NCBI GenBank assembly: GCA_011171075.1
Contig: DUFD01000044.1
Coordinates: 1 to 64,000, forward strand
Length of the DNA: 64,000 bases
Origin: Dehalococcoidia bacterium
GTDB lineage: Bacteria; Chloroflexota; Dehalococcoidia; Dehalococcoidales; Fen-1064
Reading direction: 5' to 3'
Shown in pieces: positions 1-64,000 of the stretch (its first letter is position 1; each line of letters opens with the position of its first letter). A model generated the notes under the pieces. That model made no database searches. It was not told the DNA's origin and saw only the letters and a list, made by a program, of their open reading frames with translations. A program made the translations under genes and the position numbers.

Positions 1-248
1 AGGTTTCTATCAAGAATAACCCTGCTGTTAAATACCTCTGAGAAAGCCTCGGCCGTCTCTGCACACCTTTTCAGGTCAGATGAGTATATTGGTATCTTTT
101 GCTCTCCTATCTCACTGTAAAGAGCTAACGCAATTTTCCTGGCCTGATTTCTACCGTTCTCCGTGAGAGAAGTGTCATACCATCCTCCAGCCAGACCTTG
201 GACGTGATGGGTGGCTTCAGTGTGTGTAACGACATAGACATTTTTCAT
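1..248 (-). CDS. Histidine phosphatase family protein (C-terminus runs off the window; not in the ORF track because it has no stop here)
   Basis: Reverse-strand translation from ATG at 248 reads MKNVYVVTHTEATHHVQGLAGGWYDTSLTENGRNQARKIALALYSEIGEQKIPIYSSDLKRCAETAEAF..., typical of a phosphoglycerate-mutase-like fold. Confidence 0.75.
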   Translation of the reverse strand, partial: MKNVYVVTHTEATHHVQGLAGGWYDTSLTENGRNQARKIALALYSEIGEQKIPIYSSDLKRCAETAEAFSEVFNSRVILDRN

Positions 249-285
249 AGCGGTTAATTATAGCATGGATTAAAACTTGAGAATT

Positions 286-822
286 TCAGATTTTTGAATT
301 TTCAAATGTAAGCAGTCCACCGTGTTTGATGATGGTTGTTTTAATGAAATCATAGTCCTCGGGCTTGCCCTTGAAATAATAGTCAATTACCCTTACATTT
401 CCAGCGTGAGTAACGATTAAGACGTTCTTGTCTTTGTAATCTTTCACAACCATATCACAAAAATCGCAGGTCCGTTTTAGAAATTCTTTCCAACTTTCCG
501 TGCCCTTATCGCCACTCATAATTGCTTGCCAAGCCAGTTTCGCCAATTCGGCATCAGTTTCGTCCATGCCCTCAAACTCACCAAGGTTAATTTCGACGAG
601 CCTGTCATCAAACACAATCGGTCCTCTGTAGACAATTTCGCAGGTTTGGCGTGCTCGTGTTTGGGGACTGCAAATACACGCATCAAAACTAACACTCCTC
701 AAATTTTCAGCCTGCAGTTTTGCCTGCGCTATTCCTGTTTGATTCAAAAAAGTATCTGTTACACCGTTGGCCCTCTTGAATAAGTTCCAATCGGTTTCAC
801 CCTGACGGACGAGGTATATCAT
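286..822 (-). CDS. Histidine phosphatase superfamily protein with RQG in place of the catalytic RHG motif
   Basis: MIYLVRQGETDWNLFKRANGVTDTFLNQTGIAQA...CSPQTRARQTCEIV...VTHAGNVRVI. Confidence 0.85.
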   Translation of the reverse strand: MIYLVRQGETDWNLFKRANGVTDTFLNQTGIAQAKLQAENLRSVSFDACICSPQTRARQTCEIVYRGPIVFDDRLVEINLGEFEGMDETDAELAKLAWQAIMSGDKGTESWKEFLKRTCDFCDMVVKDYKDKNVLIVTHAGNVRVIDYYFKGKPEDYDFIKTTIIKHGGLLTFENSKI

Positions 823-906
823 AACTATTTATCCTCCTTTAATATAAATAAAGCATATCGCAACAGCTGATGTCAGGTGAGACGGGTTCCGAGGGATGAG
901 CAGTAA

Positions 907-1827
907 CTAACTCTGGTACATAAACAGGGGAGAGCCGTCGGTTATCAGTCGGTCCGGCTTTGAGAGTGCATTTCTCAGGTGCTTTGGCAGGGAGAAAATT
1001 GCCTGGTGGGTCAGGCCGTCATAGAATTTCAGGTGAGTTAATCCTCTGGCTGCAATCAGGTCGTCGACCTTACTCACCGACAGCGCCGCGGGGTCGAGGT
1101 CGGACGAAGCCTGGCAGAAGCCCCAGGGACCGCCAAATGATGGTATATCCGCCTGGTAGACGCGTACTATGGGGAAAACGCTCTTCAGCGTGTAGTTGAC
1201 TGCGGAAAGGTTCTCCAGCTCGGTCCAGGATGCCGAACCGGACTGTACGGAGATAATGCCGTTCGGTGCAAGTTTGCTCTTAACTGTTTCGTAGAACTCC
1301 CTGGTATAGAGGAGATAGGCAGGGCCTTCTTCGATGGGTTCCGGCAGGTCAATGATAATAATATCGAAAGATTCACTGGTATTGGCCAGGTACTCCCTGG
1401 CGTCTGTGTGGATAACCTCGGCACGCGGGTCCTGAAAGGAACCGCGACTGTAGTCCGGCAGGAATTGCTGGCAGATGTCTATCACCTCTTTGTCGATGTC
1501 GACCATTACCGTCCTTTTCACGGTTTCGTGATACAAAACTTCCCTGAGGGTGGCTCCCTCACCACCCCCGGCGATGAACACTGTCTCTGGGCAGGGATGG
1601 GTCAGCATCGGCGGCTGCACGAGTGCCTCGTGATAGATAAATTCGTCAGCGTCACTGGACTGGATTTTACTGTCCAGCACCAGAAACCTGCCATAGTTAC
1701 CGCTGCGAATGATTTCGATGGTCTGGAATTTTGTCCGGCCGGTATACAGCACCTCTTCGATGCTGTGTAATTGGACCAGGTGCTTATTTACTCTATCCCA
1801 GAACCATTTATCAGGGTCGCTATCCAT
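907..1827 (-). CDS. speE: Spermidine synthase (polyamine aminopropyltransferase)
   Basis: VFIAGGGEGATLREVLYH, VDIDKEVIDICQQFLP, DIIIIDLPEP; adjacent to AdoMetDC. Confidence 0.92.
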   Translation of the reverse strand: MDSDPDKWFWDRVNKHLVQLHSIEEVLYTGRTKFQTIEIIRSGNYGRFLVLDSKIQSSDADEFIYHEALVQPPMLTHPCPETVFIAGGGEGATLREVLYHETVKRTVMVDIDKEVIDICQQFLPDYSRGSFQDPRAEVIHTDAREYLANTSESFDIIIIDLPEPIEEGPAYLLYTREFYETVKSKLAPNGIISVQSGSASWTELENLSAVNYTLKSVFPIVRVYQADIPSFGGPWGFCQASSDLDPAALSVSKVDDLIAARGLTHLKFYDGLTHQAIFSLPKHLRNALSKPDRLITDGSPLFMYQS

Positions 1828-1832
1828 GACTC

Positions 1833-2204
1833 CTATCCTAACCTGGCGCGCTCGGTGACCCTTAGACCTCTCGGTATCTCCTGTAGAGAGTGTTTCCTGG
1901 CTCCGAGCTTCTCGACAAGCACCTCGGCGGCTTTCTCTGGTTGTACGGTGGTGCCGCAGGTAAAGATGTCGGCGGCGGCGTAGCCATATTCGGGCCAGGT
2001 ATGAATACAGAGATGAGACTCGGCAATGACTACCACTCCACTGATACCGTGGGGAGAAAACCGGTGAAAAGACTCACCCATTACGGTAGCCCCTGCCTCA
2101 TCGGCGGCCGTCAGCATGGCTGCCTTGAGAGCCTCCAGGTTATTAAGGGTTTCCTCATTGCAATCTTCCAGTTCCATAAGTAAATGTCGTCCTAGTGCAT
2201 TCAA
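1833..2204 (-). CDS. speH: S-adenosylmethionine decarboxylase proenzyme
   Basis: Cleavage-site motif VVVIAESHLCIHTWPEYGYAAADIFTCG; small prokaryotic class; same strand as speE. Confidence 0.93.
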   Translation of the reverse strand: MNALGRHLLMELEDCNEETLNNLEALKAAMLTAADEAGATVMGESFHRFSPHGISGVVVIAESHLCIHTWPEYGYAAADIFTCGTTVQPEKAAEVLVEKLGARKHSLQEIPRGLRVTERARLG

Positions 2205-2315
2205 TCACCTACCCTCCTTAGAAGATTTTACGTACTGCCTAGCTCTCTAAGTAAAACCAGACATGCAAGCCAGATTGTACTGCAAGATGACTCTGGTATC
2301 AATCCCCTGTCAGTA

Positions 2316-3317
2316 CTATTTTTTACTACTCAGGCCAAGCTCTTTACAGAGTGTTCCGAAATCGACGTGTTGCTCCATAAGCTCGGCAAGTCTTGGCAGT
2401 TTCTGTGTCTGGTTGAAACGGTTCCTGGCCAGGGCGTCTTCGATGCCCGATATGATGCTGGCCACATCATCGTCGGTCTGGATTATGGGGACCTCTTTCT
2501 CCTCGGCCTCGTTCATGACCTGTGGCAGTAACTCCCGCTTGCCACTGAGGACAAGGCATCTGGTCGGGGTCTGCAGTGCCGCCAGTTGCATATCGGAGCG
2601 CTCACTCCTGAGTAACACTGCCTTGTTCGCTTTCAGACCATAGTACAGCGGTCCGGTATCAACCGTCATCGCGCCCAGCATCAGGTTCTCGACCAGTTCC
2701 TCTGATTTATCGGCATTGTTCAGAAACTCCCCTTGGACCTGAGCGGCGACCTCGCCGACTGTCAGGGTGAACAGGGCACGGTCTTCCGGCAGTACTGCCA
2801 GAACATTCATACCCTTTTGTGAAAAGGTATCTGGTGCCTGGCTGTGGACTTCTTCTACTTGTTTTGCCGGTATTTTGTTCAGAATCACGCCGAGGAGAAG
2901 GCTATCGAAAGCCTTACTGGCACTTACCAGTTTCCTTCCCGGTGAATCTACCGTGGTATCAACAATTATTACTTTGGCCTTGAGGGCTTTGGCAATCTCG
3001 GGGGAGTTACCACCTTCGATAATCAACACGTCTTTGCCCTTCGAGACCTGGTTAACGGCTTTTTTAACGCGGTCAGGCAGGCTGCCGGATTTTCCGGGTG
3101 GTGGGCAAATCTGCTCTAACGGTTCCTTAAGCTTGAGAATTCTCTGCATGAAAACAGCGTCGCTATCATTGCCCTCGGCGGTTGTGTCCTGGTCATCGGG
3201 AGCAACCTTGAAGTAGCCCACCTTCTTACCTTCATTAAGAAGGCGCTGGCCAATACCGGCACAGACCGTGGTCTTACCGCTACCCTTTGCTAAAGAGGTG
3301 ACATACAAAGTAACCAC
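2316..3317 (-). CDS. P-loop (BioD/CobQ-like) and DRTGG-domain protein, related to the Pta N-terminal region
   Basis: N-terminal LYVTSLAKGSGKTTVCAGIGQRL Walker A; C-terminal region resembles the DRTGG fold. Confidence 0.7.
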   Translation of the reverse strand: MVTLYVTSLAKGSGKTTVCAGIGQRLLNEGKKVGYFKVAPDDQDTTAEGNDSDAVFMQRILKLKEPLEQICPPPGKSGSLPDRVKKAVNQVSKGKDVLIIEGGNSPEIAKALKAKVIIVDTTVDSPGRKLVSASKAFDSLLLGVILNKIPAKQVEEVHSQAPDTFSQKGMNVLAVLPEDRALFTLTVGEVAAQVQGEFLNNADKSEELVENLMLGAMTVDTGPLYYGLKANKAVLLRSERSDMQLAALQTPTRCLVLSGKRELLPQVMNEAEEKEVPIIQTDDDVASIISGIEDALARNRFNQTQKLPRLAELMEQHVDFGTLCKELGLSSKK

Positions 3318-3463
3318 GTTATCCCCCTCCTTTGTTTTAAGACGTGCGTGTCCATTATAGCGCTTCGGGGCAGATTGGTAAAGTGAATGTTTGTCGATGT
3401 GAGGTTAGTGGACAGACGAGAAAGGGCTTTCTGTCAGGTTGGGGTGACTGGTCGGCCTTCGGT

Positions 3464-3955
3464 TTACCTGACCGGGGCTGGTTCGTCGTTTGCCGGCGTG
3501 GCCAGTATGCGACCATCAAAGAGCGAAGATACCTTGTTGAGGTCAATGAGAAAGACCTGCCTGGGACCCAGAGTAGCGGTGCCGGATAGATAATTGCTGC
3601 GGACTTCGGAGACTGGGGCCTCGTTAATTGAGGAGGTGGGAATGGGCGATACCCCGGTTACAGCGTCAACAATGAAGCCGATATACTGTCCAGCGGTACT
3701 GGCGATTACGATACGGCTTTCTGCGGTCTGTCTGGTTTTCGGGAGGTCAAGCCTGGTCCTGAGGTCGAGAACCGGTACAGACACCCCGCGGAGGTTCACG
3801 ACACCCTTAAGGAAAGGTGGCATGTGGGACACTCTGATTAGGGCGTCCATCGGTAAGACGCGGTAGCTATCTTTCATATCAGTCCCATAGTATTCTGACG
3901 AGAGGACGAAGACTACATATAGGATGCTGGCTGTTTTACCTCGTTGCCTGTTCAC
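3464..3955 (-). CDS. CheW-like coupling protein
   Basis: VLPMDALIRVSHMPPFLKGVVNLRGVSVPVLDLRTRL...IGFIVDAVTGV is the CheW signature. Confidence 0.82.
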   Translation of the reverse strand: MNRQRGKTASILYVVFVLSSEYYGTDMKDSYRVLPMDALIRVSHMPPFLKGVVNLRGVSVPVLDLRTRLDLPKTRQTAESRIVIASTAGQYIGFIVDAVTGVSPIPTSSINEAPVSEVRSNYLSGTATLGPRQVFLIDLNKVSSLFDGRILATPANDEPAPVR

Positions 3956-3979
3956 TGTTGCTCCTGTAGTACCGGGGCT

Positions 3980-4405
3980 CTAGGCGACTGCGTATTCTGG
4001 CGCTGAACGGTGCAGGAGAGAAGGGGTTATCGGATACCCACCACTTGATACCTGATGAATCGCCTGAATTATCTGGTCGTAATCGCTGTCTTTGAGTATG
4101 TAACCGGAGACACCCGCATCAATGGCGTCACGTATCCTGGATTCACCGTACATGGTCAGCGCCAGCACGTTTAGATGAGGCATTTTTGCCTTCAGCTGCC
4201 GGGTAGCGGCAATACCGTCCAGACCGCACATCTGGATGTCCATGGTAACGACGTCTGGCGATAGTGCCATGGCTTTGCTGATTGCCTCTTCGCCGCTTTG
4301 GGCAACGCCGACTACCTCGATTGTCTCGTCCATAGCCAGCATTCGCTGTAGTCCTTCCAGCACTGCCTGGTAATCATCTACTAAGAGTACCCGGATAGCG
4401 TGCAA
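3980..4405 (-). CDS. Stand-alone response regulator receiver (NarL/FixJ-type REC without HTH)
   Basis: IRVLLVDDYQAVLEGL...DVVTMDIQMCGLDGI...LALTMY...GYILKDS; ends where a LuxR HTH would normally begin. Confidence 0.85.
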   Translation of the reverse strand: MHAIRVLLVDDYQAVLEGLQRMLAMDETIEVVGVAQSGEEAISKAMALSPDVVTMDIQMCGLDGIAATRQLKAKMPHLNVLALTMYGESRIRDAIDAGVSGYILKDSDYDQIIQAIHQVSSGGYPITPSLLHRSAPEYAVA

Positions 4406-4430
4406 TTCATACCTCCATGGACTACCGGCA

Positions 4431-5147
4431 TCAGCGCTGCGATGCCGGGCAAAAAGTAAAACTGATTGATGTTCCTTCTCCGGGGTGGCTGTTTATCTCG
4501 AGATAAGCACCAATCAGTTCTGCTCTGTCTTTCATGCTGAGAAGACCGATGTGTTCTGGCCGAAGTCGATTGTCAATCGTGTCCTCAGGACTAAAGCCAT
4601 GGCCGTCATCAGTCACCTCCACGGATACGGCATCGTCCTGAAAACTGAGAAGAAGGTGTACGTTGCTTGCCCCGGAGTGCTTCCTGATATTATTCAGGGC
4701 TTCCTGGACTATACCGAATAAGGCCCTTTCCTCACATGGCGTCAGCTTTATTGGCTCGCCGTGGGACTCGAAATGGCAGGCAACACCAGATTCCTCGAGG
4801 GCAATAATGGCCTGTTGCAGGGCGGGGATCAGTCCCAGCTTCTCCAGTGGAGGCGGGCGGAGGTCGGCGATTATACGTCGGAGCTCCCCGACACTCTGCT
4901 TCAACGTCGTGGCGATATAGGTTAACTCATCACTCAGGTCGCCCGACTTTAGCGGTAACATGCTCTGGCGACACGCATTTATGCGGTAAAGGGCACCGAC
5001 CATCCACTGTACAACGCCGTCATGGATTTCGGCTGACAATCGGCGTCGCTCATTGTCACGAGCGAGATGGACCTCCTCCAGTATCTGTCCTCTGGGAATG
5101 GTTTGTCTGTCGTGACTATCAAACAAGTGGGCGTCAGTAAGGACCAT
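4431..5147 (-). CDS. Soluble HisKA_3-type sensor histidine kinase (NarX/DegS-like)
   Basis: RDNERRRLSAEIHDGVVQWMVGAL (H-box), EALNNIRKHSGASNV (N-box), DDGHGFSPED (G-box). Confidence 0.88.
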   Translation of the reverse strand: MVLTDAHLFDSHDRQTIPRGQILEEVHLARDNERRRLSAEIHDGVVQWMVGALYRINACRQSMLPLKSGDLSDELTYIATTLKQSVGELRRIIADLRPPPLEKLGLIPALQQAIIALEESGVACHFESHGEPIKLTPCEERALFGIVQEALNNIRKHSGASNVHLLLSFQDDAVSVEVTDDGHGFSPEDTIDNRLRPEHIGLLSMKDRAELIGAYLEINSHPGEGTSISFTFCPASQR

Positions 5148-5231
5148 ACGGTTGCCTCTTTTGGCTTACTCCTTTTGGACTCATCCACGTACTACTAATG
5201 GTCTAGTGTAGTCGGATTGGATGACGCCCGT

Positions 5232-5270
5232 CTGACAATGAGGCGGTACAGTCTGACAAAAACCTGACAA
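5232..5270 (+). promoter_or_regulatory. Three CTGACAA direct repeats (5232, 5253, 5264), candidate response-regulator binding site
   Basis: tCTGACAAtgaggcggtacagtCTGACAAaaacCTGACAAtgag; start-to-start spacing 21 and 11 bp. Confidence 0.5.
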
Positions 5271-5364
5271 TGAGAGTTAGCTGGTATGTAACTAGAGTGA
5301 GGTTTGTACGCTGAAAAAGGAAATACCTTATTTCGTAAAATATGTCTGGAGAAGTGGGAGGTTG

Positions 5365-6081
5365 TCAGGAGGGTTGCTTATCGTTATCGCCCTTGGCGAA
5401 GATATACCCGATACCGGCCCTGGTGAAGATGAACCTGGAGTTGCGGGCATCATCCTTAAGTTTCTTTCTGAGGCGGGCGATATTTGCCTGGAGAACGTTG
5501 GTCTCACCGATGTATTCGTCACCCCAGACCTTATTCAGTATCTGGTTCGGAGTAACCACACGGTCGGCATTCTGGGTCAGGTAGGAGAGTACCTTGTACT
5601 CGGTAGCTGTCAGGTTCACGTCCTCACCTTTGAGGGTGACCCTCTGTCGGAAGAAGTCGACCTCGAGGTCCTGGCAGCGAAAGGCAGGCTCAGGGGATTT
5701 TTCCGGGAGTGAGGAACGACGCAGGACAGCCCTGACGCGTGCCGTTAGTTCGCTGGCCGAAAATGGCTTGGTTACGTAATCGTCCGCCCCGGCGTCCAGT
5801 CCCTTGACCTTCTCCTCGTCGGCGCCCTTGGCTGTGACCATGATTATCGGCATCTGTGAGTATTCGCGGATACGCTGGCAGACAGTATGGCCTTCCATGC
5901 CGGGCAACATGACATCCAGCAGTAGCAGGTCCGGGGTATCGTGCTCCATCATCTCAAGGGCGGTCTGACCATCCGGGGAAGTAACTACCCGGTAGCCTTC
6001 CAGTTCCAGCATGCGACGCATCATGCGCAGAATACGCACGTCGTCATCGACCACCATGATTACTGTTTTACGAGACGGCAC
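5365..6081 (-). CDS. OmpR/PhoB-family response regulator
   Basis: REC (IIMVVDDDVRIL, DLLLLDVMLPGMEG, VTKPF) plus winged helix (LTATEYKVLSYLTQNADRVVTPNQILNKVWGDEY). Confidence 0.92.
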   Translation of the reverse strand: MPSRKTVIMVVDDDVRILRMMRRMLELEGYRVVTSPDGQTALEMMEHDTPDLLLLDVMLPGMEGHTVCQRIREYSQMPIIMVTAKGADEEKVKGLDAGADDYVTKPFSASELTARVRAVLRRSSLPEKSPEPAFRCQDLEVDFFRQRVTLKGEDVNLTATEYKVLSYLTQNADRVVTPNQILNKVWGDEYIGETNVLQANIARLRKKLKDDARNSRFIFTRAGIGYIFAKGDNDKQPS

Positions 6082-6481
6082 CTGACATTACCTCTTCCCA
6101 GTGCGTTGTTGAGGCGATTGCTTGTCTCAGGCTGGCGGCATCCAGGGGCTTTACCAGATAGCCGATAGCCCCCTTGCTGAGTGCCTTTTTTCTCTGCCAC
6201 TCGGCGGCAGAGGCGCTGAAGACAACCACCGGAATCCTCCGGAGCTTCGGGTCTTTTTTCATTTCGTCCATGACCTCCCAGCCATCGCGACCGGGCAGTC
6301 TCAGGTCGAGGAGTACCATAGAGAGGTCTTGGGTTCTTTTAATTAGTCGCAGGGCTTCGTCACCGTTGGCAGCTTCAAGGACGTCGTATCTTTCAAGCTC
6401 GAGCAGGCGGCGGGCGAATCTCCTGATATCGGCCTCGTCCTCGACGACAAGGACTGTTTTTGCCTTATTACTTTTAACCAT
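6068..6481 (-). CDS. Single-domain response regulator (CheY-like receiver)
   Basis: TVLVVEDEADIRRFARRLLE...MVLLDLRLPGRDGWEV...YLVKPLD. Confidence 0.88.
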   Translation of the reverse strand: MVKSNKAKTVLVVEDEADIRRFARRLLELERYDVLEAANGDEALRLIKRTQDLSMVLLDLRLPGRDGWEVMDEMKKDPKLRRIPVVVFSASAAEWQRKKALSKGAIGYLVKPLDAASLRQAIASTTHWEEVMSGAVS

Positions 6482-6498
6482 AATCGTGAGTCTGCGGT

Positions 6499-9414
6499 CT
6501 ATAACGGCAGCTTGAAGAAGACCGTAGTCCCCTTTCCCTCTTCGCTTTCAATCCAGATATTTCCACCGTGGGCCTCGACGAGTCCGCGGCAGATTGCCAG
6601 CCCCAGGCCGACCCCGCCCGTTTCCTGGTTTTTCCTGTGCTCGGCGCGATACATGCGGTCGAAAACCTTGTCCAGGTCTGCAGCCGGGATACCGATTCCC
6701 TGGTCGGAGATACTGACGAGCATATCCTGGTCCTGTCGCTCGGCGGAGATGACTATTTCCGTTCCTTCATCGGAGTACTTGATGGCGTTGTCAAGAATGT
6801 TGTCCAGCACCTGCCGAATACGCTTGGTGTCAATACGTACCCTTGGCAGGCCGGCAGCCAGGTTCAGCTGGATGTTGTGCCCTGGCGCCCTTATTCGGGC
6901 TTCGGCGGCTGCCTCTCTGATAAGCCTGGCGATACTTACTGAAGTACGCTCCAGTTGCAGCAGGCCTGAGTCGAGTCGAGACATATCCAGGATATGGTTG
7001 ACAAGGTCTACCAGGCGGCTGGTCGCCTTATCGATTGATTCAACGTATTCGTGTTTCTCGTCCTGTTCCAGTTTATCTTCGTAGTCCAGGAGCAAGGTGG
7101 AATACCCCTTGATGATGGCCAGGGGGGTCCGCAACTCGTGAGAAACTGTGGACAAGAGATTGCTCTTCATGTCGTTCAGTTCCTGGTATTCGACCACCTT
7201 CTTCTCCAGGGTGCGGTGCTCGGTGATGTCCTGTATTGTACCGGATGCCCGTATCGGCTTTTCATTCTCATCAAACATCACCTCACCGCGTACGTGGGCG
7301 ATACCCTCGGAACCGTCGGGTCGTACGATGCGGTACTCGTAATCGTAGGGTTTGCCTTCAAAAAGGGCCTGAACGATGGACTTCTGAACGAATTCGCGGT
7401 CGTCGGGATGAACGAGCCTGGACAGTATCTCGTACGGTTCGCCTTCCTCACCGGGTTCCAGGGCGAAGATGCGGCTGGCTTCCTCGGACAGGTGGAAGGT
7501 GTTGCTCTGGATATCCCAGTCCCAGTTACCCAGATGGGCAATTCGCTGCGCATTGGCGAGGCTGGCCTCACTGTTCCGCAGTGTTTCCTCCGCTTGCTTG
7601 CGTTCGGTAATGTCACGCGCGATACCGAAGATGAAATGACCGTTGAGGCGGGTTGCGGCCAGCAGGGCTGTTCGCTTGGTGCCATCCGGACGTGTAAAGG
7701 TCACTTCACCCGGGTCCTGGATGTTCTCAGCCATCGTTAGCCGCTGCAATTGCTGGAGGCCGTCCGGTATATCGCTGACCTCGGGCAGCAGCTCTCTGAT
7801 TTCGGCGGCGCTCCGTCCGGTGAGACGTTCAGCAGCGGCGTTACAGTCTAGGAAGCGGCCGGTGGTCTGGTCGAGGAGGAAGATGGCGTCGCTGGAACGC
7901 TCGAAGAGGAGCCGGTACCTTTCCTCCGATTCCATCCGCTGTTGCTCCGCCCGTTTGCGGTCGGTGATATCCTGATATATCACCTGGAACTGCGGTTCGC
8001 CATCCCAGAGCACCCTGTCCCAGGATACCGAGAGGTCACGGACTTCTCCGTCTTTGCGAAGAACGCTTAATTCGTAGTGGGCGGCCACAGACTCACCGAG
8101 CCTCATTCGCCGCCTCCTGGCACGGTGCTGGGCGTAGCTCTGGCGGGTGTACCGCTTCCTCAAGGGCACGGCTTTCAGCGCCTCGACATCATCGTAGCCG
8201 TAGATATCAAGAAAAGCCTGGTTGGCATATATAAGCCTGCCGTCTCTGGTTACAATTGATGTCCCCAGTGGGGAGCTATCGATGGAGTTTCGGAAGTTCC
8301 GTTCTGATTTTTGCAGCTCTTCCTCGGCCTGCTGGCGCTGCTGGACATTACGATGGGCTTGGATGATGTTGCCGCAGGTGAGCAGGAAGGGCTGGAGGAA
8401 TTCAATCAGAGCGGTATCGTAGCCCCGGGGACGGTTGGCAATACCGACCATGCCAATCAGTTCCTGACCACTGTACAGCGGTAATCCGAGGAAGGAATCA
8501 AGTGGCGGCTGGGTGGTCACGCCTTCACAACGGGGGTCATTAGCTGGGTCGTGAATGATAACATGCTTGCCGGATGTCATCACGGCATTTATAATCGGTT
8601 TCAGGTTGGAAAACTCGCCGCCTGCGCTGGCGTTCTTTTCATAAAGCTGCCCTGAATCCTCACTCCAGACAATGTTGGTAACGGCATGGGTCTTCAGGTA
8701 GGGTTTGCCGTCGGCTGCCCTCAGGACCTGTCCGATGAAGCCGAGTTTGCTCTCGGTCAGGGAAAGGAGGTCATCCAGTAGTCGGTCGAAGAGGACACGG
8801 GGGTCAGCTTCTGCAATGAACTGGCTCTGTATGTGACTCAGTGCACTCAGCAGCTTGTTGCGTTGCGCCAGCTGTTCATTGGTAACCCTGAGCTCGGTGG
8901 CGCGTGCTTCAACCAGCTCTTCGAGGTGGTCGCGGTGTTCTCTCAGCTGCTCCTGCACCCTTTTGCGTGTGGTGATATCGAGGCAGGTATAGAGTGTCCT
9001 GCCTTTGCCGATTGAGACAGTCTTAATATTTATTAACAGGACCCGACGCCGACCTGCTTTATCGGTTATCTCGTGCTCAATATCGCGTATTTCTCCCAGG
9101 GTTTCAAGCTCTTTGGCGTTAAAGGGGACATCACCGAGTAGCTTGGTAATTTTACCCATACGGCGTATTTCAGCAGGGGAGTAGCCGAAAATAACATGTA
9201 CATTTGGCGAGATGAAGGTGAAACTGCCGGCACCGTTGGTGATAAAGACGGCTTCCGAGACATTGTTCAGCGCCACCAGAAGCGATTCTTCCGATTGACG
9301 CATTGCCTCTTCTATGCGGTCGACCTCGGCCCTTGATGCCTCAAGCTCAGCTCTACGCCGACGCAGTGCATCCAGTTCTTCAGGTTGTTCGTTGTCTATT
9401 CCGGCATCCCTCAT
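6499..9414 (-). CDS. PAS/GAF multi-domain sensor histidine kinase
   Basis: PAS-GAF-PAS-PAS-PAS, then HisKA LLSTVSHELRTPLAIIKGYSTLL and HATPase LDNILDNAIKYSDEG...GVGLGLAICRGLVEAHGG. Confidence 0.93.
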   Translation of the reverse strand: MRDAGIDNEQPEELDALRRRRAELEASRAEVDRIEEAMRQSEESLLVALNNVSEAVFITNGAGSFTFISPNVHVIFGYSPAEIRRMGKITKLLGDVPFNAKELETLGEIRDIEHEITDKAGRRRVLLINIKTVSIGKGRTLYTCLDITTRKRVQEQLREHRDHLEELVEARATELRVTNEQLAQRNKLLSALSHIQSQFIAEADPRVLFDRLLDDLLSLTESKLGFIGQVLRAADGKPYLKTHAVTNIVWSEDSGQLYEKNASAGGEFSNLKPIINAVMTSGKHVIIHDPANDPRCEGVTTQPPLDSFLGLPLYSGQELIGMVGIANRPRGYDTALIEFLQPFLLTCGNIIQAHRNVQQRQQAEEELQKSERNFRNSIDSSPLGTSIVTRDGRLIYANQAFLDIYGYDDVEALKAVPLRKRYTRQSYAQHRARRRRMRLGESVAAHYELSVLRKDGEVRDLSVSWDRVLWDGEPQFQVIYQDITDRKRAEQQRMESEERYRLLFERSSDAIFLLDQTTGRFLDCNAAAERLTGRSAAEIRELLPEVSDIPDGLQQLQRLTMAENIQDPGEVTFTRPDGTKRTALLAATRLNGHFIFGIARDITERKQAEETLRNSEASLANAQRIAHLGNWDWDIQSNTFHLSEEASRIFALEPGEEGEPYEILSRLVHPDDREFVQKSIVQALFEGKPYDYEYRIVRPDGSEGIAHVRGEVMFDENEKPIRASGTIQDITEHRTLEKKVVEYQELNDMKSNLLSTVSHELRTPLAIIKGYSTLLLDYEDKLEQDEKHEYVESIDKATSRLVDLVNHILDMSRLDSGLLQLERTSVSIARLIREAAAEARIRAPGHNIQLNLAAGLPRVRIDTKRIRQVLDNILDNAIKYSDEGTEIVISAERQDQDMLVSISDQGIGIPAADLDKVFDRMYRAEHRKNQETGGVGLGLAICRGLVEAHGGNIWIESEEGKGTTVFFKLPL

Positions 9415-9666
9415 TACGCTCGTTTGTCCTTATAAAGATGCCCAAGTTTCGGGTATCACTGCTAGAGCGCCTGCATGAGCCCCAAACGACTATAGCCAGG
9501 GTTCAGCTCACGCTTAAACGCCCCGGCTAACATAACAACACAGGTTACACGTTAGATTACCACTAGTTATGCCGTTTGTCAACAGCCCTGACGTTTTTGG
9601 TGGTATGGTATTGTCTGGATGGGTTAGCCCAGATGTGGGTATTATCTTTTTCTGCGTTTGGATTAG

Positions 9667-10422
9667 CTAGAGTTCACGACGTCGCAATACGAATGTTGAG
9701 AAGTAAAGGCAGGCGACAATCAGAGCGATGCTCACGCCTACCGAACCCCATGCAGCCGTGGCCGTGTCTCCTAAGATATCGGTACCCCAGATTATCAGAT
9801 TGGCAGGTAGGTAGTCGCCGAAACCGGGTATCGATACCAGTAGCGCCTGCACGATGATAATTGCCAGGGCAATACCGCCGGCAGCAAGCTGGTTTCGGAA
9901 GATGCTGGAAAAGAACAGCGTTATTGCAAGGCAAAACACCAGGAAAAGCGCTACCAGCAGGTTCACGGCCAGGAAAGTGGTTATATCGGCTGGCTCGATG
10001 AGAATGACGGTGTAAGTATAGCAGGCAACTGAACCGAGGATAAGCGAAACGATAAAGGTGGCGCTCATAGCAGTTAGCTTGGCGATAATGAATGCCCCCG
10101 TACCGACCGGTTTGCTCAGCACCATGGCGGCGGTGCCTCGTGAGCGTTCCCTGGCTACGGTACCCATGGCGACCAGCACGGCTACCAGCACACCTATCTG
10201 CCCGATGGTAGAGGCGTATTCTGCGATGGCCATTGCCGCCGTCGGCGGTGGCATCTCTATTATGAGGTCTTCACCGGCCATCTCGATGAGCTGCGGAGTA
10301 TATTTAATAAGCAACGGCGTGCCCAGTCCGAACACCAGGAATATAGCCGCGGCAATCAGCAGCCGGTATGTCCTGAGTTGCTCTTTAAGCTCCTTCTTGA
10401 GCAGCACACCAAATCCGGTCAT
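9667..10422 (-). CDS. ABC-2 type transporter permease
   Basis: LLKKELKEQLRTYRLLIAAAIFLVFG..., multiple TM segments, overlaps the ATPase stop. Confidence 0.83.
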   Translation of the reverse strand: MTGFGVLLKKELKEQLRTYRLLIAAAIFLVFGLGTPLLIKYTPQLIEMAGEDLIIEMPPPTAAMAIAEYASTIGQIGVLVAVLVAMGTVARERSRGTAAMVLSKPVGTGAFIIAKLTAMSATFIVSLILGSVACYTYTVILIEPADITTFLAVNLLVALFLVFCLAITLFFSSIFRNQLAAGGIALAIIIVQALLVSIPGFGDYLPANLIIWGTDILGDTATAAWGSVGVSIALIVACLYFSTFVLRRREL

Positions 10423-11360
10423 TCTTTGCCTCCGCCGGCCATCAACTCAACGAAGATATCTTCGAGGCTGGGTAGCGTCAGTTCATAGCGGAGCAGGGTC
10501 AGGCCGCTGGCAGCGACCAGCTGAAGCAGTTCCTGCTTGGCTATATCGACGTCCCTGGCCTGGATATGGAGGACGGGTGTTTCGTTTACGTTCGCCATTT
10601 CCCATTTTTCCAGCCACGGTATGGAATCTAACCTGGCAAGCAGGGGGGCGGCGTCTTCTTCGAACTCAAGCTCGAAGGCAGAGCGTGCGTAACGCTGCCG
10701 CAGTTCCTCCACCGTCGATTCAATGACCAGCCTACCGCGGTCGATGATACCAACCGTATCACAGACCCGCTCTACGTCCGACAGGATGTGAGTTGACATA
10801 AAGACAGTCGTTTCTCGACTGAGGCGTTCTATCAATAGAAGTACGTCACGCCGCCCGATGGGGTCGAGGGCTGATGTCGGCTCGTCCATAAACAGTACCT
10901 CGGGACGGTTCATCAGTGCCTGCGCGATGCCGAGTCGCTGCTTCATGCCACGCGAGTAACCACCGATACGGCGTCCGGCAGCTTCCTGCAGGTCTACCAG
11001 TTCTAGGATTTCTTCGGTTCGTTGGTCGCGTTCCTGTTCTGATAGACTGTGCAGTTCTCCGACGAAGTGCAGGAATTCACGCCCGCTCATCCACTCGTAG
11101 AAGGCGGGTACGTCGGGGAGATAACCCACCTTCCTACGTAGAGTCAGCGGATTGGACGTAACCTCCTCACCGGCCACCCAGGCAGTACCAGATGAGGGCA
11201 GGCTGAGGCCGGTCAGTAGCCGTATGGTAGTCGTCTTACCCGCACCATTGGGACCGAGGAAACCGAATACACTTTGCTCTTCGATTTCGAGATTGAGGTT
11301 GTCAAGGGCAACAATGTTACCGTAGCGTTTGGTCAGGCCCTGGCAGCGGATGGTCTCCAT
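10419..11360 (-). CDS. ABC transporter ATP-binding protein
   Basis: Walker A GFLGPNGAGKTTTIRLL, signature YSRGMKQRLGIAQAL, Walker B VLFMDEPTSALDP. Confidence 0.95.
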   Translation of the reverse strand: METIRCQGLTKRYGNIVALDNLNLEIEEQSVFGFLGPNGAGKTTTIRLLTGLSLPSSGTAWVAGEEVTSNPLTLRRKVGYLPDVPAFYEWMSGREFLHFVGELHSLSEQERDQRTEEILELVDLQEAAGRRIGGYSRGMKQRLGIAQALMNRPEVLFMDEPTSALDPIGRRDVLLLIERLSRETTVFMSTHILSDVERVCDTVGIIDRGRLVIESTVEELRQRYARSAFELEFEEDAAPLLARLDSIPWLEKWEMANVNETPVLHIQARDVDIAKQELLQLVAASGLTLLRYELTLPSLEDIFVELMAGGGKE

Positions 11361-11570
11361 CTAGTATTGCTCCCGCCCGACTAGAAGGTAGAAGATGGGA
11401 CCGATAATGCCCAGCAGGACGATTACCAGCACCCAGGGCCACTTCTGGCCACCTTTGACAACCTGTCTCCGGGCAAGGTCTACCAGTGCGAAAACCATCA
11501 GTCCCAGTTCAATCACTGCTAGCGGAATCAGGAACGGGAGTGCATCTTTCAGGGCTTCCCAGTCATTCAT
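11361..11570 (-). CDS. PLDc_N-type small membrane protein
   Basis: LIPLAVIELGLMVFALVDLARR...WPWVLVIVLLGIIGPIFYLLVGRE. Confidence 0.8.
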   Translation of the reverse strand: MNDWEALKDALPFLIPLAVIELGLMVFALVDLARRQVVKGGQKWPWVLVIVLLGIIGPIFYLLVGREQY

Positions 11571-11690
11571 GGTATGTTTTCCTCATCGAATTGGATTCTA
11601 TATGGCATATTAGCGTTGCTCGTCCCCGGCTGTCAACATGAGGTATTTAACACTGAAGAGGGCTCTTTCTCTTGAGTAAAACAATTCATA

Positions 11691-11945
11691 CATTTCCAAG
11701 GGGGGCACCCCCTTGGAATCCCCCGTCCAAAGGGGTTACACCCCTCTGGACACCCCAAAACGGTGTGGGGACTTATTTCAGGGCAAGTGTCTTCTCACCT
11801 AAAAGAGGAGCGAGATAGGGGGCCTGAATGCATCTTACTGATGGCAAAGTATCGAAATCCCTTGAAGAGAGTAGGAGAGGGGCGTAGCCCCTCTTACCAT
11901 ATCTTCCCCTTCCCCTCTGGGGAAGGGGATTAAGGGGATGGGGCC
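11691..11945. repeat. Intergenic cluster of G/C-rich palindromes
   Basis: ttccaaggggg/cccccttggaa (11694-11718), gtccaaaggggttacacccctctggac (11725-11751), agaggggc-gta-gcccctct (11876-11894), ccccttcccc-tct-ggggaagggg (11906-11928). Confidence 0.7.
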
Positions 11946-11987
11946 ACCACCACTGAATAGCCTGGCATTGCAAATACTACCTCGTCA

Positions 11988-12857
11988 ATGCATAATGTCA
12001 GTGCCATGGAAGAAAAGGGATTAAGGCTCCCTTCTTTTAATAAGATTCCCGGTGCAGTGGCTATCGACCTTGACGGGACGCTGCTGAACAGACAGACTCA
12101 GCTATCGAAACGTAATCTTGCTGCTATTGAGGCATGTGTGGCCCGGGGCATTCCGGTGGTCATTGCCACCTCGCGTCCAGCCAGAACAACACGTCGAGCC
12201 CTTGGTTATAGTTTGGCTGATAAGTGCTCACTGGTCATCATGAACGGGGCGCTGGCACTGGGCGTACCTCCCTTATCTGGTGTGTTCAGAGAACCACTGC
12301 CTCCTGATGTGGCACGGGGCACAATTAACCTCCTGATGGACTTAGAACCGGAGGTGCGGTTGACCATTGAGCTTGACGGCTGGGAGTTTGGCAGAAACTG
12401 GCACAGTAGTCCTGAAGAGCTCTGGCAGTACAACGCGGCTACGCCCGATATGGTGATGACGCTGGAGGAAGCCTTGGAGCGGAATCCGGCCAAGATAGCA
12501 GCCAGCCGGATGGGGAAAGATGTCTCCGACCTTGCCGATGCGGTCTTGCAGCGGTTCGGCGGTACGGCCTCGGTTCTATCTGCAAATGATATGACGTTTC
12601 TTAACATTGTAAGTGCCCGGACATCCAAGTCCGAAGCCTTAAGAATACTACTCCAGTCTTGTGATATTCTGCTGGAAGATGTGCTTGCCTTCGGTGATGA
12701 TGTCCCAGACCTTGACCTGCTGGAGGCATGTGGCATCCCGGTGGCAATGGCTAACTGCGTGCCGGAGGTGAGGGCGGTCACCAGCTACACCACCGCCAGT
12801 AATGATGAGGATGGGGTTGCCATCGTGCTGGAGAAGATGCTGGCTACAGGCTGGTAG
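11988..12857 (+). CDS. Cof-type HAD-superfamily hydrolase
   Basis: AVAIDLDGTLLNRQTQLSKRNLAAIEAC...LAFGDDVPDLDLLEACGIPVAMANC. Confidence 0.9.
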   Translation: MHNVSAMEEKGLRLPSFNKIPGAVAIDLDGTLLNRQTQLSKRNLAAIEACVARGIPVVIATSRPARTTRRALGYSLADKCSLVIMNGALALGVPPLSGVFREPLPPDVARGTINLLMDLEPEVRLTIELDGWEFGRNWHSSPEELWQYNAATPDMVMTLEEALERNPAKIAASRMGKDVSDLADAVLQRFGGTASVLSANDMTFLNIVSARTSKSEALRILLQSCDILLEDVLAFGDDVPDLDLLEACGIPVAMANCVPEVRAVTSYTTASNDEDGVAIVLEKMLATGW

Positions 12858-12930
12858 CAGACATACAGGACGCTTGACACTCTTCGTGACAGACGGTAGA
12901 ATCTCGTCAATTCTAAGCAAGGAGAGTGAG

Positions 12931-13944
12931 ATGACGACCGAACCTGACGGGCAGGTACCAAGACGTAATCCTATTAATCGTGCGCTGGGGGGCTGGCAGC
13001 CGGCTGCCGTGGTAATGGCCGCCAACAAACTTGATTTTTTCACTGCTATCGGAGAAGAGGCAGTCACTGCTGAGGAGGTCGCTTCTCGCTGCGGTACTCC
13101 CCCCCGCCCTACCCGGGTACTGCTCAACGCTTGTGTCGCCCTTGACATTCTGGAGAAGGAAGGCGAGGTTTACCGTAATTCGCCTGAGGCTTTACAGGCT
13201 CTGGTGCGCGGCAAGTCTACCTTCATGGGTGATGGCATTGCCCATCAGCATGACCTCTGGCAGGCCTGGGGGAGACTTCATGAGGCGGTGCGCAATAATC
13301 GCCGCGTGGGGGAGCGTTATAACCTTACGGAAGTGGGCGATGTTCACCGGAACTTCATCCTGGCGATGCATGACCGGGCAAGGCTGGATGCCCCTTTTCT
13401 GGCAGAGACACTGGACCTCACCGGCAGGCATCAGCTCTTTGATGCCGGCGGCGGTCCCGGTACTTACTCCATATATTTAGTCAAACGCTATCCCGGCCTG
13501 CGGGCTATTGTCTTTGACCTCCCTCAGACAATCGAAATAGCCAAAGAAGTTATCGCAGAGTTTGGCATGAGTGACCTGATAGCTACCCGTGCGGGTGACT
13601 ACTTCAAGGACGACTTCGGACAGGGTAATGATGTTGTGTTACTGTCGGCGATTTTACACTCTATGAGCCCGGAGCGGAGCAGGGGGCTACTTGCCAAGGC
13701 ATACGATTCCCTGGTTTCTGTTGGCGACGTAGTAGTCCACGAAGGTCTGATAGATGATGAGGGTACATCACCAATGCGGGCGGTTATGTTCTCGTTGAAT
13801 ATGCTGGTAAACACCGGAGAAGGGCAGTCCTATTCCGGGAGTGAGATTATGGGCTTGATGGAGGAAGTGGGCTTCACAAACCCGAGGGTCGTCAGACTTC
13901 CGGAGCCGGCACGTACCTCTCTGGTTATTGCCACCAAGCCCTGA
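12931..13944 (+). CDS. SAM-dependent O-methyltransferase (dimerisation domain plus Methyltransf_2)
   Basis: ORF extends upstream but RBS ggagag precedes ATG 12931; LFDAGGGPGTYSIYLVKRYPGLRAIVFDLPQ. Confidence 0.85.
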   Translation: MTTEPDGQVPRRNPINRALGGWQPAAVVMAANKLDFFTAIGEEAVTAEEVASRCGTPPRPTRVLLNACVALDILEKEGEVYRNSPEALQALVRGKSTFMGDGIAHQHDLWQAWGRLHEAVRNNRRVGERYNLTEVGDVHRNFILAMHDRARLDAPFLAETLDLTGRHQLFDAGGGPGTYSIYLVKRYPGLRAIVFDLPQTIEIAKEVIAEFGMSDLIATRAGDYFKDDFGQGNDVVLLSAILHSMSPERSRGLLAKAYDSLVSVGDVVVHEGLIDDEGTSPMRAVMFSLNMLVNTGEGQSYSGSEIMGLMEEVGFTNPRVVRLPEPARTSLVIATKP

Positions 13945-14030
13945 ATGGAAACGCATAATCCCCTGTTCTGACTATTAACCTGTCGTTATCGGCGGCTATG
14001 TTGTCTGGTGTCTCCAGCTTCAGTAACTCT

Positions 14031-14061
14031 CTCGGCCCTTTTTTGACCGCATAAGGCCGAG
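14031..14061 (+). terminator. Possible terminator hairpin
   Basis: ctcggcc...ggccgag followed by a T-rich stretch gtttctactctttt. Confidence 0.35.
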
Positions 14062-14174
14062 GTTTCTACTCTTTTGGGCCTTCCCTGTTTGTTCGGGTAT
14101 GCTAGAGTTTGGTTATACTCAACCACTGTTTAAGGGTGGTATTTGTCAATTTAACCCTCGGCGGTGGTAAAGAG

Positions 14175-16472
14175 ATGATTATGAATAACGTCAAAAGGCA
14201 CTTCCACTTCTGGTTCCTCGCGGTCGTGTTGACTATTTTCGTGGTTGTGTCGGCTGCCAGTCTGGCAGGACTCGACTGGATTGTCCTTGGAAATAACCTC
14301 ACCTTCACTTATGCGTCTATTGCGATACCAGTTTTCCTTGCCTCGATTATTCTCTCCGTCTGGAGATACGGACTGAAAACAGGACTGGCGGTTTGTCTTG
14401 TCCTCGGGGCGTCAATGCTGATAATCACCATCACAGGCATGCAGGATTACGGCAATCTGTACGGTACTATCACTGTTATTATCATTGGCGTCGGTTCTAT
14501 CTACTGGATTAACTGGCAGCGGAGAGGTCGTAAGTTGCTTGAGCAGGATGTTGAAGAAGTTGATGGTCGGGTAGTTGAGCTCCAGCAAGAGTTGCTAGAA
14601 AAGCAGCGTACCGAGGACGAGTTGGTGGAAAGTCGGCGCAGGTTCAGAGATTTAGCCAATCTCCTGCCTCAGATTATTTGGGAGATTGATACAGACGGCA
14701 ATGTTACCTTCGCTAATAGGCAGGCTCTTGAGGCCTTCGGCTATTCTATGGAAGGGGATAGTACTGTTATCCCCAGCGCTGTTCAGGCTGTTATTCCCGA
14801 GGACCAGGAGCGGATGAGGCGGGGTATTCAGAAGGTACTCAGTGGTGAGGAACTGGGCGGTGTTGAATACACTGCTATAAAGAAGGACGGCAGCACGTTC
14901 CCCGTACTGATATACGCGGCTCGGGTTATGCGTAATGGCAGGCCCGTTGGTCTGAGAGGAGTTGCCATCGACATCACCGAGCGTAAGCAGACAGAAGAGA
15001 AGATAGAGCACGCCGCTAAAGAGTGGCGGATGACTTTTGACTCCGCTACCAATATGATATCCATCCATGATAAAGACTTCAGACTGACCAGGGTAAACAT
15101 GGCCTTTGCCGAGGCGTTCCATATGCAGCCGAAGGAGCTAATTGGCAGGCCATGTTATCAGGTGGTGCATGGGACGGATAGACCTGTTGCGGGCTGTCCT
15201 TGTGTGAAGACGCTGACGACAAAGCAACCGGCTACGGCGGAGCTCTTTGACCAGCACCTGGGGATTCATCTCCAGGTATCTTCCTCGCCCGTGTTCGACG
15301 AGAATGGAGAGGTACTGTCTTGCGTTCATGTTGCCAGTGACATCACCGAACGTAAAGAGATGGAGAAAGCGCTACGCGATTCTGAGAAGAACTTCCGGAA
15401 CTCAATTTATAGCTCCCCCCTGGGCATTCGTATCGTGAGCGCCGAAGGCGAATTACTCTACGCAAACCGTGCTATTCTGGACATGTGTGGTTATGACAGT
15501 GTCGAGGAGTTAAGGGAAACCCCGCTCAGCAAACTGTATACACCGGAGAGCTATCAGCAACATCTCGAGAGAAAAGAGAAGAAGCGGCGTGGAGAATCTG
15601 TTCCCTCCGAGTATGAAATCAGTATCGTACGTAAAGATGGTGAGGTACGGCATCTGGCTATAATTCGCGAGAAGGTCATCTGGGACGGAGAGACCCAGTT
15701 CCAGGTGCTGTACCAGGATGTCACTGAGTTGAGAAAGGCTCAAGAGCAATTGCAGCACTCTCAACTGTTGGCTTCACTCGGGGAGATGACGGCGGGCATC
15801 GCCCACGAGGTAAACAACCCTCTGGGGAGTATTTTACTCTATTCCGAATTACTGATGGCGGGAGACGTTCCCAGACCGCTTAAAAAGGACTTAAGGGTAA
15901 TTCATGACGAGGCCAAGCGTGCTGCCCGGATTATGACTGACCTGCTTACCTACAGTCGTCGAATGGGCTCCCAGGGACGTCGTCTGGACCTGCATAAGGT
16001 TCTGAAAAAGGTTATCGACATGCGGCGTTATACAGAGATGGTGCGGAACATTGATATTACGCTAGACCTCCATAATGAGCCGATTCATGTGGTAGGTAAT
16101 TCGTCCCAGCTTACTCAACTTTTCATGAATCTCATACTCAATGCCGAGGAAGCTCTCGGAGTATCGAACGGAGGGAGTATATCAATCACTACCCGGACGG
16201 ATAATGAGTGGGCAAAGATATCGGTTGCTGATAACGGCCCGGGAATACCGGCGGAAAACCTGCAGCAGATATTTTATCCGTTCTTTACCACCAAGCCAAC
16301 CGGTAAGGGTACCGGACTCGGCCTGAGCACCTGCTACGGTATCGTCACCGCTCACAAAGGGCTTATCCGTGCTGAAAAGAACAAAACGGGCGGTGCTACC
16401 TTTGTCATTGAGCTACCGCTGGCCAGGCCCAGGAAGCAAAAAAAACACCGTAAGGTAGTGGCAGTAGCTTAG
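14175..16472 (+). CDS. Membrane PAS-domain sensor histidine kinase
   Basis: N-terminal TM helices, PAS domains, HisKA LASLGEMTAGIAHEVNNPLGSILLYSELL, HATPase GKGTGLGLSTCYGIV; start MIMNNVKRHF preferred. Confidence 0.9.
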   Translation: MIMNNVKRHFHFWFLAVVLTIFVVVSAASLAGLDWIVLGNNLTFTYASIAIPVFLASIILSVWRYGLKTGLAVCLVLGASMLIITITGMQDYGNLYGTITVIIIGVGSIYWINWQRRGRKLLEQDVEEVDGRVVELQQELLEKQRTEDELVESRRRFRDLANLLPQIIWEIDTDGNVTFANRQALEAFGYSMEGDSTVIPSAVQAVIPEDQERMRRGIQKVLSGEELGGVEYTAIKKDGSTFPVLIYAARVMRNGRPVGLRGVAIDITERKQTEEKIEHAAKEWRMTFDSATNMISIHDKDFRLTRVNMAFAEAFHMQPKELIGRPCYQVVHGTDRPVAGCPCVKTLTTKQPATAELFDQHLGIHLQVSSSPVFDENGEVLSCVHVASDITERKEMEKALRDSEKNFRNSIYSSPLGIRIVSAEGELLYANRAILDMCGYDSVEELRETPLSKLYTPESYQQHLERKEKKRRGESVPSEYEISIVRKDGEVRHLAIIREKVIWDGETQFQVLYQDVTELRKAQEQLQHSQLLASLGEMTAGIAHEVNNPLGSILLYSELLMAGDVPRPLKKDLRVIHDEAKRAARIMTDLLTYSRRMGSQGRRLDLHKVLKKVIDMRRYTEMVRNIDITLDLHNEPIHVVGNSSQLTQLFMNLILNAEEALGVSNGGSISITTRTDNEWAKISVADNGPGIPAENLQQIFYPFFTTKPTGKGTGLGLSTCYGIVTAHKGLIRAEKNKTGGATFVIELPLARPRKQKKHRKVVAVA

Positions 16473-16500
16473 ATTATTTCTGTTATCGGCAAATTCATCC

Positions 16501-16540
16501 GGGGACTACTACATCTGATTGGTAGTAGTTCCTTATTTTA
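16501..16540 (+). terminator. Rho-independent terminator
   Basis: gggactactac atctgattg gtagtagttcc followed by ttatttta. Confidence 0.65.
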
Positions 16541-16607
16541 TGTGCAGAGCTGAAGCTGGCTCTGGTATAATGCCAAGTAGTAGAGTTACTTTTCTGGAGG
16601 AATAGCA

Positions 16608-17243
16608 ATGTTGACCGTGCGTGAAGCAATACAGAAACGTCGTAGTACGCGTAGTTTTAAGCCGACACCCGTGCCTGATGAGATGATTCTAGAGATGCTG
16701 GAGGCAGCTCGTCTGGCACCTTCGGCGAGCAACAATCAGCCGTGGCGATTTGTCGTTGTTACTGATGCCGAGGAGAAGAAGGCACTCCGTAAAATATGTT
16801 TCAACCAGTCTTTCATCGAGGATGCCGGTGTGGACTTTGTTTTCTGTGCCGACCCCTCCTCATACTCTGTCGAGTCACGCCGGAGAAGGATACAGGAGGC
16901 CGTGGACTCCGGCCTGATATCCGAGGGGAACCTCAGTGATTCGACATTGCAGCGCTACCAGGAGATGGCTGCAAATGAACCTGACCTGCCGTCGTTACTT
17001 ACTCCACTAACCGCCAATACTTACATCGCCGTGGAGCACATGGTTTTGATGGCGACTGGCTTGGGGCTGGGCTCGTGCTGGGTGGGTGGTATCAGTAGCT
17101 ATAAGGACATCCGTGATATGCTGCAAATCCCCAGGGGTATTCTGGTCCTCGGTGTCCTGGCCGTCGGTTATACCAACATAGAGCCGAAGGCGAGACCCCA
17201 CCATCCACTGGAGAAGATAATGCTGAGGCCTTTCCCGGCCTAG
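16608..17243 (+). CDS. Nitroreductase family protein
   Basis: MLTVREAIQKRRSTRSFKPTPVPDEMILEMLEAARLAPSASNNQPWRFVVV; ggagg RBS. Confidence 0.92.
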   Translation: MLTVREAIQKRRSTRSFKPTPVPDEMILEMLEAARLAPSASNNQPWRFVVVTDAEEKKALRKICFNQSFIEDAGVDFVFCADPSSYSVESRRRRIQEAVDSGLISEGNLSDSTLQRYQEMAANEPDLPSLLTPLTANTYIAVEHMVLMATGLGLGSCWVGGISSYKDIRDMLQIPRGILVLGVLAVGYTNIEPKARPHHPLEKIMLRPFPA

Positions 17244-17279
17244 ACAACGGCGGCAAGATATCACTGGATAGCTGGCAGA

Positions 17280-17768
17280 TTACGCACGCCTGAACTGGAT
17301 GATGCAGCTCTCAGAGCCTTCGCAGACACGACAGAGCTGCTTCCAGCGTATGTCATCACCGAATTCGGATGCCCAGACAGAGTATTCCGTGGGGCAGATG
17401 GTACTGCCCACCCTTGCTGATAATGTCTTGCGGTCGGAGTCGACCATAATGTCGTGCCATGGACACCGGTCGATGGTTACCTGGAAACCGCCTTTATCAT
17501 CTAGGCCCTCTACCTTATAGGAGTGGCCTTCCAGTGAGAGCTTGGTGGTAAAGCACTCGCGGAGGGCCTCTATTCCGTTGCCCAGTTTCGTCAGTTCCTT
17601 AAGCTTGCGGGCCTGTATCTTGGGGAAGACCTGCCAGACAGCATTATCAACCTCGAGGGCGGTGTCGAATCCATATCTCTCCTCGACCTTCATACACCAC
17701 AGGCCGTCAACGGCCGCATAGCAGCGTTGAAAGAAATCGGCAGCTTGCTTATCCGTTAGTTCTATCAT
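17280..17768 (-). CDS. DUF6125 / L-2-amino-thiazoline-4-carboxylate hydrolase-like protein
   Basis: Cys-rich C-terminus CPWHDIMVDSDR...ICPTEYSVWASEFGDDIRWKQLCRVCEGSESCIIQF. Confidence 0.55.
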   Translation of the reverse strand: MIELTDKQAADFFQRCYAAVDGLWCMKVEERYGFDTALEVDNAVWQVFPKIQARKLKELTKLGNGIEALRECFTTKLSLEGHSYKVEGLDDKGGFQVTIDRCPWHDIMVDSDRKTLSARVGSTICPTEYSVWASEFGDDIRWKQLCRVCEGSESCIIQFRRA

Positions 17769-18050
17769 GTTGACTTCCCCTCTTGATTACTATTCTGAGG
17801 CGCGGCGTATCAGCATATTATCACATGGCTGTAATCAGAACAAAGGCCCTGTACTATTATCTGCTCTCGTGACGGCTACTCGGACGCGGTGCTGGTATGT
17901 CAGGCTGACCATGTCCAGACTACCGGGTTGCTGCTAGAAATGCTTGAGGCGGCAGCTGTCGCTGCCACCCGTTCGATAATTCCTGTGATGTATACGTGAG
18001 GTAAGAAGCCTCTTCTGAAGGCTTGATGTACCCACTTGTGACATGACCTT

Positions 18051-19520
18051 CTAGCGTGTCGTCACTACTGTAAAAGCTACGTTATATTCCGTGCTCTCCG
18101 ATGGTTCGGTAGTATCGCCGACCTCAACATCGGCAATGCGGACTTCGGAGTAATACCCCAGCTCTTCGAGGGCGGCTACGTAAGTGGTTACGGTGGCAAT
18201 CGAATCTGTTTGTCCGCATGTAATCACCCCGTCAACTCCAATGTTTATCGAAGTTAGATAACCTATCTGAGTAATGGCGTTAGTTATCATTTCCAGGTTG
18301 TCGGCTATGTCATCGGTGCGCGCTAATAATTGGTGATGCTGCTGTAAAACTTCCAGGTCAGCGGACAGCTGTGTAATGACCTCTTCTATCGCTGCTGCCT
18401 CATCGGCTCGTATACGGACCTGGTATAACTCGTCGCTGACGATAACCGCCTGGCTTCCGAGACGGGCTGTTTCTGTTCTGGTGATATCAAAAGTCTGATA
18501 TGCGGGAAGCATGAGTACGGTGGCAATAACCAGCATCGCAGGTACAAAAAGACGCCTGAACGCTGCTCGGTTGCTCTCCGCTCTGTACTTCTCAGGCATC
18601 AGATTGATGTCGATATCGTGGTAATCACCTACTCCGGCCTTAGCAGTGGACTTCAGTCTCATCTTTTTAAGGGCAAGACCTATGTTATTGGTATACAGGT
18701 CAAGCGGGAAGTCCGGGGGTAGTATGATAGGTGGTAATACAGGTTCGACTGGGTATCCGGTCTCTGCCTGGACAAGCTGGCGGGCAGTCGGGTCCACTGA
18801 GAGTTCACCAGTGAGTATCAGAGGAGTGTCTGGTTTTAGTGGTTCCTCTGGACGACTGTTGTTGTAGAACCCTATTGTTTTGTTAAGTTCGTCCACAGCC
18901 CGCATCACATTATCCTCTATATTAGCGCCTTCACCCCTGGGCATGGCTGTGTGCATGGTAGCAGGTTTTCCGTTGGCTACCACCACGATATCGAAGTAGT
19001 CTGGCTCCAGACTGAGCAATATGGCATCTGGCTGATTAACGGCCCTGGCGAGTGCCAGTCCTCTGAGGTCCATCATGTAAGGTTTTATTCCTGCTTCCGT
19101 CAGTGTCTGTACCAGGGAATCAATGAGATTCCGCGGTACGCCTACTATGAAATAACTCAACTCATCGTTGCTTTCACCAATCTGGTGCCAGGTAAGATAC
19201 AGGTTCTCTATTGGCACCGGTATTTCCTTCTTGGCGCCGCGTAGAATGGCTTCCTCCCGAATGGATTGTGGTGTTACAGGCAGATTCAGTGTGCGGTAAG
19301 TGAACGACATGCCGGAAAGGCTGACAATTACCTTATTGCGGCTGACCTTCAAGGATTCGAATAAGCCATTGATGGCGGCGGCAACAGCAGTAGTGTGCAG
19401 GATGAATCCGTCCTGTACCAGTCCCGACTCGAGTGGCACCTCACCCCATGTCCTCACCCGTTTACCCTGTAAGGCGAGTAATCTGATACTGGCACTACCT
19501 ATATTTAATGTAACTAACAT
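18051..19520 (-). CDS. Type IV pilus assembly PilM-PilN fusion protein
   Basis: Actin-like PilM region (residues ~1-290), then DINLMPEKYR (PilN N-terminal motif), TM helix FVPAMLVIATVLMLPAY and PilN-like periplasmic domain. Confidence 0.82.
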   Translation of the reverse strand: MLVTLNIGSASIRLLALQGKRVRTWGEVPLESGLVQDGFILHTTAVAAAINGLFESLKVSRNKVIVSLSGMSFTYRTLNLPVTPQSIREEAILRGAKKEIPVPIENLYLTWHQIGESNDELSYFIVGVPRNLIDSLVQTLTEAGIKPYMMDLRGLALARAVNQPDAILLSLEPDYFDIVVVANGKPATMHTAMPRGEGANIEDNVMRAVDELNKTIGFYNNSRPEEPLKPDTPLILTGELSVDPTARQLVQAETGYPVEPVLPPIILPPDFPLDLYTNNIGLALKKMRLKSTAKAGVGDYHDIDINLMPEKYRAESNRAAFRRLFVPAMLVIATVLMLPAYQTFDITRTETARLGSQAVIVSDELYQVRIRADEAAAIEEVITQLSADLEVLQQHHQLLARTDDIADNLEMITNAITQIGYLTSINIGVDGVITCGQTDSIATVTTYVAALEELGYYSEVRIADVEVGDTTEPSESTEYNVAFTVVTTR

Positions 19521-19538
19521 TTCGCAGCCCCCTGTCCC

Positions 19539-20144
19539 TTAGTAATTGTCCTCTTCTTCCATGAAGTCCTCCTCATCCTGTGCAAGCTCTTCGTCATCAT
19601 CGACCGGAGCCGGGGCATAGATGGCTATCTCCAGACGGGCTGTTAATTGTGCGGGTTCTGTTATCTGTTCAACATCGCTGGTGACCGTGAGGTGTTGCAC
19701 GCTGACGGATTTCGGTAACTCACTTTCCAGCGTCCTGAGGAGGGCTAAGAGATTATCTGAATTTCCTTTGACGTCCAGGTGTATCGTAAAGACCAGATAG
19801 ACGTAATCCTCGATATTTATCAGTGACCATGGTATCGTTGTCAGAGATATCACGTTGACCTGATTCGCATCTGCTATATCAAGTAATCCATTAATAACCT
19901 GGGTGGTGTTTACCTGTCCTAGCAAGATGCTTTGCTCGGTAACAAGGCTTGTCTCAGCGTCAGTCAGACGCTGCTGAAGGTCGGATGGCACCTCGGGTAT
20001 CAGGGCTATCATTTCGATAGCATCCGTAATTTGTGTTCTGAGTGCCTCCTGCTCGCTCTGCTGTGATATCGAATCCACAAGGAAATAAACGCAGATTATT
20101 AGCAATCCGATACTCAGAACGGTGATTAATAATTTTCTTGTCAC
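19539..20144 (-). CDS. PilO-like type IV pilus assembly protein
   Basis: Single N-terminal TM, coiled coil, ferredoxin-like periplasmic region; directly downstream in the pilus operon. Confidence 0.65.
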   Translation of the reverse strand: MTRKLLITVLSIGLLIICVYFLVDSISQQSEQEALRTQITDAIEMIALIPEVPSDLQQRLTDAETSLVTEQSILLGQVNTTQVINGLLDIADANQVNVISLTTIPWSLINIEDYVYLVFTIHLDVKGNSDNLLALLRTLESELPKSVSVQHLTVTSDVEQITEPAQLTARLEIAIYAPAPVDDDEELAQDEEDFMEEEDNY

Positions 20145-20196
20145 TGTCTTTCCTCCCCGTGCTATATTCTAATGGCCCCCTGTCCTGATAATGACC

Positions 20197-21042
20197 CTAC
20201 TGAGGAGTGATGTCCCATGAAAGTATCGAATACGCTCCTTCACCGAATGTAAATATAGGACACCCGGTATAAGTGAGGGGATAGTCACCCAGGATTTTAG
20301 CTTTATTAAAAAGTGTGACGGTACCGCCTACATAGGCGTCCTGGTGTATCTTTGTCTGGTTATACATCGTGATATTCCCCAGAACATGAGCATCGCCTCT
20401 TATTTGACCATAGCTTCGCATGATTAAATTTTCACCGACACAGACATTTCCTTGAATATCCGTCTGGTCATTTATCGTGAGGGTACCAGCAGTGACGATA
20501 TCACCGTTTATTACCGTGGAGTGGTTATTCAGTGTGATATCCCCTTCTGCATAGATACTGCCATCAATCACGACATGATTTTCAAGACTAACGTCCCCTG
20601 TAACGTAATAATCCCCCGTGTAGGTTGCATGGCCGCTGAAGGTCTTATCACCTTCGATGACTTCGAAACCTGCCGGTAAGCCGTACGTTACTTCTGCAGT
20701 GATGATAATCAGTGAGCCGTCACTGCAGTGAGCCGTTGAGGTAATTTCGTAGGTCTCACCCAGGTCACGTATGGTGACATTCACAGGCGTGCTATTCAGC
20801 GTTAAGGTCGGCAGCTCCACCTGGCCTCCTTCAGGTACTACCGTAGTTCCACTGAGAAGATGCCATATACCAAATTCAATTCCGGCATCGGCCGCATACT
20901 GTTCTTCCACAACCTCCCCGTAAATTCTGGAGCCGATGAGGTTGGCACTGACGTGACCGAGGAACGGAGCCAGCATCAGCCCGCCTAGCCCAAGAACTAC
21001 GAGGGCTATGGGAAGAGCCTGCCCTTTTTCACCGCCAAACAT
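20197..21042 (-). CDS. PilX-like pilus protein with C-terminal bactofilin-like beta-helix repeats
   Basis: N-terminus GEKGQALPIALVVLGLGGLMLAPF; C-terminus YVTGDVSLENHVVIDGSIYAEGDITLNNHSTVINGDIVTAGTLTINDQTDIQGNVCV... Confidence 0.7.
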   Translation of the reverse strand: MFGGEKGQALPIALVVLGLGGLMLAPFLGHVSANLIGSRIYGEVVEEQYAADAGIEFGIWHLLSGTTVVPEGGQVELPTLTLNSTPVNVTIRDLGETYEITSTAHCSDGSLIIITAEVTYGLPAGFEVIEGDKTFSGHATYTGDYYVTGDVSLENHVVIDGSIYAEGDITLNNHSTVINGDIVTAGTLTINDQTDIQGNVCVGENLIMRSYGQIRGDAHVLGNITMYNQTKIHQDAYVGGTVTLFNKAKILGDYPLTYTGCPIFTFGEGAYSILSWDITPQ

Positions 21043-21494
21043 CAGTCAACTCCTCCAGAAGGTCTGAGGTATACCTGGTAAGTACCCTGCTGGCTGGCAC
21101 CCTGTCGCCCGACAGGGGCCGAGGTAATATCCAGGGTGACCATACGACCACTGACAGAAAAGGTTGCCGATGTGATGTTCCAGGCTACTGTTATCTGCGA
21201 GCTGCCATCGTCACGCTGGAGCTCGGTGCCGATGAGCTTATAGGTGACTGTTGAGGCGTCGGGCATGGTCAGTACCAGCTGGCTGCCGCCGGTAGCGGTA
21301 GAAGCAATCTGTCCGTCACGGTTGAGCCAGCTCGAGATGTTCTGAAGGTCATGAATAGCGGTTATCTTGCTGTTACCGTATTCGGCTACGGTGAACATCT
21401 GATAGACGGTGGAGCCCAAAAAACTGGCAATCAGCCCGGTTATCGATATCACCACCAGCAGTTCAACCAGTGTAAAACCCTGCTGTCCCTTCAT
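21042..21494 (-). CDS. Prepilin-type N-terminal cleavage/methylation domain protein (minor pseudopilin)
   Basis: MKGQQGFTLVELLVVISITGLIASFLG. Confidence 0.88.
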   Translation of the reverse strand: MKGQQGFTLVELLVVISITGLIASFLGSTVYQMFTVAEYGNSKITAIHDLQNISSWLNRDGQIASTATGGSQLVLTMPDASTVTYKLIGTELQRDDGSSQITVAWNITSATFSVSGRMVTLDITSAPVGRQGASQQGTYQVYLRPSGGVD

Positions 21495-21916
21495 CTTTTC
21501 ACCTTGTAGGCGTCTACGGTAAGTATCGTTTCGCTATCGCGGTATATAGTTACGGTCAATTCCTGAATGTCTGTATCGGTATAGACAGAGGCGTCCGTCT
21601 CCAGGGAGATGGTATAGCCCGATGGCGTGTCCATTGTTAGATAAGTGGCGCCGGTAGCATCATAGGGAAGGCTCTTGACGTACTCGAGCTGGGTCCTGGC
21701 CAGTTGCTGGGCCACGGCTTCCTGATCGGACTCACGTACTGCCAGTGCTCCGGTCGAAAGCGCAGTTATAAAGGCGACTGCTGTAATCCCGATGATAGCG
21801 ATGGCCACCAGTGTTTCAGCCAGTCCAATGCCTCTTTCATCCCGGATACAGTTATGGGATGCTGCTAACCGCTGGCTAGCTAATTGTTTCGCTTTTATGA
21901 ATCCAAGCAGGTTCAT
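21491..21916 (-). CDS. PilV-like minor pilin
   Basis: RDERGIGLAETLVAIAIIGITAVAFITALSTG. Confidence 0.8.
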   Translation of the reverse strand: MNLLGFIKAKQLASQRLAASHNCIRDERGIGLAETLVAIAIIGITAVAFITALSTGALAVRESDQEAVAQQLARTQLEYVKSLPYDATGATYLTMDTPSGYTISLETDASVYTDTDIQELTVTIYRDSETILTVDAYKVKR

Positions 21917-23127
21917 GATAGCGACCCCATTATCGAGTACATCGGCATAACTATCGATGTGGCCAGGAAGGCAATCATAAGACCGATTACGATTGTTAGA
22001 GTCGGCTCTATCATTCCTATCAGGGCATTGACCTTTTGGTCGACCCTTTGCTCATAGTAATCGGCCAGGGTAGCCAGAGTGCTGTCTATAGTGCCGGTGG
22101 TTTCACCAACGACAACCATCTTGATCATCAGGTCCGGGAAAAGGCTATCCTGAGACATGGGCTGTGACAGGCCCTGTCCCTGAATGAGTTTCTCCCTTAC
22201 GGTTACAAATGACTCACGGACAACCTGATTTCCCATGGAGTTGTTCACAATCTCCATTATCTGAGGTAGTTGCAGGCCTGCTTGCAGCATCATAGAGGTT
22301 GTCTGACAGAAATAGAACATGCTGTGCTGCACGGTTATAGGGCCAATCAGCGGCGCTTTCAGCAAGAACCTGTCCTTGGCCAGCTTGCCGCTGGGTAGTC
22401 TCAAATAGATGATAGTAGCGGCGACGACAACAAGAATTACTCCCAGAATAACGAGTTTATAATCAATAACGAAGCCGGTTACGGCCAATAATATCCTGGT
22501 CGTTATGGGTAACTCGGCGTCGAGGGAAGTGAATAGTCCGATTAAGGGTGGTAGCACTACCGTTATCAATAGGGCAATCACCCCGATTGCCATAACCACA
22601 ATCACAGTCGGATAGGTCATGGCACGTTTCATTTTTTTCTTGGTCTGGACCTGTTTTTCCAGAGCATCGGCCACCTGTTTCAGACCAGCTTCCAGGTTTC
22701 CCGTCTGTTCACTGGCCCTTATTACCTGAACGAAGTACAGGGGGAATACATCCGGGTGTCTGGATAGGGACTCGGAGAAGGAACTGCCTCCCTGGAGCTC
22801 CTCGACCAGGTCTGAGATGATATCACTCAGAGTGGCCTTAGATACATTTCCTTCCAGTGCTCGTAATGCAGTAAGTAGCGGGATACCGGATTCTATCAGC
22901 GTGGCGAGCTGACGGGCAAAATCGATTAAATCAGGGGTCTTCACACCGAAAAGGAAGGGTATCTGGCTCTTGAGGGTCTTGCGCGTGGGTAACTCCTTAA
23001 GGCTGAGGATATGATTATAGCCAGCATGATACAGGGCGTCCTCAGCCGCACTTTCGGAGGGGGCTTCAATTGTGCCCTGTACTATTTTTTTATCAATGGT
23101 ATAGGCCTGATAACGGTATCCCATCAA
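21913..23127 (-). CDS. pilC: Type IV pilus inner membrane platform protein PilC (GspF family)
   Basis: DLIDFARQLATLIESGIPLLTALRALEGN; MVVVGETTGTIDSTLATLADYYEQRV. Confidence 0.93.
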   Translation of the reverse strand: MMGYRYQAYTIDKKIVQGTIEAPSESAAEDALYHAGYNHILSLKELPTRKTLKSQIPFLFGVKTPDLIDFARQLATLIESGIPLLTALRALEGNVSKATLSDIISDLVEELQGGSSFSESLSRHPDVFPLYFVQVIRASEQTGNLEAGLKQVADALEKQVQTKKKMKRAMTYPTVIVVMAIGVIALLITVVLPPLIGLFTSLDAELPITTRILLAVTGFVIDYKLVILGVILVVVAATIIYLRLPSGKLAKDRFLLKAPLIGPITVQHSMFYFCQTTSMMLQAGLQLPQIMEIVNNSMGNQVVRESFVTVREKLIQGQGLSQPMSQDSLFPDLMIKMVVVGETTGTIDSTLATLADYYEQRVDQKVNALIGMIEPTLTIVIGLMIAFLATSIVMPMYSIMGSLS

Positions 23128-23153
23128 TCTCCTCCTCTATGAAAACCGGCTAA

Positions 23154-24863
23154 TCAACCAATTGAGTGAACACTTCGCAATACCTCGCTAACTGATGTAA
23201 TGCCCTTTCTCACCTTCGACATACCATCACGCCTCATGGTAATCATTCCCTCTTTAAGTGCTTCGGCGCGGAGTTCCTCCGTACTGGCCCCGCCGGTGAG
23301 CATTACTCTCAGTTTTTCGGTAATAACCATAATCTCAAAAAGGCCGGTTCTCCCCTGATAGCCGGTGTTGGCACAGACATTGCACCCGGTTCCCGGTCCG
23401 TATATCAGGGCCGGCAGCTCGGCCATTTCCTCGTGATAGGCGACCTCTTCTTCTGCCACCGGCTTGTAGGGAACGCGACAGTGGCTGCAGAGTCGGCGTA
23501 CCATTCTCTGGGTAACAGTCCCAACCAGTGTTGAGGAGATAAGATACGGTTCAATACCGAGTTCTATCAGTCGGAAGAGTACCCCAACAGCGTCATTGGC
23601 GTGAATCGATGAAAGCACCAGATGGCCGGTAAGGGCTGCCTGGACTCCTGTACTTGCCGTGTCCCGGTCGCGGATTTCCCCCACGAGTATTACGTCGGGG
23701 TCCTGCCGCATGGCGGAGCGAAGGCCGCTGGCGAATGTGAGCCCGGCCTTGATGTTGACCTGGGTCTGGCTGATATCGGCAAAGTGGTACTCCACCGGGT
23801 CTTCAATGGTCAGGATGTTATGCTCCTTTCGGTCGAGGGCGTTGATAGATGCGTATAGTGTGGTTGTCTTACCCGAACCGGTAGGGCCACCCACCAGTAT
23901 CAGACCGAAGGGGCTTTTCATCATCAGCTGGTATGTCTCCAGGGATTCGGGCAGCATACCCAGTTCCACTAGGGTGAGGAAGGACAAGGACTTGAGCAGG
24001 ATTCGCAATGTCACCCGTTCACCGTACACTGTCTCCATGCTGGCAGCGCGTATGTCGACATCTTTATCCCTCACCTTGACCTGAAACTGGCCGTCCTGGG
24101 GGCGTCTCTGTTCGGCGATGTTCATACCTGCCAGGATTTTTACCCGCGAGATTAATGGCGCATGTACCGACAATGGCAGGGGGGACATATCATGTAAAAT
24201 GCCGTCAATCCGGTAGCGGATACGCAGGTAGGTCTCTTGTGGTTCGATGTGGACATCGGATGCTCTGTCCTTGACTGCCTGGGCGATGAGTAGGTCTAAT
24301 GTCTGGGCAATGGGAGTCCGGGCAACCAGCTCGGGGGTTACTTCAGTCTCCACCGCTTCGGCGGGCGTCATCTGACTGACCTGCTTCTCTATTTCGGCGC
24401 TGGACTTGTAGTTGCGGTCGATGGCGTGCTCAATTTCACTGGGGATACCAAGCGCCGGTTCAACCTTCATCTTCACCTGGGTATTGATATCTTCAATCGC
24501 CTGGATGTCCTCCGGGTTTGCCATAACGACTACCAGTGAGTTGCCGGAGACGCTTAGGGGGATGAGGGTGTATTTCCTGGCGGTATCCTCCGGGATTAGC
24601 TGGAGCGCCTGGCGTTGTACGGAATGGCGCTTCAGGTCTATCAGTGGTACGTTGAGCCATATGCTGAGCACGGGGGCCAGTTCATCGAAACTGACCACTC
24701 CCTGTTTGATCAGAATATCAGTAAGATTACCACCATGCTCATGCTGCTGTTTGAGGGCGTCTTCGAGTTGCTCGGTGGTAATAAGCCCGTCCTCAACCAG
24801 CAGCTTGCCAAGATTTTTCCTGGCTACTCTTTCAGCGAATATCTCACTGCCGTTTATACTCAT
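23154..24863 (-). CDS. pilB: Type IV pilus extension ATPase PilB (GspE family)
   Basis: Walker A LVGGPTGSGKTTTLYASINAL; DPDVILVGEIRDRDTASTGVQAALTGHLVLSSIHAND; zinc CSHC/CNVC; start MSINGSE at 24863 preferred. Confidence 0.94.
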   Translation of the reverse strand: MSINGSEIFAERVARKNLGKLLVEDGLITTEQLEDALKQQHEHGGNLTDILIKQGVVSFDELAPVLSIWLNVPLIDLKRHSVQRQALQLIPEDTARKYTLIPLSVSGNSLVVVMANPEDIQAIEDINTQVKMKVEPALGIPSEIEHAIDRNYKSSAEIEKQVSQMTPAEAVETEVTPELVARTPIAQTLDLLIAQAVKDRASDVHIEPQETYLRIRYRIDGILHDMSPLPLSVHAPLISRVKILAGMNIAEQRRPQDGQFQVKVRDKDVDIRAASMETVYGERVTLRILLKSLSFLTLVELGMLPESLETYQLMMKSPFGLILVGGPTGSGKTTTLYASINALDRKEHNILTIEDPVEYHFADISQTQVNIKAGLTFASGLRSAMRQDPDVILVGEIRDRDTASTGVQAALTGHLVLSSIHANDAVGVLFRLIELGIEPYLISSTLVGTVTQRMVRRLCSHCRVPYKPVAEEEVAYHEEMAELPALIYGPGTGCNVCANTGYQGRTGLFEIMVITEKLRVMLTGGASTEELRAEALKEGMITMRRDGMSKVRKGITSVSEVLRSVHSIG

Positions 24864-24960
24864 TTTTATATCCTTCTCAGGGAAGCCACATTCAGCGCAG
24901 TTCAGAAGAGTACCGACTGCTGCCCCTGATACCACGAGGATATCGATTCATTCCAGTTGG

Positions 24961-25326
24961 TTACGACAAGAGGCTTTCCACCCGACGTATTATCTCTGAG
25001 GGCTCTGCTGGTTTGGTTAGGTAATCGTCAGCACCCACCTGCCGCCCGACTGCCTTGTCCTTGTCCTGACTCCTTGCAGAGAACATCAGGATGGGCAGCC
25101 GGGCAGTAGCTGGTTCAGCGCGCAGGCGATGGCAGATTTCGTAGCCATCCATTCCTGGGAGCATGACGTCCAGGATAACGAGGTCAGGTTCTTCTGTCCG
25201 GGCTTTACGAAGCCCTTCAAGCCCGTTGCCCGCAGTGATTACCTGGTAACCATGTTTTTCCAGGGTGAACCTGATGTACCTCAGGCCCACGGGGTCGTCT
25301 TCAATTATTAAAATCTTCGTTTCCAT
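24961..25326 (-). CDS. Stand-alone response regulator receiver
   Basis: METKILIIEDDPVGLRYIRFTLEKHGYQV...DLVILDVMLPGMDGYE...YLTKPAEP. Confidence 0.88.
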   Translation of the reverse strand: METKILIIEDDPVGLRYIRFTLEKHGYQVITAGNGLEGLRKARTEEPDLVILDVMLPGMDGYEICHRLRAEPATARLPILMFSARSQDKDKAVGRQVGADDYLTKPAEPSEIIRRVESLLS

Positions 25327-25463
25327 GCTAATCATTCCCCAGTCTGTGCCAGGGATTAACGCCAGATTCGAGCTAGCGTCTGTGGCCAGCATGCCCCCTC
25401 GAAGCTATTACAGGCATGCGGTCAGCTCTAAGCCCCTGCCGTTTTCTCGTCCTGCGTCAATTT

Positions 25464-25832
25464 CTAGTATCCGGTGGTTGCCTGAGTAACCAGCCCGGTA
25501 GTACTGCATGTATAAGTCCCCTTGGTCTCTGACATGCGCAGGTAGTCCGGGTAGAGAGGATAGTTCCTGTGCGGGAACCTCGTCATGTCCTTGGTGGCCG
25601 TAGTTACGGCGGTTACGCTGCTCCTCCCTTCCTTGGCCATCATTGTGTCCATAGCCGACTGGACCGTTATCAGTTCAGCCTTGGCGGCTTCTGTCTCGCC
25701 GCTGCCGACAAGCCCCGTAACATTGGGGATGATAATGGCAGCCAGTACACCGATGATTGCGATAACAATCAGCAGCTCTACCAGGGTAAAACCCCGGTCG
25801 TTTTTGAAAACCTTTCTTAGTAACGTGGTCAT
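25464..25832 (-). CDS. Type IV pilin (candidate major pilin)
   Basis: RGFTLVELLIVIAIIGVLAAIIIPNVTGLVG class III signal; 122 aa. Confidence 0.9.
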   Translation of the reverse strand: MTTLLRKVFKNDRGFTLVELLIVIAIIGVLAAIIIPNVTGLVGSGETEAAKAELITVQSAMDTMMAKEGRSSVTAVTTATKDMTRFPHRNYPLYPDYLRMSETKGTYTCSTTGLVTQATTGY

Positions 25833-25914
25833 TTCTTCAGTCCCTCCAGTTTTTTGCCTGTTGCAGGTGTGGTTTTATCATTATTCCCCCATTTTCCTCA
25901 CCACCTTTTCCCCT

Positions 25915-26331
25915 CTATTCTTTTTTGGCGACTTCACTTTCGATTATCTCGTTCTGCATCTCTGCCAGGTATCTGTTGACCTCGGCAATGAAAGTCTGGA
26001 CATCAATTGGCTTGGTCAGGTAGCTGTTGCAGCCGGCGGCTATAGCCAGTTCTTTATCCACAGGCATGGCAAAGGACGTCAGGGCGATAATGGGGAGGTC
26101 CTCCTCGCTTTCTTGGCCACGAATCCTGCGGGTTGCCTCATGTCCGTCGATACCCGGTAGCTGGATATCCATAATAACGAGGTCTGGCTTTTCGTCGAGT
26201 GCCAACTTCACACCTTCAAGGCCGTCCCTGGCCTCGATTACCTCGTGTCCGCCTTTTTGCAGGATGAAACGGATTAAATACAGATTGGTATCGTTGTCAT
26301 CCACTACCAGTATTTTCTTCATTGTTCTCAT
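25915..26331 (-). CDS. Response regulator receiver protein (DivK-like)
   Basis: MKKILVVDDNDTNLYLIRFILQKGGHEVIEARDGLEG...DLVIMDIQLPGIDGHEATRRIR. Confidence 0.88.
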   Translation of the reverse strand: MRTMKKILVVDDNDTNLYLIRFILQKGGHEVIEARDGLEGVKLALDEKPDLVIMDIQLPGIDGHEATRRIRGQESEEDLPIIALTSFAMPVDKELAIAAGCNSYLTKPIDVQTFIAEVNRYLAEMQNEIIESEVAKKE

Positions 26332-29300
26332 CTCCTCTGTATTCCAGTGGTAGAGTTAAACCAAAATCACTGCCTTTGCCGTACTCACTCTTTATCCAGA
26401 TGTCACCCCCCAGCATTTGTAAGATTTTCCTGCTGTGGTGCAGTCCGAGACCGGTGCCTTCAAATCTGCGGGTAAGGCTTCCGTCGACCTGCTGGAAGGG
26501 CGCAAAGAGCTTGTCGATGTCCTCATTTTCAATCCCGATGCCGGTATCGATAACATGGACTTCTAGGGTGTCATCGTGTGTGTGACCGTTTTCCTCGTGC
26601 AAAGCAGCGATAATTCTGACGCTCCCTTGCTCGGTAAATTTGACAGCATTACCTCCCAGGTTTATCAGGACCTGTTTGAAGCGACGTCGGTCGGTGTAGA
26701 GCTGGATTTCCCCATCGGTTTCTGCTGTAAGTTCAATGCCTTTCGTTTGCGCGGCCGGGGTCAGTATATCCACCACTTCAGATATGAGTTCATTAAGGGG
26801 GAATTCCTCCAGTGAAAGCTCGACCTTTCCGGCTTCAATCTTTGAGATGTCTAAAACATCGTTAATAAGGCTCAGTAGGTGGTTACTGCTGCTCTTTACC
26901 AGGCTGAGTTGCTCTCTCTGCTCTTCGTTGATGTCTCCCGTCATGCCATCCAGAATCAGGCTGGTGAACCCGATGATTGAGTTCAGCGGCGTCCTGAGCT
27001 CATGGCTCATGCTTGACAGGAAGATGGACTTAAGGCGGTCTACTTCCTGGAGCCGGGCGTTGGCCTCTTCGAGTTCGCGGTTTTTCTCGGCAATCTCCCG
27101 CTCCGCTTCTTTTTGCTCGGTGACGTCAATAGTCACGGTTCGCAGTCCGACTGCCTTGCCGTCTTGAAGGATTGGCGCAGAATATGTGACAACCGGGTAA
27201 GTGCTGCCGTCCCTCCTCGTCTGGGTATATTCAACACGACCAAGGGTCTCTCCATTTAATATCCTCTGGATATTTTCCTTGACCCTTTCACGGTCCTCGA
27301 GGATGAAGACATCAAGCGGATTGAGGGGGGCAGCATTAACTTCACTCTCGTTATAGCCTGAATCTTCGATGGCTTTCTTGTTGGCGAAGGTGATGTTAAG
27401 CTTGTCGTCCATCTCGGTGACACTCAGTGGCAGGAGATTGACCAGGTCACGGAAGCGTCGGCGGGTATCCCGTAGTCTCTCCTCATTTTTCTTGCGTTCG
27501 GTAATGTCGAGGACGCTTCCCAGGACAGCCCGTTTCCCCTGGTACTGGATGGGCGCTACCGTTTCCATGAACCACCTGCTCTCACCGTCTCTGCTGGTGA
27601 CCGCGTACTCATAAGGCGTGGTACGTTCTCCTTTCAGCATGGCTCTCGCGTTTTTCCTTACCGTTTCCCTGTCTTCGCGACGTACTCTGGCCAGGGATCT
27701 CCTGCCAAGCACCCTGTCCTCAGTCATGCCTAAATCACTGATAAACTGTGGATTGGCAAAGACAAATTTTCCGTCCTGAACTATGTACATGCCGACCGGT
27801 GAGCTTAGTGACAGGGTCTGGAAGATTTCCTCCGCCTGCTTACGCTCGGTATTGTTGAGGGCACTCCCCAGGATAGCTCGTTTTCCCTGATACTGTATGG
27901 AGGCAATCGTTTCGGTAACCCACATAGTGTCGCCGTTTTTATTGAGGGCCCGGTACTCATAAGGTGTAGTACGTTCTCCCTTCAGCATGGCTATCGCGTT
28001 CTGCCTCACCATTTCCCTGTCTTCTGGATGAATTATGTCTTGAGGGTCAGTGTTGAGTATCTCATCTTTGCTGTAGCCGGCGTTTTTGAGGAATTCGTCA
28101 TTGTTGAAGACATACTTCCCGTCCTGCAGTATGTATATACTTGCCGGCGAGCTTAGCACTATAGTCTGGAAGATTTCCTCTGCCTGCTTACGCTCGGTGA
28201 TATCCATAGAGGCGATGAGCACGTTGGTTACCTTGCCCTGTGAATCAGATATCGGAGACAGATTGGCGAGGATGTTGATATAGGAGCCGTTTTTACGCAT
28301 AGTGCGGCACTCGATGTTTGCCACGCTTTGTCCTCTCATCACGCGGGCGAACGCAGCTTTCACAGCACGCGTGTCATCGGGGTGTAGCATTGAGAGAATG
28401 CTAATTCGTTTGATTTCCCTATCTGAATATCCGTGGTGCTTTTTCCATTCCTTGTTGGCAAAGAGGAGGTTAGCTTTCAGGTCTGTAGTGGCTATCATGT
28501 CCGGAGAGGTTTCTACCAGCTGTCGGTACCTCAGCTCGCTCTCCCGCAACCTCTCTTCAGCCTGTTTTTGCACGGTGATATCACGACTGATATAAGTAAA
28601 GAACGTTTCTTTCCCTGCTTGCCACTTGGCTAGGGTCATGCCTACCGGGATTTCAGTCCCGTCTTTTCTCAGCCTGACTGTCTCCGTCATGCCGCTTGGA
28701 GGGCTTGAGTTCTGAGATGAAAGCATGGCTTCGATCTCATCCTGGAAGGCCTGATGTAAACGCTCTGGCATTATCAGGGTTAATGGCTGACCGACAGCTT
28801 CGTCGGCAGAGTAGCCGTAAATTTTCTCAGCTGCCTTATTCCAGAGGACGATACGTGTCTGGGCATCAATTGTAATGATTGCCTGGTGGGCCGATTCTGT
28901 AACTGCACGGAAGCTCTCTTCGCTGTGACGCAGTGCCTCCTCCATCCGCCTGCGTTCAGTAATGTTGAAAGGAGTTGCCAGCACGGCTGGTCTACCCCGG
29001 TACTCGATGGGCGCGACAGACGTGATAATCCACTGGACACTACCGTCTTTATTAATACCCCTGAACTCGAAAGGTCTGGTCAGCTTTCCTTTAAGCATCT
29101 CAGCCATTTTCTCCGTGACCATTTCCACGTCGTCGGGGTGGATAAGCTTGCTCGGGTCCATGGCAAGAAGTTCAGCCTCGGTGTAGCCGGTGTTCCGACT
29201 GAAAGCTGGATTTACTAACTGAAATCTGTCGTCCTGGAGGATATAGACGCTGACAGGCGAGTTTTTCAATATGTCACTGAGTAGATTTTCGGCCTGTTTG

Positions 29301-32293
29301 CGTTCGGTGATATCCAGGATGCTGCCGAGGACAGCCCGCCTCCCCTGATACTCGATTGGGGCAACGGTCTCGGCGACCCATAGCATTTCACCGGTATTTG
29401 TAAAGGAGCGGTACTCATACGGTGTGGTACGTTCTCCTTTCAGCATGGCTATTGCGTTCTGCCTCACCATTTCCCTGTCATCCCGGTGGATGAGGTCTTG
29501 GGGTTCAATATTAGAAAGCCCTTCTTCGGTATAACTGATACGGTTGCGGAGCCGAGGATTGGTAAAAACGAACTTACCGTCCTGTGCTATATAGATACTC
29601 GCCGGCGAATTGAGCGCTATAGTCTGGAAAATTTCCTCTGCCTGCTTCTGCTCGGTGATATCCACAACGTTTCCCAGAACAGCTCGTTTCCCATGGTACT
29701 GGATTGATACCACCGTCTCTGAGAGCCATGCCTCAACCTCACCGTTCTCGTTGACAATCCGGTACTCATAAGGTGTGGTACGTTCTCCTTTCAGCATGGC
29801 TATCGCGTTCTGCCTCACCATTTCCCTGTCATCCGGGTGAACCCGGTCTAAAGAATGGGTACCGAGTAATTCGTCTTCGGTGGTGCCCCCGTTCATGAAA
29901 AACCGGGGATTGGCGAAGACAAACTCTCCGTCCTGGACAACATACATGCCGGCCGGCGACCTGAGTGATACCGTACGGAAAATCTCCTCTGTCTGCTTGC
30001 GCTCGGTGATATCTTCAAATACCGCTGTGAAATAACCTTTCTCAGGGCTGTATATTGAGCTTGCAACCCATTTCCCCAGCGGCTCGAAGTAATCTTCATA
30101 TCTGGCGCTTTCGCCGGTTGCGGCAACTTCTCCGAGGACATCGAACAGGTCGGCATTTGATACTGTTAAAGCGGGCATTATTTCGCTAAATCGTCTACCG
30201 ATTAATTGCTCCTTCTTAATTCCGACCAGCCCTTCAATACTGTCATTTGCCTCAAGGCATAACGCATCTACTGGTTTATCATTTTCATCCGTGATTATCT
30301 TTCCGTAAACAAAGCCCCCAGGCATATTTTCAAAGAGGGAGCGGTATCTCTGGGCACTTTGTGCTATCGCCTCTGCCATTCGCTTACGGTCTGTGATATC
30401 TCTGGTAGAGATAATGCCGATTGGTTTGCCGTTATATTCGGTCCGTACCCCGGTTACACTTACCCATATCTCGTCACCATTCTTTTTCATGCACCGGATT
30501 TCGTATAAACCCCGCCGGTCTTCCTTGAACAACCCCACAGTGATATGCTCAATTGCCCAGTCCTGGAACTCTGGCATAACGTAGTCGAGCAGATTGGCTT
30601 CGTATAGCTCGCCGATAGAGTCGAAGCCGAACATATCTGCGACAGCTTGATTGGCGAGTACAATTTTCATTGTTTCATCAATGACGAAAGTGCCCTCGAG
30701 CTTGGTCTCGAACAGGGCCCGGTACCTCGCTTCCGACTCGGATAATTTCTCTTCTGCCTGCTTCTGTGCGGTGACGTCTCTTATAACAGAAATAAAGCCG
30801 GTAGGCCTGCCGGTGGCATCTTTCAGTACGCTGGTGCTGGTTTCCGAGGGGAATCTGGAGCCGTCTTTTCTAGTGACGCCGTATTCGATACCTCTATCTG
30901 CCCCTGTTTCCAGTACGGAGTTCATGTCTGCCATTACTTTCGGGAGGTCCGTAGGGTCTACCAGTTTAAGGGAATTAGCCCCGATTAGCTCTCTGGGGGT
31001 CTTACAACCGTACATCTGTACTGCTTTTTCATTAGCATCGGTGATGATACCGTCGAGGTTGGTGACCACTATCCCGTCGGTCACCGATGAAAACATACGG
31101 CGTAGTTCTTCCTCACTCTCTCTTAAGGCTTCCTCTGCCCGTTGACGCTCGGTGATATCCTCCCCGGAACTGAGGTGACCAACGATAGTTCCGTCTTCAT
31201 CCCTAAGCAGGACATTATGCCAGGCGATAGTCCTCTCCTTACCACTCTTGGTCAAGACAGGATTTTCATAATACTCGGTTGCCTCTACTTCTCCGCTCAG
31301 AAGTTTCCGGGCAACTGACTTAACCTCTTCTCTTAATCTCGGTGGCAGGAAGTTATCAAACCAGTCCTTGCCTACGATTTTTTCCTCTGGATACCCAAGA
31401 ATCTCACAGCCCTTTCGATTTATCAGGGTGACCTTACCGCTGGTATCTATTGCCACAAAAACAACTCCGGCAACATCGAGATATTTCTGGGCAGTATCTC
31501 TTTCATGCCGCAATGCTTCCCTGCTCTGGCTTAAGTCTCTGAGGATAAGCTGATAGGGACGGGTGAGCCCGGCATCAACAACGGCTTGGAATATACAGCC
31601 GAGTGATACCAGTTGGGCCAGATGGGCTACCATATTGATTAACTCGTCATTGGTCTTAATAAAAGCGTAAACAATGCCAGCACCGGCGGTTATGGTCATG
31701 GCTGCAATTAGAAGTCTCAGGACACTGGAATTAAAGGAGCGGCGCTTCTGGAGTAGTAAAAGTATGGCACTGGCGTAGATGAGGGCAATAAGGTACTGGC
31801 TGGTATCTGTAAACAGGGCTTGACCCCCACCTCTGGTATTGGCTGCTGGTGACAAATTCCACAATATGACGGTTATTAGTAAGACCGGAGCAATGATGGC
31901 GTAAGCAAGGAAGACAGAGCGCGGTCTTAGCTTGTGGCCGATAAACAGGGGGGCAGCCAGGAAGGTGAGGCTCTCCATGTAACGGGTGGCTACCCAGAGA
32001 TGTTCCGCAGTGCTGTCACCGTATCCATAAATAGCTTCTAGGGAAAGTGTATGTGCCATCTGCAGACCACCGATGAACAGGTAGGCAATACCAATGAATA
32101 GAAGATAGTTATTACCTAGGTAGTTACGCGAGGTCCAGACGAGGATGAAAATCCCTAGGGCAATCGCTATACTGAACAAGCTGGCCAGACTGAGAAAAAG
32201 GTCATAGTTGTAGACGCTGGCTGCATAGAGCCCGCCCAGAGCGAGTGCCATCAAGAAAAAGGGTAAGTAGGTTCTGCGGTAGGGTATTCTCAT
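26297..32293 (-). CDS. MASE3-like membrane sensor histidine kinase with about 12 PAS domains
   Basis: N-terminal multi-TM block after MRIPYRRTYLPFF; serial PAS units each ending D(I/V)TERKQAEE; HisKA FLSSMSHELRTPLNSIIGFTSLI; HATPase FEGTGLGLHHSRKIL. The track ORF extends to 32422 but the N-terminal TM domain starts at 32293. Confidence 0.92.
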   Translation of the reverse strand: MRIPYRRTYLPFFLMALALGGLYAASVYNYDLFLSLASLFSIAIALGIFILVWTSRNYLGNNYLLFIGIAYLFIGGLQMAHTLSLEAIYGYGDSTAEHLWVATRYMESLTFLAAPLFIGHKLRPRSVFLAYAIIAPVLLITVILWNLSPAANTRGGGQALFTDTSQYLIALIYASAILLLLQKRRSFNSSVLRLLIAAMTITAGAGIVYAFIKTNDELINMVAHLAQLVSLGCIFQAVVDAGLTRPYQLILRDLSQSREALRHERDTAQKYLDVAGVVFVAIDTSGKVTLINRKGCEILGYPEEKIVGKDWFDNFLPPRLREEVKSVARKLLSGEVEATEYYENPVLTKSGKERTIAWHNVLLRDEDGTIVGHLSSGEDITERQRAEEALRESEEELRRMFSSVTDGIVVTNLDGIITDANEKAVQMYGCKTPRELIGANSLKLVDPTDLPKVMADMNSVLETGADRGIEYGVTRKDGSRFPSETSTSVLKDATGRPTGFISVIRDVTAQKQAEEKLSESEARYRALFETKLEGTFVIDETMKIVLANQAVADMFGFDSIGELYEANLLDYVMPEFQDWAIEHITVGLFKEDRRGLYEIRCMKKNGDEIWVSVTGVRTEYNGKPIGIISTRDITDRKRMAEAIAQSAQRYRSLFENMPGGFVYGKIITDENDKPVDALCLEANDSIEGLVGIKKEQLIGRRFSEIMPALTVSNADLFDVLGEVAATGESARYEDYFEPLGKWVASSIYSPEKGYFTAVFEDITERKQTEEIFRTVSLRSPAGMYVVQDGEFVFANPRFFMNGGTTEDELLGTHSLDRVHPDDREMVRQNAIAMLKGERTTPYEYRIVNENGEVEAWLSETVVSIQYHGKRAVLGNVVDITEQKQAEEIFQTIALNSPASIYIAQDGKFVFTNPRLRNRISYTEEGLSNIEPQDLIHRDDREMVRQNAIAMLKGERTTPYEYRSFTNTGEMLWVAETVAPIEYQGRRAVLGSILDITERKQAENLLSDILKNSPVSVYILQDDRFQLVNPAFSRNTGYTEAELLAMDPSKLIHPDDVEMVTEKMAEMLKGKLTRPFEFRGINKDGSVQWIITSVAPIEYRGRPAVLATPFNITERRRMEEALRHSEESFRAVTESAHQAIITIDAQTRIVLWNKAAEKIYGYSADEAVGQPLTLIMPERLHQAFQDEIEAMLSSQNSSPPSGMTETVRLRKDGTEIPVGMTLAKWQAGKETFFTYISRDITVQKQAEERLRESELRYRQLVETSPDMIATTDLKANLLFANKEWKKHHGYSDREIKRISILSMLHPDDTRAVKAAFARVMRGQSVANIECRTMRKNGSYINILANLSPISDSQGKVTNVLIASMDITERKQAEEIFQTIVLSSPASIYILQDGKYVFNNDEFLKNAGYSKDEILNTDPQDIIHPEDREMVRQNAIAMLKGERTTPYEYRALNKNGDTMWVTETIASIQYQGKRAILGSALNNTERKQAEEIFQTLSLSSPVGMYIVQDGKFVFANPQFISDLGMTEDRVLGRRSLARVRREDRETVRKNARAMLKGERTTPYEYAVTSRDGESRWFMETVAPIQYQGKRAVLGSVLDITERKKNEERLRDTRRRFRDLVNLLPLSVTEMDDKLNITFANKKAIEDSGYNESEVNAAPLNPLDVFILEDRERVKENIQRILNGETLGRVEYTQTRRDGSTYPVVTYSAPILQDGKAVGLRTVTIDVTEQKEAEREIAEKNRELEEANARLQEVDRLKSIFLSSMSHELRTPLNSIIGFTSLILDGMTGDINEEQREQLSLVKSSSNHLLSLINDVLDISKIEAGKVELSLEEFPLNELISEVVDILTPAAQTKGIELTAETDGEIQLYTDRRRFKQVLINLGGNAVKFTEQGSVRIIAALHEENGHTHDDTLEVHVIDTGIGIENEDIDKLFAPFQQVDGSLTRRFEGTGLGLHHSRKILQMLGGDIWIKSEYGKGSDFGLTLPLEYRGDENNEENTGSG
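27600..29831 (-). repeat. Dispersed intragenic ~70-bp DNA repeats encoding MVRQNAIAMLKGERTTPYEYR
   Basis: Near-identical blocks at 27951-28021, 29409-29480, 29760-29830 and a diverged copy at ~27604-27675. Confidence 0.85.
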
Positions 32294-32859
32294 AGGACTA
32301 CCAGTCTCCTCTGGTAGAAAGTGAGGCAGGCATGTGTCGGTCGTAGCTGTCAACTGCGTATAGTGGGCATCGACCGATGAGGTTACCGTTGGGCCGGTTT
32401 GTGGATAGTGGCGGAACAACAAGGAACCTGTAACTCATCACCTACCTCCCATGCCACCTTACAGGTTTCCGCTATTATAGCTTTCTTTGTTTGTTTTCCT
32501 TTGAAATCACTGACCGTGTATAGATGTCAGGATATCGCGAATCACTAGTGCCTACATGACTATCGTAGGATACGGTACTACCTGTTTACAATACGTTGAC
32601 GCCCCTATTCGGCCATTGCGCTTTACGTACTTTAAGGCTAGCTATGAGGGCAAAAGAGCACTGTTAGGACCTTATAAAGGTGTGCCTGTCATTGTTTTTG
32701 GCCGCTTTAACCCCCGGTACTACGTACGTTTGCAGAAGGCCAATTCCCATTGTGATACTTTATCGTGGGCAGCGTATAAACCTGTAAATCGGGAAGATGA
32801 TTCCTGTCTATTCTATTGTTAAAGTGGATAAGGCATCCCTAGTTTCCAAGGAGGAAATC

Positions 32860-35800
32860 ATGAAAACGCACTGGTTTAAACTGACAGTCATTATACTGGC
32901 GCTGGTAGTAGTCGGTTCGGTTCTGCCGGCCTGTCAGCCACTGGAGGCTGCCGAAAGCTACCTGGCAGTGATACCGCGAGTGCTATTGAGTGGTAGTACG
33001 GAGTCCATTTCCATAGCACTGTTTAAGGGTGACAATCTGATTAGAAGTAAGGTCGAGGTTACCCTGCTGAAGGATGGCGAGGAGATAGCGCGGAGCAACC
33101 AGACAGTAAATGGCAAAGGCACTATCGAGCTGGACATCCCTAGTGATATCGACGAGGGCGAGTATCAGGTCAGGGTATCGGGTGTCGGTTTTGAAGATGA
33201 GGCATCGGTACTGGTTGACGCCAGCTTCGTAGTCTTCCTCGAGACGGATAAACCCATCTATAAACCGGGTCAGACCATTCACATCAGGACGATTACCCTG
33301 ACTCCCGAGCTCAAGCCGGTAGAAGGTCTGGTCACAGTGGAAGTCCTAGATGCCAAGGGCATCAAGATATTCCGCAAAGATGTGCAGACAGACGAGTTCG
33401 GTATGACCAGTGTCGACCTGCCAATATCTAGTGAGCCAAACGAAGGTGCCTGGAAGATAACGGCCATCACGGAAGAGGGGAGGACGCAGCTCGATGTCAG
33501 GGTCGAGAAGTATGTGCTTCCTAAGTACGAGGTCAAGGTAGAATTACCCAAGGAGTGGTTCCTGGTGGACGAGCCAATCACCGGCACTGTTCTGTCGGAG
33601 TACAGCTTTGGAAAGCCGGTTACAGGCGAGCTGGAAATCAGGGCGTCCCACTACATCGGCGAGTGGCGTGAATACGCCATCTTCACCAAGCCGATTGACG
33701 GCGAGACCGACTTTCAAATCCCTGCCGTTGGCTATGTTGCCGGGGTACCGGGTGCAGGCGGGCAGGGCAATGTAATACTGGACATAACTGTTAGAGAGAC
33801 GGCTACCGGATACGAAGGAACCACCAGCCGACTGCTGACAGTTTCGCAGTCGCCCCTTAACCTCCAGTTGATTCCAGAGAGTATGGTCTTTAAGCCGGGT
33901 CTACCGTTTGGCATGCTGATAGTGACGGAGACCCCCGATAATCAACCTCTAAATGCCGAGGTAGCACTGGAACTGACCTATCTTGATAGTGAGTATAACG
34001 AGATAGAGAAAGAGGAGCAACTGATAAATACCAGCAATGGCAAGGCACTGTACAGCACCAATCCTCCGGCGGAGGCAGTTGCCCTGCTGATAGAGGCTTA
34101 TACCGAAGGGGAATGGGAAAGCCTGACGTTACTGGCTTCCTACTCACCGTCCGGGAACTTCATACACGTGGAGCAGGTGAGTGAAGGTATTCCGGCGGTG
34201 GGCGAGATAATCCAGTTCAAGGTGAACTCAACCAGGCGGGCATCCAACTTTTATTACGAGGTTGTGTCCCGTGATAAAGTGGTCTTTTCCGATTATACCA
34301 GGAGCAGCACTATTTCCTTCCGCACCACCCCGATGATGGCGTCGTCTGCCAGGCTGCTTGTTTATCAGATACTGCCTAACAGTGAGGTCGCTGCAGACTA
34401 CATTCCGTTTGAAGTAAGCCCGGTATACCCTCACTACGTGACCGCCGAGTTCAGTCAGGATGAAGCCGAACCCGGTGACGACATTCAGATTGATATCAGG
34501 GCAGAAGGTCAGGCAAGAGTGGGTATTGCCGCCGTGGACAGGTCTGTCTATATCCTTGCCGAGAACCGTCTCAACCTGCAGCAGGTCTTTGACAAGCTGG
34601 AGGAACTCTACATGCAACCTCAGGTTGAGCTGCACGAGGTCTCAATCTATCCCAGGATAACCACCAGGGGAGCGATGGACGTCTTCGAGGATGCCGGGGT
34701 AGTGGTGCTGAGCAACAACGACATTCCAGAAGGCAAGGAGTATGAGGCCGGTGATAAGGGTGGTTTCTGGGGTGGTTTTTGGAGAGGAATAGGAGTGATG
34801 GAGGCTGCCGGAGAGCAGGAGGAGGAAGATTTTTCCGCTCCGCAGGCGACCAATGGTGATGACGGTGGTGCCGGACTTGCCGAGGTTGAGAGGGTAAGGC
34901 AGTTCTTCCCCGAGACCTGGCTCTGGATAGAAGACACCACCGGGACTAACGGTCGGTTGTTACTTGATGTGACGGTACCGGATACTATCACCACCTGGAT
35001 GCTGCGGGCGGTGGCCATATCAAAGGAGCAGGGTCTCGGCATTGCCGAGGACGAGCTGGTGGCGTTCCAGCCATTTTTCCTGACGATTGACCTGCCGTAC
35101 TCGGCGATAAGGGGCGAGGAATTCCCCGTTCAGGTAGCTATTTACAACTACCTCGATGAGCCTCAGGAAGTTTTAGTGGAGATTGAAGACGCCGGCTGGT
35201 TCGACCTGCTGGATAACGCAAGTCAGACGGTGGAGATTGATGCCAACGATATCGGCAGTGCCTCGTTCATGATGAGGCCGACAGAACTGGGCATCAGTTC
35301 GGTACAGATAACAGCCAGGAGCACCGAGGCAGCGGATGCCGTAATCAAGACTTTGATAATAGAACCTGAGGGTGTTGCCCGCGAGGTGGTGAGTAACCTC
35401 AATATCTCTGCGGGAGACCCGGAGACGGTCACCACCGATATACCCTTCGATGCGGTTGATGGTTCTGGCAGGGCCTATCTAACGGTCACCTCCAGCTATC
35501 TTACCCAGACGCTTGAGGGGTTGGAGGAGCTTATCCAGATGCCCTTCGGCTGCGGTGAGCAGAACATGCTACTGCTGGCCCCGGATATCTACATAACCAA
35601 GTACCTCCAGGAGAGCGGACAAGTTAAGCCGGAGATAATGGCAAAGGCGGAGCTGCTAATGATTACCGGCTACCAGAGGGAGCTGACCTACCGCCGCAGC
35701 GATGGCAGTTTCTCTGCCTTCGGTGAGAGCGACGATATAGGCAGCCTCTGGCTGACCGCCTTCGTCCTCAAGTCGTTTGCCGAGGCGAGGGACCTTATCT

Positions 35801-36990
35801 ATATTGATGAAAACGTTCTCAGTGAGGCAAAGGCGTGGATTACGGCACACCAGAACGCCGACGGCTCCTTCGACCAGGTCGGTTTTGTACATCATCAGGA
35901 ACTGATAGGTGGCGTCAATGGTAAAGATGCCCTCACTGCCTACGTGGCGATTGCCCTGATGGAGGCCGGAGATAACATTGGTGGAGCGAAGGCTGTAGCC
36001 TACCTTGAGAATCAACTCAGTGGCATGGACGATGACTATACCCTGGCACTCACTGCTTATGCCCTCGAACTGGCCGGCAGCGCCAGGGCCGACGAAGCGT
36101 ACCAGATGCTGATGGCTATTGCTCAGGAGGACGAGGACGGACTGCACTGGGGTACCGGTGGGGATATCCTGCCGGAGCAGACCAGGGGCTTTGCTCCCGG
36201 TATCGGCCGGAGCGCCGACGTCGAGATTACCGCTTACGCCACGCTGGCTCTAATCAAGCACGGCGATAGTTACAACGCTTCGCGCGCTGCCAAGTGGCTG
36301 TCGTCACGGAGAAACGCCTACGGTGGCTACGGTTCAACACAGGATACGGTGGTTGCCCTGCAGGCCCTTACCGAATACTCCACGGGCACCAGGGCCGATG
36401 TTGACCTGACGATAAACATTACCGGTGACGGTATTAACGAACAGGTGCGGCTGACTGCGGACAACTTCGATGTACTCCAGGTGATTGAAATTCCGGTGAA
36501 CACAGAAATCGAGATTACGGCTACCGGACAGGGCGAAGCGGTTGCCCAGGTAGTGCGGAGGTTTAACCTGCCACAGGCCGAGACCGCAGAAAGCATACTG
36601 AATATCGAAGTCGACTATGACGTCACCGAGGTCGCCGTGAACGACCTGGTAACGGTGTCGGTGGAGCTGAGCTTTAACCCGCTTGAGCCGATGGAAGCCG
36701 GCATGATAGTAGCCGACATCTCCGTGCCGACCGGTTTCACGGCGGTTACCGACACCATTGCGGCGGCCCTTGCGCAGGAGGCCAAGATAAAGCGTTACGA
36801 GATTGCCGGACGAAAGGTCATATTCTATATCGAGAACATGCTTCCCGGCGAGAGTCTGTCCTGGAGCTTCCAGGTGAAGGCGGCTTACCCGGTGAGGGCT
36901 AAGGGAGTCTCCTCTCAGGTGTATTCCTACTACAAACCGGATATCAGGGGAGAGACGCTCGGGGAAAACGTTACTGTCTCGGGAGATTAG
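32860..36990 (+). CDS. Lipoprotein alpha-2-macroglobulin / thioester-containing protein
   Basis: RBS aaggagg before ATG 32860; lipobox VLPAC; DKPIYKPGQTIHIR; FFPETWLW; VPDTITTWMLRAVAIS; thioester MPFGCGEQNM (GCGEQ at 35548-35562); C-terminal receptor-binding-like domain. Confidence 0.92.
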   Translation: MKTHWFKLTVIILALVVVGSVLPACQPLEAAESYLAVIPRVLLSGSTESISIALFKGDNLIRSKVEVTLLKDGEEIARSNQTVNGKGTIELDIPSDIDEGEYQVRVSGVGFEDEASVLVDASFVVFLETDKPIYKPGQTIHIRTITLTPELKPVEGLVTVEVLDAKGIKIFRKDVQTDEFGMTSVDLPISSEPNEGAWKITAITEEGRTQLDVRVEKYVLPKYEVKVELPKEWFLVDEPITGTVLSEYSFGKPVTGELEIRASHYIGEWREYAIFTKPIDGETDFQIPAVGYVAGVPGAGGQGNVILDITVRETATGYEGTTSRLLTVSQSPLNLQLIPESMVFKPGLPFGMLIVTETPDNQPLNAEVALELTYLDSEYNEIEKEEQLINTSNGKALYSTNPPAEAVALLIEAYTEGEWESLTLLASYSPSGNFIHVEQVSEGIPAVGEIIQFKVNSTRRASNFYYEVVSRDKVVFSDYTRSSTISFRTTPMMASSARLLVYQILPNSEVAADYIPFEVSPVYPHYVTAEFSQDEAEPGDDIQIDIRAEGQARVGIAAVDRSVYILAENRLNLQQVFDKLEELYMQPQVELHEVSIYPRITTRGAMDVFEDAGVVVLSNNDIPEGKEYEAGDKGGFWGGFWRGIGVMEAAGEQEEEDFSAPQATNGDDGGAGLAEVERVRQFFPETWLWIEDTTGTNGRLLLDVTVPDTITTWMLRAVAISKEQGLGIAEDELVAFQPFFLTIDLPYSAIRGEEFPVQVAIYNYLDEPQEVLVEIEDAGWFDLLDNASQTVEIDANDIGSASFMMRPTELGISSVQITARSTEAADAVIKTLIIEPEGVAREVVSNLNISAGDPETVTTDIPFDAVDGSGRAYLTVTSSYLTQTLEGLEELIQMPFGCGEQNMLLLAPDIYITKYLQESGQVKPEIMAKAELLMITGYQRELTYRRSDGSFSAFGESDDIGSLWLTAFVLKSFAEARDLIYIDENVLSEAKAWITAHQNADGSFDQVGFVHHQELIGGVNGKDALTAYVAIALMEAGDNIGGAKAVAYLENQLSGMDDDYTLALTAYALELAGSARADEAYQMLMAIAQEDEDGLHWGTGGDILPEQTRGFAPGIGRSADVEITAYATLALIKHGDSYNASRAAKWLSSRRNAYGGYGSTQDTVVALQALTEYSTGTRADVDLTINITGDGINEQVRLTADNFDVLQVIEIPVNTEIEITATGQGEAVAQVVRRFNLPQAETAESILNIEVDYDVTEVAVNDLVTVSVELSFNPLEPMEAGMIVADISVPTGFTAVTDTIAAALAQEAKIKRYEIAGRKVIFYIENMLPGESLSWSFQVKAAYPVRAKGVSSQVYSYYKPDIRGETLGENVTVSGD

Positions 36991-37058
36991 TGTCGTGGTC
37001 AGACGGGAAGTTGAGCAGTTGACCCCTTAAGGACAATAGTGCCTCCCCCCTGATAGAA

Positions 37059-37090
37059 GTGAGGTCGGAGGGATACCCCTCCGACCTCAC
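37059..37090. terminator. Perfect 14-bp stem hairpin downstream of the A2M gene
   Basis: gtgaggtcggaggg-atac-ccctccgacctcac; weak T tract. Confidence 0.55.
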
Positions 37091-37132
37091 ACCTTCATGC
37101 AAACAGTAGATAATTGCGCTATACTGGTAGGG

Positions 37133-38056
37133 ATGAATCCCTACGACTATACCAGCACCACTCCTCAGTTCAACCTTCAACTGAAGAGAAAGAACACGGA
37201 CTGGCAACATTACGCGGTTGACTTCCCGACGGCGTTCCCCACTCGCTACGAGGAGCACCACACTGCCATGGGTGAGTACTTCCAGCCCCAGGGGACAGAC
37301 AAGGCGCCGCTGGTTATTATGCTTCACGGCGTGGGTGACCACAGCGTTGTTCCCTGTAGATTCCTGGCACGAGACCTGGCCAGTCAGGGGATTGCCTGCT
37401 TGATATTGTATCTGGCGGTCCATTCGAGTCGGATGCCGAAGGTATTGCGGAAGGCGATGCCACGTCTCGGTACTGACGAGTGGTTCGAGATATACCGGAC
37501 ATCGGTGATTGAGGTACGCCAGGTAGCGGACTGGGCGGGTAGTCGGCCCGAGATTGATGAGGAGCGATTGGCTATCTTTGGCATCAGTCTGGGTGGTTTC
37601 GTCTCGGCAATTACTATGGGGGTCGATGAGAGGATAGGTGCCGGCATTCTTTTTGTCAGCGGTGGCAATTCGGGTAAGATTGCCCAGAAAGCAAGGTCGG
37701 GTATTCTCCAGCGGAACTACCGGAGCAGTGAGGCGGAGTACCGCGAGAACCAGGAAAACTATGCCAGTTATCTGGCCGAGGTGGCGGAGAAGGGTCTTGA
37801 GGAGGTTGCTGCGCCAACGAGCAACTATCTTATGGACCCGTTAACATATGCCCATCGCCTCCGGAATCGACAGCTACTTATGATGAATGCAAAGTGGGAC
37901 GTGTTCATTCCCAGGGAGGCTACCGAGGATTTCTGGCAGGGGTGCGGGCAGCCGGAGATTGTCTGGTTCGCGGCAGGGCACAGCAGCATCTGGTTCTGGT
38001 ATCCGGCTATCAAGCGGAGAATGAACAATTTTCTCCGGTCAGCCTTCGGGATGTAG
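37133..38056 (+). CDS. Alpha/beta hydrolase family protein
   Basis: VIMLHGVGDHSVVPCRFLARDLASQGIACLILYL; nucleophile elbow FGISLGGFV; start MNPYDYTS preferred over 37097. Confidence 0.82.
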   Translation: MNPYDYTSTTPQFNLQLKRKNTDWQHYAVDFPTAFPTRYEEHHTAMGEYFQPQGTDKAPLVIMLHGVGDHSVVPCRFLARDLASQGIACLILYLAVHSSRMPKVLRKAMPRLGTDEWFEIYRTSVIEVRQVADWAGSRPEIDEERLAIFGISLGGFVSAITMGVDERIGAGILFVSGGNSGKIAQKARSGILQRNYRSSEAEYRENQENYASYLAEVAEKGLEEVAAPTSNYLMDPLTYAHRLRNRQLLMMNAKWDVFIPREATEDFWQGCGQPEIVWFAAGHSSIWFWYPAIKRRMNNFLRSAFGM

Positions 38057-38090
38057 TGTAGCTCTGTAATTGTGGTGGCTGGCCATCCGT

Positions 38091-38119
38091 TTGACTTGTA
38101 ATGGTGGCTGTATTACAGT
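38091..38119 (+). promoter_or_regulatory. Putative sigma70-type promoter of the RNase P RNA gene
   Basis: TTGACT, 17-bp spacer, TACAGT; predicted start coincides with the 5' end of the RNA. Confidence 0.45.
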
Positions 38120-38122
38120 TTA

Positions 38123-38509
38123 GGCGGGGCAAGTAAACCGGGTGGCTGCTCGTCGGGGCGGTACTCGCCCTGAGCGGGAGGAAAGTCCGAGCTCCACCGG
38201 GCAGGATGCTGGGTAACGCCCAGGGGGGGTGACCCTACGGAAAGTGCCACAGAAACACACCGCCAGCGGCCGGTTTCCGGTGCGGGCAAGGGTGAAATGG
38301 TGAGGTAAGAGCTCACCAGCGGCTGGGTGACCAGTCGGCTGGGTAAACCCCATCCGGAGCAAGACCAAATAGAGGGAGATAAGGTGCCCGGCCTGTTCCC
38401 CGGGTTGGTCGCTTGACCCTGATGGTAACAGCAGGGCTAGATAGATGGCCACCGTCCTTCCCTTCGGGGAAGGATACAGAACTCGGCTTACAGGTTTACT
38501 TGGCCCGCC
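38123..38509 (+). ncRNA. rnpB: RNase P RNA (bacterial class A)
   Basis: P1 stem ggcggggcaagtaaacc / ggtttacttggcccgcc; conserved gaggaaagtccgagctccac and acagaactcggctta. Confidence 0.95.
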
Positions 38510-38600
38510 TTGTCATATGCTCTCGCCCTCCCGAAAAGCGGGAGGGCGGTGGCTCCTCATACTGTTCATGGTAATATCCCTTCGAGTGGAGAGTGAAATA

Positions 38601-39755
38601 ATGTCAAAGAAAATTGTTATAGCGACGATGGTAGTTCTGTCGTTGGCCGTGAGTCTGCTTATTCTTCCCGGAACTGGCTGTGAACTTATCGCCGACCAGA
38701 CAGCGTCCAAGACTGAGCTGGACGTGACTCTCCTTGAGGAGATATGGGAGATTCTACAGGAGAAGTATGTCGAGCCTGATGAGCTTGATGTCGAAGCCCT
38801 GATTCAGGGAGCGGCCAGAGGGATGGTCAATGCCCTGGGCGACCCGTACAGTGCCTACCTGGACCCCGATGACTTTGAGATATTTGGCACCGGACTTGAA
38901 GGTGAGTTCGAGGGGATAGGTGCCTATGTGGGGGAACGTAACGGCCAGATTACGATTATTGCTCCCATTCCAGGTACCCCTGCCGACGAGGCCGGCATAA
39001 GGCCGGGAGACGTTATCATGGGCGTTAATGGCGAGTCCACCGCAGGGTGGAGCGTGCAGGATGCGGTCATTGTTATTCGCGGTCCCAGCGGTACTTCGGT
39101 AAAGCTCCTTATTCTCCATGAAGGGGATACCGAGCCGGTAGAAATTGAGATAATCAGAGCATCGATTGAGGTACCCAGCGTGTACTTCGAGATGCTGGGT
39201 GAGATTGCCCATGTCACCATTGCCGAATTCACCGACCGCACCGATGACGAACTGGCAACAGTCCTTGACGAGGTCATCGAGCAGGAAGCTACAGGTATAA
39301 TCATCGACCTGCGTAACAATCCTGGTGGCTTAGTGTCGGCTGTGGTCGATGTTACCAGTCGTTTCCTGACTGATGGTATAGTCCTCTCTATAATAAATAA
39401 TGAAGGTAAAAAGACTGATTATCCGGTAGAATCTACCGGTGGTGATATTAAACTACCCATAGTAGTGCTGGTAAACCAGTACAGCGCCAGTAGCAGTGAG
39501 GCAATGGCTGGTGCTTTGCAGGACCATGGCGTGGCGGTTATTGCCGGTACTACTACTTATGGCAAGGGCAGTGCCAATAACCTTTACCGACTCTCCGGGG
39601 GCTCCGGACTGTATCTCACCACTGGTCGCTGGTACACGCCGGAAGGACGTCTCATTGAAGGCGAAGGGATTGAGCCGGACTTTCCACTTGACCTTGAGGA
39701 AGTCGACCCCGTGGAGTGGGCTGTTGATTATCTGGAGAATATCACGCAATCATAG
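38601..39755 (+). CDS. S41 family C-terminal processing peptidase (lipoprotein)
   Basis: MSKKIVIATMVVLSLAVSLLILPGTGC; PDZ (GIRPGDVIMGVNGEST); catalytic NQYSASSSEAMAGALQDHG...TYGKGS. Confidence 0.93.
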   Translation: MSKKIVIATMVVLSLAVSLLILPGTGCELIADQTASKTELDVTLLEEIWEILQEKYVEPDELDVEALIQGAARGMVNALGDPYSAYLDPDDFEIFGTGLEGEFEGIGAYVGERNGQITIIAPIPGTPADEAGIRPGDVIMGVNGESTAGWSVQDAVIVIRGPSGTSVKLLILHEGDTEPVEIEIIRASIEVPSVYFEMLGEIAHVTIAEFTDRTDDELATVLDEVIEQEATGIIIDLRNNPGGLVSAVVDVTSRFLTDGIVLSIINNEGKKTDYPVESTGGDIKLPIVVLVNQYSASSSEAMAGALQDHGVAVIAGTTTYGKGSANNLYRLSGGSGLYLTTGRWYTPEGRLIEGEGIEPDFPLDLEEVDPVEWAVDYLENITQS

Positions 39756-40169
39756 TCCTGCATTACACATATGGCGGTATCGTGTGCTATGCCTGGGGTG
39801 AAGACTGGAGAAGTCGCTATTTCGTATGAGAACATATATATAAGGTAGTAACTGGTACGGAAATGGAGAGAGGCTAAGCATTCTTTGCTCCGATAAGGAA
39901 CACGTCTCTCCGTCCCCCCACGAAGCCGCGAAAACTCAGCCTCGGCCTAATAATAGCATATATGGAGCGTTTACTCAATCCCTTTTTTATAATCAAAGAA
40001 TGCCCGGGTTTTCCTTAGATTCTACTTTATAGTATTTATGTTTGATGTTTGTTTCGATTGGTATTGTGCAGGTAGTAGTCAAGAGCAGGCAAACTGTGGT
40101 ATATTATTGCTTTTGCCCTTTTGATACATATCTGTCCCGCAACCATAGTGATGACAAGGAGATAGAGAG

Positions 40170-41375
40170 ATGACCGTCGAGTTCCGTCCCGTCACGAAAG
40201 AAGAAATGGAGCGGTTCCAATATATAGCCGCTAATGTTTTCGTGTCTGACCAGAACCCGGATGCTACCACTGTGATGCAGCCGGAGTTGACCTACTGCGC
40301 CTTCGAAGACGGCAAGCTGGCGACTACCTACGCCGAGTGGCCATTGACCATGCGCTTTAATGGCAGTAGCGCCCCGATTGCCGGCGTGACCTTTGTAGGT
40401 ACGCTACCCATCTATCGCCGCCGTGGCTATCTCCGAAAAATAACAACCGACCGTTTTGAAATTCTCCATGAGCAGGGTGAGAGGGTAATTGCTGCCCTTT
40501 ATGCTTCCCGGGCAGCAATTTACCAGCGTTACGGCTACGCGGTGGTCTCTACACAATGTTCGTATAGCTTTGACCCTAAATACCTGCAATTCTCTGTTCC
40601 GCAGGCTGTCCCGGGCAATTTTCGCGAGCTGGCTGATGACGAGTTCCCAACACTGGTAGAACTGTACCGTCATTTTCGTGCCGACAAGACAGGGTATATC
40701 CACCGCGCAAAAGCCATGTGGGACGTTGGAGTGCTTGCTGCACCGCCTACCGGACGAATGCTGAACAAGGTTGTCTATCAGGAAAATGGTGAACCTCTGG
40801 GGTACATGATATACGTCATGGAAACTCCACCGGGTGGTGATGCTCCGGGACCCAATCAGCGCCTCATCATCCGTGATTTTATATGGCTGACCCCAGCAGC
40901 CTACAAGGCAGCGTGGAACTATGTTGCTAATATGGACCTTGTGAGCAATGTCGTATGGCGTCGTGTTCCCAGCGATGACCAGTTGCCGCACCTTCTGCTT
41001 GAACCGCGAATGCTGCGTAAGACTTCCGGTGATGGTCTACTGGGTCGTATTATCGATGTCGAGAAGGCCCTGCCGCAGCGATGCTACGATGAGGAAGGCA
41101 CTCTTACCTTTGAGATAAAAGACGACCTCTGTTCGTGGAACCAGGGGCGATGGAAGCTGGAAGCCTCAACGGAAGGAAGTTCTGCCAGACGTACCAGCGA
41201 AGACCCGCAGGTCACGATGCCGGTCAGCACCCTGGCGATGTTAGTGTTCGGTCAGATAAGTGCCAGTGAAGCCGCCCGGATGGGACGACTGGACGTTAGC
41301 GACGATAGCACTCTTCCGTTGTGGGACAAGGTGATGCGCACGAAGTATCGTCCGTTCTGTGCCGATACCTTCTAG
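40170..41375 (+). CDS. Eis-like GNAT N-acetyltransferase
   Basis: VAGVTFVGTLPIYRRRGYLRKITTDRFEILHEQGERVIAALYASRAAIYQRYGYAV; SCP2-like C-terminus. Confidence 0.88.
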   Translation: MTVEFRPVTKEEMERFQYIAANVFVSDQNPDATTVMQPELTYCAFEDGKLATTYAEWPLTMRFNGSSAPIAGVTFVGTLPIYRRRGYLRKITTDRFEILHEQGERVIAALYASRAAIYQRYGYAVVSTQCSYSFDPKYLQFSVPQAVPGNFRELADDEFPTLVELYRHFRADKTGYIHRAKAMWDVGVLAAPPTGRMLNKVVYQENGEPLGYMIYVMETPPGGDAPGPNQRLIIRDFIWLTPAAYKAAWNYVANMDLVSNVVWRRVPSDDQLPHLLLEPRMLRKTSGDGLLGRIIDVEKALPQRCYDEEGTLTFEIKDDLCSWNQGRWKLEASTEGSSARRTSEDPQVTMPVSTLAMLVFGQISASEAARMGRLDVSDDSTLPLWDKVMRTKYRPFCADTF

Positions 41376-41396
41376 TAGACTGATTAACTGCTGCGG

Positions 41397-41888
41397 CTAT
41401 ACCAGAGGCTCTGTGGAGGTGGGCTCGACTGGCTGGAGTTCGTCCATGCTTTCCAGATAGTCGACATAGAGGACACCGTTAAGGTGGTCTATCTCGTGCT
41501 CGAGTGCCTGTGCCAGCAGGTCATCAGCTCGCAGCCGAATTTCTTTGCCGGTGCGGTCCAGTCCCTTAGCCCTGACCTGCTCAGCCCTATGGACCTGTGC
41601 GAAATATCCCGGGATGCTGAGGCAGCCTTCGTTGACGAGACGTTCGCCCATCCGTCGTACTATTTGCGGGTTTATCAGGGCGAGTTCCTCCTCTTCTGGA
41701 ATACCGATGACAATCACGCGGAGGGGAACGCCTACCTGTGGTGCCGCCAGGCCGACCCCCGATGCCGAGTGCATGGTCTCTATCATCTCGTCTATCAGCT
41801 TATCTATTGACTTGTCGATGGACTTGACCCGTCTTGCCTTCTGCCTCAGTATCGGGTCGGGCATGGTACGAATTGGGATTATTGCCAT
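41397..41888 (-). CDS. def: Peptide deformylase
   Basis: GVGLAAPQVG, EGCLSIPG, HEIDHLNG. Confidence 0.95.
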   Translation of the reverse strand: MAIIPIRTMPDPILRQKARRVKSIDKSIDKLIDEMIETMHSASGVGLAAPQVGVPLRVIVIGIPEEEELALINPQIVRRMGERLVNEGCLSIPGYFAQVHRAEQVRAKGLDRTGKEIRLRADDLLAQALEHEIDHLNGVLYVDYLESMDELQPVEPTSTEPLV

Positions 41889-41966
41889 CCCTGATTTGCT
41901 CCTTAGTGGGAAAAAGGGTATTTACCTTCCTTATATATATATGTAGAATATGTGTTCTCTATATAT

Positions 41967-41996
41967 ACTATATTCTCTACAGGCCTACGGGGTCAA
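41967..41996 (-). promoter_or_regulatory. Putative promoter of def in the AT-rich priA-def gap
   Basis: Minus strand TTGACC, 18-bp spacer, TATAGT, followed by a TATA-rich partial palindrome. Confidence 0.5.
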
Positions 41997-44403
41997 TATC
42001 AATCGTCCAGCCCTGCGGAATGGGTATCCGGGAAAGAATAGCTGCTGGGTCACTACCACGGAGCACCAGTTGCCAGCGGTAACGTCCTCTACGGCGATGG
42101 ACAAAGGCCGGTGCCGGACCGATAAGACTGAGGTCGGTGATTCCCTGGCCGTCCCGTTCTTCAGTGATAAGCTGCTTCATGCGCTCTGCCGCCCTCTGAC
42201 AGGCGGCGTCGTTGGTGTGCGTGTAGGTCAGGGTGGCCAGTCGCGTGAACGGTGGATAATAAAGCTGTCTTCGGTAGGCTATCTCTCTCTCGTAGAAATG
42301 AGTATAGTCGTGTCTGGCGGCCATCTCAATGGCGTAGTGCTCCGGTGAGTAAGTCTGGATAATCACCCGCCCTCCCAGGGCGCCTCTGCCGGCCCTGCCG
42401 GCTACCTGACTGAGGAGCTGGAAGGTCCTTTCTCCCGCCCGAAAGTCGGGCAGGTTCAGGGCGGTGTCGGCGCTGATAACACCCACCAGAGTAACGCGGG
42501 GCAGGTCCAGTCCCTTGGCGACCATCTGCGTACCGATGAGGATATCGGCTTCATGGTTACGGAACCTGTCCAGTATTACCTGATGCGAGTTCTTCCCCCG
42601 GGTAACGTCACTGTCCCAGCGCAGCAGTCTGGCATTGGGGAAAGCCTGCCTGACTTCCTGCTCCAGCTTCTGGGTACCGAGTCCGAGGTACCTTATGCGG
42701 CGACTATCGCAGCGGGGGCAGGTCTGCGGTACCGGCGACCGCTGGTTGCACTGGTGACAGAGGAGGAGGTCTTCGGCCAGGTGGTAGCTGAGTGGCGTAT
42801 CGCAACGACGGCAGGCGAGGACATATCCGCAATCGCGGCACTGGACGGAGGTGGCAGCGCCGCGTCGGTTCAGGAAAAGGATTGCCTGCTCGCGGTTGGC
42901 GAGGACAGTCTCGAGTGCTCTGGCGAGAGAGGTGCTGAATATGCTACGGTTGCCCAGTTTCAGTTCCTCTCTGAGGTCGACCACCTCGGCCGGAGGCATT
43001 GACGTGTCACCGCCGGGGACGATACGCTCGGGGAGGCGGAGCAGTTGATAGTCTCCCTGTTGAGTGTGGTAGTATGTCTCGACATCCGGGGTGGCGCTGC
43101 CGAGGATAACCACTGAGCCGGTCAGCTCCGCCAACCTGATTGCGACGTCGCGGGTATGGTAGTGGGGTGATTGGTCTTGCTGCTTGTAGGTCCATTCGTG
43201 CTCTTCATCGATGACGATGAGGCCCAGGTCAGGTTGTGGGGCAAAGATGGCGCTCCTCGGGCCGATGACGACGTCAAACTCACCGTCCCTGATGGACTGC
43301 CATTCGTCGAACTGCTCCCTTAGCGAGAGTTGACTATGGAGCACGGCCACCCGGTCGGGGAAGCGGGAGGCGAAGCGTTCTATTGTCTGCGGTGTCAACG
43401 AAATCTCCGGCACGAGGACAATACCCCGCTTGCCCAGCCTTACCGTCTCGGCCAGGGCCTGCAGGTATATCTCGGTCTTGCCGCTGCCGGTAACCCCATG
43501 GAGCAGGAAGACCTGCGGCGAGCCACTGTCCGTTCCCCTAAGGCTCAATCGAATAGCGTGGAGGGCTGATTCCTGAGCAGGCGTCAGGTGCAGCGGTTGC
43601 GTCGGGGCGATTCCTTGGTGGGCAAAGGGCTGCTGTCTGACCTCGACCTGCCGGGTTTCAATCAGGCCTTTCTTTGTCAGGGCATTGACCACCGAACTGT
43701 CACTGCCGGTATTCTGCCTTGCCTCTGAAATCGATATTAGCTCATCTTGCTTGACCAGGAACTCTAGTAGAGAAGCCTGCCTGCTGGCGCCCTTTTCTCG
43801 CAACCGGGCTACTTCCTGCTGGGCTTGAGTGGCATTGATGGCCAGGTTCAGGTGAATCTCTGTCTTTGGTCTGACCCTGACTTTCTCCAGCTCGTAACTT
43901 CGTGTGATGAGCCCTCTTCTGACGAGCTGTGCAACCGCCGTGGCGGCGCTTTTCTTACCCAGCGCCCTTTCCAGCGCTCTGAGGCTGACCCGACCGCGCT
44001 GGGCAAGTCTGAGGACGTGTTGCTGCTGCTGGGTGAGAAGGGTATCGTCATGCTCACGGTCGGTCGGTGAAATAAAGGTTATAGTTCTCCGCTCAAAACC
44101 GGGCGGCAGCATGGTGGCAACAGCATCGAAAAGCGGAGATAGATAGCGTTCGCTGAGCCACTGCGCCAGCGCTACCCGCTCTGGAGATAGCAGGGGATAC
44201 GGGTCAATCGTGCTGGAAATCTCCCGGGTCTCTTCCACGGCGGGGTACTCTGTCAGCTCGACAACAATACCCTGAAGGACCTTTTCTCCGAATGGTACCC
44301 AAACGGCCTGTCCGACAGTAATGTTCAGCCCTGAGGGTATTTCATAGCTGAAGGTCCGGCGCTGGGCCACCGGTGAATTAACGCTAACCTCGGCATACCT
44401 CAT
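41977..44403 (-). CDS. priA: Primosomal protein N' (PriA helicase)
   Basis: LLHGVTGSGKTEIYLQAL, VIDEEHEWTYKQQ, zinc motifs CRDCGYVLACRRC...CHQCNQRSPVPQTCPRC. Confidence 0.95.
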   Translation of the reverse strand: MRYAEVSVNSPVAQRRTFSYEIPSGLNITVGQAVWVPFGEKVLQGIVVELTEYPAVEETREISSTIDPYPLLSPERVALAQWLSERYLSPLFDAVATMLPPGFERRTITFISPTDREHDDTLLTQQQQHVLRLAQRGRVSLRALERALGKKSAATAVAQLVRRGLITRSYELEKVRVRPKTEIHLNLAINATQAQQEVARLREKGASRQASLLEFLVKQDELISISEARQNTGSDSSVVNALTKKGLIETRQVEVRQQPFAHQGIAPTQPLHLTPAQESALHAIRLSLRGTDSGSPQVFLLHGVTGSGKTEIYLQALAETVRLGKRGIVLVPEISLTPQTIERFASRFPDRVAVLHSQLSLREQFDEWQSIRDGEFDVVIGPRSAIFAPQPDLGLIVIDEEHEWTYKQQDQSPHYHTRDVAIRLAELTGSVVILGSATPDVETYYHTQQGDYQLLRLPERIVPGGDTSMPPAEVVDLREELKLGNRSIFSTSLARALETVLANREQAILFLNRRGAATSVQCRDCGYVLACRRCDTPLSYHLAEDLLLCHQCNQRSPVPQTCPRCDSRRIRYLGLGTQKLEQEVRQAFPNARLLRWDSDVTRGKNSHQVILDRFRNHEADILIGTQMVAKGLDLPRVTLVGVISADTALNLPDFRAGERTFQLLSQVAGRAGRGALGGRVIIQTYSPEHYAIEMAARHDYTHFYEREIAYRRQLYYPPFTRLATLTYTHTNDAACQRAAERMKQLITEERDGQGITDLSLIGPAPAFVHRRRGRYRWQLVLRGSDPAAILSRIPIPQGWTIDIDPVGL

Positions 44404-44429
44404 CCTGTACCCCGCGAGGCAGCTCGGTC

Positions 44430-44798
44430 TTATTCATCCCCCCGGGACTTTTCCCTGGGGTTCCTCTTCTCCTTGATTCGGGCCTTCTTGGCACTGAGTC
44501 CGCGCAGGTAGTATAGCTTGGCCCGGCGTACCTTACCGTGCCGGACGACCTCGACCTTATCAACGAGGGGTGAATACAGAGGAAATGTACGCTCGACGCC
44601 GACCCCGTAGGCGACCCGCCTCACGGTGAAACTGGAGCCGGCCCCGCTGTTCCGGATGCGGATAACCACCCCCTGGAACACCTGGATGCGTTCTTTATCA
44701 CCTTCAACCACCTTGGTGCTGACCTTGACCGTATCACCGGCAGCCAGGATCGGGATATTGGGATTAGCTTTTTGTTCAACCAGTGTATCCATATTCAT
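44430..44798 (-). CDS. rplS: 50S ribosomal protein L19
   Basis: [64 protein letters not shown]. Confidence 0.97.
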
Positions 44799-44838
44799 CT
44801 CACAAGACTCCCTGTAGTTGGTGCGGTTGATGTAACCT

Positions 44839-45585
44839 TCAGTGAGGTTGCTTCAACCGCTCAATTATGTGCTCTTCCTTCCTGTTCAGCTGTGCCCGTT
44901 CCAGCATCTCGGGGCGACGCTGTAGTGTTCGTATAATTGCTTGCTCACGACGCCACGCCTCAATCTGGGCGTGGTTGCCCGAAAGCAAGACCTCCGGCAC
45001 CGGCCAGTCACGGTACACCGGCGGGCGGGTGTACTGAGGGTATTCCAGCAACCCGGCAGTGTGGGACTCGTCCAGTGCTGACTCATCTGAGCCGAGTACT
45101 CCCGGCAATAACCTGATGATGGCATCGATGATGACCATGGCGGCCAGTTCACCACCCCCGAGGACATAATCGCCGATACTTATCTCATCGGTTGCCAGAT
45201 GCTCGCGTACCCGTTCATCGACGCCTTCGTAGCGCCCGCATATCAGGGCAAGGTCGTTATGCTGGGAAAGCTCCGCGGCAACTTCCTGTGAGAAAAGGCG
45301 CCCCTGTGGGGTGAGTAGGATTACTGGCAACGCCGCGGCCTTTTCGGGAGACATCTCGACACGTAATGATTCTACTGCCTCGAAGATTGGCTCCGGCTTG
45401 AGTACCATGCCGGCCCCACCCCCGTAAGGGTAATCGTCGACCGTGCGGTGTCGGTCGTGTGTATAATCCCTGATATTATGCAGGTTCACGGTAACCAGCC
45501 CGTGAGAGACTGCCCGCTGGAAGAGTCCGGTACTCAGCGGGCCCTGGAACATCTCAGGGAAAAGGGTCAGGATATCAAAGCGCAT
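44839..45585 (-). CDS. trmD: tRNA (guanine-N1)-methyltransferase
   Basis: [21 protein letters not shown]...[15 protein letters not shown]...[18 protein letters not shown]; start at 45585 preferred over 45711. Confidence 0.95.
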
Positions 45586-45816
45586 TAAACTTAGCCCTCT
45601 AGGTCTATCGAGTCCTGGCCTGGTTACCAACCGTCCGTGAGTACTCCCGGTATTGTGGGAAATTTCAGTGGAACGCCATACACCAGTACCCTGAGGCACT
45701 CGACCTCCCATTTTACCATAAATAATACCATCATAAAAATAGGTGGGGATTGAGCGTAAAGTTGTGGGTCTGACTAACGAATTTTAACGAATTTTGAAAA
45801 AAGTTCAAAAAAGGTA

Positions 45817-45880
45817 TTGACAAATGGATTTTTGTGTGGCAGAATGGTGAGAATTAGTGGATTGTGGGGAAAAGTGGGGA
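45817..45880 (+). promoter_or_regulatory. Putative mraZ promoter with A-tract and MraZ-type TGGGGA repeats
   Basis: TTGACA at 45817, 17-bp spacer to cagaat; TGGGGA at 45865 and 45875 (10-bp spacing); upstream ttgaaaaaagttcaaaaaagg. Confidence 0.55.
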
Positions 45881-45942
45881 ATATTTAGCTTGGGTTTGAA
45901 CCGGGAACCTGAATCCTCATTTAAGCTGGGGGGAGTGAGTGA

Positions 45943-46368
45943 ATGTTCCTCGGTGAATATGAATACAAAATAGATGACAAGGGCAGGGTGCCCATTCCGC
46001 CCAAGTTCCGCAGGGACTTAAAGGACGGTCTGGTGCTGGCACCCGGCCCTGAAGCGTGTATTGTTGCCTACGGGTTGGCGGAGTGGACGAAGATGTCGGA
46101 AAGCCTGCCCGCTGGTTCGCTGGCACCTTCCAAAGTGAGGAGATTGAGCAGGGCAACATTCGCCACTGCCTTTAGCCTGACTCTCGACGGACAGGGAAGG
46201 GTAGCTCTACCGATTACTCTGAGAGAATATGCACGAATTGGTGATGAGCTAGTTGTCGTCGGGGTAAATACATACCTTGAGATGTGGAATAGGGAACTCT
46301 GGGTGGCAGAGAAGGCGGCTGCTCAGGAGCAAGCCTGGCAGATTATCGAGGGGCTAGAACGGCGGTGA
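45943..46368 (+). CDS. mraZ: Transcriptional regulator MraZ
   Basis: [23 protein letters not shown]...[19 protein letters not shown]. Confidence 0.95.
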
Positions 46369-46385
46369 GGAGTTCGGGAGTGGTA

Positions 46386-47363
46386 ATGACTGACCATGTG
46401 CCTGTCCTCGTCAAGGAGGTCATTGAGGCGTTGGCTGTCCAGCCTGGAGGTCGTTATATCGACTGTACTGTTGGTGGTGGCGGTCACGCAGCGGCTGTCC
46501 TGGCGCACAGCTCACCCGGTGGGCAGTTATTAGGCCTGGATGCAGACCCGGAGGCAATCGGTATTGCCCGCGCGAAACTCGGTGATTACCGGGATTCTGT
46601 TCTGCTCCTGAATGAGAATTTCATTAATTTAGATTCCGTGGCTGCTGAGCACGGTTTCTATCCTGTAAACGGCATCCTTTTCGACCTGGGACTATCTTCC
46701 TTCCAGCTAAGCAGTGATGCGCGGGGATTCAGCTTCCAGCATGAAGCTGCTCTGGATATGCGCCTTAGTCCGGAGCAGGAAGATACCGCCGAGGATATCG
46801 TCAACAAGCTACCGGAGGCAGAACTTGCCCATCTGATAAAGACGTATGGCGAGGAGTCTTACAGTCACAGAATAGCCCAGCGAATTGTTGAGGAACGCCC
46901 TATCAAGACGACCCTTCAGCTTGCCAGAACAGTCGAGCTGGCAGTTGGCGGAAAGCGGGGCAAGATACACCCGGCAACCAGGACGTTCCAGGCGTTGCGG
47001 ATTGCGGTAAACCGCGAGCTTCAGCATCTGGAGATTGGCCTTGAGAAGGCACTCCACCTGCTGGGGTACGGCGGGCGGCTGGTCGTTATCAGCTATCACT
47101 CACTGGAGGACCGCATTGTGAAACGGTTCATGCACAGGGAATCAAGTGACTGTATCTGCCCTCCGAATACGCCAGCCTGTGTTTGCGGGCACAAGGCCAG
47201 TCTTAGACTGGTCAGCAAGCGAGTGATTACCCCTGCTGCCGATGAGGTTCAGCTTAACCCGCGCAGCCGGAGTGCCAAATTGAGGGTGGCTGAACGCATT
47301 ACCGAGTGGGAAGGTCAAACCGGAATAACGAACGGAAAAGGCCCCGGTTTTACCGGGAAGTAA
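46386..47363 (+). CDS. rsmH: 16S rRNA (cytosine1402-N4)-methyltransferase
   Basis: [36 protein letters not shown]...[11 protein letters not shown]; start MTDHVPVL preferred. Confidence 0.95.
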
Positions 47364-47478
47364 CATTTTTCAAAGAACTAGCAGGCAGCTAATCCTGCCA
47401 GAAAAAGGGGGGGAACTTGAAATGTGAGAAGGCAAACAGGCTCAAATGGATAAAATGAACCTTAGTAAGGAGGGGTGA

Positions 47479-48696
47479 ATGAGTAAGCGTAATACAATGT
47501 GTGCCATAGATGTCGGCACTACTAAAGTATGCACCATTGTCGCCGAGGTAAATGAAGGGGGCCTCATGCGAGTCGCCGGCGTAGGCCTTACTCCGTCGAC
47601 GGGCTTACACAAGGGGCTGGTGGTAAACATTAATGAGGCCAAAGAATCCATCCGCGAATCCGTAAGGAAAGCGGAACATGCCAGCGGGTACAAGGTTGAA
47701 TCGGCCTACGTGGGTGTTACCGGGAGACACATCAATGCCCGAAATAATCGGGGTGTGGTGGCCATCGCCCGGAATGACCGACTGGTACGTACAGATGACC
47801 TGAAACGCGTCCTGCAAACGGCCCAGAACGTCAGACTCTCAAATGATGAACGGTTGCTCCACCTTATTCCTCGTGGCTATACCGTTGATGGTCAGGAGGG
47901 TGTGCGTAATCCGGTAGGAATGCATGGTTTCAGACTGGATGTCGAGACCCATGTTATCACCACGGCCGTGTCCTCCGTACAGAATCTGGTCAAGTGCATC
48001 CGGTCTGTCGGGGTTGACATTGACGACCTGGTATTCGAGCCACTTGCCAGTAGTGAGGCTGTACTGACTGATGATGAGAAAGAAGCAGGCATCATTCTGG
48101 CAGACATCGGCGGAGGTACGACGGATATCTCTGTATTCAAAGACGGAAGCATCTGGCACAGTGCCATCATTCCGGTAGCTGGCTACCAGCTTACCCGTGA
48201 TATTGCCATCGGTCTGGGCCTGCCGTTTGAGGTGGCCGAGGAGATGAAACGGAAGTATGGTAGTGTCATGCCGGTCTATGAAGGCAAGGTGGACACTAAC
48301 GAGTCTATCGCGCAGAATGGCCACAGTATCTCCTATCAGGACCTGTGCGACATCGTGCGGGCCAGGGTTGAGGAACTCATCCGGCTCATCATGCTGGAGC
48401 TGCCGCGTAATGAAACGGCATCACTGGTTCCGGCTGGCCTGGTACTTACCGGAGGTACATCCAACCTATCCGGTATTGATGTCCTCGGACGTGACATCAC
48501 ACAGTTGCCGGTACGGATTGGTACGCCAGTGGACATCTACGGAATCTCCGAAGTCCTGCACAACCCGGCATACGCTACCAGCGTTGGTCTCCTGCTCTGG
48601 GGTATGAAACCCAACAACACTTCTACCTGGAAGAGGGGAATGCTTGGTGGTGGCCTGCGAGGTTTCATGTCCCGAATCAGAAGACTGTTCGGGTAG
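47479..48696 (+). CDS. ftsA: Cell division protein FtsA
   Basis: CAIDVGTTKVCTIVAEV...ILADIGGGTTDISVFKDGS; next to ftsZ. Confidence 0.95.
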   Translation: MSKRNTMCAIDVGTTKVCTIVAEVNEGGLMRVAGVGLTPSTGLHKGLVVNINEAKESIRESVRKAEHASGYKVESAYVGVTGRHINARNNRGVVAIARNDRLVRTDDLKRVLQTAQNVRLSNDERLLHLIPRGYTVDGQEGVRNPVGMHGFRLDVETHVITTAVSSVQNLVKCIRSVGVDIDDLVFEPLASSEAVLTDDEKEAGIILADIGGGTTDISVFKDGSIWHSAIIPVAGYQLTRDIAIGLGLPFEVAEEMKRKYGSVMPVYEGKVDTNESIAQNGHSISYQDLCDIVRARVEELIRLIMLELPRNETASLVPAGLVLTGGTSNLSGIDVLGRDITQLPVRIGTPVDIYGISEVLHNPAYATSVGLLLWGMKPNNTSTWKRGMLGGGLRGFMSRIRRLFG

Positions 48697-48738
48697 CCAG
48701 TTGCGAGATAGAGAACTGAGGAAAAAGAGGAGGAGAAG

Positions 48739-49866
48739 ATGGCAAAAACTAGTTTTGCTCCAAGTCCGGCAAAGATAAAGGTCATCGGCCTGGGTGGTGG
48801 TGGTTGTAATGCCATAACCCGCATGGTGAGGGATGGTATCAGGGGTGTTGACTTCGTGGCGATGAACACTGATGCCCAGGCCCTGGCGGTCACGGAAGCC
48901 CCGATGCGTGTCCAGCTTGGTGAGAAGCTGGTAAAAGGATTGGGCGTTGGTGGCGACCCGATACAGGGTCAGAAGGCAGCAGAGGAAAGTCGTGACCAGA
49001 TTAGAGAGTTCGTCACGGGAGCGGACATGGTCTTCATCACGGCGGGTATGGGTGGCGGTAGTGGTACGGGGGCAGCGCCGGTGGTGGCTGACATGGCAAT
49101 GCAGGCCGGAGCCCTGACTATCGCTGTGGTGACAAAGCCGTTTGGTTTTGAGGGTACAAATCGGGCACGAGTGGCTAACGAGGGTATCGCCAGACTGCCT
49201 GATAAAGTGGTTGATACCCTGATAATCATCCCGAATGACCGCCTGCTAGAACTCTGTGACCCGAAAACCGGGGTCGATGAAGCCTTTAAACTGGCTGATG
49301 ATGTGCTCAGCCACGGTGTCCAGGCAATTGCTCAGGTAATCACCGTTCCGGGAATGATTAACCTTGACTTTGCTGATGTAAAGGCGGTGATGAAAGACGC
49401 TGGGCCTGCCTGGATGTCTATCGGCAAGGGGACCGGCCAGAACAGGGCGATTGATGCTGCCAAGGAGGCCCTGGCCAGCCCGTTGCTTGATGTTTCTGTG
49501 GCTGGCTCCAAAGGGGTGCTCTTCAATGTGGTTGGTGGTGATAGCCTGTCCTTGTTTGAGGTGAATGAGGCTGCCGATGTAATCAAGGCCTCGGTAGACC
49601 CCGAAGCTAACATTATATTCGGCGTTGTCCATGACCCCGAAATGGAGAAAGAGATAAAGATAACGCTCATTGCCACCGGCTTTACCGCCAAAAACGACAT
49701 AACCGGTGACAACAAAGAGGACGAAATCACGGAATTCCTAAAAGAGTGGAAGAGCGAAGACCAGCTTGATATTCCCGCTTTTCTACGCCGTCCACTTTAT
49801 AACCAGCGACGTCTCTCCGTCCCCCCTAAGACCAGCAGCCCGTCGACACGTATGAAGATACGCTAA
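48739..49866 (+). CDS. ftsZ: Cell division protein FtsZ
   Basis: [30 protein letters not shown]-terminal LDIPAFLRR. Confidence 0.97.
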
Positions 49867-49897
49867 AGTCGACGGGTTGCTGGGCAGAATATCAGTT

Positions 49898-49983
49898 CGG
49901 GCCGGGAGTGACCTAGCCCCCGGCCCGTTACTGAAAAACCGGAATATAACCGATGAACCGCCTTGATAAACAAGCGGTTCATC
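49898..49983 (+). terminator. Two tandem hairpins after ftsZ
   Basis: cgggccggg...cccggcccg (49898-49927); gatgaaccgccttg-ataaa-caagcggttcatc (49952-49983) followed by gtctttatttct. Confidence 0.6.
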
Positions 49984-50067
49984 CGGCTTGTCTTTATTTC
50001 TCCGCATTCCCTTTATCAGGCGTGAAAAATTAGTCATTTTTTGCCACATATTTTACCCTAAAAGTAC

Positions 50068-50121
50068 TTGACACACACCATATATTGTGGTTTAATGACA
50101 GTCTGCCCCCATATATGGGTA
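50068..50121 (+). promoter_or_regulatory. nrdR-nrdJ promoter with two NrdR boxes
   Basis: TTGACA (50068) - 17 bp - TTTAAT (50091); boxes acaccatatattgtgg-like at 50075-50090 and ccccccatatatgggta-like at 50106-50121; 31 bp start-to-start. Confidence 0.8.
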
Positions 50122-50146
50122 ATCGAAAAGGGTAAGCGCAGTTATT

Positions 50147-50686
50147 ATGGATTGTCCGTATTGTGGCTTTAATGACTCAAGGGTAATTGATTCGCGGGAC
50201 GTTGATGAAGGCATCCGCCGTCGTCGACAGTGCCTGAGGTGTGAATCGCGTTTCACCACCTATGAGCGTATTCAACCGGTTAATCTGTTTGTAATCAAGA
50301 AAGATAAACGTCGTGAGTTGTTTGACCGGCAGAAGGTATTAAACGGGATTCGTAAGGCCTGCGAAAAGAGGCCATTACCAGCTGATACGTTGGACAAAGT
50401 GACCGACGATATCGAGGCTGAGATTTATCATCTGGGGAAGGCAGAGGTTGACAGCAGGATGGTTGGCGATATGGTGATGAAACGCCTGAAAGAGCTGGAC
50501 CACATTGCCTACATCCGTTTTGCCAGCGTGTATCGTGAGTTTGCTGATATCACAGCCTTGAAAGAAGAGGTGGATACCCTGCTCAGCAATAAAGAAATAG
50601 AGGGGCCGTCAATTGCCCAGCTACCTCTTCTGCCGGATGCCGAACCGGCACTGGTAACCGGCAGACGCCGGAGGAATCGGAAGTGA
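50147..50686 (+). CDS. nrdR: Transcriptional repressor NrdR
   Basis: MDCPYCGFNDSRVIDSRDVDEGIRRRRQCLRCESRFTTYERI plus ATP-cone. Confidence 0.97.
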   Translation: MDCPYCGFNDSRVIDSRDVDEGIRRRRQCLRCESRFTTYERIQPVNLFVIKKDKRRELFDRQKVLNGIRKACEKRPLPADTLDKVTDDIEAEIYHLGKAEVDSRMVGDMVMKRLKELDHIAYIRFASVYREFADITALKEEVDTLLSNKEIEGPSIAQLPLLPDAEPALVTGRRRRNRK

Positions 50687-53286
50687 GTACATCGGACGAG
50701 AAAGGGCGCCAGAAGATAAGCCAGCTGAGCAGTACTCAGATTGCACGGGCTACATTTGCCGCTGCCGAGAGCATGGGTATATCCGACAGGAAGCGGATTG
50801 AGCAACTGACACGGCAGGTAATCGAGCGACTGGAGCAAAAGAGGACAGTTATCAGTTCGGGGTATATGGGCCCGGCTCAACCGCTGCCCGGTATGGAAGA
50901 CCTGATGCCCAAGTATTACCGTCAGCGGAAGCACCTGACCAGTGAGTCCGAAATCCTGGCGCTGGTAAAGGAGTTTCTAGATGCCGGAGAACCGGCGCAG
51001 ACGGAGGAGGTCAAGTCAACAGTGAAGGTTAGAAAAAACGTAAACGTCGAACGACCGCCGGTTTCTGGCATACAGCTTACAGAAAACGCGCTTCGTGTTT
51101 TAGAGAAGAGGTATCTTAGCAAAGACAGAACGGGGCAGGTCATCGAAAAACCCGAGGAACTGTTCCGACGGGTGGCACGGGCTATCGCAGGGGCTGAGGC
51201 TAATTATGGCAGCAATGTCGATGTCGAAAAATGGGAAGCCGAGTTTTATCGGATGATGACCAGCCTGGAATTTTTACCCAACTCACCGACACTGATGAAC
51301 GCTGGTCGCGAGCTGGGGCAGCTGTCCGCCTGCTTCGTGCTGCCGGTAGAGGACTCGATGGAGTCCATCTTTGACGCCGTGAAGAATACTGCCCTTATTC
51401 ACAAGAGCGGCGGCGGTACTGGTTTTTCCTTCTCCCGGCTCAGGCCGGCAACCGACCGCGTTGGCTCTACCGGCGGTGTCGCCAGTGGTCCGGTGTCCTT
51501 TATGAGGGCCTTCGACACAGCTACCGACGTCATCAAGCAGGGAGGAATGCGACGCGGGGCGAACATGGCCATCTTGAGGGTCGACCACCCCGATATAGAG
51601 CTGTTTATCAGGGCCAAGGACAACCCCACGGCTTTCACAAATTTCAATCTCTCCGTGGCCGTTACCAATGAGTTCATGGATGCTGTCAAGAGCGGGAGCG
51701 ATTATGACCTGATAAATCCCCGGACGGGCGAGGTTGCAGGAAAGCGTAATGCCAGGGAGATATTTGACATAATAGTGGCCAATGCCTGGAAGACGGGCGA
51801 CCCCGGTGTGGTCTTTATTGACCGGATAAACCAGTATAACCCGACGCCGCAGTTGGGAAAGATTGAAAGCACCAATCCCTGTGGCGAGCAGCCGTTGCTG
51901 CCTTACGAATCATGTAATCTAGGTTCCATCAACCTGGCGAAGATGATTAAGTTTATTGATGATAAGGCAGAGATTGACTATCCACGGCTGGCTGAGACTG
52001 TCAGGATGGCGGTTCGCTTCCTCGATGACGTTATTGATGTAAACCAGTTCCCGATACCGGAGATAGAAAAGATGACCAGGAGCTCCCGGAAGATAGGACT
52101 GGGGGTGATGGGATTCGCCGATATGATGATTCAGCTTGGTCTGCCGTACGATTCCGAGGAAGCGTTGCAGGTTGCTTCGGAGGTGATGCGTTTTCTGAGT
52201 GAGGAGTCGGACCGGGCTTCAGTCGAGCTGGCAGAAGAGCGTGGGGTATTCCCTGCCTTCGAGGGCAGTATCTATGATGCCCCGGGTGCTCCCAGGGTAA
52301 GGAACGCATCACGCACTACCATTGCGCCAACCGGTACCCTGTCGATAATTGCCGGTTGTTCCAGCGGGATTGAGCCACTTTTTGCCCTGAGCTATGTCCG
52401 CAATATCCTGGACGGTGCTCACATGGTGGAGGTGAACCCTTACTTTGAGGAGGCGGTTAAAGACGAGGGCTTCTATTCTGAGGAGCTTATGGAGAAATTG
52501 GCTACCGGCATACGGCTTCACACTATTGAGGGTATTCCTGATGACGTCAAGCGGCTGTTCGTGACGGCGCACGAGGTAAGCCCGGAGTGGCACGTGCGGA
52601 TGCAGGCTGCCTTCCAGGACTACACTGATAACGCCGTGTCGAAGACGGTCAACTTCCCTCGCGAGGCCACTAAAGAGGATATCGCCAATGTTTATCTCAT
52701 GGCCTATGAGAAAGGTCTGAAAGGGATAACCATTTACCGCGATGGCAGCCGTGAGGGGCAGCCGATGAGCACCGGTGCTTCGGAAAAGACAGAGGGCGTA
52801 ACGATTGCTCCGCGTAAGCGGGTGAAAACGACCACCGGGGTTACAGAACGGGTGAATACAGGCTGTGGTTCGCTGTATGTGACGGTCAATTACGATGACC
52901 ACGGCATCTGCGAGGTCTTTGCCACCCTCGGTAAATCAGGCGGGTGTGCTTCTGCCCAGCTTGAGGCTATCTGTCGGCTTATTACATTAGCATTCCGATC
53001 TGGGGTGGATGGCGGGGCGGTAATCAAGCATCTCCGTGGTATCCGCTGCCCATCTATTGCCTGGGAAGAGGGTAAATCGGTGCTTTCCTGCGCTGATGCC
53101 ATTGCCGGCGTTCTCGAAAAGCACGTGGAACACGGGAAGGATGATGAGGACAGTGAGACCGAGGCGGTGGTACAGGACTACGGGTTGATACGGAACATTG
53201 CCGGACAGTGTCCCGACTGCGGTGGCCTGCTGGCCTATGAAGAGGGCTGCTTTAAATGCCCGGGGTGTGGATATACGAAGTGTTAG
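50683..53286 (+). CDS. nrdJ: Vitamin B12-dependent ribonucleotide reductase (class II)
   Basis: GGTGFSFSRLRP, NPCGEQPLLPYESCNLGSINLAKM, APTGTLSIIAGCSSGIEP, C-terminal CPDCGGLLAYEEGCFKCPGCGYTKC; GTG start overlaps the nrdR stop. Confidence 0.96.
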   Translation: MSTSDEKGRQKISQLSSTQIARATFAAAESMGISDRKRIEQLTRQVIERLEQKRTVISSGYMGPAQPLPGMEDLMPKYYRQRKHLTSESEILALVKEFLDAGEPAQTEEVKSTVKVRKNVNVERPPVSGIQLTENALRVLEKRYLSKDRTGQVIEKPEELFRRVARAIAGAEANYGSNVDVEKWEAEFYRMMTSLEFLPNSPTLMNAGRELGQLSACFVLPVEDSMESIFDAVKNTALIHKSGGGTGFSFSRLRPATDRVGSTGGVASGPVSFMRAFDTATDVIKQGGMRRGANMAILRVDHPDIELFIRAKDNPTAFTNFNLSVAVTNEFMDAVKSGSDYDLINPRTGEVAGKRNAREIFDIIVANAWKTGDPGVVFIDRINQYNPTPQLGKIESTNPCGEQPLLPYESCNLGSINLAKMIKFIDDKAEIDYPRLAETVRMAVRFLDDVIDVNQFPIPEIEKMTRSSRKIGLGVMGFADMMIQLGLPYDSEEALQVASEVMRFLSEESDRASVELAEERGVFPAFEGSIYDAPGAPRVRNASRTTIAPTGTLSIIAGCSSGIEPLFALSYVRNILDGAHMVEVNPYFEEAVKDEGFYSEELMEKLATGIRLHTIEGIPDDVKRLFVTAHEVSPEWHVRMQAAFQDYTDNAVSKTVNFPREATKEDIANVYLMAYEKGLKGITIYRDGSREGQPMSTGASEKTEGVTIAPRKRVKTTTGVTERVNTGCGSLYVTVNYDDHGICEVFATLGKSGGCASAQLEAICRLITLAFRSGVDGGAVIKHLRGIRCPSIAWEEGKSVLSCADAIAGVLEKHVEHGKDDEDSETEAVVQDYGLIRNIAGQCPDCGGLLAYEEGCFKCPGCGYTKC

Positions 53287-53296
53287 CGGGAGTTCC

Positions 53297-53659
53297 TTAC
53301 ACCTCCTCACCCACCACAAAAGCAATCGCGTAATCTCTTGAGTGAGAAAGACTGATGGCCAGCCCTTTCAACCCCAAATCGCTGGCCTTTTCTTGCGCCC
53401 GGCCATAGAGATTGACCAGTGGTTTGCCACTCGGTTCGTGCAGTATCTCAATGTCCTTCCAGCCGATGCCACGCATGCCTGTCCCCAGGGCTTTCACCAC
53501 CGCCTCCTTACCGGCAAAGCGAACGGCCAGTGATTCTGCCTTCCTGTAAAGCCCAACCTCGGTATCGGTATATACCCGGTACAGGAATCTCTCTCCCCAC
53601 CTTGCGACGGCTCTCTGGATGCGGTCTATCTCTATGATATCTACACCGATATATTGCAT
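53297..53659 (-). CDS. acpS: Holo-[acyl-carrier-protein] synthase
   Basis: GVDIIEIDRIQRAVARWG...RFAGKEAVVKALGTGMRGIGWKDIEI. Confidence 0.94.
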   Translation of the reverse strand: MQYIGVDIIEIDRIQRAVARWGERFLYRVYTDTEVGLYRKAESLAVRFAGKEAVVKALGTGMRGIGWKDIEILHEPSGKPLVNLYGRAQEKASDLGLKGLAISLSHSRDYAIAFVVGEEV

Positions 53660-53762
53660 CTTCTACACTTGCCAGCTGTCAGGTCGATTACTATATTTTA
53701 GCATGCAGTGAAACCGATTGTTACCAGCGTGCTAATGGCATTCCTGATTTGCGGGGAACAGT

Positions 53763-54317
53763 TTATTCCTCTTCCTCAAGTAGGTAAGGTGGTACCAGGA
53801 CAAGGTTCTCGACTACGTTATGCCAGCTATAGTCGATGGTGTATACGTCGTTGGAATCTGCCAGACGGAGATAGTAGGCGCTGCCACCCGGGACTGCATT
53901 ACCAAGCTCAACTCTAATAATTTCTTCGTCTTCCTTGGTAAGAGTCAACCTTATTTTTGGCGGAATAAGGCCGAAGTTCTCAAGTTGTTCCTCGGTGGCG
54001 TCTTCGGCAATTTGTCTCTCCATGTATGGACCGCTGAGGATAAAAGGAACGCCTCCTCCCCACCTATCCGGGTCAACCTGAACGCCAGACTCGTTGTCGA
54101 AATACCATTGCCTGTCCTCGTGCTTGACGAACGACTCACTCATTTCCAGTTCGGGTAGTTCTATTGAGATGTGCTTCAACTCATTCATATTGAACTCCCA
54201 GAGGCGTTCTCTCGGTTCTACAACCGGCGGGGACTCTTCGTCAGGTCGGGTGACGAAGTAAACGGCTGCCGCAACAGCCAGGACGGCAATCAGTAGCAGA
54301 ATATTACTCAGTTTCAA
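53763..54317 (-). CDS. DUF4340 domain-containing protein
   Basis: N-terminal TM; DRWGGGVPFILSGPYMERQIAEDATEEQLENFGLIPPKIRLTLTKEDEEII. Confidence 0.78.
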   Translation of the reverse strand: MKLSNILLLIAVLAVAAAVYFVTRPDEESPPVVEPRERLWEFNMNELKHISIELPELEMSESFVKHEDRQWYFDNESGVQVDPDRWGGGVPFILSGPYMERQIAEDATEEQLENFGLIPPKIRLTLTKEDEEIIRVELGNAVPGGSAYYLRLADSNDVYTIDYSWHNVVENLVLVPPYLLEEEE

Positions 54318-54351
54318 GCGCCTGCTCCGCTATAGAAGGTCTTGTTACAAA

Positions 54352-55947
54352 CTACCTTCGTCGCCACCAGACAATTACCCCGGCTACCAGCAGTAATAAT
54401 GGCAACAGCCCGATGCTGGAGATGGTGATAAATCTGGATTCACCTGCACTGATGAGGAACCGGCGGGCTTGCAGTATCTTGCGGTCGATTGAAATTAGCT
54501 CAGTTCCAAAAGTAAGCCATTCTATCGAATTGAGAAAAAGGTCGCTATTATTGCCGTTCAATAAGTGCTTGTTAGTGGCGAAGTCGGAATCACCTATAAC
54601 CAGCAAGCGGGGACCGTACGGTACGGGGGTGTGTGTCCCTTCGGAGGTGTCGATTCGAACGGCAGTGACGAAATAGCCAAGGTTGAGTGGTCCCTTGATA
54701 TCGACATCCTCATCAAACTCCGGGTCAACGCTGGAACCGGAGTTCTCGAGCCAGCTTTCCTGGCTTGTTACGGCCAGTGAGACAAGCATTATGTTCTTAT
54801 CCTCGCCTAACCATACATAGTGTGGTTCTTCCTCAGTTCCCAGGTTGGCGCGCACGTATCCCTCAAGGGGAGTGCTAATACAGGTGGCACCGGGGAAATA
54901 AATAGCCGTAAATTCGAAATAGTTACGGAGACTCGGCACAAGGGGGCTGTCTCTGCTTGGTGCGGCAAACGAGTTCCCGCTCTCCCAGATAAATCCCTGT
55001 TCTACCTTCAGTCCCCAGGGTTGCAGCAGTCGGTCAAAGCCTTCCGGCGAATCAGGATTGACCAGAATTATGAGACGTCCGTCACGGTCCAGGTAGTCCT
55101 GAACGATGTCTATCTCGGCATCACTCAAGCGTTCCTGTGGTGCGGCTATTATCAGTACGGCTGCGTCATCGGGCACGGTACCACTGGCAAGGAGCTCAAT
55201 TGTTGCAGTCTTATAGAGATTATCGCGCAGACCTTGGTTAGCGGTGCTGTAACCAGTGGCCGCTGTGCTGTATATATCAACCTCACCGTGGCCGGTAGTG
55301 AAATAGGCCACTTTCTGGACAGTTCCTGTGACCTCGAGGATGGCGCTGGTGAAGGCGTGCTCAGCCTCGAGTAGAATATAGATAGGGTATACCAGGCGTT
55401 CTCCGTACTCACCTACAAACACGACGGATTGGTACTGTTGGACGTTATATTTTCTTGCCTCCTCTGGATGCTCTTCGGGGTCTATTTCCCTCACATTCAG
55501 CTTGTCAGTGTAGATTGCGTATTTGTCGAGCAGGCTGGTAGCGTAAGTGGCACAGCCATACGGGTCATCGGGCACGAAGAACTTGATAACCTCGACCTCC
55601 TGGTCGAGATTGGCAAGAGCCTCTTTTGTCTGGGATGTCAGGACATACTGCGATAGGCCGGTGACATCCCATTGCTGGTAGTTTGCGTAACTGATGGCAT
55701 TGACCAGGAGGATAATGCCGATAAATACAGAGACCATGACGGTGGCGCCTGTGCCGAACCTGCCCTGTCGGCTGATGATGACTTTACCGACTCGCCGGTA
55801 ATCAACAATGAGGGCAAGTAATATTAATACTGCTCCCAGGGCGATGATACCCCACGAAACAGAACGGAGTTCAGGCAGGATAAAGGTTAGTATCCAGCCG
55901 ATAAACAGGCTGGCCAGTCCGAGTAGTGCGATTAGTCCGGTCTGCAT
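54352..55947 (-). CDS. GldG-like ABC-associated membrane protein
   Basis: ABC_transp_aux pattern: YILTSQTKEALANLDQEVEVIKFF, AVLIIAAPQERLSDAEIDIVQDYLDRDGRLIILVNP, C-terminal TM. Confidence 0.85.
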   Translation of the reverse strand: MQTGLIALLGLASLFIGWILTFILPELRSVSWGIIALGAVLILLALIVDYRRVGKVIISRQGRFGTGATVMVSVFIGIILLVNAISYANYQQWDVTGLSQYVLTSQTKEALANLDQEVEVIKFFVPDDPYGCATYATSLLDKYAIYTDKLNVREIDPEEHPEEARKYNVQQYQSVVFVGEYGERLVYPIYILLEAEHAFTSAILEVTGTVQKVAYFTTGHGEVDIYSTAATGYSTANQGLRDNLYKTATIELLASGTVPDDAAVLIIAAPQERLSDAEIDIVQDYLDRDGRLIILVNPDSPEGFDRLLQPWGLKVEQGFIWESGNSFAAPSRDSPLVPSLRNYFEFTAIYFPGATCISTPLEGYVRANLGTEEEPHYVWLGEDKNIMLVSLAVTSQESWLENSGSSVDPEFDEDVDIKGPLNLGYFVTAVRIDTSEGTHTPVPYGPRLLVIGDSDFATNKHLLNGNNSDLFLNSIEWLTFGTELISIDRKILQARRFLISAGESRFITISSIGLLPLLLLVAGVIVWWRRR

Positions 55948-56667
55948 TTAGCTCCACCTGCTGGTCTCGATAGACCTTATCGTCAGGAAAAGGAAGAGGG
56001 CGGTGACACTTAGATAGTAGATAATTACCCTGGTGTCAATTATGCCTGATATAAAAGCTGGAAAGTGAGAAGATAGGGAAATGTACGACAGGATATCACC
56101 GACTGCGCTGCCCATAGCATCCCCGGCCATGCCGATGAAATAGAGGATGGCCAGCACCCCACCGGCAATAACGGCGGCCACTATCTGGTTGGATGTAACC
56201 GATGAGGCGAATAGTCCGATAGATAGCGAGGTCGCGCCGAGAAGAAAAAGGCCAAGATAGCTGGTGAGAATAGGCCCGGTATCAGGGTCACCGAATATCC
56301 AGAGAAGTAGCGGAAAGTAAAGGGTTAGTGCCAGCATGGAGACGAGCATACCGAGGCTTCCGAGGAACTTTCCCAGGACTATCTCAGTATCCCTGACGGG
56401 GGCGGTAAGCAGCAACTCCCAGGTGCCAAGCTTTTTCTCCTCGGCAATAAGGCGCATTGCCAGTATTGCCGCAAACAGCATCAGTACAAGGTTGCCCCAT
56501 ATGTCCAGGTATCCGGCGATGGTTGTGTCCGAATAATCAATATCGTTGAGATACCAAATAAAAAGGGCTCCTATCAGTACTAGGAAGACACAGGCTACAA
56601 TGTAGGCCATGGGAGATGTCAGGTATGCCCTGAATTCGCGGCGAGCGATGAGCATCGTGTTCTTCAC
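55948..56667 (-). CDS. ABC-2 type permease (GldF-like)
   Basis: ARREFRAYLTSPMAYIVACVFLVLIGALF...EEKKLGTWELLLTAPVRDTEIVLGKFLG. Confidence 0.88.
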   Translation of the reverse strand: MKNTMLIARREFRAYLTSPMAYIVACVFLVLIGALFIWYLNDIDYSDTTIAGYLDIWGNLVLMLFAAILAMRLIAEEKKLGTWELLLTAPVRDTEIVLGKFLGSLGMLVSMLALTLYFPLLLWIFGDPDTGPILTSYLGLFLLGATSLSIGLFASSVTSNQIVAAVIAGGVLAILYFIGMAGDAMGSAVGDILSYISLSSHFPAFISGIIDTRVIIYYLSVTALFLFLTIRSIETSRWS

Positions 56668-57692
56668 TCTTCAAGCTCCTCGTCATCGGATTCTTCTTCG
56701 GTTGTTAGTTCAAGGAAGATATCCTCCAGGCTCATGTCCACTGTAGCCATGGAAAGTATCGTCCATCCCCCCTGAACGATGGCAGTCATGAGGCTGCTGC
56801 GGAGATCCTGTTCTGCCGGGCATTCCACCAGATGGTACGGCTCCTGGTATTGTACCCTGAGGACTCCAGGTACCTGTTGGAGCTTTATTGTAACGGCTTC
56901 ATGAGGCCCCTGTACTTCCAGTCGAACGTTTTTGGAATTCCTTAAAATGGTGGAGAGGTTTTCAATCCTGTCCTCGGCGACAATCCTCCCTTCATGGATG
57001 ATAACTACCCGGTCGCAGACCATGCTGACTTCCGGCAGGATGTGGCTGGAGATGAGAATAGTATGCTCTTCACCCAGGTCCTTGATAAGCTGTCTGGTCT
57101 GAGCTACCTGAATGGGGTCAATACCAAGGGTCGGCTCATCCAGAATCATCACTTCCGGCTCATGGATGATTGCCTGAGCGACACCGACGCGTTGTCTGAA
57201 GCCCCTTGATAATTTGCCAATGAGCACATCTATGTAATCTTCGAGGTGGCAGAGTTCTACGACGTCGTCAATTCTATTTTTGATTTCGTACTTGTCCAGT
57301 CCCCTGAGCCTGCCGGCAAACTCCAGATACGAGCGGACGGTGACATCAGTGTAGAGCGGGATTGCCTCCGGAAGATATCCGATGTGCTGACGTCCCTCCA
57401 GGGAGTTGGTTACCATATTGCAGTCGGCCACCCAGGCATTACCATTGGTGGGCATCAAGAATCCCGTGAGGATGCGCATCGTAGTTGTTTTGCCAGCGCC
57501 GTTAGGTCCAAGGAGGCCAACAATCTCCCCCTTGGCCACATTGAAACTGATATCATCTACCGCGAGGCGTTCCCCGTAGTATTTGGTGAGGTTTTGAACC
57601 CTTATCACTCCCTGCTGTCCACCTTGTTCACCAGAATTGGTAGTAATTAGACCGTTCTTGATTATCGTTTTGATAGTTGCAGGTCTATCCAC
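56664..57692 (-). CDS. ABC transporter ATP-binding protein (GldA-like)
   Basis: Walker A GLLGPNGAGKTTTMRIL, signature LSRGFRQRVGVAQAI, Walker B VMILDEPTLGIDP; the exact start may be internal. Confidence 0.93.
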   Translation of the reverse strand: MDRPATIKTIIKNGLITTNSGEQGGQQGVIRVQNLTKYYGERLAVDDISFNVAKGEIVGLLGPNGAGKTTTMRILTGFLMPTNGNAWVADCNMVTNSLEGRQHIGYLPEAIPLYTDVTVRSYLEFAGRLRGLDKYEIKNRIDDVVELCHLEDYIDVLIGKLSRGFRQRVGVAQAIIHEPEVMILDEPTLGIDPIQVAQTRQLIKDLGEEHTILISSHILPEVSMVCDRVVIIHEGRIVAEDRIENLSTILRNSKNVRLEVQGPHEAVTIKLQQVPGVLRVQYQEPYHLVECPAEQDLRSSLMTAIVQGGWTILSMATVDMSLEDIFLELTTEEESDDEELEE

Positions 57693-58654
57693 TTCAGGGT
57701 GTATGAATCAAGGACACCGCCGTCAAGACTGAGAAAATCATAGTCAACCGTAACCCATTCAACATCCAGCCAGGCATCGAATATTCCACCCTTAATTACT
57801 TCAAGTTTCTGTTCTTCTATTTCACGGGTCTGCTTTTCTGTGACCATACAAACGGCATAGATTTCATTCTCATCGTCTATGCCAATTATTGGACTGACCT
57901 GGTCAATATCAAGGGTGAAAGCCCAGTATTCGACATTTAGGTGAAGGCCGCCGCCCCTGGGCCACCAGCCTGTATCGCCTCCCTGCTCTGCAGACTCCTC
58001 GTCAATCGATAGCTCCCGGGCCAGCTCCGAGAAATCTTCGCCGTCTTCGAGTCTGGCTATGGCAGCCTCTGTCTCTTCAACCGAGGTCAAAACGATAATA
58101 TACAGGTGAACATGCTCGGTTACTGTCGGTAGCCTGTCAATCAAAAGCTCGTTCAATCTCTCTGCCAGCATGTGTGTACTTACCCACTCACGGTATTCAG
58201 CATCTGAAAGCATAGTTTCGTTCAGTGCATTTCGGTACCATACCTTGAATTCACTCTCAGAGATGGTCTCATTCTCACCGCGGGCAATGTCCCTGAGTAC
58301 CTCATCGACTTCTTCTGGGGTGACCTCGATTCCGTAGCGGGCTGCGCCCTGCCGGGTGAATTCCTCTTCAGTAAGGGCCTCGAGCATGGCTTCGATATTA
58401 TCAGTTCTATCGACATACTTCATCCTCCGGATAAAGTAGTCCATGCTGATAGTCTCGTCGTTTACCCTGATGATGGGACTCCATAGGTCCTGCCAGACGA
58501 AGAAGTAAATACCCAGAACGACAATGGTGGCGATAACGACCATAAAGACCACGGCTATGATAATCGCGTTTCTTATGCCTATTGGTCTTTTTCTCTCCGG
58601 TTTTGGCTCCGGAGTTCTCGTTATTGCCCGTCTGGAGGGTGGTCTTCTGGCCAA
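57662..58654 (-). CDS. Membrane-anchored peptidyl-prolyl isomerase (SurA_N/PpiC type)
   Basis: N-terminal TM; ARLEDGEDFSELARELSIDEESAEQGGDTGWWPRGG parvulin signature. Confidence 0.88.
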   Translation of the reverse strand: MARRPPSRRAITRTPEPKPERKRPIGIRNAIIIAVVFMVVIATIVVLGIYFFVWQDLWSPIIRVNDETISMDYFIRRMKYVDRTDNIEAMLEALTEEEFTRQGAARYGIEVTPEEVDEVLRDIARGENETISESEFKVWYRNALNETMLSDAEYREWVSTHMLAERLNELLIDRLPTVTEHVHLYIIVLTSVEETEAAIARLEDGEDFSELARELSIDEESAEQGGDTGWWPRGGGLHLNVEYWAFTLDIDQVSPIIGIDDENEIYAVCMVTEKQTREIEEQKLEVIKGGIFDAWLDVEWVTVDYDFLSLDGGVLDSYTLKWIDLQLSKR

Positions 58655-58856
58655 TTTAATATGCCTTATGATGGATTGATTCAGCAGGCTACGAGCTTGC
58701 CTGATGATGTGAGGTCCCTATCTATACTAGTGTGAAATGATGACCCTGAAGAAGCATCTATATTGTTGCATAAAGCTGTTAAGAAATTATTAAGATTACA
58801 TTCAGCTGTCTTGGATATCTGGATGGCACTCGGCTGACAGTCCGGAATACCGGATT

Positions 58857-59837
58857 CTACTTGACCAGATGACATGCTACCCAGTGCTCCCCGCCCATGT
58901 TCCTCAGTTCTGGTAGCTCTGTCTTACAGATATCAATTGCCTGCTGGCATCTGGGGTGGAAGTTGCAGCCTGGGGGAGGCATAATTGGGCTGGGTACATC
59001 ACCGGTCAGGATAATCCTTTCCCGCGTGCGGTCTACAACCGGGTCGGGTATTGGCACAGCTGAAAGCAGGGCTATTGTGTACGGATGTAATGGGTTGGCG
59101 TAAAGCTCATCACTGTCTGTGATTTCTACGATTTTGCCCAGGTACATCACGGCTACCCGGTCACTGATATTACGGACCACCGAGAGGTCATGAGCGATAA
59201 ACAGGTAGGTGAGTGATAGCTCTTCGCGGAGCCTTTCTAAGAGTGTGATAATCTGTGCCTGAATGGAAACATCCAGTGCCGAGACAGGCTCGTCGCAGAC
59301 AATAAAACTGGGTCTCACCGATAAGGCCCTGGCGATACCGATGCGTTGCCGCTGGCCACCGCTGAATTCATGAGGAAAACGGTCCATCATGAACGGCTCC
59401 AGTTCCACCATCCGGAACAACTCGGCTACCTGGTCCCTGTATTCCTGGCCCTTGGCCAAATTATGGACCTTAATTGGCTCTCCGATGATATCGCCGGCGC
59501 TCATGCGCGGGTCTAACGATGCGAACGGGTCCTGAAATATCAGCTGCATGTTCCGTCGCATTCTTCTCATCTGTTCAGGTTTCAGCTGTGAAAGGTTCAC
59601 GCCATCGAAGAAGATGTCACCTCGTATGCCGTCGTAGAGCTGGAGGATACATCGCCCCGTGGTGGTCTTGCCACAGCCACTTTCGCCTACCAGGCCGAGG
59701 GTTTCGCCTCTCTTTATGTAGAAGCTAATACCGTCAACCGCCTTTATATCGGCTATTTTTTTCTGCAATACACCAGCTGTAACCGGGAAGTGCATGTACA
59801 GGTTTTCTACATCAATCAGGTGCTCACCATTGCTCAT
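58857..59837 (-). CDS. Oligopeptide/dipeptide ABC transporter ATP-binding protein (OppF-like)
   Basis: [23 protein letters not shown]...[38 protein letters not shown]...[14 protein letters not shown]. Confidence 0.95.
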
Positions 59838-59862
59838 TGTTGGAAAACCCTCTCTTGTCCTT

Positions 59863-60861
59863 CTATTTCCTTAACTTATCTGCATCATAGAAGCAGGAGC
59901 GGAAGTGTCCAGGTGCTACTTCTTCGAGCTGTGGTACTTCTTCACGGCATCTATCAAAGGTGTATTCGCAGCGGGGGTGGAATGAACAGCCACCGGGAAG
60001 GCGGGAAAGGTTCGGTGGAAGACCTTTGATGATGCGCAGGCTCTCTTTGCGTTCGCTGTCGAGCCGTGGGACTGATGCCAGTAGACCAATTGTGTAGGGG
60101 TGTTTCGGGTTGCCGTAGAGTTCGTCGGTTGGTGCCGTTTCTACCAGGCGGCCGGCATACATTACATTGACCCGGTCGACGTAGCGGGCGACCACTCCAA
60201 GGTTATGCGTGATAAGGATTACGGCAGTACCCAGGCGCTCTCGTAGTTCGGCCATTATCTCGAGGAGCTGGGCCTGGACGGTTACATCAAGCGATGTGGT
60301 TGGCTCGTCGGCAATCAGGAGTTCCGGGTCGCAGCTTAATGCCATGGCAATCATGATACGCTGCTGCATACCACCGCTGAACTGGAAGGGATAGGCTTCA
60401 GCCCGGCGCTCTGCATCCGATATCCCTACGAGCCTCAGCAGTCTCACTGTTTCCTGGTGTGATTGCTCTTTATCAAGGCCTCGGTGCAGTTCCAGAGATT
60501 CTGATATCTGACGCCTGATGGTAAGGACCGGATTTAGAGAAGTCGTGGGTTCCTGGAATATCATAGCAATACGATTACCTCTGATGCCACGCATCTCTTC
60601 TTCGGAGAGCTGCAGCAAGTCCTGACCCCGGAATATAATCTGACCACCAACAATAATACCAGGAGGATACGGAATTAGCCGTAAAACAGAAAGAGCGCTT
60701 ACGCTTTTTCCGCAAGCACTCTCACCAACCAGACCAACACTCTCTCCCCTCTTGACATGGTAACTGAGTCTGTCGACTGCTTTGACCTCTCCTTCCTGAG
60801 TGTAAAAATAGGTCTGCAAATCCTTTACTTCCAGGACTACCTCATCAGTTGTTGTTGCCAT
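59863..60861 (-). CDS. Oligopeptide/dipeptide ABC transporter ATP-binding protein (OppD-like)
   Basis: [20 protein letters not shown]...[38 protein letters not shown]...[14 protein letters not shown]. Confidence 0.95.
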
Positions 60862-61174
60862 CTTCCTGAGAATAAACTAGGAATCCCGTTACTAAATAAC
60901 TGGATTCCCACGCTTATACCCCCTTTTCTATATGAAACGTTTGGCTGCAAATCCAAGTATGCACGGGTCTGCGTGATTCTAACACGGAGGCTTGGCTTTG
61001 TCAAGCATGCTTTTGGGTAGATTTTAGTGTGACGCTAGCCGCACTCTTATGTGGAGTAGCGGATGGTATCATGATGTCTTCATTTGACGTATCAGGGTGC
61101 GTTTGCTAGAATCAGTGACCAGACAGGGGTGAATTCCCCGGATTTGTAATAATAGGACAGTAAAGGAGGTCATC

Positions 61175-61939
61175 ATGGCGGTTGTTAACTACGAGAAAGA
61201 GGGCCGGATTGCTATTATGACGCTAAATCGCCCGGAGGCATTGAATGCCCTGAGTGCTGAGTTATCAGCAGAATTACGTGCGGCAATGATAGACTTCCGG
61301 GACGACCCTGAACTGTGGGTTGCTATTGTGACTGGTGCCGGAGACAGGGCGTTTTCTGCAGGTGCAGACATCAAGGGTTTTCGTCCCGGCCCCAGAGAAG
61401 GGCAACCCGAGCTACCAACAGAGGTAGTGCGGGCTGACAAAATATGGAAACCGTTTATTGCGGCGATACATGGCTATTGTCTCGGTGGCGGTCTGGAACT
61501 GGCGATGACCTGTGATATCAGAATAGCCGCCGATGATTCCCAGTTTGGTCAGCCTGAGATAAACATCGGTTTTCTGCCTGGAGCTGGTGGTACTCAGCGC
61601 CTGCCACGTTTTGTGCCCCGGGCTTGGGCTGCCGAGATATTACTCACCGGCGACCGGATAGACGCGCAGACAGCATTAAGTATTGGACTGGTGAGCCGTG
61701 TGGTTCCGCGTGACCAGCTAATGCCCACCGCTATGGAAATGGCGAAGACCATCTGTACCCGGGCGCCGCTGGGTGTCAGGGCGTGCAAGGAAGCCATGAT
61801 TCGGGGGTACGAATTGTCTCTTGAGGAAGGCCTTACGCTCGAACGTGAAAAGGTTGCCGAATGCCGCGCTACCGAGGATTTTGCAGAGGGTGCCCGTGCA
61901 TTTGTTGAGAAGAGGCCACCTAACTACAAGGCAAAATAG
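61175..61939 (+). CDS. Enoyl-CoA hydratase/isomerase family protein
   Basis: MTLNRPEALNALSAEL; GDRAFSAGADIKGF; AAIHGYCLGGGLELAMTCDIRIAADDSQFGQPEINIGFLPGAGGTQRL. Confidence 0.95.
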   Translation: MAVVNYEKEGRIAIMTLNRPEALNALSAELSAELRAAMIDFRDDPELWVAIVTGAGDRAFSAGADIKGFRPGPREGQPELPTEVVRADKIWKPFIAAIHGYCLGGGLELAMTCDIRIAADDSQFGQPEINIGFLPGAGGTQRLPRFVPRAWAAEILLTGDRIDAQTALSIGLVSRVVPRDQLMPTAMEMAKTICTRAPLGVRACKEAMIRGYELSLEEGLTLEREKVAECRATEDFAEGARAFVEKRPPNYKAK

Positions 61940-62037
61940 GTAACGAGCGAATAGAGTGCCAGCGGTTGTCTGGCTTAGTTAGCGGATGTATTCTAACTAT
62001 CTGTTGACTATGCAAAACCCGATGGTTTCTATGAGAA

Positions 62038-62883
62038 TTAAGGTAGCGTGCCGCGGGGAGCTAGCGGGGAGACAACCCCGACAAACATAATCTCGAAGGT
62101 AAGGGCTTTACCGGCTAGCGGGTGGTTGGTATCCAGCGTAACCGTTGTTTCCGTTACCTCGACTATTGGTACGTTCTGACTCGTGCCGTTTGAGTAGGTG
62201 ATAGTAACATAGGCACCGACCTCGAGTAATACCCCCGCTGGCAGGTCCTCGCGGTCTACTTCTCTCAGAAGCTCTTCGTCATGGAGGCCGTAGGCGTCTT
62301 CGGGTGGAATGGTCACCGTCTTGGTCTCTCCTGTTTTCATCCCGTAAACGGCGTTCTCAAAGCCGGTTATCATCTGACCGTCACCCAGCGTGAACTCAAG
62401 AGGATCCCCGTCCCAGGAGGACTCCAATTCCGTTCCGTCTTCAAGGGTAAGAATATAATGGACACGTACAACATCGCCGTCTTCGGCAGGTCGGTCGCTG
62501 AGACCACCACCGGCCAGCTTCCAGTCGCCTTCTTCCTTGACAAGCGGAATCTCGATAGACTCCGACTCCTTATCCTGTGGGGATATCTCAGCCAGAATCG
62601 TGGCTGTTGCTTCGGTGATAACCGGCTCTGCCAGGTCTGAAACCGTGAGTTCTCCGATAACCTCTCTGAATGCACTCATATACTCAATGTTGCTCTCAGA
62701 GTAGCCTAAACTGCTCGAGAATAGCTCCAGGCAGCGCTCAAAATCCTCGTCATTCCAGGCATCGTAAAATGAGTTGACCACATCCTTAATAGCCTCACTG
62801 TCGTTACCCCCACACGCGCCAAGGGCTAAAAGGGGCAGGAGCATAAATGCCATCAGGACAGTTAGCCGGGTTATTCTGGCCAC
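62038..62883 (-). CDS. Lipoprotein with NTF2-like N-terminus and FKBP (SlyD-like) peptidyl-prolyl isomerase
   Basis: Lipobox LLALGAC; NVVNSFYDAWNDEDFERCLELF-type NTF2 fold; FKBP core VRVHYILTLEDGTELESSWDGDPLEFTLGDGQMITGFENAVYGMKTGETKTVTIPPEDAYG. Confidence 0.85.
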   Translation of the reverse strand: MARITRLTVLMAFMLLPLLALGACGGNDSEAIKDVVNSFYDAWNDEDFERCLELFSSSLGYSESNIEYMSAFREVIGELTVSDLAEPVITEATATILAEISPQDKESESIEIPLVKEEGDWKLAGGGLSDRPAEDGDVVRVHYILTLEDGTELESSWDGDPLEFTLGDGQMITGFENAVYGMKTGETKTVTIPPEDAYGLHDEELLREVDREDLPAGVLLEVGAYVTITYSNGTSQNVPIVEVTETTVTLDTNHPLAGKALTFEIMFVGVVSPLAPRGTLP

Positions 62884-62951
62884 CTGATACCTCCTACGAT
62901 TTTGCTCTGGTCTTGTTTGGAGTTATTCTGTTTATTACGTATTTTCGTTCT

Positions 62952-64000
62952 TCACTCGGAGTCGTTGTTTTTCTGCTTCCCGTTATGGCCTTCCTCTCCC
63001 TTGGAGAAGTCGCGGAGCTTTTCCGCCAGGTTTATCAGGCGTTTCTGCACCAGATCGTTGATAGAGCCCGCCTCGAAGTTTCCGTCATCGAGGCGTTTGC
63101 CTGCTTTCTCTCCCGTCAGGACCTCAATTCCCTCGTCGATGGTGCTGATCGGATAGATGTGAAACGTACCTTCCCTGATAGCCTCAGCGACTGCATCTTT
63201 GAGCATCAGGTTTCGGGTATTGCTGGCCGGAATCAGAACTCCCTGTTGGCCGTCCAACCCCCTGGCACGGCATATCTCAAAGAAGCCTTCAATTTTCTCG
63301 TTGATTCCGCCGATTGCCTGTACCTCACCCTTCTGATTAACGGAGCCGGTGACGGCAATACCCTGTTTAACTGGCACACCGGACAACTGTGAGAGGAGGG
63401 CGTAGAGCTCGGTACTTGAGGCACTGTCCCCCTCAACCTCCTCATAGCTCTGCTCGAAAACAAGGCGGGCAGACAGCGACAGGGGGATGTCACGTGCGTA
63501 CTTTTCATTGATGTAGCCATTGAGAATCATTACCCCTTTTGTATGGAGGCGTCCCCCCAGCTTGGCTTCGCGCTCGATATCAATCAGTCCCTCCCTGCCA
63601 ACGCTGACACTGGCCGTTATCCGGCTGGGCCGGCCAAAGGCGAAGTCTCCGAGGTCAATAACAGAAAGTCCGTTTACCTGCCCGACATTCTCGCCGTCAA
63701 TCTCAATCTTAATCATGCCGGTCCCAATCATCTCGTTGATACGTTGCTGGATGAGATTGGAGCGGTAAACCCGCTGCTCTACTGCCTGTTCGATATGTTC
63801 GGCTTCAATCAAATCCGCGCCGGCTTCTCCGGACCAGAAGTTGGCCTCGCGGATGATATCCGCAATATTGGCAAACAGGGTAGAGAGCTTATTACGGTCG
63901 CCAGACAGGCGTGAGCTATGCTCTATAATTCTGGCCAGGGCATCGCTTCTCAGGTGTTTCATATTTTCTTCCTGGCAGAGGCGGCAGATGACGGTAGCGT
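62952..64000 (-). CDS. Lon-like ATP-dependent protease (AAA_32/LonB-like), C-terminal part; 5' end outside the window
   Basis: Frame stays open to 64000 (..ATVICRLCQEENMKHLRSDALARIIEHSSRLSGDRNKLS); S16 catalytic EVEGDSASSTELYALLSQLSGVPVKQGIAVTGSVNQKGEVQAIGGINEKIEGFF. Confidence 0.92.
   Translation of the reverse strand, partial: ATVICRLCQEENMKHLRSDALARIIEHSSRLSGDRNKLSTLFANIADIIREANFWSGEAGADLIEAEHIEQAVEQRVYRSNLIQQRINEMIGTGMIKIEIDGENVGQVNGLSVIDLGDFAFGRPSRITASVSVGREGLIDIEREAKLGGRLHTKGVMILNGYINEKYARDIPLSLSARLVFEQSYEEVEGDSASSTELYALLSQLSGVPVKQGIAVTGSVNQKGEVQAIGGINEKIEGFFEICRARGLDGQQGVLIPASNTRNLMLKDAVAEAIREGTFHIYPISTIDEGIEVLTGEKAGKRLDDGNFEAGSINDLVQKRLINLAEKLRDFSKGEEGHNGKQKNNDSE

What the first reader, a model, noticed from the sequence alone, without database searches (positions are those of the whole stretch)
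32860..36990. Metazoan-like alpha-2-macroglobulin/thioester protein anchored as a lipoprotein
Seen: lipobox VLPAC, DKPIYKPGQT, FFPETWLW, VPDTITTWMLRAVAIS, FQPFF...PYSAIRGEEFPVQV, the thioester MPFGCGEQNMLLLAPDIY, GYQRELTYRRSDGSFSAFGE, STQDTVVALQAL and a C-terminal domain like the A2M receptor-binding domain. These match animal A2M/C3-type blocks more closely than the YfhM-type bacterial A2M as I know it. A1397-class length and the RBD-like end also resemble animal A2M. Bacterial A2Ms are known, but this eukaryote-like subtype in a probably wall-less lineage is worth study as a protease trap or surface adhesin. No pbpC neighbour is present, unlike many enterobacterial A2M loci.
Basis: partly seen in the sequence, partly recalled or inferred. 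Interest (0 to 1): 0.7.

Follow-up and report, generated by a model that had tools for sequence, protein, structure and literature searches.

The report
Animal-type thioester protease trap in bacteria
This bacterial gene encodes a membrane-tethered protein built like the animal CD109/alpha-2-macroglobulin/complement proteins, not like the known E. coli-type version; close relatives occur across Chloroflexota and in methane-producing archaea, which makes the textbook idea that these immune proteins arose in animals directly testable.

Summary
Window 32860-36990 (+) encodes a 1376-aa lipoprotein with the complete animal A2M/TEP architecture: MG2-MG3-MG4, bait-region domain, A2M, TED and A2M receptor-binding domain. 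It has none of the E. coli YfhM-type bMG domains. Its best structural relatives, by sequence and by predicted fold, are human CD109, A2ML1 and A2M.

It belongs to an apparently undescribed prokaryotic family: patchy in Chloroflexota, in cultured Methanosarcinales archaea, rare in Actinomycetota MAGs. Across 78 members the thioester Cys and Gln are invariant, the C3-type catalytic His is present in 75, a Cys aligns with the lipobox in 70, and both halves of the animal "plug-in-channel" trigger are essentially invariant. One hypervariable, low-confidence segment sits where the bait region belongs.

Best explanation: a cell-surface-anchored, monomeric, covalent snap-trap protease inhibitor working like A2ML1/CD109. 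This is inferred; no function was tested.

Phylogeny: animal TEPs form one clade. An animal-to-prokaryote origin of this family is rejected by AU tests. Most likelihood analyses place animals beside the bacterial members, excluding archaea, but raw site patterns lean the other way, so the root is unsettled.

The parts
32850..32854 (+). GGAGG ribosome-binding site upstream of ATG 32860
   Evidence: sequence
32860..36990 (+). animal-type A2M/TEP lipoprotein gene, 1376 aa plus stop
32860..32934 (+). signal peptide and lipobox VLPAC; Cys25 is the predicted lipid-anchored residue, and 70 of 78 family members have an aligned Cys
   Evidence: lipoprotein enzymes Lgt and LspA present in the genome
33232..33486 (+). 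MG2 domain (residues 125-209)
   Evidence: PF01835
33511..33522 (+). MG2-MG3 linker YVLP (residues 218-221), equivalent of A2ML1 Tyr214-Pro217 that lines the bait channel; Tyr and Pro 78/78, Leu 77/78, Val 72/78
   Evidence: PMC9156758
33508..33672 (+). MG3 domain
   Evidence: PF17791
33886..34107 (+). MG4 domain
   Evidence: PF17789, (25.1 bits, just over the cut-off of 24.7)
34177..34557 (+). bait region domain A2M_BRD
   Evidence: PF07703
34720..34863 (+). predicted bait region (about residues 621-668): the least conserved stretch of the protein, A/G/P/E-rich, mostly pLDDT below 50
34897..34911 (+). RQFFP 'plug' (residues 680-684), equivalent of A2ML1 Arg730-Pro734; R, Q, F683 and P identical in 78/78
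   Evidence: PMC9156758
34915..35181 (+). A2M domain PF00207 (residues 686-774)
35494..36378 (+). thioester domain (TED_complement)
   Evidence: PF07678 E 2e-86
35548..35565 (+). thioester motif GCGEQN (Cys898-Gln901; Cys and Gln 78/78); Cys898 is the only Cys apart from Cys25
35893..35895 (+). His1012, position of the C3/C4B/A2ML1 catalytic histidine (75/78)
36694..36951 (+). A2M receptor-binding domain (MG8-like), with YxYYxP aromatic motif
   Evidence: PF07677 E 1.4e-14

Best explanation
It is a cell-surface lipoprotein of the animal-type A2M/thioester-protein superfamily that most likely works as a monomeric, covalent protease trap in the manner of human A2ML1 and CD109. Proposed steps: (1) Lgt/LspA process the lipobox and tether the mature N-terminus to the outer face of the membrane of a cell without a penicillin-binding wall. 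(2) An attacking extracellular endopeptidase cuts the exposed, disordered bait region (about residues 621-668). (3) The conserved RQFFP plug retracts from the channel made by MG2, MG3 and the YVLP linker, releasing the CUB-TED-MG8 block. (4) The Cys898-Gln901 thioester is exposed, and His1012 converts it to an acyl-imidazole that bonds to Lys/Ser/Thr groups of the protease. (5) The protease stays covalently held and sterically shielded at the cell surface. Shown here: gene, domains, invariant thioester/plug/linker residues, hypervariable bait segment, lipobox, predicted fold. Inferred: export, thioester formation, and every mechanical step from 2 on.
For: Complete animal-type domain order and no bMG domains, with E. 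coli YfhM as a positive control for the bMG models. Best PDB matches CD109, A2M and A2ML1. Predicted structures (mean pLDDT 76.9 and 80.0) match native CD109 first (E 2.5e-72) and CD109 first for the N-half (1.3e-37); no bacterial A2M is in the top 50 of either search. Thioester Cys and Gln 78/78, His 75/78. Plug R-Q-x-F-P 78/78, linker Tyr and Pro 78/78 and Leu 77/78; these are the residues proposed to trigger the animal conformational change (PMC9156758), and they are not found in YfhM. The bait segment is the least conserved 40-residue stretch (top-residue frequency 0.26 against a median of 0.64; mean pairwise identity 22% against 52%) and is mostly predicted disordered. Lipobox or lipid Cys in most bacterial and archaeal members, some with Tat-type signals. 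Lgt and LspA present. Monomeric A2ML1 needs thioester conjugation to inhibit (PMC9156758), so a Cys-poor monomer with an invariant thioester fits.
Against: No experiment shows thioester formation, export, bait cleavage or inhibition. The family could instead deposit itself on surfaces like complement C3 or insect TEP1, for which protease inhibition has not been shown (PMC9156758). No conserved neighbour gene supports any function. Sister genomes often lack the gene, so it is dispensable. The natural target protease is unknown. That the protein is a monomer is assumed from its lack of spare Cys, not shown. No library of predicted cellular structures was available.
Confidence: 0.72

Rival explanations
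1. A C3/TEP1-like surface tag or adhesin: after proteolytic activation the thioester esterifies hydroxyl groups on neighbouring cells, phages or extracellular polymers, giving attachment or opsonin-like marking rather than protease capture.
For: His1012 predicts ester formation with hydroxyl groups, as in C3 and C4B (PMC9156758). Surface lipoprotein. Many hosts are sediment, groundwater or anaerobic-habitat microbes (record titles).
Against: No anaphylatoxin or C345C domain. A bait-like hypervariable segment rather than a fixed convertase site. No partner protease or factor-B-like gene conserved nearby. A2ML1, a true protease inhibitor, also has the His and reacts with hydroxyls (PMC9156758).
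Confidence: 0.2
2. Ordinary bacterial (YfhM/ECAM-type) A2M that merely looks animal-like.
For: Shares the superfamily fold, lipobox and thioester logic with YfhM; many bacterial A2Ms exist.
Against: YfhM shows 22% identity over 261 aa against 35% over 680 for CD109. No bMG1, bMG2, bMG3, bMG5, bMG6 or bMG10 domain. The plug and linker motifs are not found in YfhM. A branch with 100/100 support separates YfhM and the long Chloroflexota A2Ms from this family plus animals. PF07677 rings in 0 of 14 control genomes although PF00207 rings in 4.
Confidence: 0.03
3. Recent transfer of an animal CD109-like gene into prokaryotes (the Budd-type scenario).
For: The closest solved homologue is CD109; the distribution in prokaryotes is patchy; animal-to-bacteria transfer is the standing hypothesis for other bacterial A2Ms (PMC13069473).
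Against: Animal sequences form one clade (100/100 in most trees, 98/99 in one). Trees with the family nested beside CD109 are rejected (p-AU 0.00035 C-half, 3e-8 full length). Diversity within the prokaryotic family is large (archaea 42-45% to the window) and includes cultured archaea and single-contig genomes.
Confidence: 0.05

Closest known systems
Human CD109 (GPI-anchored TEP)
   Same: Domain order, near full-length sequence match (503 bits), predicted fold, membrane tether, bait-like region, thioester and His (GPI anchor per PMC7960916)
   Different: N-terminal bacterial lipid anchor instead of C-terminal GPI; only 2 Cys in all; not inside the CD109 branch
Human A2ML1 (monomeric protease inhibitor) and A2M
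   Same: Plug R-Q-x-F-P (R-K-Y-F-P in A2M), linker Y-V-L-P, thioester, receptor-binding domain with YxYY; about 32-33% identity in the C-half
   Different: Soluble in animals; human A2M is a tetramer and has Asn in place of the catalytic His
Complement C3/C4 and insect TEP1
   Same: TED, catalytic His (C3), MG8 aromatic motif in C3, 29-31% identity for C3 and TEP1
   Different: No ANA or C345C domain; bait-like segment instead of a convertase site
E. coli YfhM (ECAM) and Salmonella A2M (type I bacterial A2M)
   Same: Lipoprotein, bait domain, CxEQ thioester
   Different: 1653 aa with bMG domains and a pbpC neighbour; 22-26 bits against the window C-half
Type B prokaryotic A2Ms (L128, L129, L153) found here
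   Same: TED_complement and A2M_recep in the two full-length ones, R-Q-x-F-P-E-T plug
   Different: 27-33% identity, 1494-1659 aa; used as outgroup

Membership tests
Animal-type A2M/TEP superfamily (A2MF) | MG domains, bait domain, A2M, TED and A2M_recep in animal order | tested here: met
   All over Pfam cut-offs, MG4 only just
Animal-type A2M/TEP superfamily (A2MF) | Internal thioester motif GCGEQ with invariant Cys and Gln | tested here: met
   78/78; the bond itself not testable here
Animal-type A2M/TEP superfamily (A2MF) | Plug-in-channel residues (Y-x-L-P linker, R-x-x-F-P plug) | tested here: met
   Plug R, Q, F, P 78/78; linker Y, P 78/78 and L 77/78; definition from PMC9156758
Animal-type A2M/TEP superfamily (A2MF) | Groups with animal TEPs to the exclusion of YfhM-type proteins | tested here: met
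   100/100
Animal-type A2M/TEP superfamily (A2MF) | Bait cleavage leads to conformational change and covalent capture | not testable with these tools
   needs biochemistry
CD109 branch of animal TEPs | Clade with CD109 inside animals | tested here: not met
   Rejected, p-AU 0.00035 and 3e-8
CD109 branch of animal TEPs | Cell-surface tether | tested here: met
   Lipobox/lipid Cys in most members; chemistry differs from GPI and the tether itself is predicted
Complement C3/C4/C5 | ANA and C345C domains | tested here: not met
   No such Pfam match
Type I bacterial A2M (YfhM/ECAM) | bMG1/bMG2/bMG3/bMG5/bMG6/bMG10 domains | tested here: not met
   Absent in window, present in YfhM
Type I bacterial A2M (YfhM/ECAM) | pbpC genetic linkage | tested here: not met
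   Neighbours; no PF00905 in genome; E. coli control
Type II bacterial A2M (YfaS-type) | often lacks the CxEQ thioester; encoded with four lipoprotein genes | tested here: not met
   Thioester motif present, no such operon; definition from PMC3328433

The most novel reading that the evidence does not exclude
The whole animal thioester-protein superfamily (CD109, A2M, complement C3-C5, insect TEPs) descends from a bacterial surface lipoprotein of this family, acquired by an early animal or its ancestor from a Chloroflexota/Actinomycetota-like donor.
Probability: 0.42. Interest if true: 0.92.

Novelty: new variant of a known kind. Interest (0 to 1): 0.7.

Why it matters
Reviews up to April 2026 still offer animal-to-bacteria transfer as the (non-definitive) origin of bacterial A2Ms (PMC13069473). 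[quoted passage not shown] A prokaryotic family with CD109-like architecture, thioester and plug-in-channel residues, present in cultured archaea and complete bacterial chromosomes, conflicts with that picture. It offers an outgroup for rooting the origin of complement and A2M, and simple, Cys-poor proteins for studying the mechanism.

Tried and rejected
(1) Eukaryotic contamination: rejected. There is a ribosome-binding site, a lipobox and no interruption of the frame, and relatives lie in single-contig genomes and named isolates. (2) Conserved operon partner: none; shared flanking genes are limited to the same genus or to the Methanosarcinales, apart from scattered ABC-transporter genes. (3) Shared indels to root the tree: none found. 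(4) Raw quartet site patterns favoured all prokaryotic members together with animals beside the outgroup (met+B wins 2296 of 3000). Simulations gave an equal split under the bacteria+animal tree and a stronger met+B excess under the rival, with the observed ratio between the two; likelihood differences matched the bacteria+animal simulations only. The root is therefore reported as unsettled. (5) The AU test with the very long YfhM, type C, C3 and TEP1 branches included did not reject prokaryotic monophyly (p 0.116). (6) L094 (Deltaproteobacteria) and L095 (Methanosarcinales, 53%) look like misbinned Chloroflexota contigs and are not counted as evidence for those groups. (7) Budd et al. 2004 is not held in the library.
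Full report
OBSERVATION. The frame is open from 32797 to 36990 on the + strand. The start at 32860 is preferred because GGAGG lies 5 bases before it and it opens directly into a signal peptide ending in VLPAC|Q. The mature protein has one Cys (898) besides the lipid Cys25. Pfam finds MG2, MG3, MG4, A2M_BRD, A2M, TED_complement and A2M_recep, all over their cut-offs, although MG4 only barely (25.1 bits against 24.7).

WHAT IT RESEMBLES. Against the PDB the best match is human CD109 over residues 96-1327 (503 bits), then A2M, A2ML1 and TEP1, with complement lower. With the C-half alone the known bacterial A2Ms reach 22-26 bits against 392 for CD109. In that half the window protein is as close to CD109 (35%) as CD109 is to human A2M (35%), and closer to C3 (29%) than CD109 or A2M is (27%, 26%). 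Scanning E. coli YfhM with the same library returns bMG1, A2M_bMG2, bMG3, bMG5, bMG6 and bMG10, none of which is found in the window protein.

DISTRIBUTION. The gene is single-copy in its genome. In 399 Chloroflexota genomes 33 match at E<=1e-20; about 19 of these are this family (50-63% over the aligned part, besides the window itself), including single-contig genomes G039 and G186. Others are a distant 'type B' (about 33%) or the long bacterial type (24-29%). A scan of GTDB genomes gave 198 relatives, of which 80 were kept: many Chloroflexota, a few Actinomycetota MAGs, and Methanosarcinales archaea at 42-45%, among them cultured Methanolobus profundi, M. vulcani and M. bombayensis, and Methanococcoides alaskense and M. 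seepicolus. The RBD family PF07677 rings in 16 of 61 relatives, 20 of 249 genomes of the archaeal phylum, 2 of 298 of the actinobacterial phylum (both already known from the scan), 2 of 247 of the L094 phylum, and 0 of 14 controls.

ANATOMY ACROSS THE FAMILY. In 78 members Cys898 and Gln901 are invariant. His1012, aligned with the C3 catalytic His, is present in 75. An automated rule found a lipobox after a hydrophobic stretch in 64 of 78, and a Cys aligns with Cys25 in 70; this includes archaea with the SGC lipobox and some bacteria with Tat-type RR signals. The least conserved 40-residue stretch of the protein falls within 628-672 (top-residue frequency 0.26, median 0.64; pairwise identity 22% against 52%); the segment is rich in A, G, P and E and mostly has pLDDT below 50 in the model. 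It lies between the bait-region domain and the RQFFP motif. The A2ML1 cryo-EM study proposed that residues Arg730-Pro734 plug a channel lined by the MG2-MG3 linker Tyr214-Pro217 and that loss of this plug triggers the animal conformational change (PMC9156758). The equivalents here, R-Q-[F/Y]-F-P and Y-V-L-P, are invariant or nearly so in all 78 and were not found in YfhM.

STRUCTURE. AlphaFold models of residues 440-1376 (mean pLDDT 76.9, pTM 0.62) and 26-680 (80.0, 0.65) have the expected MG, CUB-TED and MG8 elements. Foldseek ranks native human CD109 first for the former (E 2.5e-72) and CD109 first for the latter (E 1.3e-37). The first 50 hits of both searches are animal A2M/TEP/complement structures. 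The moderate pTM means domain arrangement is less certain than the domains themselves.

SURROUNDINGS. Upstream and divergent is a MASE3/multi-PAS histidine kinase. Downstream on the same strand are an alpha/beta hydrolase, an S41 C-terminal-processing protease with its own lipobox, and a GNAT enzyme; then deformylase and PriA on the other strand. Only same-genus genomes share this order. The genome encodes Lgt and LspA and no PF00905 transpeptidase was found.

PHYLOGENY. Metazoan rows (CD109, A2M, A2ML1, C3, TEP1; read from PDB alignments, C3 recalled and confirmed against PDB) form one clade. Rooted with the long bacterial A2Ms and/or type B, the order is archaea first, then Actinomycetota, then Chloroflexota and animals. 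The branch holding bacteria plus animals without archaea has 100/100 in the large C-half tree, the reduced C-half tree and the full-length tree, and 89/93 in the C-half tree with five animals. Placement within the bacterial part is unstable. Forcing all prokaryotic members together gives p-AU 0.116 (long outgroups), 0.039 (type B outgroup) and 0.0016 (full length). Without PMSF, LG+F+R5 gives 0.0037 and LG+C20 a log-likelihood gap of 31. Forcing the prokaryotes beside CD109 inside animals gives p 0.00035 and 3e-8. Simulations under the two main trees show that the observed likelihood gap (29) is typical of the bacteria+animal tree (18 to 48) and not of the rival (-9 to 0). Raw site patterns, however, show more animal/outgroup sharing than that model predicts. 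I conclude that animal-to-prokaryote transfer is disfavoured and that this family is the closest prokaryotic relative of animal TEPs among those compared. Animals descending from the bacterial side is favoured but not proven: animal sampling is five proteins, no non-bilaterian or non-animal eukaryote was available, and the outgroup is only three type B proteins.

FUNCTION. Monomeric A2ML1 inhibits proteases only through thioester conjugation (PMC9156758). A tethered monomer with invariant thioester, His and plug and a variable bait fits that mechanism best. Complement-like deposition is the main rival. Nothing functional was tested.

KNOWN OR NEW. Ten literature searches were allowed and nine were run; none returned a description of this family. 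The 2026 reviews read here describe bacterial A2Ms as having extra N-terminal domains or as acquired from animals, and do not mention archaea. Public automatic annotations may already call members 'alpha-2-macroglobulin family protein'. The library is open-access only, and absence from it is not proof of novelty.

Noticed in passing
window 26297-32356 (-): 2019-aa sensor histidine kinase with a MASE3 membrane domain and about ten PAS domains in tandem.
   Followed up: no
window 38529-39755 (+): S41 C-terminal-processing protease with its own lipobox (PGTGC), on the same strand two genes after the A2M gene; order conserved only in the genus.
   Followed up: partly
L128:2621-7597, L129:2610-7091, L153: A second, rarer prokaryotic group with TED_complement (L128, L129), A2M_recep and the RQ[Y/F]FPET plug, 27-33% identical to the window protein: possible deeper branch of animal-type A2Ms.
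   Followed up: partly
L013, L015, L083 and other Chloroflexota loci: Several family members have a Tat-type RR signal before the lipobox, suggesting export of the pre-folded protein.
   Followed up: no
L093, L094, L101: The three members lacking the catalytic His carry Asn or Asp at that position, as human A2M carries Asn.
   Followed up: no
L094, L095: Contigs filed as Deltaproteobacteria and Methanosarcinales carry Chloroflexota-like copies; probable misbinning.
   Followed up: partly
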